Shown piece by piece: positions 1-64,000 of a stretch of 64,000 nt of DNA. Within the stretch, counting starts at the first letter, position 1; every line of letters begins with the position of its first letter. A program made the translations under genes and the position numbers. This stretch comes from Rhynchonema sp. JSB1_4 (lineage: Eukaryota > Nematoda > Chromadorea > Monhysterida > Xyalidae): NCBI GenBank assembly GCA_030248065.1, contig JASAMV010000618.1:62001-126000 (forward strand). Reading direction: 5' to 3'. Under the pieces are notes generated by a model that saw only the letters and a program-made list of their open reading frames with translations, made no database searches and was not told where the DNA came from.

Positions 1-1166
1 TGACATCCTTCGTCATTCAGCACGCCGATCACAGGCACAATCGCATAGTTGAATCGGGTGCGAAACGGCGACAAAATGCATAAAACTTGGACGAAACTCG
101 ATGGCAGACCTAGAAAACCAAACCTTTCGGTCGCATGGCCTTTTGATCAAAAGATAAGTCGGGTTTTCAAACAACTGAGTGCAAAACAGTTGGCGAAACC
201 ATAAAGCACATTTTCAAAGGTCGTGTGACCAAGCTCAATGAAGATAAATCCGATCACACCGTTTGACAAACCCGCTTTCGTTTTATGTGCGAATCACAAA
301 TGTATAGATCGGCAACAAATAATAAATGTTTCACCATTGGCATAGCGCACAAACATTCGGCAAACCTGACAGTTGAATCTCAGAAAACCACCATCGATGT
401 GCATTCCCCAATCAACAATGTAATCGCTCACCGATTTCCTCATAGGCCTCTCTGAGCGCAGTGTCAACCAATGTCCTGTCACGTGTGTCCCGTCTGCCAC
501 CGGGCAGTGCGACTTCGTCTGCATGCGTGCGAAGATGCGAGGCGCGAACGGTCAACAGCAGGTGCCAGTGCAACGAATCTGTATGCACACAGACCACTGA
601 CGTATTCGATTTGGAAGAACGCATGTGAGACTTGCTCGTCGGATCAATCCTGTCTCATTTACGTGACATTCTTGTATAGGAGATATTACCAGAGACTGAC
701 ACTAATTCGACCAGCCACTGGTCGCAATAAACACTTTTTATGCTGCTGTTGAAACTAGTGTCATACATGAGTGCAAATCGAAATCTAGCTACGTAAACAA
801 AGAGCGTACCGATCACCAAACAGTTTGAATGTTGATTTGACGCCTGTGACTACTTTGAAGGGTGTTCGCTGAGGTCAACATTCTACATTTTAAAAGTGAT
901 TATTGTTCATTGAGATTGAAAATGCCTGATCCAGATCATGTTACCATGAAGACTGCATGATAACTGTGCCAGTCAAGTAATTACGCACCTGATTTCACGC
1001 CATATGGCTGCTTGGGTGTCAACAACATCAACACAGCCGACTCTTTGACATCACTATCATCATCATGTTGAACACGATGCAAATGTGTGCGATCGTCGAA
1101 TGCAATCAATCGCGAACGCAATTCGCACAAATCGATTGATTGATTGGAATGATTATCGGTGAACAT
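1..1166 (-). CDS. Nudix hydrolase, NUDT7/NUDT8-like CoA diphosphatase (3' end outside window)
   Basis: Three exons join in phase: 989-1166 (ATG at 1166), 432-578 and 109 down to the window edge. Donors are GTGCGT and GTGAGC; acceptors are CATACAG and TTTCTAG. Exon 1 ends with a hydrophobic strand (ESAVLMLL). Exon 2 carries LLLTVRASHLRTHADEVALP and the Nudix box GG-x2-D...ALREAYEEIG, with the REx2EE catalytic core. Exon 3 continues with RFNYAIVPVIGVLND, typical of NUDT7/8 just after the box. The family hydrolyses CoA and acyl-CoA diphosphates in peroxisomes or mitochondria. The frame stays open upstream to 1475, so the true start could lie further out and include a targeting peptide. The 3' end, where a peroxisomal signal could be, is not in the window. 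Family assignment is firm; substrate is inference. Confidence 0.85.
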
Positions 1167-1539
1167 CTGCAATATTCGAGTGAGAAGGGTATAATAAGAG
1201 GGAATGCCGGTTGAAATCGCAGTCTGATATTTTAAGTGTAATGCTTTATGGTACGAGGGTAAGCAGCTCTGGCAGGTTGATCCACAAACTGCTCCTGATG
1301 GCAAATCAACCATACTCCGCATCCGCAGTGTGAATGTTCGTTTGATTATAGACAGCAAAAAGTCCGGTCTGTCGCGATCTGTGTTCTCAACGACTGCAAC
1401 TCCAATTGGAAGAGAAAAAAGTAAGCAAACGCTCGTTCGACACGAGTTGAACCAAAAGTCAGCAATCCCTTTCATTGTTTCATTCTGTTTTATCTATTTA
1501 TTAACGAAGTACGACAAGAGGAGCGCCAAGTAAGTTTTT

Positions 1540-2298
1540 TTGCAAAATCTTGATAAACTAGTAATCATAAAAATAATGTAACAGAAATGCACGGACTTTT
1601 ATCTCACTGTTATATACGACGAAACGCTACTTTTGTGAACTTGAAACCAAAACCTAACTTTTCCATCACATTTGAAATTGTGGCCCATAAGAGCAGAAAC
1701 ATAATGACCTATAGATAATAATTTTTACATACAAAAGACTGACTGACATGCGAAAAAAGCACCGGTGGGTCTACATCATCTAAAAAAGCGACACAAATAA
1801 GCCATGATTGATAAATTTATTACAAAAAGATGAGAAAGTATATAGAACATTTAGTACCAGGGGTCGTGGATAGAAAAGAGACCATCAGAACAGAATAAGT
1901 TGATATCAATATCTGTAATAATTTCAGTGCGAACACCAAATAGTAATATTATAGACACACATCAGGGATAGCACAGGAAAGCTTTATCGCGGCTCAACAA
2001 AACCAACGCAAAATACACTTCAGATTAGTCGCTAAAACAATCCAGAAGAAAATTTTTGGTCAAAGAATTATTATCGTACGTACCGATTGTCTAAAATCAA
2101 GGACATTCACTATGAGCTAGCTCGGTGTCTAAATACACTAATATACCTAATGTGCAAATAACGCTGTAATCAGATATGAAGGCAAAAACTAATTACAAGA
2201 CAGCAATTTTACCCAATTGTTTACAAACACAGAATAGCCAAGGGGAATGTGGCGCAGTCGCGTTTTGAGCGTAGCTTGTTGCGTACATCACAAAATCA
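1540..2298. other. Intergenic stretch without recognisable gene
   Basis: AT-rich sequence between the Nudix gene start and the transposon at 2307. Neither strand shows an exon-like frame with splice sites. I see no repeat of the families found elsewhere. Confidence 0.5.
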
Positions 2299-2306
2299 CT
2301 ATCAAC

Positions 2307-2629
2307 CAGTGCAGTTCCTGATCCGGAGGGGCAGATGGCGGACCCCCCGTTTTTCGGAGGGGGAGGTAGTGTACCACCGAGGGGGGAAGGGGAAGAACTA
2401 AATTCAGGAAAAAGTCACTTTTTAGGAGAAAAATTTGAGCTGCTTTTGCCTCTTTTCGGAAAAAATTCTTCATAAAACGGGTATTTTTGGCGACTTTTGA
2501 GAGCAGCGACTTAAGAATCACACATTTTAGGTCTAAAAATGCCTTCTGAGGGGGAGATAGGGGATAGTGCACCACCTGAGGGGAGATAGCACACCCGAGG
2601 GGGACCCCCTCCTCCCAGGAACTACACTG
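2307..2629. mobile_element. hAT-like MITE, family A (copy 1)
   Basis: The element begins CAGTGCAGTTCCTG and ends CCAGGAACTACACTG, giving 15-bp terminal inverted repeats. It is flanked by a perfect 8-bp target duplication, ctatcaac (2299-2306 and 2630-2637). The interior has G- or C-run blocks next to the ends and a core with repeated GGCCTAAAAATGCC-like words. It has no coding capacity. Other copies lie near 19.2-20.0, 22.8, 24.0, 32.7, 37.7, 38.6, 45.2 and 59.4 kb. Confidence 0.9.
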
Positions 2630-2919
2630 CTATCAACAGAAGTCTTCAAGAGAAACCTTTGGTACCACGTTCACAATAAAGTCCAACTCAGAAAAAACAT
2701 ACAACAAACGGAAAACATACAACAAACGGAGAATATTTCTTCACATGACCAAAATAAATAAAATCCCAACCGCTTCACAATAAAGAGGATGGGCTGTGCA
2801 TCCTTTTTGAGCCCGATCAGTGTCATGGCACGGCACCGTTTTGCATACTAACGAAAAAATGATTCTTCTAAGGCCTTAATCCAATTGATCAATCAAGTCA
2901 TCGCCTTGCCAATTCAGGG

Positions 2920-5900
2920 TCATTTGCACTTGATCCCCTCATGCTTGATGGCCTCCCTCGACTCTTTCTCCCTTAAGTCCACGGTAACTTTGGTGAACAG
3001 GGGCGTTTCATCAACTTTGATTAAATCATATTTTAGGGAGCTCAGTCCGTCTTTACGCCAGCGACGTTTAGTTCTGTACATCAGTTTGTATCGACATTGA
3101 TTCACAGCGTTAGATGACTCGTGCGAATGTTTGATCATTTTGTAGCGCGCGATCGCCGCCGGATAACGCGACACTGTGTAGCCATTGAGCGTCACTCTGC
3201 AAAACTATGATACGGTGTGGACGTGAAAAGTGTTGAGCAGCACATGGCAGTGTTGCAACAAAATAAAAAAGCTTTCTTGAAAAAGTGCTTGTTTGTTTAA
3301 AAAATGTCGGCACTTAAACATGAATAACACACAGAATATTTTCGACATTTGTGTTACCCAAAATCATAAAAAACACACAAAATCACTAATTGATGGTCAT
3401 AAGACGGTAATGCCATACCTTTCCGACATATCGTCATCCTCGCCGCCCCAGCCCCAATAGTTATTTGAATACCCGTTGACTTTCTGGAACTGCGTCTTGG
3501 TCAAAGCGGTGATGCCACCGAACAGTGTTGAGTACAACAATCTGCAGATCAAGAAAAAGTTAACACTTGAGAGCTATCAAGTTTTGGTCGTCTAATCCAT
3601 CTGGTCTCATCTTGGATAATGGACAATTCGAGCGTTATTGATACCACTAAGTCAGAGCAGCGTAAACGTTGTTTCTAGAGAGCTGATAACTATACGATAG
3701 CTGAAACTCGTAGCAGCAGAAAGGAGTGTGTAGCAGTGTTATTATTTAGTTCTCATAAATGTGAGCAAGATTTATACTAATAGAGTAGTCTAAAGCTGCA
3801 TATATAGTTTCGGACCCTCTCACGAGACTATATATGTCAGAATGCATCCGGGTCCTCCGGGAAAACCACGAATTATCCTTCACTATCTAGTGCGGACAAA
3901 ACTGATGAAAGCCGAGCGCGTAAGACTCAAACTAAGGCTCAGGCTTTGAACGAAATTTGTCCGAGCAAAATGATAGCGAGAAAGAACTTCTTAAGAAGCC
4001 TCCCCGACAGTCACACTCAACCGACTTGTAATTGAACTTGTCGACGGCGACCGACATGTGTCTCGGCTGTGCATCCGGGCACGAGTACAGATTTCGATCG
4101 TCTTCCGGCAACAAGTCGACATCGTGAAAGATGTAGCATTGCCAATCGTAGAGCTTGTTCGCCTCGATATAGCCTACGTTCATCAATTTGGCACGATTGA
4201 ACGTCTGATTGCCGACCTGGGGATAAAAGTGAAAAGATTTGCGCTTGATGAATGGGACAAAGACGTGATAATCGAACGTATATGCACGATATCAACTTGG
4301 GCGACTGATTTTTTCGATCTCGCTCGGCCGCTGTCAAGGGAGCAAAACTGAATTCACGATAGGTTTCATGACTAAGAACCGTACGGATTTCAATTTGAGC
4401 CACTACAAAACCTGGGTCTGTTTATTCTGGTCTAGAAAAAACTTTTTACGCTGGTCAAAACCAGAACGGCTACGGCTACGAAAATTATTGAACACGTGAA
4501 GGCACGTGGTCAAAGCAGATGCGACTTAATCCCCTACGGTTTACACCAATCTTCGGTTCGCGCTGGTAGGACACCACAATTTTCTATGAATCACAACGCT
4601 TAAAAAACCAAAAACATGAGCTTTAATAAAAAAAGTGGTTCAAAATACAAACCTGCTCAACAATGAAAATGGCATAATCCAGTTGTTGTTTCGTGAGCAG
4701 AGAGTGCAGATTGTGCAGGAAGCCCCTGAGATGTCGTTCGCGATCTCGATAGGGAATGATGATGGCCACCCTGTGATTGGATCGACAATCGGCCGGTTTG
4801 CCGTGACCGCCCCGCTCCAGGTACGGATAGAGACGCTCCAGCTCGGACATTGATGGGTAGTCGAACCAAACTTTGATGCGACCGACTGTCAATGGGAATA
4901 ACGATGAAATGATATGATTGGAAGGCACGGACCACGCCAGCACAAATTCCACATTGGCAATCCCATTGCCTTCCCTCTCAAGGACAAACAAGAGGCTTTT
5001 CGAGTTCTGGTTTGGTTATTCGTGTCTATCATTACAAGATTTGCAAATGATTGAATGGCTACGCTTCAGCAACAACACTATTTTGCGAGGCCCACTCAAT
5101 CCCACCTCCCTCAAATCATGGGCATATAATGCAAAATTACTATAGAAACAACAAAGGGAACCGGACCTAAAACTGGAGGCACCGGCGGGCACTGCTCCAA
5201 CTTGTCGCTCTGACCCGTGAACGGCGCCCCCACCAACGGATCCTGAAAGTCAATAGAAGAATATCACTTAACTAAGAAACGTCGTTTTTTACTCTGCCTT
5301 CTAATTGCATTCGGTCTGAAAATCAACCGAAAGTATGAATTATTAGTCATCGTGCGTTTCATACGAGCGCACACATGCAGTACGTGATCGCTTTCTTTTG
5401 GTAACATATCACGAGCTTTACACCTAGAAATATGCGAAACTCACACACGCATGATGTGACACTAATATTCCAAATCTGTCTTGAGCACAAAGCAATCAAA
5501 CCTCAGTAATAGACTCCGTAGTAGCATTTGAGTCGGCAACAGAACTTGACATAATATCCGTAACTTCATCCTCAGCATTTCCATTCTTTGGCACCGAGTG
5601 TGTGGTGGCATTATCTGATTTGATTGTGTCAGCCGGCGATGACTGAAATAAACAGCAACTAAAGTAACACACTACTATTGATTATGGCACGGTTTCAGTT
5701 CGCAATGTTTGAGAACGCAAAAAAGTCATACCGCTGCCCGCACAATAAAACACCTCAAAACGTTGTTGTGCGCATTATTATGAAATATGAGTGTTCGAAT
5801 GAAACACAGACAGCGCTCATAATTGTCCCGAAATTTATGTAAATCCATCCAATGCCCTCATAATGCAATCGCTGAAAGAACTGAAATCAACAAAAAACTA

Positions 5901-6633
5901 GGTACAACCTGAGCTGCATTCGTTTCCACAATTGAATGCTCTCTGCCTTCAGGTCTGGATGAATGCTTTGCAACACCGACAGTGGGCGAAGGCGGGTGCA
6001 CTGGCTCCTGCAACAACCGACGCAGTGTCTTTATTGTATGTGTTTTTTTGCACTCTACCCTTTCTTCATTGACCGAAAAGATAGTTGTCACCGGAAGTAC
6101 CGGATGGGCATGATGACAAAGGCGATTTTGTTCAGGCCACTCCTCAAGACAACATTGTGGGCCGCATCAATCAACCATACACGGCTTTAACAAACCTTTT
6201 GATTGCCTCTTGTAACAGCACAAATTTTCAGAGCCATAAAACTTATTTTTTGCCCTTGATGAACTATTTCTGTGCTGCTGCTGATCAAAATTGGTGTCAC
6301 CAACTAGAACAGAGCAAAAACGTACGTCCACGCAAAGTAGCACGGAACAAAACCATCGCTCACTCACTTGTACACTGCCGTCTTCCTTTTTCGTGCCCCA
6401 AAACGTGGCCGGATTAATCTTCCAAATATTCACGTCGACTTTATAGACAGTGTGACCGAACATAAATTGAGCGAGGATTACCTGCACAGTTGAAACAAAA
6501 ATTCTGAGCTTTGTAAGAACCCTGAGTTTTCAAGGAAGAACTCAACGCACCACACAGATGAGCAGCAGAATACACTTCCATTTGGTGACGTGGTGGCGTA
6601 AGTGATATGAGATCGTTCGCGGGCCTATAACAC
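2920..6633 (-). CDS. Beta-1,4-galactosyltransferase family glycosyltransferase (GT7)
   Basis: Nine exons join in phase: 6551-6633, 6368-6481, 5909-6007, 5502-5642, 5167-5242, 4653-4885, 4026-4216, 3419-3541 and 2920-3196 (stop 2920-2922). They encode about 445 residues; the exon with the start codon was not found. Order: short cytoplasmic tail; signal anchor split by an intron (CILLLICV then [13 protein letters not shown]); Ser/Thr-rich stem with two NATT glycosylation sequons; catalytic domain. The catalytic part shows [40 protein letters not shown] (DxD-like metal site) and [10 protein letters not shown], the GT7 signature. The family transfers Gal or GalNAc from UDP-sugar to GlcNAc in the Golgi. 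Donor specificity cannot be told here. The C-terminus carries a lysine-rich tail of about 15 residues beyond the usual end. Confidence 0.92.
4438..4457. repeat. Terminus of a short MITE family (TTTTACGCTGGTCAAAA)
   Basis: This sits in an intron of the galactosyltransferase gene. The same 17-bp word recurs at about 56538-56560 and 63345-63368, each beside an inverted partner ACCAGCGTAAAA. Only one end is clear here. Confidence 0.5.
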
Positions 6634-6952
6634 CTGAAAAGATGCTCTTCAGTAACTTCAGAAAATTTACGCCGAAGAAAATTCAAAGACAATAGTGACA
6701 ACAAAGAGCAATTAAACAACTTTTTAGACCTCGTCTCATCCATGTAAACAAAAATTATCAATATTCGGAAACCTCAAGCACTTTTTCACACAGCCCGCAC
6801 GGAAATGTGGCAGGCAAACATGAAAACATTTCCCAAACATCAGATAAAATTAATTTAAAGCGGTCCAGGCAGTGGGGGCACTGAGCCAAACTGGTTCAAC
6901 TTTTCATAGGTCATAGTCGACATTAACCCGAATACAATTTCATTTACAGAAC

Positions 6953-7352
6953 TTTGATTGAAGCAGTATCGACCAAGAACAGCGTCGTCAAAGGTACCAA
7001 CTCGGGAACAAAATAAATTTCGGACCAGCTGCCCAAAAGTGACATTTATAGCGTGTGAAGATACGTCACCAATCTGTTTTTATTCGCTGGGTTACGGTAG
7101 TTTCAGAACTGCACTGGGTAAAAAAATGTTTCACACGTGCCAACTCACCATCAGTAGATAAGCGCACCAACATTTGGGGAACAAAACGCTTGATGACCAC
7201 GCTGGTTTGAGCTGTGCTACCGTAACCCAGCGAATAAAAAGAGATTGGTGACCTATCTTCACACGTTATGAATGTCGTTTTTGAGCAGCTGGTCCGGAAT
7301 ATTTTATACTCCTGGGTTGGTACGTTTGACGATATCGTTCTCAGTCGATATT
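6953..7352. mobile_element. Fold-back element, about 400 bp
   Basis: The two halves are inverted, imperfect copies over about 130 bp each. The left arm contains ACGTCACCAATCTGTTTTTA and CGCTGGGTTACGGTAG. The right arm contains CTACCGTAACCCAGCG and AGAGATTGGTGACCTATC. The outer ends (CAGTATCGACCAAGAAC and GTTCTCAGTCGATATTG) also pair. No coding frame is present. It lies just upstream of the galactosyltransferase gene. Confidence 0.75.
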
Positions 7353-7448
7353 GAGGCAGTCGGTAGATTTCATATAAACTGCATTATATTCACATGAATT
7401 GCGACAAACAGATCTGAAGTTTTCAGCAAGTTCGGTGACCGGACCTTA

Positions 7449-8941
7449 GGCGGCCTTCACAATGCATGCGGGTTGCGGGTTGCGGGTTGCGGGCCGAGGT
7501 AATGCGGGCCCGCAAAAATTGAATCCGCACTAGGTTTCACAATGCAGTGTGCGGGTTGCGGGCCAGAAGTTCTAATTGAAGCAAACCCGCAACCCGCAGT
7601 TCCTTGCCCGCATGCGGGTGCATTGTGAAACCAAAAAATGCGGGTTGCGGGCGAAGAGTTGCCCGTTGCAGTAGCTGTCACCTCCTCGTGGTGACGGGTG
7701 GAAACGATCAAGGTCAAGAGCTAGCCAAGATCGGCCAAGCACAGCTTCACAGCTCAACACAGAGTTTGCCACCACAGTCGGCAACAGACGCCCGCCAGTG
7801 CTGTACCATCTCTGCTTTCCTTTTTCACCCCTGGCCACAGCACACGACAATAACCACAGAGTTCCTAACAGTTTAATGGAACGAAGACGGCCTGCATGGG
7901 CAGAAGGCCGTTGGCAGATCTCCCCAAACTAGCCATGGGCATGGGAAAGCACAACTACAAAATGGAAACAGTCGAACATTTTCTGTGTAAGTGCCTCGGC
8001 CTGAAAAACATCCGAAAACAAACCATGGGCGCAGAAACAGTCACCCTGGATGAAGCCCGCGACACCAAAGAATAATGGTCTCCAAGTTGCTGGGCGTGTG
8101 TAAAAATCCCTACCACGGGGTTCCACACTGGCGCGGCTCGCCGCGCCTGCCCACGAATCATCGGGCGAAGAGGAGTTTAGGAAACGTCACAAAGAATAAC
8201 ATTCATGAGCTACATTACTGCCGTCAATGAATGCATCTATTCTCTGCAGTTATCCGTTGAAACATCCCTAAATTTTGCAACAGTGCAGAAAAGTGTCATG
8301 TCAAGCAGCTAATTAAAACCGAGTAAATTATAAAGCGGCCATCATTCGTTCAAAGTGTACATTTTGTTTAGAAAATGGCGTGTGCTGCTGGATGCGCTGT
8401 GTGTATAAAAAGTGCCATGAGGCGATGGAATGCCTATACATACAGTATAAACACGTGCACTCCGTTTTGGACACAATGGGATTGCAGATTCTCGTTGTTT
8501 TCAGTTGTTTGGAAAGCTGAGCACGGAAGTTTCAGAAGAAATCTGTACAAATTTAGCATGCAAATTGATTGCGCAAATAAAGATAAGCGTGTTATGCTTG
8601 GCACACTGTTCTTGGAATTCTGCAACATCGAAAACACATAGAGAGTCGAAAACTTGTGCTCTCTGAGCAATGGGTCAACAAAAATCAACCATCCGAGCAT
8701 GCGCTGAGGGCCCAAACCCGCAAAAAAATAGGATCAGTTCTAATCGAGAAAATGCGGGTTGCGGGCCGATTTGGCCCGCAACCCGCAACCCGCACGCTGC
8801 TATGTGAAGGACACTCTGCGTGCGGGTTGCGGGCCGGGCTCGGCCCGCAATCCGCGACCCGCATTTCCTGTGTCTTCACAATGCACAGTGCGGGTTGCGG
8901 GCCGATGTGGCCCGCAACCCGCATGCATTGTGAAGGCCGCC
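7449..8941. mobile_element. PIF/Harbinger-like non-autonomous element, family J
   Basis: The termini GGCGGCCTTCACAATGCATG and its complement at the right end give perfect inverted repeats of about 30 bp. The flanks are TTA on both sides (7446-7448, 8942-8944), the 3-bp duplication typical of PIF/Harbinger. Both subterminal zones are arrays of GCGGGTTGCGGGCC words in opposite orientation. The 1-kb interior has no recognisable transposase or Myb-like frame. Confidence 0.75.
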
Positions 8942-8989
8942 TTACTGCCTGGACCCCCCGCTTTAAGAATCCCATATATTGACGGCTGA

Positions 8990-10190
8990 AATGCGTGTGT
9001 CAAAAAAAATCACCTCGAAGACCTAAAACAACTAAATCAAGAACGGCTGTCAACCAAACGCACCGTCCAACATGACTATGTACAATGGACGTCTCCTTGT
9101 GCGATGATAGGACGACAAAGCACGTTTGCGTGAATGCGACTGACTAGGACGAGTGTTTGACTGCTCACGCACAATCGACACGCCTGCAATCAAAGCCGGA
9201 ACTTGTACAGTCACATCCTTTTGTTGTGGGCCTCGCCGGGCGGCATCGGGTATTGTTCGACGTTAAATGCCTGTTATTGTTCGTGCATAAAATCCCGAGC
9301 AAAATACCCCTCTGTTTGAATGCCACAGGTGCTGCTTGTGCACGTTAGAAGCGGTTGAAATGAACAAAACTCTTACAATTCACCATCTTCATGAAGGATG
9401 AAAGCTTGCGTGCGTAGTAAGCACGTTCCCCAATCTGATGTTAATAACGGAGCCACAACACTATTCCGAATGTTCTTGGTTTTTCGAACAAAAGTACGGT
9501 CATTCTCAATCCTGTCACGATTCATAAACATATTTTCTGGAACCAACCAGATGATTGTCTACTGAGCGATACGTAGGTAGTGCTGTCCGAGGGACCGACA
9601 ACACCAACGTTGTCCTCAACAACGCGCATCGCCGGCCGCGCGTCTGCAAAAAGGATAAAAAGATACAAATTACAAGCAACAATTTGCATTTTTTTGAACT
9701 TTTTACCACACTCACCAGCTCAACACCGAGCCAGTGCCAATCCGCATGCGTTTCTCGTGCGACTCTGTGATTGGATGAGTTTTGAATAGCAAACAACTTT
9801 ATAGGTTAGGTCACACGACGATCGCTGAAAAAGTAAAGCGTAGCTTTTCAACTACAAAAATCAACATTTAATTTTTTTTCAATAAGCGCAACGCCAGATA
9901 CTAGGTACACCAAAAAGTTGTGATAACACTTGGTATAAAATACATCAACGTTATTTTTGAAATCGATCTCATGGTTGTTGTTGTTGTTGTGGTTTTCAAG
10001 GTAAGTATGGAGGCCAGGCAGCCAGGCAACAGCGAACTGGTGCTTTTGATGATAAGCGTGGTAACTCGATAAACGAAGAAAATAGCTGTGCATACCAAAA
10101 ATGGAAGAATAAAAACAGGATAATACGCAGCTTCCATTGACAGCGTTTGGGCAGATAATCCTTATCATACGAAAATTTGACGGTGGCCGT
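8990..10190. other. Intergenic; one possible minus-strand exon
   Basis: On the minus strand an exon-like segment at about 9551-9648 follows a TTTTTGCAG acceptor and ends at a GT. It reads plausibly (RPAMRVVEDNVGVVGPSDST). A second segment before GAGCTG/GTGAGT lies near 9714-9775. Their phases do not join, and I recognise no family. The rest shows nothing. Confidence 0.3.
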
Positions 10191-10194
10191 CGAA

Positions 10195-10290
10195 AATCCC
10201 GAAAAAAAAATCCCAAAAAAAAACAAAAAAAAAAAAAAAAAAAAAAAAAAAAACAAAAAAAAAAAAAAAAAAAAAACAAATTTTTTTTTC
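10195..10290. repeat. Poly(A) tract
   Basis: About 75 nearly uninterrupted A residues on the plus strand, followed by T and C runs. It could be a retrotransposed tail or a low-complexity expansion. No retroelement body is recognisable upstream. The long Phe and Lys frames through it are artefacts. Confidence 0.8.
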
Positions 10291-10299
10291 CCCCAATTT

Positions 10300-13200
10300 G
10301 ACACACATTTTTTGACACTCAAAACTGAACGAACGAAAGAGAGCACAACACAAACACGACAAAATGTCTCTGGCATGACCTGGAGTAGAGCGCACTGTCC
10401 CGGTTCGCATTCAAAACCGAGTTATGCTAATATTATGCATCTATAAAAAATGCATAAAGATTTATATGCAAATACAGCCGAAGCAGCGTCTTCAATGGGC
10501 TCTTAAAAAACTTCTCAACCTCAAGTATGAATTTTTGAGTAACAAACTGTGAACATGGACATGGCATCGATATGGCTCGTATTCAAACCAGACATGTGCA
10601 ACTCTCGTGCATCCAAAATTCCCTATGACTAGGGCGGAGAGGAAATTTCCGGTGGAATGGGACCAACGGATATCGGCCGAACAGTAACAAATTGGCAGTT
10701 AGGGACAATCAGTAACGCTGGTCACTGTTGTGGTGGAATTTCTCGCATCGAACCGAGGTCAAGCCCGGGTATCCTCATAATGTAAAAATTAGTTGCTGAT
10801 GAAAAAGACAGTTTCTTTTTTCTTCCTTTTATTTCTGCAGCCCAAGGAAGTTGCCAGCCCAAGATAGGAATAATTATGCAATACCTAACAAGTGCAGAAA
10901 TAAATATGCCATATAACAGACTTACCCCAACTTTTGGCCCTAAAGACCGCATCCAACTTTTAGCGAATTTGGTTGTGCAAGTGCTGCACATATCGGAACA
11001 AAACCACGGAACTGCGACCACGTGATAAACCGGCAACGACTCCACAAACCTGGAGCACAAACTCACAAAACAAGGCGACAAAAAGACACGCACAAAACAA
11101 AAGTACCTGTTGAAATTCCGAATAATATTATCCAAAATGCACAATAAAACAGGCGAAAAAACAACGCAATGTGCCTTTAGCGTTTAGTCCAAAATGTGTG
11201 CAAGTGTTATGCACGATGTGTGTGTGTCTGCAAAATGTGTGCGTGTATGGTTTATGGAATGCATAATTCGACAATTGCCATACATCCAGAGCTAAAAAGA
11301 GTAATTATTCTCACTGCATGCGCGCTTGTGTGCAAACAGACATAAATGGTTATCAATTTATAACAACTCGGCATTTTTTGGCGTTTTCAATGGGGCAGTC
11401 AAGTCAAGCCAACTGCTTGGTGGGGTGCAATCCTTTTTTTACATCGCTAGCTCGCTTATTGATAGAAAATTCGAATTTTCGGCCCCAACTGGCTGAGAAC
11501 CGAGCATTCAAAATATCCATGCATTGCTAATTCGCCCCAGGAAAAAAGCAAAAAATAACAGGCGTTCAAATAACTCCGTTTTTTCTCTGGACCACAAACA
11601 AGAAGAATAAAATGCCAAATTCACGCGCTCGATACATTATCGAAAGCCCAAATGTTTATTCTGTTGTCTTGTATGCATATACAGTATGTACATAGCACAT
11701 ACGTATCCATCTACCAAAAGCCCTTCTGTATATATCAATTTACGTCAGCTCCACGTAACCTCAGCAAAATAACGACACGCGCACAAAAATACCACACTAT
11801 CTGTATCGGCAATACTAATGCGCTGCGTTATGTTGGGTACTACTTCAGCATATTCTACAATAAATGCATGCTGCCTATTTCGTACTCAAAATCTGACTTC
11901 AGAACGAAACCAGAGATTATGTATCGTATCTGTATTTTCAGCGTTGGAGTAAGCAGATAGCTAGAGAGAAAATGTCGTTATAGCTTACTCTAGCCAGCAG
12001 CGTCATGGTGTATAGCTGGAGATAATCAAGCCCGCACGCTTATGCTGTACCAGTACATGTTTGGAAACGAACATCGGGTAAAAATGCCGTGGACGTCGAA
12101 AACCCGAAAAACACAGGAAAATAAAAAATGTCAGAAACGAAAAAAATGCTTGTCGTCAGAAGTGGGTATTCATATAGCTCGTGACCCCGGGAGTGAAACG
12201 TTATCCCTACGGTGTAAAATTGGCCTCGGCTCAGGCTTGAGCATAGGTTTAAGCTTACGCTTGTTCACAGGCTTAGGCTGCCAGCCAGGAAGACCTGGCC
12301 GTATGAAGGCATAAGGCAACATTCACAAAAGTTCAACGGCACTGGACTTCATTCAGGGTTAGGCGTGGGCTGCCAACCACGAGAAAGTAAGACGTGACCA
12401 AACGAGAATCACAAGAACTTGAGCCCGAACTGCACCACCAGAGTGCCCATTTTTTCTGTGCACGAGCTACATGAATACCCCTTTCCAACAAAAAATTGTT
12501 TTTCTCACGTTTTATATTTTTCGGGGTTTTTATGTTTCGTGGTTTCTTTCAGGGTTTTCGATTTTCGGGCGTTTCGACCCCACCCAAAAATGCATCAAAC
12601 TTGACAAAATTGCATGGCCAAACGAGACTATGAGTGACAAACATGAAAGAAGCCAGCTAAGTCGGAACGGCAGGAACTGTACGGATTCGGATCGGATACA
12701 TAAGACTAAAAAATGCTCACAAAGATGTTCATGACCGCAAAGACTCCAAGACAGACTGTTGCGAGCGCCAAAAAAACAGGTTTAATTATGCAGTAGCTTA
12801 GCTGGACTGGATAGCAGACCCCCTTTGTAAATCAGGCTGGGCAGGCGAACATTACCGGCCTTCAGAAATATCGAACAAAAAACAGAGTGAGCAAGCAAGC
12901 ACACACGTGCACCTCTATTCCCACGGGACGAATGAAAACTGCAAAATGAAGCTGTCAGCGTCTGACGAATATACAGCACCCCATGGTCAGCAGAGTGCCA
13001 AATTTGTGTTCCAACCACACTGACTCTCTCCAGCTGGCTGCAGGCTAAAATCAGTCCAAATTAGAGAAGATGAGATATGGCGGCCGCCAGCCTAGCTCAT
13101 TGAAAAAGACGGGAAAATTACTTCAGTCACGCACCGAAGAAACCCAGACAAAAATAGAAGTCAGAAGTGCTGGGTAACAAACCACAACAACCTGAACGTT

Positions 13201-13860
13201 AGCGAAACCAACTTTTCTTATCAGTTTCGCTTGCATACAATCTGGCCCAGCCAGTCACAAAAGCACACGCACACCTAATGCACACAAAAGGGCGTCATTG
13301 AAGACAGGTGGACATCATACAAATGTGACCGGAACAGAGCAGTTCATAAGCATTTGACAGTCAAAGGCGCACTATTTGAGCAAAGAGGGGCCAAACGCAT
13401 ACCAACCTCATCTTTCATTCCCTTTCGGTGCAAAATGATAATAAAATTCAGACGACCTGAAATAACCTGACTTGAAAAAATAAAAATCGAAGTTCATGAA
13501 ACATAACATATAAAATGAAACGACGAATGCTTCATTTTCGATGTGCTTGAACGCACCACAGGGGTCAAACAAAAGCAATTTAATGAGTATTTTTTTAAGT
13601 TTATTCATGCAAATGTAAACAGCGTTTCTATAAATAATATTCAGACATACACACAGACACATACGTATGGTATCCGACATAGCTTAACTCAACCTCACAA
13701 AACAAACACCGGTAGTCTAGCAGTGTGACCAGAAGAGCAACCCCGTGAGCATAATACCGGTTGAAATACATCTGAAAATATACCAACAGAGGGCTGTGTT
13801 GTCCTCTAAATCAACTAATCTGTGTCACTTTCTAAAACATATAGTAATTGAAGAGCAGTG
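10300..13860. other. Intergenic region without recognisable gene
   Basis: Long AT-rich stretch. Frames are short, lack splice-site support and match no family I know. Short GGCTTAGG-type words near 12230-12270 recur near 41400-41440. Confidence 0.45.
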
Positions 13861-13871
13861 TGCTGAATCAC

Positions 13872-16817
13872 TCAGCCAGTGGCCTTCGCAAATCGCTTCT
13901 CAACGTCTTTCCAGTCAATAATCTTCCAAATTTCGTCCACAAAATTCGGTCGCATGTTCTTGTACTGCAGGTAATAGGCGTGCTCCCACACGTCAATCGT
14001 GAGCAGCGGTTTCCAGCCTGAAATCAGGGTCGCGTATTTGGTGAAAAGTCGTAATGATGATGATGACCTAATGCGCCGCTCATCTGTGCAGAAAAAAACA
14101 CATGCAAATAGCATATCCACAGGAGATTCGACCCTTTTTCTGATAACAAAATATCGTGGCTCCCGATTACAACATGAGTTGCACAGCAGCGTGTCTTTGG
14201 TTGCCAAATTCTACCCGTTTTAGCAAAGAGACAGGTCATCGGCAGTCAGTGGAGAAGCACCAGATCATCAAACGAGCCCTAAAACACACCCTTCTGGCGT
14301 ATTTTGCAGATTATTACAAAGAGCGTCATTACGAATACGGGTCAACAAGGGTGCCCTGCTACAGGTCAACGCCCGCCCTGTTTACCATGCGTGTGCTCAA
14401 TCATCTGTTGATTGAATGTAGTGGCGACCTCCAATCGTTTGTCGGTCGGATTGTAGGCAAGCCAGCCCCAGCCACTGCCCTGCACACCCACACTCATCGC
14501 CGTCAATCGTTTGCGGAACGCATCGAACGAACCGAAATCCCGTTTGATCGCGTCGCCAAGTGGGCCTGAAGCATTGCAAATTTTGTACACATCTATCTCA
14601 GGGTTTTCTGGGCTTGTGAACCAAATCAAGCTCCATTGTTACGGTGCGACCGACTGATCAGTCCAGATCTATTTGTGCGCTTTGTCTGCTGTGTACAAGG
14701 ACGATATCAAACTTGGTTGGTTGGTTTGGTTTATTGCTCTCAAAGACGCATAAAACCATGCACGAAAATCAAACTTGGTAATCAGTCCGGTCTTGTCTTG
14801 GTCACGTGACCTTATGCATCAAGGATACTTACTGACGCCATGATGTTCGAAAAATGTAAACATTGGCCCAGGCAGCTAATTCAGAGCAGTTGCGCTGGAG
14901 GGTTGAGTCAATAACAATGGTGACGTACGTGACCAAGGCAGGACACAATTTTTGACGGGGATTAAAAAATGCCAACCGCTCGGTTCCCCACCGCCATCTG
15001 GCGACAGGTTTTCCCAAAACAGGGCATGATTGAAATGTCCACCAGCATTGAAATGTAGGGCCGGCGCAATGGACATCGCTGCCTTCAAATTACCTGTAAT
15101 AGGAAAATTCAATTGTAACAGCAAAATAAGTGAACATTTTCATTTTTAAATTATTTCATGCAACATACAAAGAAACCGTAGTAAGCACGTTTTTTGCAGT
15201 CGAACCTTTAGCCATTTCTTCCTTGAATTGTTCCTCGAATTTATTCAAGTTTGTCACGTATGTGGCATGGTGCTTGCCGTGGTGTACCTGAAGCCATGAA
15301 CAAAAATTTCACTTTGGTTGGAACCAATGTAGTGGTAGGTAGGCCAAGTGGTGCAGGGTTACCCTAGGTGGGGGCTAAACCTGGAGCGGCGCAGGGTATC
15401 CACCCATCCTCCTGTTGCAGGGTGGACCACCGAAGGTGAAAAACGGGGTGTTTGCACGTAGTTTTGCTGCAAAGTGCAAAATTTGCCGAAAAATTGGTAC
15501 TTTTTGGATTTTGGCCGAGATTTGACCTAAAATGACCATTATACGCATGTTTTGGTGCGGAGGTATACTTGCGTATTTTTCCGCAAAACATATTTTTGGA
15601 AAAAAACGTTTTTTTCCGAAAAAAAACGTTTTTTTCAAATATTTTTCCAGTAGTTAAGGATATACTTAAGGATATCCATGGTCCAAAAACGCCTATTTTG
15701 GAGAAAATTTCGTCGGGAAATGGCCTGAAACAGGCTAAAAATGCACTTGGAGATTAGAAAGTGCTCATTTTGAACTGTTTAGTACCGATTTACATTGGTT
15801 TTGACAACATCCTCTCGCAACCTTGGAAAATATCTCGGAAATTTTTTGGAAAAAACGTTTTTTTTTCGGCCCGCAAGTATATGCGGAGCGCAAACTTTTT
15901 GTGCTAATTTTTCCTGAAATTTTCGTTCCCAAATGAAAAGTTTGACTATTTTTGCATTGAACCACAGAGCTTTGCATGCGCGCCGTTATTTAGTGTAATG
16001 AAATGTATTGAGAAGGAACAAACAAGGAACACGAAACTTCTGTCAATGAACAACTTGCTCTGGGAAATGGCCCTCTGATGCTTGAGAGGGCCGAAATTAA
16101 AAATGTTTCGTTTGTAAATAACAAATATAACACAGACAAGCAGCTTTAGAACATTCACGCAACAACTGCAGTAAATGCACTCCAGAGCAATTTGGACAGT
16201 TTGATCGTCATACTTTATGCTCATTGTCCTGTCCAAGCCCCCCTAAAATGCCAGCACACCGTGCACTAACCAAAAACACTATACTGAGATTTTGTTATTT
16301 TGAGTTACTAAGCTATCTAAGAAAATGGGCTTCAGAAATGTCCAATTTCCTTGTGGTAAATCATTCAAAGTTCTCTAAAAGCGCTCCAAAGCGCAATAAT
16401 GCCGCAAAAGTAGGAATTTTGCGCTAAAATCGCAGGTTTCAGATGAAAAATGGTCGAAGTCGGTGTCGGGAGAATTTGAACTGCCGGTGTGTTTTTCGTC
16501 GGTGTAGAAACTTTCCAAAAAAGCGTCGGTGTCGGTCCACATGACCGACGCTGATCCCAGGTGGGCACCATTTGGAGTTGGTGCAGGGTAGCCACCCCTT
16601 CGAAGTAGCAGCTTCCCCAGCCCCCCCAGCACTACACTGGTGACTGCTTGGAACAATTTGTAACAGAAAGTTCTCCCGGCTCTCCCAATTTTAAACGCGA
16701 ACGAATGCGAAGGCAGAAAAACAAACCTGCATGATATCGGCCGATATCACGGGCTCCAACGCGCCGTAGTCATACTTGAGGTCTGGTAGAGTGTATTTCG
16801 TTCGTTTCGCTGCGCCA
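13872..16817 (-). CDS. SOD2: Superoxide dismutase, Mn/Fe family, mitochondrial type
   Basis: Five exons join in phase: 16727-16817, 15206-15287, 14977-15093, 14386-14565 and 13872-14017 (stop 13872-13874). They give about 205 residues. Any transit-peptide exon lies upstream and was not found. Order: [31 protein letters not shown] (first metal His); [13 protein letters not shown] (second His) and [41 protein letters not shown] (Asp and His ligands). All four metal ligands are present. The enzyme converts superoxide to peroxide and oxygen in the mitochondrial matrix. The GVQGSGWGW context favours manganese. Intron 1 (15288-16726) is swollen by nested repeats. Confidence 0.95.
15340..16640. mobile_element. 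Nested hAT-like material in SOD intron 1, including element K2 (15564-15881)
   Basis: K2 has termini TATACTTGCG/CGCAAGTATA and near-identical 8-bp flanks, tgcggagg (15556-15563) and tgcggagc (15882-15889). Its interior (AAAACGTTTTTTTCCG words) matches, inverted, element K1 at 18051-18443. The surrounding material is C- or G-rich and ends with CCCCCAGCACTACACTGG near 16640, resembling other termini in this window. Confidence 0.65.
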
Positions 16818-17384
16818 CTGAAATAGAACAAAGTTGAGTCTGGGGTCATCCGGGAACAAAATTTTTATGTCTACATATTGATGAGAATGTAGTCGTAAGC
16901 GATAGCTTCGCGCGTCACGCGTGATTTTTCGTTTATATGGAGTGAAAAATACCGATTTCAAACCATTTTGAGCCAAAAATTATACCAGTGCTGCACCAGC
17001 CGGGGCGGCGACTTCCGTACTGCATCAGGATGGCGCGTCAATTTACCTACCTACCCCTTCCCCCAGCTGCACCAGCACCAGTGAAAACAAGCACCGTAAA
17101 ACCCTAAATACAGCCCCCGGAATAGAGCCCCCCGTAATACAGCCCCCCCCCAAAAAGGGGTCAGTGAATTAATGAAGCCCCCCGGAATATTCCTGGTCCG
17201 GAGGGGGAACAGGCGGTACCCCTTTTTTGGAGGGGGAACAGACGTACCCACCTGGGGGGGAAGGGGGGAGGGCCCAAATTTGGAGAAAAGTCATTTTTTG
17301 AGGTCGAAAATTTGAGCCATTTTTGCCCCTTTTTGGAAAAAATTCTCAAAAAAGGGCATTTTGGCGATTTTTGACAACCTTGAC

Positions 17385-17847
17385 TAGGGTTAGAGGTCGG
17401 GGGGGGGGGGTACCCGACACCCGACATCTGGAAGTACCCGACACGCGACATCTGAGAAAAAAAGTCGACACCCGGCAGTTGCAAAAAAACCCGACACCCA
17501 GTTTTTTAAAAAAAAACCCGACACCCGACATCTGTTTTTGGACCAAAAACAGGCAAATTTTTGCTCATTTGCATCATTTGTGAAATTTTTTGGCTCAAGT
17601 TACTGAATTCAAGTATTTTCGCACGAAATAAACACCAAAATGTCACATTCTGCGTCTTCGGAAATATTTGGTTCGAAGAAAATTTTCTCTCAAAATTCTT
17701 CTCTCAGTAAAACTGATGTTTTGAACCGTAAGTGTCGGCTGTCGGGTCCCAAAAAAACCCGACACCCGACATCTGGAGGTACCCGACACCCGACACCTAC
17801 ACTTTTTTGGCACCCGACACCCGGCACCCGACATCTCTCTAACCCTA
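17385..17847. mobile_element. Element M1 (CCCGACACCCGACATCTGG repeats)
   Basis: Termini TAGGGTTAGAG and CTCTAACCCTA. Perfect 8-bp duplication accttgac at 17377-17384 and 17848-17855. The ends carry tandem CCCGACACCCGACATCTGG words. A second copy, M2, begins at 58922. Confidence 0.85.
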
Positions 17848-18050
17848 ACCTTGACCTAAAAATCACTCATTTTGTGTCTAAAAATGCCTATTTTAGGCCT
17901 AAGTTTGCCTATTTTAGGCAAAAATTGGGGGAGCAGACGTACCTGGAGGCAGTGTAGTACTTGGTCAGGGTGTTGACGATAGATAGATTGGGACCCGAAA
18001 TGTGTTGACGATAGATAGATGACCCAAGTCCGAAATCTGGGGGGTCGACC

Positions 18051-18443
18051 TATACTTGCGGGCCGAAAATAAACCGTTTTTTTCTGAAAAAACCGAAAAA
18101 AACGTTTTTTCCGAGGCCCGGAAAAATACGTTTTTATTTTTCCGGAAATTTTTCCAAGTGGCAACTTTTGGAAAAAAACGGTTTTTTTTTTCAAAAATTT
18201 CCGAGATATTTTCCAAGGTTGCGAGAGGATGTTGTCAAAACAATGTAAATCGGTACAAAACAGTTCAAAATGAGCACTTTTTAATCTCCAAGTGCATTTT
18301 TAGCATGTTTCAAGCCATTTCCCGACGAAATTGTCTCCAAAATAGGCGTTTTTGGACCATGGGTATCCTTAGGTACTGGAAAAATATTTGGAAAAAAACG
18401 GTTTTTTCCAAAAATATATTTTGCGGAAAAATACGCAAGTATA
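18051..18443. mobile_element. Element K1 inside B1
   Basis: Termini TATACTTGCG/CGCAAGTATA. The 8-bp duplication ggtcgacc lies at 18043-18050 and 18444-18451. The uninterrupted site (gggtcgacccaaac) is visible in B2 near 40440. Confidence 0.85.
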
Positions 18444-18488
18444 GGTCGACCCAAACTTGTTGACGATAGATAGATGGTGGGGGGTCGC

Positions 18489-18795
18489 CAGTGGTGTAGC
18501 TACCCAGGCGGGGCGGCAACCTACTGTACCACCAAAAATGTGGGGCGGCAACCTACCTACTGTACCGGCCGAGCTAGGGGGGGGGAAGAAAATTTTTTAG
18601 GTCGAAATTTTGATGAAAATGTACTCTAAAACGCTAATTTCGCGCGCAGCGCGCGATTTTTCGCCTATTTGGAGTGAAAAATACCGATTTTATACCATTT
18701 TGAGCCAAAAATAGCAACTTACTGTGACAGCCGCCAGGCGGCGACCTACCTACTGTACCCAGGGGGGACCCCCACACCCCCCTGCTACACCATTG
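18489..18795. mobile_element. Element L1 inside B1
   Basis: Termini CAGTGGTGTAGC and GCTACACCATTG. Perfect duplication ggggtcgc at 18481-18488 and 18796-18803. B2 carries the empty site near 40485. The same family sits inside F1 (21035-21349) and F2 (60475-60806). Confidence 0.88.
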
Positions 18796-19208
18796 GGGGT
18801 CGCCAAAAATCAAGGTATAGTATAGTGTACTAAGCAGGTAATAATGTGTAAATATTAATGAAAATGTGCTTAGATGTACTAAATCCGGGCGTAGCGCGCG
18901 ATTTTTGCCTATTTGGGACAAAAATACCGATTTTGAGCCATTTTGAGGCAAAAATACCCATTTTGGGGTCGAAATGTGTTGACGATAGATAGACTGTTCC
19001 CAGAATTTGTTGACGATAGATAGATTTGCCCATAAGTGTTGACGATAGATAGATGAAATCAAAGTGTTGACGATAGATAGATGAATTTGGGGGACCCCCC
19101 CAAGTACTACCCTGCCCGGAGGGGGAACAGTGGGGCAGGCGTACCATGGAGGGGGAACAGACGTACCCGAGGGGGGACCCCCTCCCCAGGAACTACACTG
19201 GTGCGCAG

Positions 19209-20014
19209 CAGTGTAGTTCCTGGGGGGAGGGGGGTCCCCCCCTAAGGTACACTAACCGCCGCGACCAAGGTACACAAGTACACTAACCGCCGCGCCAGGT
19301 ACACTAACCGCCTCAATTTTTGCCCAAAATAGGCATTTTTAGGCCTAAAATGGGCATTTTTAGGCCTAAAATAGGTGATTTTTAGGTCAATGATGTCAAG
19401 AGTCGCCAAAATACCCTTTTTGTGGAGACTTTTTTCCAAAAAGGGGCAAAAATCGGTCAAATTTTCGACCTCAAAAAGTGACTTTTTCCTGGATTTGGGT
19501 CTTCCCCACCCCCTTCCCCCCAGCAGTGTAGTTCCTGGGGGGGGAGGGGGGTCCCCCCCTCGGGTACGTCTGTTCCCCCTCCATGGTACGCCTGCCCCAC
19601 TGTTCCCCCTCCGGGTACGTCTGCTCCCCCAATTTTTACCTAAAATAGGCAAATTTTGGCCTAAAATAGGCATTTTTAGGCATAAAATGAGTGATTTTTA
19701 GGTCAATGTCGTCAAAAATCGCCAAAATACCCTTTTTATTGAGATTTTTTTCCAAAAAGGGGCAAAAATGAGCCAAATTTTCTACCTCAAAAAATGACTT
19801 TTCTCCAAATTTGGGTCCTCCCCCCCCCTTCCGGGTGTCTCCCCCCCTTCCCCCCCCAGGTGGGTACGTCTGTTCCCCCTCCGAAAAAAAGGGGGTACCG
19901 CCTGTTCCCCCTCCGGACCAGGAACTACACTGCCCCCCAGGGAGGTACACTAACCGCCGCACGGAAAAAAGGGGTAGGTACACTAACCGCCGCGCCGGAC
20001 CAGGAACTACACTG
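19209..20014. mobile_element. Family A element A3 with nested family A element A4 (19524-19932)
   Basis: Outer and inner elements both begin CAGTGTAGTTCCTGG and end CCAGGAACTACACTG. The inner copy has a perfect duplication ccccccag on each side. The outer copy follows the end of the preceding element after exactly eight bases, gtgcgcag. One family has jumped into itself. Confidence 0.8.
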
Positions 20015-20029
20015 CCCCGGAATAGAGCC

Positions 20030-20716
20030 CCCCAAAATGGGGTCAGTGAGCGAATAGAGCCCCCCTTCTATTTAGGTTTTTACGGTAATCTGTGGTACGG
20101 TGAAGGTTGGGGTGGGGTTCTATTAATGGGGGGTCAATTAATGGGGGGTTCTATTTTTGATTTCGAGCCATTTACCGTATTGTCGGAAATAGAACCTGGG
20201 GGGTCTATTTTTTCACTGGGGTCATTTTGGGGGGGTTCAATTTATGGGGGGGTCAATTATTGGGGGGGTTATATTTTTCATTTGGCCCCCCGACGAAAAA
20301 AATCATTGTTAATAATGCCCATAAAAATGGCTTGTTTTCGGTATTTTCTAACTTCAACAGCGGCAATTATGCTTAAAAAGCTGTGTTCTGTTGTGCACGC
20401 AAGCTTAAACAACGTTTGACACAACAACACAGCCCTACCATACCACTAATCTGTGGTACGGTGAAGGTTGGGAGTGGGGTTCTATTAATGGGGGGGTCAA
20501 TTAATGGGGGGTTCTATTTTTGATTTCGAGCCATTTAGGGGGGGTTCAATTAATGGGGGGTCAATTAATGGGGGGTTCTATTTCCGACAATACGGTAGGG
20601 GGGGTTCAATTAATGGGGGGTCAATTAATGGGGGGTTCTATTTTTGATTTCGAGCCATTTAGGGGGGTTCAATTAATGGGGGGAGTCAATTAATGGGGGT
20701 TCTATTTCCGACAATA
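20030..20716. repeat. Family H repeat block (TTAATGGGGGGTTCTATTT units)
   Basis: Tandem GGGGGTCAATTAATGGGGGGTTCTATTT-like units lie between TACGGTA-containing ends. Related elements are at about 35290-35375, 39126-39432, 41537-41735 and 43775-44211. C1 is inserted at its right end, so its cggtaaac tail is duplicated at 23673-23680. Confidence 0.65.
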
Positions 20717-20765
20717 CGGTAAACCAGTGTAGTGGCAGGCCCATGTGTGGGAGGTAAGTATGATG

Positions 20766-21550
20766 CAGAGGTCGCAATCGGGCCGGGTTTGGCCGGCCCG
20801 GCCCGGCCCGAGCCCCCAAATCTCCGGCCCGGCCCGGCCCGGCCCGACCCGTACCCCCAAATCTCCGGCCCGGCCCGGCCCGAACCCCCAAATCTCCGGC
20901 CCGGCCCGGCCCGAATTTTTGGCTCAGATTTTAACTTTAACCCAATTTTTGTCATAATTTTTGCGATTTTTGAATCTATTTTTTTGGTTGAAAATTCATT
21001 GTTTTCCATGAAAAAGTCGCCAGATAGACAATACCAATGGTGTGGCTGGGGGGGGGTAGGTAAGGTAGATGACGCGCCATCCTGGTACAGTAGGTAAGTC
21101 GCCGCCCCCCGGCTGGTACAGGTTGCTATTTTTGGCTCAAAATGGTATAAAATCGATATTTTTCACTCCAAATAATCGAAAAATCGCGCGCTGAGCGCGA
21201 AATGAGGGTTTTAGAGTACATTTTCATCTAAATTTAGACATAAAAAAATTTGTTCCCCCCCAAGCTCGGCCGGTACAGTAGGTAGGTTGATTGCAGGCCT
21301 TTCTGGTGGTACAGTAGGTTGACTGCACGCCTGGGTAGCCACACCACTGGACAATACTGATCACTTACTTGCTGAATCCGTCAGAAATTTTAGCATTTTT
21401 GACAAAAAAACCCCTACTTTTTCAGTAAAATAAGTCACTTCAGAAGCTTCGGGCCGGGGTGCCCGGCCCGGCCCGGCCCGAGCCAAAAGCCCAAAATCGC
21501 GGCCCGGCCCGGCCCGGCCCGAGCTCGGGCCGGCCCGATTGCGACCTCTG
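20766..21550. mobile_element. hAT-like element F1 (GGCCCGG-rich) with nested L2
   Basis: Termini CAGAGGTCGCAATCGGGCC and its complement. Perfect duplication gtatgatg at 20758-20765 and 21551-21558. Subterminal arrays of GGCCCGGCCC alternate with CCCAAATCTCC words. L2 (21035-21349) is nested with duplication gacaatac. F2 at 60203-61048 carries the same nested insertion. Confidence 0.92.
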
Positions 21551-21575
21551 GTATGATGCGGGGTTGGGACCGGAA

Positions 21576-22174
21576 TAGGCCTGGGCACAATACCACTTTT
21601 GACACCCAATACCAATACCCAATACCAATACCGGCCCTGTACCAATACCCAATACCCAATACCAATACCAAATTGGTGACCCAATACCAATACCCAATAC
21701 CAATACCGGGTGAGACCCAATACCAATACCAATACCCAATACCAGATCAATACTACTGAAGTGCCTGGTATTGGGTTTGGTATTGGGTTGGTATTGGTAT
21801 TGAGTATTGGGTATTGGGTTGGTATTGGTATTGGGTATTGGGTATTGGTCTTAGTATTGGTTTGGTATTGGGTTTTTGGTCTGGTATTGGGTTGGTATTG
21901 GGTTTGGTATTGGTTTGGTATTGGGTTTTGAGTCAGGTATTGGGTTTGGTATTGGTTTGGTATTGGGTTTTTCTGGATTAGTATTGGGTATTGGTTTTGA
22001 CCCAATACCTGGACAAACCCAATACCAATACCCAATACCAATACCAGGCCATCTTCAATACCAATACCCAATACCCAATACCAGAATTAGACCCAATACC
22101 AATACCAAACACTGGTATTGGTATTGGTATTGGGTGGTATTGGTATTGGGTATTGGGTATTGTGCCCACCCATA
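21576..22174. mobile_element. Fold-back element E1 built of AATACC/GGTATT repeats
   Basis: Both halves are arrays of CCAATACCAATACC and its complement, so the whole 599 bp can fold on itself. Termini TAGGCCTGGGCACAATACC and a near-perfect complement. Perfect 8-bp duplication gaccggaa at 21568-21575 and 22175-22182. The empty site gggaccggaagcg is present in C2 near 40035. A second, right-truncated copy starts at about 41730. Confidence 0.9.
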
Positions 22175-22401
22175 GACCGGAAGCGTGAGAGGTATGATTT
22201 TGGACACCCAAAAAGGCGAAAAAACACCGTTTTTGTGATACAATTTTGGCCAAAAATTGAGGTAAAAATAGTGCTTTTTCAAAATTTTCGCCCAAAATCG
22301 CCTAAAAATAGGTATTATGGGTGGGTTTGCGCGCGGAGCGCGCGATTTTTGGGAAAATAAGGTCGAAAAACACCGATTTTTGCCTTAAAAAGGTATAAAA
22401 T

Positions 22402-23512
22402 CAGGGTTTTTTTTTTCAAAATTCACTAGGTGCAACTTAGGTGCAACCCCCCAATTTTTAGGTGCAAGCTGGCCAAAGTAGGTGCAACCCCTATTTGGGC
22501 AAAAAACGCCAATTTTAGGCTTTTTTGCCAGGTTGTGTGTTCAATGCTATTTGCGTGCTTTTAGAAGTTCAATAAAGTTGTAACGCAATGAATGCCTTTT
22601 CCTTTAGCAAAAGCAAACTTTTCAGGGAAAGTTCAACATTTTGTAGCACATTTTGTACTAGTTTCATTATTGAGAACCGATTGAGAAGAAAACGAAACAG
22701 TAAAATTTTCACGTCACCATATCCACATTTGGGGGTCGCGTACGAATCAATTACTTTCGCTGTTCATTTACTGTGTGGGTATCTAATACTGTTGTCATGC
22801 TCTGCTCTAGTTCTGGTCAGTGTAGTTCCTGGGGGGAGGGGGGTCCCCTCCTAAGGTACACTAACCGCCGCGACCAAGGTACACTAGTACACTAACCGCC
22901 GCACCAGGTACACTAACCGCCGCAATTTTTGCCTAAAATAGGCATTTTTAGCCCAAGATGGGCATTTTAGTCCTAAAATGGGTGTTGTCAAAAGTCGCCA
23001 AAATACCCTATTTATGGAGAATTTTTCCAAAAAAAGGGCAAAAATAGGTCAAATTTTTTTACCTCAAAGAAGGACTTTTTCCTGAATTTTGGTCTTCCCC
23101 CTCCTTCCCCCCACAGGGAGCTACACTAGCCGCCGCACCGACAAAGTGGGTAGGTTCACTAACCGCCTCGCCGGACCAGGAACTACACTGATCCTAGTAC
23201 AGCATGTATTTGTTTTGAATCTTATCACCAGCACACCAGGTACTAACTGTGTACGAAATCAATCAATCAGATCAATATTTTTTGTCGATGTCGACCAAAT
23301 GCTTCGATGGAATTTATTGGAAGGAAAGCCGCGCAGCGCATTTTTTTTGTTTCTAAGCTTTCCAACCTTAAAAGATGCTGTATAAATGCTAAATTAAGCA
23401 AACAAGGGCCCAAAATTTTAGGTGCAACCTTGCACCTAACCCTGAATTTTTAGGTGCAATTCTGATTTTTTAGGTGCAAATTGCACCTAAAAAGTGTCTA
23501 AAAAAAACTATG
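22402..23512. mobile_element. hAT-like element G1 with nested family A element A5
   Basis: Termini CAGGGTTTTTTTTTT and AAAAAAAACTATG. Perfect duplication tataaaat at 22394-22401 and 23513-23520. Both ends contain AGGTGCA words. A5 (22818-23190) is nested; its flanks gttctggt and atcctagt differ only by transitions. G2 at 32400-33480 is an inverted, almost identical copy with the same nested element. Confidence 0.92.
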
Positions 23513-24054
23513 TATAAAATTGCTTGTGAGAGGTATGATTTGGAGTTGTGAGAGGTAAGTACTCAACCCCCCCCCCAACCCCCCTCGGGTTTTGTGGTAG
23601 GTAAGTACTGAGAGGGGGGGTAACCCCCCCCCCCAACCCCCCCCCCCCCCCCCCCCCCCAGCCACTACTATGCGGTAAACCAACAGGAATGCAGCTGCTG
23701 CAGCAGATGAATTGCACGAAACGGTGGTTGACGGATTGTGTGCGAGAAGGATGCGTGTCGTTGCTCGTCGCAATGAGCCAGCCATGTTGTCAGTGTTTCG
23801 TTCTTTCACTTTTTTGTGCCGCCCATGGACGAAGACGATGATAATTTATCGAGCGTCGGTCGAATCAACGAAGAAAAATATAAAAATTTCTTTTTCTTAT
23901 GAAAGTGAACCGACACCACAAATCGCTCTGGAACCGGAACACTGAGGGTGGGCGCATACTACCAGGGTTGGATTAAAAAAAGTTTTTTATCGAACTGAAA
24001 GTCCGAAGCCAGCATCGCTGCATCAGATTGATGCGAAGGCAGATCAGATATGCG

Positions 24055-24446
24055 CAGTGTAGTTCCTGGGGGGGGGAGGGGGGTCCCCCCCTAAGGTACA
24101 CTAACCGCCGCGACCAAGGTACACTAGTACACTAACCGCCGCGTCAGGTACACTAACCGCCTCAATTTTTGCCTAAAATCGGCATTTTTAGGCCTAAAAT
24201 GGGCATTTTTAGGCCTAAAATGGGTGATTTTTAGGTCAATGATGTCAAAAGTCGCCAAAATACCCTTTTTATGGAGAATTTTTTCCAAAAAGGGGCAAAA
24301 ATTGGTCAAATTTTCTACCTCAAAAAGTGACTTTTTCCTGAATTTGGGCCTTCCCCCCCCCTTCCCCCCCAGGGAGGTACACTAACCGCCGCACGGAAAA
24401 AAGGGGTAGGTACACTAACCGCCGCGCCGGACCAGGAACTACACTG
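24055..24446. mobile_element. hAT-like MITE, family A (copy A6)
   Basis: Termini CAGTGTAGTTCCTGG and CCAGGAACTACACTG. Perfect duplication gatatgcg at 24047-24054 and 24447-24454. Both ends carry GGTACACTAACCGCCGC repeats, a subfamily shared with A5 and A7. Confidence 0.93.
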
Positions 24447-24454
24447 GATATGCG

Positions 24455-26820
24455 GGCCGCAGATAATCGTACGGTTTGCCTCTTCTCCTGTTGTTTAGCT
24501 TGGATGGATGTTTGTGCAGGGTAGGCGGTTCTGGATCGAGATGGGATTCCCTTCACCGAACAATAGCTGCTTCATCTGTTTCGGCCGTCGTACGTTTTCG
24601 TGTTCAAAAAATGGATGCCCACTGGTTGCGCACTGCTCTCAAGGCTGAGTCTATATTGGTAAGTTTCACACATCACACGCAACCTTGCATACGCCAGATA
24701 TGTACAACTGCATTCAAAAAAATCTTATTGATTCCAAAGTCAAAAGGAAAAATTTGCAACATGCTCTGCGTAACAAACCTGCCGAAAACCCAGCTTCGAG
24801 ACTACGGGTGATGTTTGTTGCAGTGCTGATCCTCTTCATCGTTGAATATTTGTGGAAGTGTCCTTGGTCTCATAATCAAGCCTCAAGGCCTTGAGCGAAC
24901 GAAAAATGACGGAAACCGCTCAAGTCGGTGGACCGTAACTCTTCCCTCTCTTGCACATTTAGATGTTCGCTCAGGTGCGCCAGATAGTTAGCCAAAGCCA
25001 ATGGCGAAGCACGTTTGCAAAGTGGTGCTGAAGGGGTTGCACGATCTGCGTACAGACTGCTTGATGATGGTCTTGTCGTCAGAGACGTCATTCAGCGGAG
25101 CAAACAGCAAGTGAACCTGAACGCGCGCCACATGCAAACAGTGTACGGGACTTGTACCGTCAGGTTTTTGGGACTAGTCCCTGGCTGTCCATCAAGCTTA
25201 TGCGACCAAGGCAGCTACTGTATGTATATTAGACTTCTTGTTGCAGCAGCGATCATCCCCACCACGCGTTGACCAAATCTGGATTTGCATTTGTTTCAGC
25301 TCTGTAATATTTATTCTTTGCGCGATAGCTTAAAACATTCATAGTAAAACTCGAATATTCGAAAAAAGCCAGTATAATTCAAATTCCCACACCAAATCAC
25401 TGCGAAATCAAACCTTGCGTATCACTTATCCACTCCACTATCCACCGCCACCGCTGCTTTCTGATTGCCGTTTTGACTCCCGGCGGCTTGTTCCCCTCTC
25501 AGTAATCCGTTTTGGTTCTGGGTTTCGCAATTAAACATAATTGTTGAGATCAATTACCAAAGAGTGCCCAAGTTATCACCAAAAGTTTCTTTCTTTTCAG
25601 CCTCGTTTCACGGCGAATGAATGACCACAATCTTTGGTCATCCTGGACACGCCCACTGCGTCCAACGAAGCCATTTCTGCAATATCTTCCCTGCTTTTGG
25701 CATAACTGATCTGACTCTGGTTGATTGTTGTCCTAACTTTCATAGTATATAGTCAAAGATTTCATTCGAAAATTGTTGTCCAACGAAACATAACCTTTGT
25801 ATTGGTCGCACAATGACTATATAAGAATTCATCAAATCTATCCTGATTTTCACGTTCAGTCAGTCTTAACCACTGTGCTATTTGTGATTCTCACAAAACA
25901 TTTTCAGCTGAAAATAATCTAGCACATCGAGCACGTTGCCGCAGGCCTGAAACATTCTCTTTACTACATGCGTTGTGTGCGATCACGCAACGCAACGTCA
26001 TTGCCCCGTCACTTTCCCTCTTTACGATTCAGGAAAAAAATTTGACCAATTCTTATAAAGTCATTGTGCGACCAATATCTAACTAAAGGCTCTTTGTGCA
26101 GTGAAAAATGAAATTGGCCTATTCGACCTGAACGTGTACTTGAAACCGGTGACACACACGCTCATAAAAACCGTTATTTATGCGAAGGGAAACACAACGT
26201 CTATAGGTGGCTAGGCATACCGCATCTGGCTGGTGTGCATGCCAAATATGTTTCAAAACATTTTCAAATTTATTTTTTACAAGGCAAGCTCCAGATTATA
26301 CTTTTTGCGTGAAGTTAGTTGGTCGACACAACGTGCTTTCATTTATACGTTTTACTCTTTATATGCTGGTGTGCTGCGATGGAGGGTTCGACGCTTTTTA
26401 ATTTAACAATAGTCAGCGTACTAACGAAAATACTTTAGTTCAAGTTGAGTTGCGGTCGCACATGTCTGTGAATATATTTGTGCAACACGGGTAAAAACCT
26501 GTACCGACACGTCCAAATATACATTTTTTTAAATGTGTTGAAGTTTCATTCTGAGTAAACGACTAGGTTTCTGTTGGCAGCTTGAGAGGAAATATGGCAG
26601 TGCATTTACAATATTTATACCGCTTCCATGTTTCTCATTTCCGCTTGACGGTTTAGTCCTGTACATACTATGGCATAGCCCAGCTTCCGCTTCAGCAGCC
26701 CCAGCTGAGTCCTGCGCATGTGCAAAAGCAAACGCACTGTTTTCACACCCCTTTTAGAATAAATATCGCTGGCGCTTTCGAGAAGAAAAATTTAAACGAG
26801 AAAAATTTTACCTGACAAAA
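24455..26820. other. Upstream region of the bestrophin gene; weak small frame
   Basis: A plus-strand frame at about 24690-24892 ends with a hydrophobic segment (MFVAVLILFIVEYLW) and could be an exon of a small membrane protein. An ATG exon ending GTAAGT at 24658 precedes it, but the phases disagree. A fold-back pair (ATTGGTCGCACAATGACT and complement) spans about 25795-26085. The rest shows nothing. Confidence 0.35.
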
Positions 26821-29800
26821 ATGACCGTCCAATACCGTGATCGAAACTCGTTGACCCTTCTGTGGCGATGGCACGGCAGCGTGTGGCAGAATCTGTGGAT
26901 GTCTTACGTCATATTCATGGCTGTGTACTTTACGCTCAATTTGTCATATCGATTTGGTTAGTTTGAGTGACAGGCAAAGTTTTAAGAGTCAAGCACCCAA
27001 TTCTGTGTCGCCACGTAAATATTTACAAGAAATATCAGGTTGTTTTACACGCAGAGTTACAGAAATAATGGCATCAGTCAGCGTCCTTTTGGAGCGTCGA
27101 TGACCTGAGACCAGGGTTGAAAAAAAATTTTTTTATTAACGAGCTTTTTTTAAAAAAATTTTTTTTGATTTTTTTTGACGAAAATTTTTTTTATTAGAAA
27201 AAGTGTTGCAAACGACGTTTCAGGATAAATGAAATCGATACAACATATTTTTCAAAAATTGAAAAATTTTCGCCTGAGACCCAACTTCTGTGGTGACACC
27301 CGTTAGTATTGTGCAGATTCTATGGTCTCCGACCAGTCTGAGTTTGATGTTGACCAACGATGTTGCTCTAATGTATTGTAGCATGCAGTATAACGCATTT
27401 TAATGCATCCAATGCCGTATATCTGGTATACGACCATCAAAATATCGATTACAGCCCAAATCTTGCGTGTCAGATCGACTTTGCGCGCCCGGTTTTGCAC
27501 CAGACTTGCACATATACATGTGTAGTAGCATGCAGTAGTACATTATCGGTGCCACATCACTATAAAAAACCAGCCCCGCGCATCCCTGTACGGATTTGGG
27601 GACAATACAGGGCGCCGCAGGCGCGATTTTGGAAAAATTGTCCCATCCACAGGAAAAAAGTGCCAATTTTTTGTCTCGAAAAAGGCCATTTTTGGACATT
27701 TCAGCCCTTTTTGGGGAACTTTTTTTATTAAAAAAAGCAAAATCTATGTTTCAAAAAAATTGACCACTTTTTTTTGAAACAACCCTGCCTGAGACAATGA
27801 GAACCTTAGTGTGATGCGTTGAAGTCGTTGAATTATAGCGCGATTGGTGTCGTCTGATAAACCGAAAGTCGGGGCTCGAGTCCTCCTGGCTCGCATCATG
27901 ACAACAATTTGGGCCAGCGTGACACAGTCAGCGACACAGAATAAAACTGGTCGAAAGCCGTAACAATACCAACAGGAAGCGCGAATTCAAACTTGGTTAT
28001 CGGTTTCGAGACCCTGCCCGGCTCGGCGCAAGGTTGATAATCGCATTGACCGGTCCGGCCGAGACAAGACCAAGCCAACCACCGAGTTTAATTTCGCGTA
28101 AAGTACAAATAAGTCACATGGTTCGTGATGTTTCACACTCTGTATATACAAAAGGGTCCAACTGCAGCATTCACGGTCGAGATGCAGTCGGCGTTCGACG
28201 AGCTCGTCACAACTGCCAGCAAATTCAACAAAATCATTCCGATCACGTTTCTGCTCGGTTTCTACGTGAGCACCATTGTGAGACGTTGGTGGGATCAGCT
28301 GTTCTGTGTGGGATGGCCGGATAAACTGATGATCTACGTCACTGCATTCTTGCCGGTTAGGTGATACTTCAACCTTCGTCACAGTGACCCTTGTGATTTT
28401 GAAACGAAAAAGCACCACGTGACCCCTCTTTCTTACCGATAATTCTTCTTCTTCTTTCTTCCCGTGGCCGTGACCATACCATCAGTGATTTAATTTAAAC
28501 TACACAATCCGAGCCGACCCTGTCACTATGAAAACTGCTTGTTCTAGACCATGCTAAAATGCATGTGGATACAATGAAACTTGAATCAATAAAGCCACTG
28601 TTTCAGAGTCCAGATATGCTCGAGGTTCGACGAACGATCGCGCGATATTGTTGTCTCACTTCGTTGCTCGTATGGCGTGAGGTCAGCATCAGGTTTGTGT
28701 ATGGGACAGCATCGTTTCGAGGGATATGAAAGATCAAGCTCAAACTGACCTTGTAGTGTTCGAAAACGTTTCCCAACCGTAAAACATCTGCAAGCAGCCG
28801 GCGTTTTCACGAATGAAGAGTTCGCGCTCTATGAACAAGCGAGTGACCAGTATGGAAAGTGGTTCACGCCAGTTAGTTGGACTGTCACACTGCTGAACGG
28901 GTTCGTGGCCGATTTGAGACAGATAAATGAATTAAGATCTTATAATATTATGATCGGTCTTGCAAGTCATATTCGATCGGAGTGTCTGTGACGACTGATT
29001 TTGATGGGTACGTACCACCATGCTGTACATACAAAGCGCCCTTAAACCTCATCTGATGAGTTTAGCATCATTGAATGACATCCAGGAAGTGGCAATCCTT
29101 CTGGCTAGGCCCTTGGTCGCACACGATTCTTTTTTGTATTTTCTGATTTGCAAGAGTGGATCGAGATCGAACGCCAGTTTTGCTGACGTGCCTTTTTTTA
29201 CAGTCTGCTATCCAAGAAACAGATCACGGAACGCGGACACCAAAAACTGGTGGATGAAATCTTTGCGTTCAGACAATCATGTTTCAAATTGTCGCTTTAT
29301 GATTGGCTCAGCATACCGCTCGTCTACACACAGGCTCGTGAATACTAATTTTTGTTAGTGAAAAGCATACCCACTCTGTTTTAGTCAATGAAACCGTGAA
29401 TATCTTTGCATTATGATTTATGTAGTCTCTAATCAACCGTTTGCTAGCTTCTCCCCGTTCCAGTGAAACAATCCTTATAGTGACCGAAATTTACAAGTGC
29501 GGTGCAGGTCTAAAGAGAGAGTAGACTGGCAATTATGTATACATATCTATTGAAAAACGTTAAGAGATTTCAGGTGGTGACAGTGGCGGTATATGGTTAT
29601 TTCGTGTATTGCCTTATCGCACGGCAGTCGTTGATCGATGGGAAACTGTGGGATTTGATTTTTCAAGTTTTGTTCACAACGTTGGAGTTTGTGTTCTACG
29701 TCGGATGGTTCAAAGTTGGAGAGGAGCTGAGGTCAGTGTGTGCTTGGACGATATTTATCGTCGGACCGTGAACGATCTTGTGCTTGTGTACAAGGTCATT

Positions 29801-31209
29801 CACGGTCACATACCTGGGGTAACCAAGGAATCCTTCTTTCCATCTCGTGACACCGGCCGCCCAACCCGAGGGCACTCCCACAGTTTGTGTCGAGTCCATG
29901 GCGCGGGTGCGGACTTGTCCGGATACTGGGCCTATCGTGTCGTGGACCTCTGGAACAGGCTACCAGAGGGCGTCGTCTCTGCTGCCTCAATTGCGGCCTT
30001 TAAAACTAAACTAAACTCACGTGGTCGAGACGTAGTTTCTTGCCACATTATCTCAAAATTTTCAGCCGTCGTTGACTGATCTCCTCAGTCACTGGGTTGC
30101 TGCTTTCAGATCGTCATCAATATTCAAAATTGTATGCTCGTTCTCGTCATCCGTTGCTGAGTTTGCCGTTGTTGCGTGTTGGTTGCGCTAGTTTGGCTCG
30201 TTTGATTGGTCTAATCTCACCGGTGCGTTTCCATTGTCGTTTTTTCATTCATGTTCACATTCTTTGTTATTAACACTGTTTTAATTTAAGGGTTTTTCCG
30301 GATCTTGTGAAGGTCTTCGCGTAAGCTTGCAGATAAAATTTGAATTTGAATATAGACTCGCCCATTCCGGGTTGACAGCCGGGATTTCCAGTAGACCAGT
30401 GTGACCTGTTCTTATGTTGTGTCACTTGCGAGGCTCAAGTCCGGGCGGGAGCCACCCTTAGTTCAACATACTGTAGATTCCCAAAACCTGGCCGGGCCTG
30501 AATCAACCGGGCGCTACAAAAGACGAAGGACAGAGCAATGTTCACTCTGTGACCCGCAAAGCGGTGGCGAAAGTCGACCTTGGTCGTCGATTACCACCAA
30601 AACAGGCGTCTAAACGGAAATGCTAGTGACTTTCCAACTTCCATTGTTGACGGCCGCAGATCGTGCGCCAGCGGTTTCGTCCTGTATTGAATACCATAAC
30701 CCGCAAGCTACCGTAGCCCTGTCACAGTACGGTAACCCGAAGTTGCAGATGTCCGTTCGGTGCTGATGACGAGGATTTCGATATGAACTACGTGATCGAT
30801 CGTAATCTGCACGTGGCATTCATGTTGGTCGATGAGCTGCACAAACAACAACCTGCCATTGTCAAGGTTACTGTAGTTACAAATAATCGCTTCAACTGTT
30901 ACCCCGTGGGGAGGGTTGTTTTTTTTGCAAGGAGACTTGAAAACTGGTTTGGTTTTGAAAAACACTGTTTCACTATTTCAGGACCAATTCTGGGGTCAAA
31001 CCGTTCCTAAACTGCCGCATACTCGAGCCTCACTTCGATGCCGCGAAATTCCACCCCATTGGTCATTATCTGGCATGAGGGTGCCTGATAAGGACGCCCA
31101 TTTTGTGCCCCTGAGTCAGACCCTCCTTGATGAACAGGCAAAATTGCTGGAAAGAAGGGAAGAGGAAATTATGATCACGGATAATACGGGCAAACACCAC
31201 CCGATATGA
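26821..31209 (+). CDS. Bestrophin family chloride channel
   Basis: Eight exons join in phase to 422 residues: 26821-26956, 28168-28355, 28607-28692, 28757-28981, 29204-29333, 29574-29731, 30749-30866 and 30982-31209. The start MTVQYRDRNSL matches the family. Exon 2 has IPITFLLGFYVSTIVRRWW, keeping the Ile-Phe-Phe neck residues. Later come RRTIARY, KRFPTVKHLQAAG, YDWLSIPLVYTQ, VVTVAVYGYFVYCLIARQ, FYVGWFKVGEEL and CPFGADDEDFDMNYVIDRNL, the acidic calcium-clasp segment. Bestrophins are pentameric Ca-activated anion channels. The C-terminal tail is short, about 75 residues. Intron 5 appears to use a GC donor (CAG/GCTCGT). The exon 4 donor (A/GTGTCT) is the least certain. Confidence 0.95.
27112..27787. 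mobile_element. hAT-like element R in bestrophin intron 1
   Basis: Termini CAGGGTTGAAAAAAAA and TTTTTTTTGAAACAACCCTG. Perfect duplication cctgagac at 27104-27111 and 27788-27795. The interior is A/T-run rich with no coding frame. An isolated CAGGGTTGGATTAAAAAAAG end lies near 23964. Confidence 0.9.
27832..27900 (+). tRNA. Degenerate tRNA-like sequence (possible tRNA pseudogene or SINE head)
   Basis: The A-box-like TAGCGCGATTGG and B-box-like GGCTCGAGTCC are at normal spacing. A CTGATAA loop with ACCGA downstream resembles an Ile(GAT) anticodon arm. The 5' half of that stem has lost a base and the acceptor ends do not pair well. It sits in bestrophin intron 1. A functional tRNA is unlikely. 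Confidence 0.3.
29735..30355 (+). mobile_element. 5'-truncated non-LTR retrotransposon (LINE) fragment
   Basis: The frame contains DLVLVYKVIHGHIPG and RVVDLWNRLPEGVVSA followed by FKTKLN, typical of the C-terminal end of LINE ORF2 after the reverse transcriptase. A 3' untranslated part ends in TTTGAATTTGAATA repeats near 30355. It starts within a few bases of the bestrophin exon 6 donor and shares its orientation. A second, shorter tail copy lies inverted at about 39633-39725. Confidence 0.75.
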
Positions 31210-31214
31210 ACTGT

Positions 31215-32190
31215 TGACTATCCACGTCTTGCTATCGCCTGCCTTCCTCCCATTGGTTCTGTGAATCTCTCGAGCGTTTTTGGCTTTCTGCGCTTTAAAT
31301 TGAAACAAATTTGCAATGACTTGTTGTGGAAAATAGGCTTTTCTCGTGTTAGCTGTTATTCCGACCTGCTGCTTTACTTGTTGCTGACTCGTACCCTCAC
31401 GTGCATAACATTGTTATTGTTAGCTATGGTGAACAGGATACGATTACAAGCGCAAACTGCTTGCGTTGCTTGTACATGTAGGCACTTGGCAGGAAATGCA
31501 TGTGCGTAACCTAGTTTCAATTATGTAGGAATGTGAGCCTTATAAATACGTACGAGGCGCTGCATGAACTTTTAAAAAGAACGGTGTCACAAAGAAAAGG
31601 AATAACCTAATATTAGGAAAATGTCATGGAGCTTTATTCGCGGTAACAAATGAAAATTACAATCTTGATGTAAAATTTCTTCATATAGATTCTATCGAGT
31701 AAATTCCTTTGCTTTCTCATGGCAAGAGCGCTACACAAATCAAATTTCTAAGGCCCAATCAAGAAAACAGTTAAACCACTGCTAGTTACCGGAATTATTT
31801 CAACTACCAGAGTGGAAAACATCCTCAGAAACCCAAATGAAACTTAACAGAAACAAGAATGTTGTAAAGGGCAAACAATTGTCACATAGACAAACGATGC
31901 CGTGTAGAAAAGTACCAGTAAGCACGCTGTGCTGTAACCACGTTTTGTGTAAAAACATGATAAAACCGTCAATTAATCAAAAGAGACCCGCTGTAATGAC
32001 AATGACGCCGAACGTAAAAAACAAATCAAACAAAATGGGTAATTTTTAAAAACGAAATGCTGAGGTGACAAAGTGAAACGGTGCAGAATTGAGAGAAAAT
32101 TTTCGATTAGATTGATTATACGCAATTGGTGACACAAAGTGACGAAGCAACACAAAACAAGGTTTCTTTGCTTCGATGTAAACACAAACG
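31215..32190. other. Intergenic space between convergent bestrophin and chromodomain genes
   Basis: AT-rich, holding the 3' flanks of both genes. I see no exon-like frame or repeat family. Confidence 0.5.
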
Positions 32191-32193
32191 TAA

Positions 32194-35100
32194 TTATTCC
32201 ACTTCACCTTCGAACGCTTTGGTGCCCGGGAAACACTTCTCATGGTACTCGATAATGGCCTTCTTCTTGTCGTCGTAAGAAAACGTTGGTATGTCTGCAA
32301 ATAGTTCCGAAATTTTAGATAACTGGTAACATTTTTTGACTGTTCTCCTGAATTTCACCAATCAAACCGATCACAAAATCAGTGAAACATCATACCGGCC
32401 ATAGTTTTTTTAGACACTTTTTAGGTGCAATTTGCACCTAAAAAATCAGAATTGCACCTAAAAATTCAGGGTTAGGTGCAAGATTGCACCTAAAATTTTG
32501 GGCCCTTATTTGCTTAATTTAGCATTTATACAGCATCTTTTAAGGTTGGAAACCTTAGAAACAAAAAAATGCGCTGCGCGGCTTTTCATTCCTTCCAATA
32601 AATTCCATCGAAGCATTTGGTCGACATCGACAAAAAATATTGATCTGATTGATTGATTTCGTACACAGTTAGTACCTGGTGTGCTGGTGATAAGATTCAA
32701 ACCAAATACATGCTGTACTAGGATCAGTGTAGTTCCTGGTTCGGCGAGGCGGTTAGTGAACCTACCCACTTTGTCGGTGCGGCGGTTAGTGTACCTCCCT
32801 GTGGGGGAAGGAGGGGGGAAGACCAAAATTCAGGAAAAAGTCCTTTGAGGTAAAAAATTTGACCTATTTTTGAACTTTTCTGGAAAAAATTCTCCATAAA
32901 TAGGGTATTTTGGCGACTTTTGACAATATTGACCTGAAAATTACCCATTTTAGGCCTAAAATGCCCATCTTGGGCTAAAAATGCCTATTTTAGGCAAAAA
33001 TTGCGGCGGTTAGTGTACGTGGTGCGGCGGTTAGTGTACCTTAGGAGGGGACCCCCCTTCCCCCAGGAACTACACTGACCAGACCTAGAGCAGAGCATGA
33101 CAACAGTATTAGATACCCACACAGTAAATGAACAGCGAAAGTAATTGATTCGTACGTGACCCCCAAATGTGGATATGGTGACATGAAAATTTTACTGTTT
33201 CGTTTTCTTCTCAATCGGTTCTCAATAATGAAACTAGTACAAAATGTGCTACAAAATGTTGAACTTTCCCTGAAAAGTTTGCTTTTGCTAAAGGAAAAGG
33301 CATTCATTGCGTTACAACTGCATTGAACTTCTAAAAGCACGCAAATAGCATTGAACACACAACCTGGCAAAAAGCCTAAAATTGGCGTTTTTTGTCCAAA
33401 GTAGGGGTTGCACCTACTTTGGCCAGCTTGCACCTAAAAATTGGGGGGTTGCACCTAGTGAATTTTGAAAAAAAACCCTGATACCGGCAGTTGATTTGTC
33501 GTGTTTCTTTGCAACGTGCTCAGTGAACTGTGTCTCCTCCGGTCCCGACCATGGACAAAACGGACACTTGTAGCGATCCTGTTGAGAATGCCAGCGCGCA
33601 TGACGGAACTGAAAAAACCACACGATTTTTTGATTTGAGATTATTTGGAGATTTTGTGGAATGTGGGTAAATTCGACTGGCAAGAGGTTTGTTATTGCAA
33701 CTCAGACACCAATTCTTATGCAGCTCGAACAGGTAATCATTATCAAGTGCTCACCATAAAGAGTTACGTAAAAATCATATTCCTGACCAAAATGCGAACC
33801 AAATTTCAAAGGTCAGCCACCCAAGCGTGAAACATTATGGGCCCGCCGTGTGTTGTTGGTCCATTCAAACTCACCATACTGGGCGGTGCAGCAGCGACTT
33901 TACGATGACAATTCTGACAATCAACCACACCCGCCTTGTTGATCAGCACCGTGGGCTTGTTGCTGGACGCACTGCCATTCGTCGCCTGCTTGGGCGCGTC
34001 CGTCGTTTTGGCGTTGGCCTGCAGCCAAAACTGGAAAATTTTGTACCGACAATTGTCAAATTCTGATCGCGAATAAACAATCATGTTGAGTATCGAAAAT
34101 CATCCAGTGCTTCTTTCTGAAAATGCAACCTTGACTGCCAGTCAACAAGTTTAAGATTCCAAGTGGTGAGTTTGCAATTGAGGGAAATTGCGTCATACTC
34201 GTGCTCATCTCGCAACAGTCACAGACGGCCACTTGGCTCACAGTTTCGAAACGTGCCTTCGATTGTCCGGCCGACGCTCGACCACGTTTTTTCTTCGGCT
34301 TCTCTTCCTCCTCCTCTTCTGACTCGGACTCGTCTTCCTCCATTTCTTCATCTTCGTCTGAATGCGAATCCTCCTACAACGAAATCTTGTTGAAAAGATG
34401 ACACAAAAGCACGAAGACCAGCTAAGTACGCACGCAGCGTATTTTACCGTAAAGCATACCGTGTGTTTATCAAACGTGATGAATGGATCATGGAATGGAA
34501 GCTACAATAGATAGCTTGGTTTAGAGTTACGTAAACCAAGTCAGATCGAGCACCGAGTTTGGTCCGATGTGGACCAGTCAGAGCCAAGGAACTATCTAAC
34601 TTGATCAAGTTCCCAAGAGTGTTACGATACCACCGACACCGATATTAAATTGTGAAACAAGGACGACATCAAATCCACCTGATTGCCATTTTCAGCATCT
34701 CGATTTTCCTCATCCTCTTCCTGTTCTCCGGCCCGTTTGCGAGCCAACGCCGGTTGCGGGGTCGGCTTTGATTTCTTGGTCTTCCATTTTGCCTCAAATT
34801 CCTTCACCAGTGGTCCGTCGCTCACGTTCGCCACTGGCTCCCACGTGTTGTCCTCTCTGAACATGTGTTGTGTTCTTGTGTAAACCGAGATTTTGTTTTC
34901 TTCGGCGTGTTGTCGGAAAAAGAACCCCCAAAAATTGATCTCCAATAATAGAAGCCCCCTAAATTGGACAGGGTGAAAAATGAAATTTGGCTCTCGCGCG
35001 TGTAAAAGTGCCAAACGCGCATTGTTATATTTTGTTTAATATTTGGAGTAGAAAGCGCGGTACTCTAAACAAGCACTGGATAAGAATAACTTTCCAGAAA

Positions 35101-35878
35101 TGGAACAAGCACTAGCTAAAATGGCTTTTTGGATTTGGCCCCTCCCTCGACCAAAAGCTGGATTCGCCACTGCAAGCAAGTGAAGACTTAACGCAATAAT
35201 AGAGCATAACACCCACGTAAAACCAGTTCTTTAAAGCGATTATTTTCAGAGTCAGCATTCAGGTGAGTGAAAAACAGAAACACCCTATAATTGACCCCGA
35301 ATATTGGACCCCCTAATTTGACCCCAGTGAAAAAATAGAACCACCGCATTCTATTTCTGACAATACGGTACTGATAAAAAAGAAACCAACTGTGACCAAC
35401 AGAGGTGAGAATCAGGCCGGGTTATTTCGGTCTGGCTCAGCTTAAGGAGGTCTTGGGGTCGGCCGGCCCGACCTGCAACAAGGTCGGCCCGGAGCGCAAT
35501 GAAGCAAGTTTCAGGTGAAAAATGTCTGTCTCTGATGAAATAATCCGAATCACACACATGGATTTGGTAACTATGTCCACCGAATCGCGAGAATTTTTTT
35601 GGCAAATTTGCTCTAAAAATCACGATTTCTTTAATGAAATTCCACGATGTCGTTGGAATGGCCCACCTCGGCCAGGCCCGGCAGTTCGGCTTGACTTCCA
35701 CCTCTGTGACTAACTCAGAATATCCGAGCCATTTTATGAGGTACTCAGTTTTTCCTTTGACGACGCGCTTGTCCAAGATTTCTTCCACTTGATAGGCAGC
35801 GTTTGAGTCGTTGTCATTTCCCACTGGCGTTTTCTTGCTTCGCTTTGTTGTTGACTTACGGGCCGAGGAAGCGGGCAT
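32194..35878 (-). CDS. Chromodomain protein (HP1/CBX-like) with C-terminal C2H2 zinc finger
   Basis: Six exons join in phase to 284 residues: 35715-35878 (ATG 35878), 34679-34856, 34242-34373, 33875-34030, 33485-33608 and 32194-32294 (stop 32194-32196). The chromodomain is split by intron 1: YQVEEILDKRVVKGKTEYLI, KWLGYSE and EDNTWEP, with the aromatic cage residues Tyr, Trp and Trp. A Lys/Ser-rich N-terminus precedes it. Then come a strongly acidic stretch with a KPKKKRGR basic patch, a CQNC pair, and a finger YKCPFCPWSGPEETQFTEHV followed by AKKH. There is no chromoshadow domain, so it is not a classical HP1. The chromodomain probably binds methylated histone H3 lysine. Introns 1 and 5 carry transposons abutting their 5' splice sites. 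Confidence 0.9.
32400..33480. mobile_element. hAT-like element G2 with nested family A element A7, inverted relative to G1
   Basis: Termini CATAGTTTTTTTAGACAC and TGAAAAAAAACCCTG. Perfect duplication ataccggc at 32392-32399 and 33481-33488. A7 lies at 32725-33077 at the same internal site as A5 in G1. It occupies most of intron 5 of the chromodomain gene. Confidence 0.92.
35401..35706. mobile_element. hAT-like element T in chromodomain intron 1
   Basis: Termini (C)AGAGGTGAGAATCAGG and GACTTCCACCTCTG. The flanks tgaccaac (35393-35400) and tgactaac (35707-35714) differ by one transition. The right duplication is exactly the first eight bases of the intron on the minus strand. Related ends occur in family F and at 63818. 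Confidence 0.8.
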
Positions 35879-35894
35879 TTTGGTAAAGACGATA

Positions 35895-35975
35895 CACAGA
35901 GATAGAGTAGTATTGATTTGGTATTGGGTATTGCGATTGGGTCTCACCCGGTATTGGTATATTGGGTATTGTCAG
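35895..35975. repeat. Short family E fragment upstream of the chromodomain start codon
   Basis: GGTATTGGGTATTG words begin about 30 bases upstream of the ATG at 35878, in the presumed 5' UTR or promoter. The frame through it into the gene is an artefact. Confidence 0.6.
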
Positions 35976-35999
35976 ACCTGTTCGGGAGCCAAAATAATA

Positions 36000-36120
36000 T
36001 ATGTCAGAACTGTTTTTTTCACCCTTCAAAAAGGGGGGTTGCCCGGTTTTTTGGTGAAAAAAGGGGGTTGCCAGGTTCTTTTTCGTAAAAATGATGGGGT
36101 TGCCAGGTTAATGGAAGTCT
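36000..36120. repeat. GGGGTTGCC(A/C)GGTT repeat block
   Basis: Three GGGGTTGCCAGGTT-like words follow ATAATATATGTCAGAACT. The same ATAATATATGTCAGAAT word and GGGGTTGCCC recur at 38125-38245, which suggests a scattered element family with unclear ends. Confidence 0.45.
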
Positions 36121-36382
36121 AAATAAACGACACTGCAGACACTGATGTCATGGTTTCACACATGCGCAACGCTTTCTTCAATAATTAAAAGCAATTGCGC
36201 GTAGCGCGAAAATTTTGACATTTCATACCACGGATTGTTAAAAAAGGTCAGTTTTTAAGTGTTTTATGCAATTTTTTGCATGTGCCCCGTGCGGTACAGT
36301 TTCAAACACACTTTGGTTTCTAACAGAGAACGTATTCTATGGTTTGTGTCTCAAAATAATGATCTACGAAGTATCTCATGAG

Positions 36383-36722
36383 CAGTGCGGTGGCAGGCCA
36401 ATCGACCCAAGATACCCTAGGGGGGAGAAGGTTTCGGAGTTACTCAAGATACCCCCCAGAGGCTACCCAAGATACCCCTATGGTCCGTCAAAAGGCGAAA
36501 AAAGGCCGTTTTTTGCATGCAATTTTACTGCAAAATTGGCCTAAAAATGGGTACTTTTTGACATTTTTGTCGAAAATTGGCCTAAAATGACCATTTTTGG
36601 GTGTTTGGGTTCCGATGTTGAAAAACACCGATTTTTGCATAAACAAAGCATAAATCTACTTACTCGAGATACCCTTTGGGGTCGGCTCGAGATAGATACC
36701 CTTCCCCCCAGCCACTACAGTG
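36383..36722. mobile_element. hAT-like element O
   Basis: Termini CAGTGCGGTGGCAGGCC and CAGCCACTACAGTG. The flanks ctcatgag and cccgtgag differ by two transitions. Subterminal CCCAAGATACCC words repeat at both ends. Confidence 0.75.
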
Positions 36723-36853
36723 CCCGTGAGCCATCAGACGGACGTTTGTTCGACGAGTCTGTACGGCAGTGGCAGTACTGGCCTATTTTTTACCAACTAC
36801 AGTTGTGGTTGTCGTTGTAATGGGACATCCTACATTACACCGCTTTATGTGTA

Positions 36854-37261
36854 AGGCCGCTCTCTGACAAAAGCAAAAAGCAAAAAGTTTAACACACACT
36901 TTTTGCTTTTTGCTTTTGTCAGAGAGCAAAAGCAAAAAGTTGACTTTTTGCTTTTTGCTTTTGTCAGAGAGCAAAAGCAAAAAGCAAAAACTTGAAAAAA
37001 AGCAAAAAGTCATCATGACTTTTTACGCCCAAAACCAGGCTGCACAAACCCGAAAATCAAAAATTACACAGGCTTGGAACACGCTAATGTTTGCTGCTTG
37101 TGCGCGCTGCACAACTTTTTGCTTTTTGCTTTTTTGCTCTCTGACAAAAGCAAAAAGCAAAAAGTCAACTTTTTGCTTTTGCTCTCTGACAAAAGCAAAA
37201 AGCAAAAAGCAAAAAGTGTGCGTTAAACTTTTTGCTTTTTGCTTTTGTCAGAGAGCGGCCT
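36854..37261. mobile_element. Fold-back element of AAAAAGCAAAAAGC repeats
   Basis: Terminal AGGCCGCTCTCTGACAAAAG is matched by its complement at the right end. Both halves contain GCAAAAAGCAAAAAGT arrays that pair with each other. The centre is about 90 bp of unique sequence. Confidence 0.8.
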
Positions 37262-37267
37262 ACATGC

Positions 37268-37511
37268 TATAGTAAATTTACAAACTCGCTGCCGCACAGT
37301 AAAATCCGCCCCATAGTTAATGTCAAGTTATAAACCCGAACGCTAACCATGCGCGGTTTTGAAACATTGCGCGCAGCTGCCTGGGTGGCTGGTAAGCTGC
37401 GTGTGGGTTGGGTGTCCGAATGTTTCAGAAGTTGATTTTCGGGTTTAGAACGTGACACTAACTATGGAGCGCACTTTACTGTGTGGCAGCGAATTTCAAA
37501 ATTTACTGTAA
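37268..37511. mobile_element. Fold-back element with about 75-bp arms
   Basis: The arm near 37270 (TAGTAAATTTACAAACTCGC, then GCACAGTAAAATCCGCCCCA) pairs with the arm ending near 37511. It lies seven bases from the previous fold-back. No coding frame. Confidence 0.7.
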
Positions 37512-37658
37512 CACAACAAGACTGCATGTTCCCTTGATCACACAACCAGATGACAACAGGTGGAAAGAAACGCGCGAAGAGCGAAAATTTTTCGATTTTA
37601 GGCTGTTTGTCACCTTCAGAAAGTGCTTCCTGGGACTGCTGACTGGCTCACTACTGGC

Positions 37659-38043
37659 CAGTGTAGTTCCTGGGGGGAGGGGGGTCCCCCCTCGGGTACG
37701 CTATCTCCCCCTCGGGTGGTACACTATCCCCCTATCTCCCCCTCCGGGTACACTATCTCCCCCAAATTTTTGCCTAAAATGGTCATTTTTAGGCCTAAAA
37801 TGGGCATTTTTAGGCCTAAAATGTGTGATTTTCAGGTCAATGTCCTCAAAAGTCGCCAAAATACCCTTTTTATGAAGAATTTTTTCCAAGAAGGGGCAAA
37901 AATAGGTCAAATTTTCTACCTCAAAAAGTGAATTTTTCCCGAATTTGGGTCTTCTCCCCCCTTCCCCCCCGGGGTACACTATCTCCCCCTCCGAAAAAAA
38001 CGGAGGGTCCGCTATCTCCCCCTCCGGACCAGGAACTACACTG
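37659..38043. mobile_element. hAT-like MITE, family A (copy A8)
   Basis: Canonical 15-bp termini and a perfect duplication ctactggc at 37651-37658 and 38044-38051. Its subterminal subtype (GTACACTATCTCCCCCT) is shared with the 2.3-kb and 59.4-kb copies. Confidence 0.93.
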
Positions 38044-38603
38044 CTACTGGCTCATTGAAATTCTACTGGCTCATTTGCCAAAATCTACTACACATACGTA
38101 AGAATGCTTTTTGGGACAATAAAGTTTTCTGAAAATTTGGGGGGTTGCCCAGATTTTTAAAAATTTACTTACATATGCACACATATTGTTACACATATTA
38201 AAATAATATATGTAACTCCCAAAATAATATATGTCAGAATTACATATATTTGCACAGGTCTGGGTATTGTGGGTCCCCAATTTGGTATTGGTATTGGGTG
38301 TCAAAAGTTTTGTGACTGCCTGCCTCCCACACATGGGCCTGCCACTACACTGGGTCAATGTCGTCAAAAATCGCCAAATACACTGCCCCCAATGGTACCC
38401 TACCCGCCCCGGCCTGGTACACTACCATCCTACCCGCCCCGCTCTGGTACCCTACCCCCTAGCGGCCCCGCTCTGGTACCCCTACCCGCCCCGATTTTTC
38501 CCTCAAAATGCCCATTTTTCGGTCAAAAATGCCCAAATTTCGACCGAACACCTTAAAAGTGCAAAAAAAATCGCGCGCTGCGCGCGATATATGCACTTTA
38601 TAG

Positions 38604-39021
38604 CAGTGTAGTTCCTGGTCCGGAGGGGGAACAGGCGGTACCCCCCTTTTTTCGGAGGGGGAACAGACGTACCCACCTGGGGGAAAGGGGGGGAGGGACC
38701 CGGAAGGGGGGGGAGGACCCAAATTTGGAGAAAAGTCATTTTTTGAGGTCGAAAATTTGGCTCATTTTTGCCCCTTTTAGGAAAAAATTTCAATAAAAAG
38801 GGTATTTTGGCGATTTTTGACGACATTGACCTAAGAATCACTCATTTTATGCCTAAAAATGCCTATTTTAGGCCAAAATTTGCCTATTTTAGGTAAAAAT
38901 TGGGGGAGTAGACGCACCCGGAGGGGGAACAGTGGGGCAGGCGTACCATGGAGGGGGAACAGAACAGACGTACCCGAGGGGGGCACCCCCACCCCCCCCC
39001 CCCCCCCCAGGAACTACACTG
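38604..39021. mobile_element. hAT-like MITE, family A (copy A9)
   Basis: Canonical termini and a perfect duplication ctttatag at 38596-38603 and 39022-39029. Its subterminal subtype (GGGGGAACAGACGTACC) is shared with A2-A4. Confidence 0.93.
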
Positions 39022-39125
39022 CTTTATAGTATATAAAAAGAGCAAGAGGCACCCAAAAAAACTTGTATTGTTTATTGGAATTGTACCCGCCTGGCCAAAG
39101 TAGCCACAGCACTGGCCCATGCCTA

Positions 39126-39432
39126 CCGTTCCCTAAAATAGAGCCCCCCCAAGATAGAGCCCCCAAAATACAGCCCCCTAAACGGGGTCAGTGAAAAAAT
39201 AGAGCCCCCCCCCCAAAAATACAGCCCCCCCCAACTTGGAATTCCCCGCTTGGGGGTCGTAAAGTCAAGTTCTTGTGTACGACACATTATGTACAACGTT
39301 TGTGGTTGAGTATATGGATTTTGGGCAGCGAAAAAAATACAGCCCCCCAAAAATAGAGCCCCCCAAAATACAGCCCCCCTAAAAGGGGTCAGTGAAAAAA
39401 TACAGCCCCCCTTGTATTTTAGGTTTTACGGT
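39126..39432. repeat. Family H element (ATAGAGCCCCCC / ATACAGCCCCCC)
   Basis: The ends TACCGTTCCCTAAAATAGAG and TGTATTTTAGGTTTTACGGT form imperfect inverted repeats. The core contains GTACAACGTTTGTGGTTGAGTA, shared with copies near 41.6 and 44.0 kb. No clear target duplication. Confidence 0.65.
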
Positions 39433-39982
39433 ACACGCAACGCTGGCAGAAGCAAAGCAAAAATTGAACAGAAACCCTTCATTTTTTCTCCGATACCGGA
39501 AAAAGCTCACTTCGCCGACTTTTTTTGAAAAAACAAAAAAAACTTGTTTTTTTCATTCAAAAGCTGTGGATAAGATTGACTAATTATACGGAAATCCACC
39601 CGTTTTGTGTGTGCTTAAGCATGGTCCCATCGTTAAGCTTTAGGCTTCTATTTCAAATTTCAAATTTTATCTGCACGCTTTCGCAAAGACCTTTACATAA
39701 GATCCGGAGAAACCCTAAAAAAATGAACATGAGTATCAGAGATCGGAAACGGGCCGCGATTTTGGAGTTGGTCGACCGGGCCGGGCCGGGCCGAGCAGCC
39801 CGGCCCGGTATGCCTAAATTTGAACGAAATTACCATTTTTTGAACCAAAATTTTCAAAATTTGTGCGCTTCGCGCAATAACATTTCCTAGTTCTTGATCT
39901 TTTCAGTCATCGTTTTGAAGAAAGAAGCAGTAGCTACCCATACCCAGGCCTTTGCTTTGCAGCAATCAACCTACTGTACCAC

Positions 39983-40861
39983 AAGTGTAGTGGCAGGCCC
40001 ATGTGTGGGAGGTAAGTATGATGCGGGGTTGGGACCGGAAGCGTGAGAGGTATGATTTCGGTCACCCAAAAAGGCGAAAAAACACCGTTTTTGTGATACA
40101 ATTTTGGCCAAAAATTGAGGTAAAAATTGTACTTTTTCCAAATTTTCGCCGAAAATCGCCTAAAAATAGGTATTATGGGTGGGTGCGCGATTTTTGGGAA
40201 AATAAGGTCGAAAAACACCGATTTTTGCCTTAAAAAGGCATAAAATTGCTTGTGAGAGGTATGATTTGGAGTTGTGAGAGGTAAGTACTCAACCCCCCCC
40301 AACCCCCCCTCGGGTTTTGTGGTAGGTAAGTACTCAGAGAACCAGTGTAGTACTTGGTCAGGGTGTTGACGATAGATAGATTGGGACCCGAAATGTGTTG
40401 ACGATAGATAGATGACCCAAGTCCGAAATCTGGGGGGGGGTCGACCCAAACTTGTTGACGATAGATAGATGGTGGGGGGGGGGTCGCCAAAAATCAAGGT
40501 ATAGTATAGTGTACTAAGTTGGTAATAATGTGTAAATATTAATGAAAATGTACTAAGATGCACTAAATCCGCGCGTAGCGCGCGATTTTTTGCCTATTTG
40601 GGACAAAAAATACCGATTTTGAGCCATTTTGAGGCAAAAATACCCATTTTGGGGTCGAAATGTGTTGACGATAGATAGATTGTTCCCAGAATTTGTTGAC
40701 GATAGATAGATTTGCCCATAAGTGTTGACGATAGATAGATGAAATCAAAAAGTGTTGACGATAGACAGATGAATTTGGGGGGGAACCCCCCCCCCCCACC
40801 CCCCCCAAGTACTACCCTGCAGAGAACCCCCCACCCCAACCCCCCCCCAGCCACTACTATG
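39983..40861. mobile_element. hAT-like element C2 with nested B2
   Basis: Termini AAGTGTAGTGGCAGG and CAGCCACTACTATG. Perfect duplication tgtaccac at 39975-39982 and 40862-40869. It is inserted in a larger element of the L/D type (TACTGTACC-rich, about 39930-41180). It lacks F, E and G, giving the empty sites for C1. Confidence 0.9.
40343..40819. mobile_element. hAT-like element B2 inside C2
   Basis: Termini CAGTGTAGTACTTGG and CCAAGTACTACCCTG. Perfect duplication cagagaac at 40335-40342 and 40820-40827. Six or more TGTTGACGATAGATAGAT words. It lacks the K and L insertions of B1. Confidence 0.93.
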
Positions 40862-41536
40862 TGTACCACCAAAAAAGCCCGCCTGCAATCAACCTACCTA
40901 CTGTAGTAGTACCGACCGGCCGAGCTGGGGGGAGTCGTCCGGGAATTTATGTCTACATATTGATGAGAATGTACTCTTAAGCGCTAATTTCGCGCGTCAC
41001 GCGCGATTTTTCGCCTATATGGAGTGAAAAATACCGATTTTAAACCATTTGGAGCAAAAATTATACCAATACCATACCTACTACACTACTGTACCAACCG
41101 GGGCGGCGACTTACGTACTGCATCAGGATGGCGCGTCAATCTACCTACCTACCCTTCCCCCCAGCCCCAGCTGTACCAACCAGTGAAAACAAGTATTCTG
41201 CAGAAAATTTTCGAATTTTTTTCAGCTTTTTGGACTTTTTTAGTTTTCAGCCCTTGAAAATTGGCTGACCGGGCCGGGCCGGGCCGGGCCGACCTGCAGC
41301 CCTCCACCGGGCCGGGCCGGGCCGGACTTTTCGCCGACAGGGCCGGGCCGGGCCGACTTTACCCGGCCCGTTTCCGATCTCTGATGAGTATTAATAAATT
41401 TCGGGCTTAGGCTTGCTGTTAGGCTTTGGCTTAGGCTTAGGCACCAGCCTGAATCAAATAAAACACACAGCCACGACGAAAAACGGCTGTATCTCTCGTG
41501 GACGCGTGCTCGATCGGGTGGATTTCCGTATAATTA

Positions 41537-42240
41537 CCGTATTCCCTAAAATAGAGCCCCCCCAAAAATAGAGCCCCCCAAAAATACAGCCCCCCTAAAA
41601 GAGGTCAGTGAAAAAATAGAGCCCCCCCCAAAAATACAGCCCCCCCCCAACTTGGAATTCCCCGCTTCGGGGTCGTAAAGTCAAGTTCTTGTATAAGACA
41701 CCTTGTGTACAACGTTTGTGGTTGAGTATAGGCCTGGGCACAATACCACTTTTGACACCCAATACCAATACCCAATACCAGCCCTGTACCAATACCCAAT
41801 ACCAATACCAAATTGGTGACCCAATACCAATACCCACTACCAATACCGGGTGAAACCCAATACCAATACCCAATACCAGATCAATACCACTGAAGTGCCT
41901 GGTATTGGGTTCGGTATTGGGTTGGTATTGGTATTGAGTATTGGGTATTGGGTTGGTATTGGTATTGGGTATTGGGTATTGGTCTTAGTATTGGTTTGGT
42001 ATTGGGTTTTTGGTCTGGTATTGGGTTGGTATTGGGTTTGGTATTGGTTTGGTATTGGGTTTTGAGTCAGGTATTGGGTTTGGTATTGGTTTGGTATTGG
42101 GTTTTTCTGAATTAGTATCGGGTATTGGTTTTGACCCAATACCTGGGCAAACCCAATACCAATACCAGGCCAGCTTCAATACCAATACCCAATACCAGAA
42201 TTAGACCCAATACCAATACCAAACACTGGTATTGGTATCC
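41537..42240. mobile_element. Family H element interrupted by truncated fold-back E2
   Basis: Family H sequence runs to GTGGTTGAGTA near 41730, where E2 begins with TAGGCCTGGGCAC. E2 lacks its right terminus. It stops at GGTATTGGTATCC, directly at the left edge of the large inverted duplication. The H copy at 39.1 kb shows the uninterrupted site. Confidence 0.75.
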
Positions 42241-42769
42241 TTGTCTATACGTCAGTATAGCACGGAATTAGGCAACAGCAAAACAAAGAAGACATCCTGG
42301 CATTAGCTTATTGGCGACATATTCACAAGATAGCTCACGTATTCAATAGTGTTTGTGTGGGGAAAAAAAATTCGCAACGCAGAATGAAACATCAGCAAGT
42401 CAGATTATCGGAAATTTTGCTATACCTGTAGTGTTAAAATCGGGGGTGCTGCCGTGAGCGCGTGTGTTGGGCTTTTGCTAATTTTATTATTGCGATAATG
42501 TCGTATACCCGCCGACACAAAACGCTGAAAAAATCAGCCCGATCGGTACAGCAGAAAGTGGTTTTCCAGACACCCGAGAAATCGTGATGTCCGCGTTCCC
42601 AAATTTCTGGTCATTTTAGTTTTAAGTTAACTCCTCCTAGGAAACTGAATGAAGTCAGGCAAGTTGTATATCAATCGACTCGTCCAGTCGTGGTGCAGGT
42701 CTAGACAGAGCCCGATTTTTGAAACATCACTTCTATCGCGAGAAAACCCGCCACAAAGTTGCGTGAGAA

Positions 42770-42845
42770 AATGGCCGACGTTTCCCGCGCAAAGGGGGCG
42801 GAGTCGGCTGCTGATTGGCTGTTATTGGCGCGCACGCGTGTGTGT
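42770..42845 (+). promoter_or_regulatory. Promoter-like segment in the left arm (copy at about 45345-45425, minus strand)
   Basis: AAAATGGCCGAC resembles a YY1 initiator-type site. It is followed by GGGGGCGGAG and two CCAAT boxes in reverse (GATTGG, TATTGG). The block is well conserved in the right arm. This is typical of housekeeping promoters; function is inferred. Confidence 0.45.
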
Positions 42846-43081
42846 TTCTTTACGCGTGGTTTCTTTTTCTTTAGTTGGCCTTGTTTTTGGGAGAAACCGC
42901 AGCGAGTTGATTGCAAGTTGAAACCCGTTGAATTCAGTAAAAGCCCAAGCCTAAGCACAGCTTAGGCAATAACGCCAATTTAAACATAATCTACTATGAA
43001 CCAGTTTTTCAGATTCACGCTTTCAATTATCCTGAATCGTAATAAATTGACGCGTTGTTATCCAACATAATAGCAATTGTC

Positions 43082-43237
43082 ATGCCGAAAAAGAAGATCA
43101 ATAAAGCCGTTGGACTGTCGGGAACCAAAAAGCAACGTCACAATAAAGCGAGCAAAAAGGAGCATGACAACAGGGACGAAACAACTCGAAAAAATGGAGT
43201 GACTGGAACGGTTGGTTATTGTTTGGCATTTGAATCA
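43082..43237 (+). pseudogene. First-exon remnant of an unrecognised Lys-rich protein, cut by element F (second copy on minus strand near 44880-45073)
   Basis: An ATG opens MPKKKINKAVGLSGTKKQRH and about 30 more basic residues before running into family F sequence. The inverted arm has an alignable ATG region (MPKKSKALV) that meets an early stop. I do not recognise the protein. Both copies look like broken duplicates of a 5' exon. Confidence 0.45.
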
Positions 43238-44877
43238 GAGGTCGCAATCGGGCCAGCCCGGCCCGAACCCCCAAATCTCCGGCCCGGCCCGAATTTTTGG
43301 GTCAGATTTAGATTAGATTAGCCGCCACCCCCCCCCCCCCCAGTACAGTGGCAGAGGTCGCAATCGGGCCGGCCCGAACCCCCAAATCTGCGGCCCGGCC
43401 CGAATTTTTTGGCTCAGATTTAGATTAGATTAGCCGCCTCCCCCCCAGTACAGTAGCAAAGGTCGCAATCGGGCCGGCCCGAACACCAAATCACCGGCCC
43501 GGCCCGAATTTTTTGGTTGAGATTTAGATTAGATTATATTAGCCCCCCCGCCCCCCTCCCCCCCAGTACAGTAGCCGAAAAAATTCGGGCCGGCCCGAAC
43601 CCCCAAATCTCCGGCCCGGCCCGAATTTTTGGCTCAGATTTCGATTAGATCAGATTAGCCCCCCCCGTACAGTAGCAGAGGTCGCAATCGGGCCGACCCG
43701 ACCTCGGGCCGGGGTGGCCCGGCCCGAACCCCCAAATCTCCGGCACGGCCCGAATTTTCGGCTCAGATTTAGATTACCGTAAACCTAAAATACAAGGGGG
43801 GGCTGTATTTTTTCACTGACCCCTTTTAGGGGGGCTGTATTTTTTGGGGGCTCTATTTTTGGGGGGCTGTATTTTTTCGCTGCCCAAAATCTCAAAAAAT
43901 GTTCCCAAAAATGCCCCTCAAATGGAGTTCTGTCAGGGTGTTACTGGTCATTATTGAGTGTTTTTAGGTGCAGATCTTCCATAAAAGGCTTTACGTCATC
44001 ATATACTCAACCACAAACGTTGTACATAATGTGTCGTATACAAGAACTTGACTTTACGACCCCCAAGCGGGGAATTCCAAGTTGGGGGGGGGGCTGTATT
44101 TTTGGGGTGGGGGGGCTCTATTTTTTCACTGACCCCGTTTAGGGGGGGGCTGTATTTTTGGGGGTGCTCTATTTGGGGGGGGCTCTATTTTAGGGAATAC
44201 GGTATATTAGATAAGCCCCCGCCCCCCTCCCCCCTAGAGGTCCAGAGGTCGCAATCGGGCCGGCCCGACCTCGGGCCGGGCCGCGATTTTGGGCTTTTGG
44301 CTCGGGCCGGAGATTTGGAGGTTCGGGCCGGGCCGGGCCGGAGATTTGGGAGTTCGGGTCGGGCCGGAGATTTGGGGGGCTCGGGCCGGGCCGGGCCGGC
44401 CAAACCGGCCCGGCTCGAACCCCCAAATTTCCGGCCCGGCCCGAATTTTTGGCTCAGATTCAAATTAGATTAGCCCCCCCCCCTCCCCCGCAGTACAGTA
44501 GCAGAGGTCGCAATCGGGCCGGCCCGAACCCCCAAATCTCCGGCCCGGCCCGAATTTTTTGGTTGAGATTTAGATTACCGCACGAGAATCTTAACCAAAA
44601 AATTCGGGCCGGGCCGGAGATTTGGGGTTCGAGCCGGCCCGATTTTTTTCGGCTACTGTCCTGGGGGGAGGGGGGGCGGGGGGGGGCTAATATAATCTAA
44701 TCTAAATCTCAACCAAAAAATACGGGCCGGGCCGGAGATTTGGGGTTCGAGCCGGCCCGAATTTTTTCGGCTACTGTACTGGGGGGGGCGGCTAATCTAA
44801 TCTAAATCTGACCCAAAAATTCGGGCCGGGCCGGAGATTTGGGAGTTCGGGCCTGGCCGGGCCGATTGCGACCTCTT
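43238..44877. repeat. Array of family F units with a family H element (43775-44211) in the centre
   Basis: Left half: about five direct units of CAGAGGTCGCAATCGGGCC...GAATTTTTGGCTCAG with AGATTAGATTAGCC spacers. Right half: similar units, mostly inverted. The central H element ends TACCGTA/TACGGTA, flanked by atttagat and tattagat. Confidence 0.7.
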
Positions 44878-46083
44878 ATTCAAATGCCAAACAATAACCA
44901 ACCGTTCCATTCACTCCATTTTTTCGAGTTGTTTCGTCCCTGTTGTCGACCACCATTCCAGTCGTGCGATTGCCCTCCATTGCCTTTGTCGTCCCACTTT
45001 TGTTCAGTTTGTTCCGACGTTTCTGTTCTGTTTGGTGTCCGTCAGACCAACGCCTTGCTTTTTTTGGGCATGATCGACAATTATTATTATTATTCGCGTG
45101 TTAATCAATCAAGATTCAGAATTGTTGACAGCGTGAATCTGAAAACAGCATTTTATCAGCCTTTACGCTGCGCCCTCGATCAGTTGAAAACAGTGTAGTT
45201 CCTGTGGGGGACGGGGGGGGGGACGTCTGTTCCCCCTCCATGCTAAATGGGCTTTTACTCAATTCAACGAGGTTTCAACTTGCAATCAACTCGCTGCTGT
45301 TTCTCCCAAAACAAGGCCAACTAAAGAAAAAGAAACCACGTGTAAAGAAACACACACGCGCGCGCGCCAACAACAGCCAATCAGCAGCCGACACCGCCCC
45401 CTTTGCGCGGGAAATGTCGGCCATTTTCTCACGCAACTTTGTGGCGAGTTTTCTCGCGATAGAAGCGATGTTTCAAAAATCTGGCTCTACCTAATGATGT
45501 ACCACAACGAACCGAGTCGATTGATATATAACTTGCCTTACTTCGTTAAGTTTCCTAGGAGGAGATAACTAAAAACTAAAATGACGCATTTTTTGGGAAC
45601 GCGGACATCACTCTTTCTCGGGTGTCTGGAAAACCACTTTCTGCTGCACCGATCGGGCTGATTTTTTCAGCGTTTTGTGTCGGCGGGTATACGACATTAT
45701 CGCAATAATAAAATTGGCAAAAGCCCAACACACGCGCTCACGCCAGCACCCCCGATTTTAACACTACAGGTATAGCAAAATTTCCGATAATCTGACCTGC
45801 TGATGTTTCATTCCGCGTTGCGAATTTTTTTTTTCCCACACAAACACTATTGAATACGTAAGCTATCTTGTGAATATGTCGCCAATAAGCTAATGCCACG
45901 ATGTCTTCTTTGTTTTGCTGTTGCCTAATTCCGGTGCTATACTCACGTATAGACCCTGATTTACATTGAAACGCACAATTGCAGCTTACTCATTCTTCCC
46001 CTGATGAGGAATCCAATAAAAGTACAAAATGATAAAAAAGCTAAAATACATAAAGAACCAACTGATAAGGTACCGTGCCCAAC

Positions 46084-46277
46084 CTCCATTCGTACTGATG
46101 TCCTAGTTTGATGTGTTTCTCAAGGTCGTCAATCGGGAACAATCCCACACAAAATTCGCATTCTTCGTAAATCAGCTCCTGGTCTGAGTCGACACGAGAG
46201 ACGATGCGCTCGTGCCTCGTGCCAGAACCGAAGCTGCTCAAATTGCGATTTCGCATTTTTTTATCTGAAATGCTCAT
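46084..46277 (-). pseudogene. Orphan first exon paralogous to the 46923-58770 gene
   Basis: An ATG at 46277 opens MSISDKKMRNRNLSS. The exon then has YEECEFCVGLFPIDDLEKHI and KLGHQYEWR, nearly identical to the zinc-finger exon at 58616-58770. It ends at a GT donor at the same residue and phase. A possible short second exon (GRMSKL) follows near 46000. The inverted duplication begins at 45958, and no further exons are seen. Confidence 0.7.
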
Positions 46278-46451
46278 TTCTGTTTCATTTTCGCAAAACA
46301 GACTAAGCCAAGCACACAAACCGTCAAGTACAATGACAAAGTAAGGCCGGTTAGGCACGGTAAGCAAGCCACCGGTCACACCAATGATGAATAAGGTAAC
46401 CGCACAGAAAATTGAGTTTCGTGTCTTTATCAGGTGTGCACAATGTGGAAT

Positions 46452-46814
46452 GTATGTATAGTCCCGCCACGAGCTCATGAGACGACTTTTTTAAAGCTTG
46501 CTTGGCCGGATTCAAAAATGCTCTGGTTACACGTTTTCGTAAACAAAAGAAATATTGGGCTGAGAGACATGATGACAACTTCCAGCTGGCTGACCTCAAA
46601 TTGTTGCGTGCTTACGCGAACAGCAACGCTGCTCAACACATGTTCTGGGAATCAAAAGGGAATTTACGCACCGATGTGGAGAGCGTGTTTTTTCAAAAAA
46701 TACGTGTGTTTCTCTTTCTTTCATTTCCGAAATATGTGGAACCGGAACATTATTGGATCCGCACAAGCCAACTTCAAAAAATTCGTCTCGTGAGCTCGTG
46801 GTAGGACTATACAG
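46452..46814. mobile_element. Inverted-repeat element, about 360 bp (probable TA-target MITE)
   Basis: Termini GTATAGTCCCGCCACGAGCT and its near-complement, with TA at each edge. A 100-codon plus-strand frame fills the interior but resembles no protein I know. Confidence 0.7.
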
Positions 46815-46922
46815 TGTGAAAACAACAACAAAGTTTCAACAACAATCATGAAAATTAATCAATCAGATTTGTACATCACACAGCTTTCAAAAAATTATCT
46901 CGTCACAAAATAACCAAGCCAA

Positions 46923-49900
46923 TCATTTCTTTCTGGCCGACTGTACTTCAGTTCCGTCCAACATGCGATTTTCGAGCAATGCCCTGGCACGTTCACTGAA
47001 TTCCACACGTTCAAAATCACGCGGTTGACCGTACCAGCGGTAAAATACGAACACCTGAATCGAGAAAATGTTTGGGGTGAGAAATTGATCGATTGTTGAT
47101 CGAATGTGTTTATTGGTTGGTCAGCAAAACTTCATGAAACAACATTGGCCTTGGGAAGGTCGCCTACGATATAATGAGCACCAGTGCAAGTGAAACGGTG
47201 TTTCAATAAGCGTCTGGCGAGTTCTGATACAAGTCAAGCCTTTCATCGTCTTTCACAAGCCAATATTTTTGTTATTTGTTTCGAGACGGAATAAGCCGAC
47301 GTGCCAATAGGCAATAGCAAACATTCGAAGGTCAACCTTCTATGAAAGATCGGCGCACGATATTTTACGTCGAGAGCACAGGTGGGGGTTTCACATTATA
47401 TGCTCAGGACACATGTTGAGAGGCAACAATAAAAAAATTCAATGTTGACCACCCACCATCACCCACGGTTTCACGGAGCACCATTTGTTCGGATCTGACT
47501 CATCCGAAGCAATCAAGCCGGGCAGATCGCTGATAACGTAGAATTTGTGACGGAACAGATCCGGGCAGGACATGTTGCGCTCGGTGATCTGCTGGATCTG
47601 GACACGATAGAATGCTTTGTTGATAATGATTTGAAACAAATAGTTGAGGTATCCAGTATACTTATTTGGCATTATCATCACACTACAACGGTGTTACACT
47701 TAGGCTAACGGGTCAGGCATCTGATTCGCAATCTCAATACCCACCACGCAAAAAGTCCTATGAGAAAGGCAGATCTCGCCAAGTTAAGTTCGATTTTATT
47801 CTGAGCCACGATTTCCGTATTCCTCCTACACCCTTCCCCTCCCGCAACTGACCACGTGCGTTGGCAACGGCGTTCGCATTTCAGCAGCGGCGTCAATCGC
47901 CTCCTTGCACACCGCCTTCATGTGGCCAGAAGCTCGACGTTGTTTCAAACATTCGATGCGATCGCCCGGCGTGACACGGTAGAAGAACTTGTCTTTGTGC
48001 AGACGGACGTTGTGCCTGCGATATTGGTGTACCATACATACATTATTAGAATTACATTTATTCGCCGAGGTAAAAATTACACCATAATGTTTTCTGGCAT
48101 TAATATACCTTTTTAGAACGTATGTATATTACATTTTATTGATGACAAAAACAGGACGCGAATTACTACCGAAAGACAGCCAGGACGAAAATCATTCTTG
48201 GTTTAAGTATCAGCACGCCAAGGTATAGTAAATTTCTAATTTCGTTGCCTCATACACTTTTACAGACGCAGGGAAACTGCGGTTCGAAGTCGAGGCAGGC
48301 AACAAGCTCAACACACAGTCAACAAGCCACGCAGCTGGCTCGTGTGTTTTTCGAATGTTTCAGTCACACAAGCTGTGTGTGTCAGCTGCGTGGCTTGTTG
48401 ACTGTGTGTTGAGCTTGTTGCCTGCTCAGACTTCGAACGGGAGTTTCCCTGCGTCTGACGAATGCATGAGGCAACGAAATTAGAAACTGCCTAGAGCGTA
48501 CAAAAACAAAAACCTCTCCTCCTCACCACACTCCTCCATCATCTTTCAACAAATGCCTGTCCGTCCAATAGAAACGTTGTGTTGGGTCATCGCTGTGTAT
48601 GTGGAACAGGAATCCTGCAAAAAAGACAACAGCTGTAACACGCAAATTTAAAAAGAGAAAATTAATGAACGGGAACCTTTCGATTCATCCGTCGGCACTG
48701 TGTTTGGTATGACGCTCGACACTGGCACTTTGCCCTCCAGCGCTTGTAGCATCTAGAAATTCATCGACCTAATAGGGACATAAACAACAAATAACATCAT
48801 TGTTTGGCCAATAGTACTGTCGTCGAATCAAGTCGTTCAACGTTGTCGTTAAATCAAGCAATAATAAATGAGGCCCAAATGAGGGTGATATTTTCGAAAC
48901 GGTGTAAAGGTGAGTTGGGTGTAAAGGTCGGTGTAAGCTCAATCGAAAGCTTGGTCGGTGTCAACTCGGTGTAAACATGAAACATTGCCTGCTGTTAACG
49001 TGGAATGTTTCATGTTTACACCGAGCTGACACCGACCGAGCTTTCGACCGAGCTTACACCGACCTTTACACAGTTTCGAAAATGCCACCCTGAGAGCGAG
49101 AAATAATACATGTGATATGACGACGACTTGATTTGACAACAGCCCATTCTTTCATGGTTGCTTTCGTTTTGGTAAAGGCACGACATTTTTTGTCCATCCA
49201 GTCGAAAACAATGAAACTTCGTTGTTCCACTGTGAAAAAAGCTGCTTGTCAGGGTTTCAATCGTCAACCTAGTGATTCCACAGTAAAAACATCGAAATCG
49301 AAACACGAAGCCCAACCTGATAAAGGGCAATGCCGGGATTGATCTCCTTCATACACAACCACGTCAAGCCGACTATCGTAGGGTCGGGTCGCAGTCTGCA
49401 ATACTGTGATGTTTCACACAAGAACGACCTTGATGTACAAGGGTTACGCAAATGCTGTTGCTTTAACTGCTGCGAGCTGGTAATAAAAACAAACAACCAA
49501 AAAAACACCATAAAATCTATGAGACTCAATATCTAGCACCTGACTGAAGTCTGGAACTCAGCACGCATTGCTTCCTCGTTGTGCAGTTGCAACATTCTGG
49601 CATCGGGTAGAAACGGACCGTTCATTGAGTTGTTGTTGACGTTGGTGTCACGCGCCAGCAGCCTGCAATTTGCATCGTAACTGCAGCACCAAATTGTAAG
49701 AACTTATCATATGGGTTAGCCCAGAACCTTGGGCTCGAGTCTGATTTTCGTGTGGATACTCCTGTTCTCGAGTAATGGCGGCCGACACCACTCGAGCGTA
49801 GTGCAACGATCGCAAGCGAAAGACATTCAACGCTGGGACGTCGCCGTAGTTTACAGCATAAACAGAACCAAATCAACCAAAAACAACACACACACAACAA

Positions 49901-52900
49901 CAATTATGCCCCGCCCCAACCTGTCCATTGGTTCACCAACAGTGCTCAGCCCGGTCATTTTCGTCGGGTCAACCATCGTGAACAAGTCCTCGTCCTCCAG
50001 ACGTGCGTCATAGCCGTACTCGAATGCTTGACTGCTGCTGCAACGGTAGTATTTGGTCAATTTTATGGAGCTTTTGACTTTCCTCACGATCACACTGAAA
50101 ACGGTGATGTTCTCGATTACTCAAAGGATGTCCGCTAAACTTACTCTAATCGAAACATTATTGTTATGACCTATAGAACTACAAAATACTGTAAATTCAA
50201 CTCAATATTCACCGTCAGGGCTACCAAATTCAATACAGCCATTTTCGATCACAATCAATCAATGCTTCCCACTTACCTTTCCGCATTGGAGTCTTCCCCC
50301 TCCACCGGCGAGTCAGCCAAATGTCGAATACCCCCGCCTTCCAGTCTCTTGGCCCGAATCATTGCGTAATCAGGCACACGACGTCGAATCATGTGATTGA
50401 TCTGGCAAAGGGTTCCTGAGGCATATTGTACTGTTGAAATGGGTTTAACGTTTTGTGTGTGAACAACGCTCGATTCAAATTTTTTATCTCCGCAACCGAT
50501 CTTTGATTGTTTTGTTTACTGTTTCGCTTATTCGTACGGGCAAAGCAATCCAACATGGAATCAACGGCAAGCGAGTAGCTAATATTATGCAACAACTGAA
50601 ATACTTAGGGCTCCGATTAACCCGTGCATTTTGAGACGACGAGCATAGTTTGCGTGACCCAAGAAGCCCTCAAGTCATTCACCGACAAACAATCACAACA
50701 ACCAAACCAACCACATCTCTCAGCTTCTCCTTGGGCAGGTCTCCAATGTCCAGCCTCTGTCGAAGCGCAGCATCAGTGGTCAAATCAGCCAACAGCTCGG
50801 CGCGATCCATACCTTCTTTCAGCCGTTCAATGACGTACGACTGTGTGAATCATACAAGTAACATCTCTCGAAATATGTAAACGAATAAGTGCACTCAAAG
50901 GCACCTACCTTCAGAACCTCCGATGTTTTCGTATAGTGCGGCAGATTGTGCGGCTTCTTCTTGCCTTTTCCCGGTATGTATTCTCTGCAACGTAAGTCAC
51001 CCATAAACTTACTGCATGTTTCGCACGAAAACAGTGGTCGATAATAAATTCAGTGACCAGATCGAATCTGCTCACACTTTTTTGATAGAAGGTGTCACTA
51101 GGTTCGACCCCCCGAAAAGCTGTCTTTTGAGCCGGTTGAAACTGTTGGCCTCAACAAACCTAAAAACATCCGCAATTCAAAAGTCACGTGACGATGGCTG
51201 ATCCGATCACCAAGTTTCATTCCACTCTGTGTGTGAAGCGGCAAAATGAATCCGTTCCCAAATACAACAATAATCAACGTCCAACGCCCACCAACCGCAC
51301 AGCACCCGGTACTCTTGCCCCAATGCCCATCCTGGTGTACACACGTGGTTTGCCAATCCATTTATAGAACACCATCGCCATGTCGAATTGAATCGGGAAT
51401 GACAGACGATCATTGCACCGTGACGTTGACGCTTTACGACCGCGCATTGATGCCGACTAAAGTATTGACATCAAAATCAGCGGTAGGGTTCTGTTCCCAT
51501 TTTCATATTTCCATTGCTAAAATGGGTCAACAAACATCTTAACATCGCTGTACAACCTACTTGTGCCGATTACGCCGATACGTACAAACATATCAACAGA
51601 ATAGCGACATAAACGTGAGCACTTGCCATCTGATCCCAGTATGAGGTGCGCGTTGTGAAGTACATTCGAAGTTTCATCATGTCCGGACAAGCACGTGGAA
51701 AATGCGCTTTCACTTGGATCTGAAATCGTACATCAATAAGGTTGAAGTGCCGTAAGTGTGATCGTGAGATTCACAGTGCCACAGTGTCTAGCATTTTTTT
51801 CTTTTTTTAGGCTAATTGATCGGTTTTCGTTGGCGCAGGAACGGTAATGAATCTCACGGAAAGGCCAGCAGTTCTCACGTGAAACATTAAGCGTCGCAAG
51901 ACAAGTTTCAACAAAAGATTAGGCAATAATATGGAAAAAATGAAAACGACCCAACCACCAACCAAATGCGTGTATTGTTGACTGGTCACATCAGTGTCTT
52001 GGCCATAAATGTTCCGCAATCTACAAACCCATGAACCGTTGGGCGTTTGTTCGTAACACATCAGCCAGCCTTTGATCAGGAAGACTTGGCCTTGAAAATC
52101 GATAACAAATTAGTGATTTCTAGTTTTCTTATCAGCTTTTACAGCAACATGATCAAGACTCGGCCTTCAATCAAGGGATATTCGCTATACAGAGCAGCAA
52201 GAAGTGCAGGAGCAGCAGAATGCGACCAAGCATTCCGTCAACATCACACAAAGAGTTGCATTATGATCATCAAAAATGTCACCAATATTTTCCAATAAAT
52301 GTCTCCAATTCCAAACCTCCATCATCCGAGTTGACCTCCGCCTCCCAGTGCACTTTGCGATCGATGTCACGTCGCGCCGCATTCAAATCGAAAATGAATG
52401 CCTTTGAACGATCGCTTGGCACTTGCTTGGGAATCTGGAAGTGGGAAAAGAAATCACTATGTATTTGGAAAATAATTGTTGTCGTTGATGGTGTCAAATC
52501 AATATCGCTACGTATATAAGTACGGTGCTTATTCGCTACGTATGAACCATGACAATGTTTCACATGTTTTGTTTGTAAAAACACAAATTATTGGCTGACC
52601 AATCAATCACAAGTCGTTCGTGAAGTCAAATCAAACTCATCAACAGACGCAATTATGAACAGCTTCTCCAATTATGTACCTCATTAGTGCATAAGTACGG
52701 TCTGGTCATGGCAGCATGCATGTAGTGAATGGCAATGTCTGGATTTACGTTGTCCAGCAACAGCCACGTGACGTTGTTCGTATCAGCGTGCACTTCTTCG
52801 GGACCGAGGATTCTGCCAGTTGTTGTAGTTGGAATTTATGACAGAATTTACGTGTACGTGCTTTGTGTAATTACCTATCGATAAACGCTACCATCCACAC

Positions 52901-55900
52901 AGTTCAAAACCGAGCACGTGAATGGTGTTTGGCGCAGCCGAATCAGAACACAGATACGTCCGCAACTGCGGTGATCATCAAGAATCTTGTAAGAACCAAC
53001 TTATCGGGCGGTGGCGCACGTTTCCACTGCATGATAGCGTCATAGTAGACTTCCTGCGATGCGAACGGTGCGTTGAGTTGTGCAGCACACGTGACATCAT
53101 CCGACCCGCGACCGAACAGATGGAAACCGTACTTGACCTTGTTTTTCTTCGACATTTTCTGGAACACATCCGAACTCGGGTCGGCGATCAATTTGGCGCG
53201 GACCAACAGACCGAAGATCGACTGGCCTGAAAGAGAAACATCTTATATTTTCACAGACTTTTATATGCTTCGATGAACCTCGATAACAGACCAGAAATAT
53301 GGATAAGATGTTTCGAAAACAATTAATAATGACACTTCAAATCGACCGCATCAATGTCACCAGGTCCCTAGGATGGAAAAGAAGATTGCCTTGACCACGT
53401 AGCATTCCCAGAATGTTTCGCGTGACTCATGCAATTCAGTGACAGGGAACCCCAATTAACCAACTTCTGTTTCTCTCTAGCTCATCATATTTCACGGCTG
53501 TGAAAAATTCACTTGGTGGCTTCTTTTTCATTGGCTGCCATTCCAACCTGAAATTCAAAAAATGTGCCATGAAAAATGGCGAAAACTTTTTCCGACAGGG
53601 AAGTTTTAAAAAATGAGCAAAGCAAACTAACCCCTGATCCTTCAGCAATCTGAGTTCTCTTCTCCGATCTCTTTTCTTGGCCGCTTCAGTGTGCGCATCA
53701 TTCGTTTTCTTCTGCAGAGTCTTCTTCTTCTCAACTTCCGTCACCACAATGCTGTTGACCTGGGTGTTTGAAGAATTTTCTCACTTTTATCTTTCTTCGT
53801 TGCAGAAGCAGCCTAAATAACAAAACAACCAAAACCAACGTAGGCGCGCAGTCTCTCTTCAGTACTATCTTGCAAAGAATACTTTTCCCGGAGTGCCTGA
53901 TTTGTGTTCAGTTCTTCGAGAATTTGGTCCACGGTCTTACCTGAAGAACTGATCGTTACAGTAGCTAAAATGGGTTAGAATACAAATACAGTAGAATCTT
54001 GGTTATCACCCTCTCTCAGTTGTTTCCGCACAAACGTTTCGCAAACGTCATCTGAATCAGCAGTACATGACTTGCTAAAAGAAAAATATAGAACCAATTT
54101 AAACAAAGAGAGGCAAAGAAATACGTAAGATCACATTAGAACGATCCTGGAACAAAGCACAAGCCAATGTGCACCTGCCTGGCCAAGTACGCGGCTTCGT
54201 AATTGATCAGAGCGGACGCACCAGCTGTCTTCCTGATCTTGTTCAGAGCACGAGGTTCACCAACCCACAGCCAGAAAATCATGGCCACTTCGAAGTCAAC
54301 CGCCAAATGTTGCAGAAAACGACGGCTTTTATTTCGTTTGACCTCTTCGCGGTGTTTCTTCATCTGAATAACATATAAATACAATACATGATTGTTGTGA
54401 AAGTTGTGCCACGCGTTGCCATGTAAACAGCAAAATATACTTGCAACGTTTCGCCAGCTTTAAGCTGGCTTCTTCAGGCATAGAAGCCCGCTTAAAGCTG
54501 GCAAAACGTTGCAGATAAATTGCTGTTTATGTGGTAACGCGTGGCACAATTTTACAACAATCAGGTATTGATATCAAACTGATCACAACAAAAAAGAGAA
54601 CATTGCGCACTTCAAACATTTATAATAACGTTCATCTGATTTGTCGGAATATTCCACACGTAGGGTGACACTTTCGAAACGGTGTAAGGGTCAGTGGAAA
54701 GCTCGGTGTGAGAAAGTTCGGCATAAGGTTAAAACAATGCTCGCTGAGCAAGCAGCAGACGCGCGTTTCTCAACAAAAGGTCAACTTTGACAGTCTGCTG
54801 TGCAAGCGTAAATCGTTGGTTTGCAATATTGTTTGTTTGGGCTAGTTGCATAGATTTTTTAAATGATATGATGAACATCGTAAGCTTTTATGGAGCCGTT
54901 TTGGTTTCGTGCTGCGGTCAGTGAGCGACGTCAATTTTTTGGCACCGCCGTCAACGAATGCACAATTTCTCAATAGCCTTACGGCGAAACGTCAGGTGGC
55001 TTAGAAACGTTCTTTCAAACGTTCGTGCAATCAGCTTAAATGAACCAGATTGCAAACAAACAATTTACGCTTGCACAGCAGGCCGTCAAAGCTGACCTTT
55101 CGTCCAGAAACGCGCGTCTGCTGCTTGGTCAGCGTTCAATGTTTCAAGCTTAAGACGCCCCCTTAAACTTTCTCACACCGAGCTTGCCACCGACCTTTAC
55201 ACCCAACTAACCTTCCGTTTTGAAAATGCAACCCATAATCCCTGATTAATCAAGGTGGTAAAGCTATTGCAAACCTCAGCCCAGTAATTTTCGCGTGTTG
55301 TCAAATAGAACGACCATTTCAGTAGATCCGGACAGTCGCGCACAAGATACAGACGGTTCCAGAACTGAAGCCATCAAATGTTTCACCAACAACGTGAGAT
55401 GGTGCTTGCTTGTTTGTCATTCCAATGCCCAAAGAAAATCGGTTGCACAAAACAAGCACAGTTTTCAATCAACAAACCACATGCGTATAATCCATTTTCT
55501 TATTATCCTCAAAGGCGAATTGCAATCTGTACCAAAAATGCTTCAATGAGCCATTGCGTAGGATTTTTACAGCATTACCGTGAGAACGCAGCTTTTGCTT
55601 GGTGCCTGAAAAATGGCAAAACGAACATAAAGTACATGAAAATAACACAAGCATGAAAATTTCAAGTTCCACGGACGAAACCACGTTACTTTTACGAACC
55701 CACGCTATCGGCCATCACCGTGCGTTCCCAGTTCCAGTTCACTTCGTTGTGCGTTCGTCGCGCTTCGGCCAGATCGAACATGAAACCCTTAGATTCGTCA
55801 TCCGGTGGCATGGTGGGAATCTGAAATTCTGTTACTATTGTTTGTTCATAGTTGCAACTGCGTGTATCATTTTACGATCATTGCGCAATTCTGTTCTTTA

Positions 55901-58770
55901 GGTTGACCGATGCGTACAAAGTCAAAATTGGTGTTCGCCAACGTCAGACTTCCCCGCACGGATCGGGTAGATCTTACCTGGTCTTCCGACTTCTTGAACA
56001 TGTTTTGATGACTATTCTTATCAAAAGGCTGACACGACTATTACAAGTCGCACAAAATGTGATAACTTTCGAGAAATTACTGCCTGATGTGGTAACAAGC
56101 TCAAAACAAACCCCCTCTCTCGTCAGCTACCTGTGTGCTTATCAGATACTTTTTCTCCTTTGTGTTCTGCAAGTAGGCCATCAGATAATCACTAGCGATC
56201 TTGTAATTCATGTGCTTCAAAGGCAACCACACAACACCGGGTTCACTCGACCGCTGCACCTCGTTTGGTTGCAGCAATCTGAAGTTTAGACATAGATTGA
56301 GCAAAGATATTTTCATTAGGTGCTTTGTTTGTCTCAGTACGTCAGTCTAGACGACATTGTCGGTTTCAAGTAACGTGCATCGTTACGCATACACAAACAT
56401 GTATGGTATATCAAGCTCGATAATTAAATCGGAACTGTCTTGGTCACATGACCTCCGTGATGTTAGAAATATTATAAAAGAAATCTACAGGTGCCCCCCC
56501 CCACATTTTCACCAGCGTAGAGGTTGTTCATATTCAGTACGGAACAACTTTTACGCTGGTCAAAATTGTGACCTTCGTAAATTCGAAATACCATGAAAAA
56601 AGTCGCCTGCCCCGGATCCAATCCACAAATCTCATCTAGTTTCTGATCATTTGTTGTGAAAATCTACCAATCAGGCACCTTCTGACATGTGCCAGCCTGT
56701 GCTGTTCCATTTTGGCCGCGTATTCGTGTGGCGATACAAACTCGTCCTCCCGGCCGATCAACTGAATGATTCGCGTGCGCACATTTGACCCGTCCATCCA
56801 GAATCGACTTTGACGATCCAACAGCTCATTCTCCTCGTACGTGTAATTCACTACAAGTCAGGCACGACGTTCTTTATGTTGGGTGGTTGATGCCATTCTA
56901 GAAGGCCCAAGCTCAACTGAAACAGCAGTGTCAATCCAAAATTTGCCAGAAAAACGAGTCGATCAATAGCGAAACATCCTACTTGCTTTTGTGATGAATA
57001 TTCCTAGGGATATTCTGGTCCCCGATTTAGGGCTGCGATACCCGTATCTATTCACCATAAAGAGGGCAGTTCACGTCACACAAACCCCAAACCTTGAAGG
57101 TTTTTTTGTAACAAACGATGATGTTTTCTCAATGTGAGAATAAACTTAAAACCGCCAAATGGGCCCCTGACTGACCGTTGTCCCCTTTGGGCAGCTTGTC
57201 AAATCGCCTCGCATTATTCAAACTGGCGTATTGTCTCCACGGCGTTGTGCGTGATGACACGCGACGGCTGCCTGTCGTTCGTTTCGCTCGTGTTTCACCA
57301 TCGTCCGACCAATCTCCGTCCGATTCGTTTGAGACACCTATTTTGGCGCATTCAATTTGATTGTAGTTTGCGGCGCTTTGTGCATTAAAGATTTACTGAA
57401 GGCTCTAACACTCACAAGGGTCATCTGGCCGAGCCATATCTAATCCGACCAAGTTTGATAACCAGGCAAACTCCGTCAACGTACCGGCATCCTCATAGTC
57501 ACTATCACCATCATTGTTGTCAATATCACTGCCCTGGTCCTGGTCTCGAACGCGTTTCAGTCGAATTACCGGTTCCCGGTCTGCTGCCGAATTGGCCGAC
57601 GTCACCGATGGCGTTGGTCGTTGTCTGAGTCGAGCTGAACTGCGCCGACTTCGATTTGATTCAGGATCGAGACCGGAGCCCTCGCCGGATGGCAATAGCA
57701 CACTGACGTCAGGTTTGGTCTCGATTTCGAACGGTATTTCCGAGCTTTCTGGTGATACCTGAACAGTAACTGTTTTGTTTCGATCAGTTTTCCAGAGAAA
57801 ATAGCACGAAGCTTCAAGAAGATACTTGACCATTTGCTTCGATTTTCGTTTCCGACTGCGTTGAGCGGCAACATTGGCCAACGGTTCGTTATCTGAGTCA
57901 AAATCTCCTCCTTCACCAACTTCACCAACATCACCACCAGCGTCGGAATCTGACGCGAAACCACTTGCCTGCAGCTCATCATCTGGAAAAAATCGAAAGC
58001 AGGTCTGTTCCAAAGCTTGTTCTTGACCATAAAAGTCCGCAAGAAGTCTAACCGTGATGATCAGGATCGCATTTTTCAGCAATAGTTCTTCTTGCCGTCT
58101 GGCTCTGTCTGTTGAGTCTGGGTGGCTCGGTGGGTGACACACAACGCGAGTCAAGCACGTCAACGCGAATGCCCATTGCCGATGTCGACGCTTCTTGACC
58201 ATTGTTGGTCTGAGGAACGTTTTGTGCGATAAACGAGAACGCTAATGCAGGCTAAGTGCAGCCTGAACCCGGACCAACATTCCTTTCCAGTTTGTTCGTA
58301 ATATCACTGCCTTCCATCCACGACAATCATTTCTCCTCAAAGACTAACAACCAGCAAAACCAGGCCAACCTGACTGCCACCAAGCGGACGAACTTTGGCG
58401 AATCGAAACGGATCAAAATCATCAGCTTCAAAATAGACCTTGCTGTCCAGCTGTGACACAGCAAAGATTCGCCGCACCTTGCTCAATTTACCGCCGAGCG
58501 TGCTGAAAAGTGAAAACCAGAGTGCCTTTCGAAAACTCGGTCTTGCTGACCCAAACCCACCTCTGGTAATAAACAACGGAACAATTTTTTTAATAAAGCC
58601 TGATAAAGAACCAACTTCCACTCGTACGCATGTCCAAGTTTGATGTGTTTTTCAAGGTCATCCAAGCCGAACAATCCATTGCAGAATTCACACTCTTCGT
58701 AAATGTGCTCTGAATCGTCCACTTTTTGCCAAACACCTTTGGCCGGGGAGCCAAACTCGATACAAGGCAT
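46923..58770 (-). CDS. Unrecognised 1504-residue protein: zinc finger plus a thrice-repeated module
   Basis: Thirty-six exons join in phase from ATG 58770 to stop 46923-46925: 58616-58770, 58370-58502, 58053-58209, 57831-57982, 57416-57758, 57176-57337, 56679-56850, 56131-56278, 55978-56028, 55704-55820, 55579-55605, 55275-55364, 54175-54363, 54010-54070, 53840-53964, 53632-53759, 53451-53547, 53361-53367, 53028-53226, 52680-52812, 52317-52434, 51963-52090, 51615-51719, 51296-51456, 51109-51159, 50909-50984, 50712-50840, 50277-50401, 49921-50094, 49540-49662, 49317-49395, 48677-48752, 48527-48614, 47853-48015, 47457-47597, 46923-47054. Order: CX2C...HX4H finger (YEECEFCNGLFGLDDLEKHI), acidic and basic linkers, then three module copies. 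Each module has a W-L-x-L...N-x-x-I-A motif, IP...(D/S)(E/R)SK(G/A)F, CPD(L/M) and V-F-Y-x-W-x-G-x-P-R. No membrane segment or known catalytic motif. Nuclear role is inference. Least certain: the 7-nt exon and the 54070 and 52090 acceptors. Confidence 0.7.
48226..48492. mobile_element. Fold-back element in an intron of the 1504-residue gene
   Basis: Arms of about 115 bp, e.g. TTTCTAATTTCGTTGCCTCA and GAGGCAACGAAATTAGAAAC, and GGCTTGTTGACTGTGTGTTG with its complement. Arms are about 90 percent identical by eye. Confidence 0.8.
48887..49094. mobile_element. Fold-back element, GGTGTAAAGGTCGGTGTAAG type
   Basis: Ends GGGTGATATTTTCGAAAC and TTTCGAAAATGCCACCC. The centre ATGAAACATT...AATGTTTCAT also pairs. 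TGA on both sides is a possible 3-bp duplication. The longer relative at 54662-55232 shares the termini. Confidence 0.7.
54382..54567. mobile_element. Fold-back element with GCGTGGCACAA arms
   Basis: Left GATTGTTGTGAAAGTTGTGC pairs with right GCACAATTTTACAACAATC. CCAGCTTTAAGCTGGC forms an inner hairpin. It lies in the intron between exons 55275-55364 and 54175-54363. Confidence 0.75.
54662..55232. mobile_element. Longer relative of the 48.9-kb fold-back element
   Basis: Termini GGGTGACACTTTCGAAACGG and the complement of GGGTTGCATTTTCAAAACGG at the right end. Inner arms include GCAGCAGACGCGCGTTTCT and its complement. Same intron as the preceding element. Confidence 0.7.
56488..56570. repeat. 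Short inverted-repeat element (ACCAGCGTA...TTTTACGCTGGTCAAAA)
   Basis: CATTTTCACCAGCGTA and TTTTACGCTGGTCAAAATTG face each other across about 45 bases. Relatives are at 4438 and 63300. Confidence 0.55.
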
Positions 58771-58921
58771 GCTGCGACGACCTTGTTGCCAATCAGCAAC
58801 TGCAACCACTTTATTTTCGGTCCAAAAAACGGACCCGGTTCTTTTCCATCTGCAACTACATGCCACTCACTGTAGTGGCGGGGGGATTGGGGATTCCCCT
58901 CAAAGGGGCATCTATCTCGAG

Positions 58922-59892
58922 TAGGGTTAGAGAGATGTCGGGTGTCGGGTGCCAAAAAAGTGCGGGTGTCGGGTACCCCCAGATGTCGGGTGTCGGGTTT
59001 TTTGGGACCCGACATCCGACACTTACGGTTCAAAACATCAGTTTTGTTGAGATAAGAATTTTGAGAGAAAATTTTCTTGGAACCAAATGTTTCCGAAGAC
59101 GAAGAATGTAACATTTTGGTGTTTACTTCGTGTGAAAATACTTGAATTCAGTAACTTGAGCCAAAAAATGCACTAATGATGCAAATGAGCAAAAATTTGC
59201 CTCAGGTGTCGGGTGGGGTGTCGGTTTTTTTTCAAAAACTAGATGTCGGGTGTCGGGTTTTTTGCAACTGTCGGGTGTCGGCTTTTTTCTCAGATGTCGG
59301 GTGTCGGGTCGTGCTTGTGCTTCCAGATGTCGGGTGTCGGGTACCCAGTGTCAGTGTAGTTCCTGGTCCGGAGGGGGAGATAGCGGACCCCCCGTTTTTT
59401 TCGGAGGGGGAGATAGCGTACCCCCGAGGGGGGAGGGGGGAGGCCCAAATTCGGGAAAAAGTCACTTTTTGAGATAGAAAATTTGACCTATTTTTGCCCC
59501 TTTTTGGAAAAAATTCTTCATAAAAAGGGTATTTTGGCGACTTTTGAGAACTTTTGGGAACAGACGTACCTACCTGGGGGGAAGGGGGGAAGTCCCAATT
59601 TGGGGGGGACGGAAAAAAGTCATTTTTTGAGGTCGAAAAATTGGACTATTTTTGCCTTCTTTTGCGAAAAATCCCCTATAAAAAGGGTATTTTGGCGTTT
59701 TTTGGAGGTTTCACCTGAAGTTTACCTATTTTTGGCCTAAAAATGCCCATTTTAGGCCTAAATTTGCCCATTTTAGGAAAAAATTGGGGGAGCAGACGTA
59801 CCCGGAGGGGGAACAGTGGGGCAGGCGTACCTCGGAGGGGGAACAGACGTACCCGAGGGGGGTCCCCCCTCCCCCCCCCAGGAACTACACTG
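58922..59892. mobile_element. Element M2 abutted by family A element A11 (59352-59892)
   Basis: M2 begins TAGGGTTAGAGAGATGTCGG and runs through GATGTCGGGTGTCGGG repeats. At 59352 family A begins with CAGTGTAGTTCCTGG, ending CCAGGAACTACACTG at 59892. A11 is 541 bp and looks like two subtypes joined. No matching target duplication is visible, so a recombined chimera is likely. Confidence 0.75.
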
Positions 59893-59904
59893 GGGGGGAA
59901 GGGT

Positions 59905-61070
59905 AGGTACCTTGCAACCACCCAGGAGGGTACCTTGCAACCATAAATTTATGGTTTTTATATGCAAAAATGGGTGTTTTTCGACCTCAAAACCCCAAAA
60001 ACCTCCATATAATAGCTATTTTGGGCAAATTTTCGGCCAAAATGCAAAAAAGTACCATTTTTCGGCCAATTTTGCAGAAAAAAAGCATGCAAAAAACACC
60101 CTTTTTTCGGACCCCAGGGGTACCTTGCAACCTTCTAGAGGCTGGGTAGGGGGTACCTTGCAACCATCTGGATCCATCCCCCCCCCAAGGGTACCTTGCA
60201 ACCAGAGGTCGCAATCGGGCCGGGTTTGGCCGGCCCGGCCCGGCCCGAGCCCCCAAATCTCCGGCCCGGCCCGGCCCGGCCCGACCCGTACCCCCAAATC
60301 TCCGGCCCGGCCCGGCCCGAACCCCCAAATCTCCGGCCCGGCCCGGCCCGGCCCGGCCCGAATTTTTGGCTCAGATTTTAACCCAATTTTTGTCAAAATT
60401 TTTGCGATTTTTGAATCAATGTTTTTGTTGAAATTTCATTGTTTTCCATGAAAAAGTCGCCAGATAGACAATACCAATGGGCAATGGTGTTGGTGTGGCT
60501 GGGGGGTCCCCCGCCCCCCTAGGTACAGTAGGTAGATGACGCGCCATCCTGGTACAGTAGGTAGATCGCCGCCCCCCGGCTGGTACAGTAGGTTGCTATT
60601 GTTGGCTCAAAATGGTATAAAATCCATATTTTTCATTCCAAATAATCGAAAAATTTTGAGGGTTTTAGAGTACATTTTCATCTAAACTTGGACATAAAAA
60701 ATTTTGTTCCCCCCTAGCTCGGCCGGTCGGTACAGTAGGTAGGTTGATTTCAGGCCTTTCTGGTGGTACAGTAGGTTGATTGCACGCCTGGGTAGCCACA
60801 CGACTGGACAATACTGATCACTTACTTGCTGAATCCGTCCGAAATTTTAGTATCTTGGACAAAAAACACCCTACTTTTTCAGTAAAATAAGTCACTTCAG
60901 AAGCTTCGGGCCGGGGTGCCCGGCCCGGCCCGGCCCGACCCTCCAAATCTCCGGCCCGGCCCGGCCCGGCCCGAGCCAAAAGCCCAAAATCGCGGCCCGG
61001 CCCGGCCCGGCCCGGCCCGAGGTCGGGCCGGCCCGATTGCGACCTCTGCTTGCAACCATCTGCATGAATT
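59905..61070. repeat. GGTACCTTGCAACC element hosting F2
   Basis: Five GGTACCTTGCAACC words occur between 59920 and 60202, and one partial word after F2 at 61049. The full extent is unclear. Confidence 0.5.
60203..61048. mobile_element. hAT-like element F2 with nested L3 (60475-60806)
   Basis: Termini CAGAGGTCGCAATCGGGCC and its complement. Perfect duplication cttgcaac at 60195-60202 and 61049-61056. L3 carries its own duplication gacaatac and occupies the same internal site as L2 in F1. Confidence 0.93.
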
Positions 61071-61770
61071 TCACGTTTTCTTTTGTTGGATACAACTGTT
61101 TTTAGTTTTATTGAGATTGATGTCCATACGTTCTTAGCTCACCTTACCTACATATCACGGGTTACCATAACTCACCGGTGGCTACCGTATGGAAACTGAC
61201 AATTTAGTGGTTACCATGAGATGGGAACCATATTGCATACTATAATCAACCTTTTATCAGTCATCAGTTCAGAACCACGAAACAGTGAAGTATGACAAAG
61301 AAGAAAATGAAACCAATTAATTACCACACCGTTGAATGTATGAATACAGTACATCCGTTGCCGGAATAGGTGCACACCAAGACATAAAAGTGGCATTACC
61401 ATTTCTATTAGACCGTCTATGTATCACCAATCAAGATATGCGAAACACTGAATAAATTGTAACAACTAAAGTTATGGCGGCAAAGAATTAGCTGGAATTA
61501 ACCCGTGATTATTACGTGCGGTTAAGGTAACGAGTATAACTACTCCCAAAGTTGGACAAAGGTAAGTTCACCACGGCATCAATGCCCTGGAGACAAGTTT
61601 TGAGCAAGATCGCGTCATGAGACAATTGTACCGTTCCCTTTATCTTGCCGTAGTCGTAATCGTAAATCGGCACCTTCAATGTCCATACAATCAGTGTTAT
61701 AGATTAAGGCAGCCTGAGCGTGAGCCCTGGACCCAGCGTAACCCTGAAGGCGAAGTGTGCGTGATGTGCA
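61070..61770. other. Intergenic stretch without recognisable gene
   Basis: AT-rich, with short unrelated frames only. GGTTACCATAACTCACCGGT-type words near 61160-61230 may be repeat remnants. Confidence 0.4.
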
Positions 61771-61775
61771 TGCAC

Positions 61776-62101
61776 ATGCACTAGCAGATCCAGGGGGCAC
61801 AGGGGCCTAGCTCCCCTTTGGTCAAAGTGGCTCTGAAGGAGGCCACCATTTCGGAGAAAAGAAAATTCAAAAAATCGCGCGCTTCGCGCGTCAGACACAC
61901 TTTATCACTGAGCTGTCACGAGTGCAAAAAGTGCAAAAATCGCGTGCTACGCGCGCGTGCACATAGTATGATATTTGGCTTAAAGTCACCCAATTGTAAA
62001 CAAGCACTAGATAAAAACCATTTTTGAAAAATAAGACAAGTACTGGATACAAATGACTTTTGGGATTTGGAACCCCTTTGCCGAAAGCTGGATCCGCCAC
62101 T
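61776..62101. mobile_element. hAT-like element S (GCTGGATCCGCCACT end)
   Basis: The left end CACTAGCAGATCCAGGGGGC and right end AAAGCTGGATCCGCCACT form inverted repeats of the common hAT type CAGTGGCGGATCCAG. A relative ending GCTGGATTCGCCACTG lies at about 35020-35175 in chromodomain intron 1. Confidence 0.65.
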
Positions 62102-62569
62102 CTATCCATGCGAAATATGTATATGGAAATTGAAACATTTTGCGGGTTACGGTAGGTAGATCGCATGCTGCCGTAGCTTGCGTTTATGTTTCGTACAGAA
62201 TATGTTATGTAGCAATTGTATTTGGTCCAGCCCCTACGCGGCAACTACTGTATTGTGTGACCTCGAGTTGACCTCTTCTTTTGATCAGCGATCGTTGATG
62301 TTGGTGGCCTGAAAAAGTGAGTCACATCTATAAACTTTAGATTATCGTTTGGGATTTCAGTACATATGTATCTCTATTTTCTTAAGCAAATTATTTATGA
62401 AACCTCGTTTCACCTTTCCTTTACGAATCAGGCACCGATGTTTTCTGAAAGATTTCTATCTCCTCTACTCGATTTGTCGATTTGATCTTTTTCATAGGTT
62501 AATTGATGTTACAGTTCTAGTGGAGAAAGTACATCTCATTTCTGCAATCTCATTTCAGACCGCGGGGCC

Positions 62570-62960
62570 CGGGGCTTTTAGGGTCCCGACCACGGGGCCT
62601 GGAGCCCGGGGCTTTTAGGGTCCCGACCACGGGGCCTGGGGCCCGGGGCTTTTAGGGTCCCGACCACGGGGCCTGGGGACCGGGGCTTTTAGGGTCCCGA
62701 CCACGGGGCCCGGGGCTTCTAAGAGTCCCGACCACGGGGCCTGGGGCTTTTAGGGTCCCGACCACGGGGCCTGGGGCTTTTAGGGTCCAAAGACAGGACC
62801 CCGGGGTTTTTAGGGTATCGACGAAAGCACCCGGGTCTTTCACCCCGGGGCCTTTAGGGCCGAGGCCCCAGACCCCGGGGCTTTTAGGGACGGGGCCTGT
62901 GATTTTGAGGCTTTTAGGGTTGGGGCCCTGGGGCCTGGGGCCCGGGGCTTTTAGGGCCAC
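62570..62960. repeat. GC-rich minisatellite, about 11 units of 30-38 bp
   Basis: Unit GGGGCTTTTAGGGTCCCGAC followed by CACGGGGCCTGGGGCCC. The first five or six units are nearly identical; later ones diverge. Frames through it are artefacts of the repeat. Confidence 0.9.
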
Positions 62961-63240
62961 TCCCCCAGCCCATGTCAAAGTCCATGAGAAGTTCATGTCC
63001 TTTCTATTCGCTTTGAATACAGGCCACGTTCGAAATCGGGCTCGTGTTGGTGTATTTCGCCTTTACATACCTAAAGGCAATCTTGCCGCTGGATGTCACC
63101 GCCGCGAAATCTACAGTATACCAGAGGCAGAGATGTTCCACCGCTTTTCGACTTAGACATGAAGCGATATTCACGTAGTATGTTTCAGGCTGCTTTTCAG
63201 CCACGCGGCTGAGCTGAGTGCTCTATACTGAGCTCTGAAG
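62961..63240 (-). other. Possible short exon of an unseen gene
   Basis: On the minus strand a segment near 63070-63110 lies between a TACTGTAG acceptor and a GTATGT donor (FAAVTSSGKIAF). The frame stays open for about 50 codons. Too little to assign. Confidence 0.25.
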
Positions 63241-63244
63241 AGGT

Positions 63245-63425
63245 ACAATTTTACAACACAGGGAATTTTTCTTTGGTCCACAGTTTGAGATAGAGTTGCT
63301 CCACTAACTTAGACCAGCGTAAAAGATGTTCATTAGCGGTAGAGGAATAACTTTTACGCTGGTCAAAATTAGTGGAGCAACTCTATCTCAAACTGTGGCC
63401 CAAAGAAAAATTCCCTGTGTTATAA
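63245..63425. mobile_element. Fold-back MITE with near-perfect 75-bp arms
   Basis: AACACAGGGAATTTTTCTTT and the following CCACAGTTTGAGATAGAGTT pair almost perfectly with the right arm. The inner loop carries the ACCAGCGTAAAA/TTTTACGCTGGTCAAAA pair of the short family. Confidence 0.85.
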
Positions 63426-63817
63426 ACATGTCGTCGGTATCAGTAAAAATAAGACCAACCCCCAAAACCACTTTTTCGAGAAAAAAGCGTTTGAAGTTGG
63501 CCTGACCGCATTTCCAACACGGTTTGGTTCGGTAGGCTGATGTTTGGCATGGCTACGTAAGGGAGCTTGCTGATCATCATAGAAACAAAAGTAGACTTTG
63601 AAACATCATATCCAAGCAAAAACAAAGCTATTTGTCGGTTGGTTTTAGTTCACAAAAAAATAAATATAGACCAAGCCCCTTGGCGGAGCAGTTGAAAACC
63701 GAAAAATAGTCCAACCCCCATTTTCTCTGCCATTTATTTTTCGCCTGCTTGAAAATGATTCAATACGGGGTTCATGAAAACGTCTTAAATGCAGCATTAT
63801 CATTCAAAATGCTTGTT

Positions 63818-64000
63818 ACAGAGGTGGGAATCGGGTTACCTCGGTCCGGCATGGCCGGATTCAGAAAAAGTCAGCCCGGTCCTATCCGGCCCGATTTTTT
63901 GGGCCGGGTTTTTCTGATTGTATTTTGAAGCAAACGTCGGGTGTGAAGCGATTGGTTTCTGTTTGTTGAAATCATTGATATTTACACATTGAAAACATAA
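63818..64000. mobile_element. Left end of a family F/T-like hAT element cut by the window edge
   Basis: CAGAGGTGGGAATCGGGTTA followed by GGTCCGGCATGGCCGGATT resembles the F and T termini. The other end is outside the window. Confidence 0.5.

Follow-up and report, generated by a model that had tools for sequence, protein, structure and literature searches.

Lineage-specific expansions of genes headed by zinc fingers are described for the KRAB-ZNF, ZAD-ZNF and FiNZ-ZNF families (PMC10547256, PMC7655104). Here we analyse a stretch of 64,000 nucleotides, called the window below, from the nematode Rhynchonema sp. JSB1_4 (contig JASAMV010000618.1, positions 62,001 to 126,000). It is part of the contig that we call C375, in a genome of 204 Mb and 5747 contigs. 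On its minus strand lies a gene that an earlier note, made from the letters of the window, had treated as a single odd protein. We will show that it is instead one member of a large tandem family, and we weigh what the proteins of this family may do.

The modelled gene comprises 32 exons and runs from the ATG at 58770 to the stop at 46923, the same limits as were given earlier. Spliced alignment, with GT-AG borders only and a hand-made protein model as the guide, yielded 27 exons between 56851 and 46926, in addition to a 1-base artefact at 51226; five more exons upstream are phase-consistent and extend the model to the ATG. The exon joins are predicted from the genomic sequence, and the junction from 51313 to 50982 is putative. 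In the predicted protein, a single zinc finger (ZnF) comes first, then an RRxFAVT-type motif, next a linker that is acidic and includes a basic cluster, and finally three homologous modules of about 230 residues. All twelve motifs quoted in the earlier note were located on the minus strand in the order claimed there, and an intron interrupts the third IP motif, in line with what the note had assumed. The features are the following:

58616-58770, minus strand: exon 1, ATG and zinc finger C-x2-C-x11-H-x4-H (YEECEFCNGLFGLDDLEKHIKLGHAYEW)
58370-58502, minus strand: exon 2, RRIFAVSQLDSKVYF motif, in related genes located downstream of the ZnFs
57831-57968, minus strand: exon 3, acidic SD-rich stretch and basic cluster RSRKRKSK
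57416-57758, minus strand: exon 4, linker with RRSSARLRQ and DSDYED
57176-57337, minus strand: exon 5, linker with SNESDGDWSDD
56679-56850, minus strand: module 1, front exon
56131-56278, minus strand: module 1, W-L motif exon
55700-55820, minus strand: module 1, IP motif exon
55478-55605, minus strand: module 1, middle block, ending in YTHV
55275-55364, minus strand: module 1, CPD motif exon
54191-54363, minus strand: module 1, last motif exon (WVGEPR)
53840-53940, minus strand: tail motif behind module 1 (ILEELNTNQALREKY...)
53001-53226, minus strand: module 2, front exon (LNAPFASQEVYY)
52680-52812, minus strand: module 2, W-L motif exon
52317-52434, minus strand: module 2, IP motif exon
51963-52090, minus strand: module 2, middle block, ending in YTHL
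51615-51719, minus strand: module 2, CPD motif exon
51313-51456, minus strand: module 2, last motif exon (WIGKPR), with putative 3' junction
50715-50840, minus strand: tail motif behind module 2 (ELLADLTTDAALRQRL...)
49921-50094, minus strand: module 3, front exon with YDARLEDEDLF
49540-49662, minus strand: module 3, second front exon (NGPFLPD)
49317-49395, minus strand: module 3, W-L motif exon
48527-48752, minus strand: module 3, IP motif in two exons (48752-48677 and 48614-48527)
47853-48015, minus strand: module 3, middle block, ending in PTHV
47457-47597, minus strand: module 3, CPD motif exon
46923-47054, minus strand: module 3, last motif exon (WYGQPR) and stop codon
46080-46247, minus strand: a second ZnF exon, an orphan some 0.7 kb beyond the stop codon of the gene

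Further along from the orphan ZnF at 46080-46247, no RRxFAVT motif or module was found within the window, and this exon may be either a truncated neighbour or the start of a gene with its body elsewhere. The stretches 48226-48493, 48919-49071, 54400-54553 and 54681-55203 contain seven pairs of inverted repeats, whose arms are 31-145 nt long; all of them lie within introns of the gene and look like foldback or MITE-type insertions. Elsewhere in the window, GC-rich repeats with RAGPARPGP-type open frames on both strands (20700-21800, 44000-44700 and 60000-61100) are probably a repeat family. On the minus strand, we take the exons at 3935-5015 to resemble a beta-1,4-galactosyltransferase, and the open frame at 35354-35971 to contain a chromodomain-like stretch, perhaps a retrotransposon relic.

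The claim that the protein combines a zinc finger with three copies of a module of unrecognised type turned out to be right. A profile built from 13 modules outside the window gives 304, 436 and 424 for copies 1, 2 and 3, compared to maxima of 52.0, 52.9 and 49.4 in 30 first-order Markov resamplings of each, a control that is not fully independent as the 13 rows were themselves picked by likeness to the window. The same profile on the plus strand gives 44, 50 and 42. In plain tblastn within the window, copies 1 and 2 match each other in the IP (E 8e-6), CPD (E 6e-6) and last motifs (E 4e-4), and single exons of copy 3 match the other copies weakly (E 0.01 to 1). The window copies also align with modules from several other contigs; single window exons compared by tblastn with about 198 kb of other contigs reach E 4.6e-19, the value for the module 3 CPD exon on C2491. 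Absent from the earlier list were the RRxFAVT exon behind the ZnF, the tail motif behind each of the first two copies (E 0.002 by tblastn), and a YDxxLEDEEL motif that precedes copy 3 and several paralog copies.

Intron phases, derived by hand from the exon lengths of the aligner, are 2,0,1,0,0 at the five intra-module introns of both module 1 and module 2, and 2,0,2,0,0 in module 3, which has one additional phase-1 intron inside the IP motif. Several homologous exons had been said to start at the same place and in the same phase, and four of the five introns indeed agree in all three modules, and all five between modules 1 and 2. These common phases, together with a tree of 23 modules, support the suggested exon-block triplication. 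In the tree, window module 1 joins the modules in first position in the C2491 genes (support 100/99), module 2 those in second position on C2491 and C4455 (98/98), and module 3 those in third position on C2491 (100/99). The copies group by position across genes, so the triplication is older than the split between the window gene and the C2491 genes. The C527 gene fits the tree less well, with its modules 2 and 3 joining at 80/92 and 91/90 and its first module forming a long branch placed elsewhere. On C5202 (e.g. 63256-63477, minus strand), the W-L and IP motifs match as one unbroken stretch, meaning that several copies lack the intron by which these motifs are separated in the window gene. 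The gene, its modules, the family and the order of the triplication are all read from the DNA letters.

That the modules can be matched to no family, as had been stated, held in every sequence-based search (Pfam, NCBIfam, PDB sequences and a large protein set). Pfam gave no family for nine open frames, nor for 10 and 13 modules, where the only matches were weak one-member ones (best E 0.057 and 0.029, respectively). In NCBIfam no family was found for the modules (best E 0.066), and PDB searched by sequence returned none at first and three rows in a second search (best E 0.077). In a set of 5.8 billion proteins, the module alignment found nothing at E <= 1e-3 among 3327 candidates, and for the 1122-residue three-module protein none of the 7992 candidates with the most words in common reached E <= 1, in a search that depends on shared 5-residue words and may miss distant relatives. 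The set includes nr and UniRef entries, and the proteins of the source organism itself are evidently absent from it. With one module as the query, the viral contigs gave 23 pattern matches and no relatives, and a literature search found no description of such a family or such domains among the titles and abstract beginnings listed. The COX1 of the organism is readable throughout with the invertebrate mitochondrial code, which marks the source as an animal, and its nearest relative among the best 120 proteins listed is 78% identical. The named proteins among them have 64-69% identity and come mostly from arthropods, with the nematode Heterakis at 66%. A search for SL1 RNA gave no match, neither in the genome nor in the controls. 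The lineage is thus poorly sampled, and the modules may look like orphans partly for lack of sampling.

The most conserved positions of the module are the W-L strand, PxDxSKGFxFDL, TH, CPD and W-x-G-x-PR. Since H and CPD belong to the small number of columns that do not vary across ten modules, the module could be thought of as an enzyme in which His, Cys and Asp are catalytic. We regard this as most improbable, since the set is broken in some copies (WPD on C2491 and C4455, CRD on C5202, CPN on C527), a catalytic unit repeated in one chain is unusual, and Pfam gives no enzyme family match. The pI is above 8 in 14 of 16 modules, the other two being acidic, and the aromatic content is 10-14%. 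Such a basic, aromatic-rich composition is compatible with nucleic-acid binding, although it is no proof of it.

Turning to the genome, the match counts are inflated by likely duplicate contigs and lowered since only the best candidates were scored. Of 90 candidates for the ZnF exon, 87 match at E <= 0.1; they are spread over 28 contigs, with 12 on C5202. For the last exon of the module, 51 of 56 candidates match, on 17 contigs, and the ZnF is also present on 13 of these. For the W-L/IP exons, 83 of 84 candidates match, which is not a count of modules, as a module with separate exons may be matched twice and window module 3 was missed. Equal-scoring ZnF matches occur on the contig pairs C1909/C862, C4690/C5707, C2699/C4817, C3705/C4887 and C1861/C1876, which suggests uncollapsed haplotypes or duplicated contigs. 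One genome holds many tandem copies, as would be expected of a lineage-expanded family. On C2491, the next ZnF follows about 0.4-0.7 kb past the end of the previous gene, just as the orphan ZnF does behind the window gene. Counted as W-L exons between successive ZnFs, there are two modules per gene on C5202, three on C527 and four in the second C2491 gene; the subfamily with this module has two to four copies per gene, and the window gene three.

Outside the window, dN/dS is 0.23-0.49 in six paralog pairs, namely those with at least 60 codons and more than 55% amino-acid identity among 528 pairs from 33 models, some of them chimeric and the window gene left out. These six pairs are under purifying selection. 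The many copies, the rapid divergence and the lack of any relatives found would also suit a mobile-element or selfish (toxin-antidote-like) family in place of host regulators. This scenario is very unlikely in our estimation: the genes are intron-rich and stand in head-to-tail arrays, the pairs measured are under purifying selection, and Pfam finds no transposase-type match in the modules.

The pattern C-x2-C-x11-H-x4-H is found on the minus strand at window positions 58695 and 46163. Two Cys and two His stand at finger spacing, as in a C2H2-type finger, with zinc binding being putative. Under curated Pfam cut-offs, no zinc finger was found in six sequences (five ZnFs and one RRxFAVT exon), the best match being zf-C2HC_2 (PF13913) with 14.7 bits against a cut-off of 27 (E 0.026). 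The window ZnF shares with this family the ligand pattern C-x2-C ... H-x4-H, but it carries a signature of its own, ...HIKLGHxYEW. The RRxFAVT pattern occurs at 13 places in the approximately 276 kb scanned, always downstream of a same-strand ZnF, in 12 cases within about 0.52 kb and in one, on C527, at 2.6 kb; for C844 and for one case on C1194, the ZnF was taken from the tblastn comparison. The pattern is missing near six of 17 ZnF pattern hits: three of these are on C5202, one is on C1194, one on C921, and one is the second ZnF of the window. Its consensus used as a query gives eight matches genome-wide, indicating that the motif is divergent or absent in many members. Readable gene starts have one ZnF at the front, and an RRxFAVT-type motif often comes next.

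This head is found on other bodies as well. The W-L/IP query has no match on the ZnF-rich contigs C3398, C3705, C2699, C4817, C1861 and C2034, so the head occurs in arrays without this module, and on C921 and C3398 it precedes other domains. These comprise an RYYR-CCHC-like piece (E 0.0018, 18.6 of 27 bits) and FLYWCH/AFT-like pieces (E 0.19 and 0.11, below the Pfam cut-offs), matches that rest partly on pieces joined by eye. PF23674 has eight matches in the genome, the five best on C921, all below the cut-off. C921 also holds the remains of one module-3-like gene, and one C3398 open frame has a sub-threshold match to the FCH domain (E 2e-4).

The sub-threshold matches of these head-sharing sister genes to RYYR-CCHC (PF23674), FLYWCH (PF04500) and AFT (PF08731) speak for another option, namely that the window module is a strongly diverged, zinc-less domain of the WRKY-GCM1/FLYWCH type, perhaps from a Mutator-like transposon, which would imply DNA binding and a known ancestry. 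The middle block, with a G..W that is hairpin-like in look and TH at its end, would also fit. We nevertheless find this option quite improbable. The hhalign probabilities are 0.04% and 0.36% (with small alignments of 3 and 2 rows), and the FLYWCH/WRKY-GCM1 identity of the middle block is thus not supported by profile comparison. The ligand set C..C..H..H/C is absent; of the possible ligands, the TH histidine and the CPD cysteine alone are kept, and the window module differs from the sister domains in having neither a zinc ligand set nor profile likeness to them. A MULE transposase was likewise rejected: the seven PF10551 matches genome-wide (E <= 0.1), like the two FLYWCH matches, are on none of the listed family contigs. 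Those only two FLYWCH matches (C2915:44931-45785 and C5047:59531-60385) each stand beside an above-cut-off MULE match, and the two loci look like copies of a single Mutator-like transposon.

A different function altogether would follow if the module were a protein-interaction adaptor, as in the MATH, BTB and F-box expansions, with a ZnF that may bind ubiquitin and a family that serves as an adaptor or immune repertoire. In favour of this are the tandem expansion of the family within its lineage and the lack of any recognised DNA-binding domain. A single ZnF at each gene start also offers little for binding DNA at specific sequences, and the finger pattern C-x2-C-x11-H-x4-H may resemble that of UBZ fingers. 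However, Pfam gives no match to any such domain, and the modules are mostly basic and accompanied by a basic cluster, which makes the adaptor function unlikely.

The explanation that we prefer, and to which we assign slightly less than an even chance, is a lineage-expanded tandem family of nuclear, probably nucleic-acid-binding regulators whose modules bind side by side. We infer the nuclear location, the binding and the targets of the proteins as follows. The basic cluster and the acidic linker suggest that the proteins would act in the nucleus, with the linker presumably carrying the nuclear signal, a location that we assume from such motifs. The ZnF and RRxFAVT part would constitute a common recruiting or dimerising head, and the mostly basic, aromatic-rich modules would bind nucleic acid next to each other, each contributing a share of the specificity. 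Duplication in tandem, followed by divergence, could then make many targets addressable, for example the animal's own mobile elements. The searches of Pfam, NCBIfam and PDB sequences gave nothing above chance that would place the module among DNA-binding domains. It is possible, although on balance less likely than not, that the module is an undescribed nucleic-acid-binding or other chromatin-reading domain that together with the head founded a repertoire for genome defence or regulation in an animal lineage that is poorly sampled, an independent counterpart of the KRAB-ZNFs with large modules in place of finger arrays.

If the module binds DNA, it would be a new domain for the animal repertoire and its family one more case of regulators whose numbers exploded in a lineage through tandem duplication, and the link between such explosions and mobile-element load would become testable. 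Even if it does not, so large a family for which no relative was found in a set that includes nr and UniRef entries means that much of some animal genomes is still unnamed.

Compared to the KRAB-, ZAD- and FiNZ-ZNFs, the window family is likewise a lineage-specific expansion, also arranged in tandem arrays and with a putative role as regulators. It differs in having one ZnF at each gene start and no finger array; the modelled gene has a single ZnF, and no zinc-finger match was found in the modules. No Pfam match to a KRAB or ZAD domain was found in the N-terminal open frames and exons, and the repeated part of the gene is an unrelated module of 230 residues. The family thus appears to resemble the ZAD-, KRAB- and FiNZ-ZNFs in kind without being a member of any of them.
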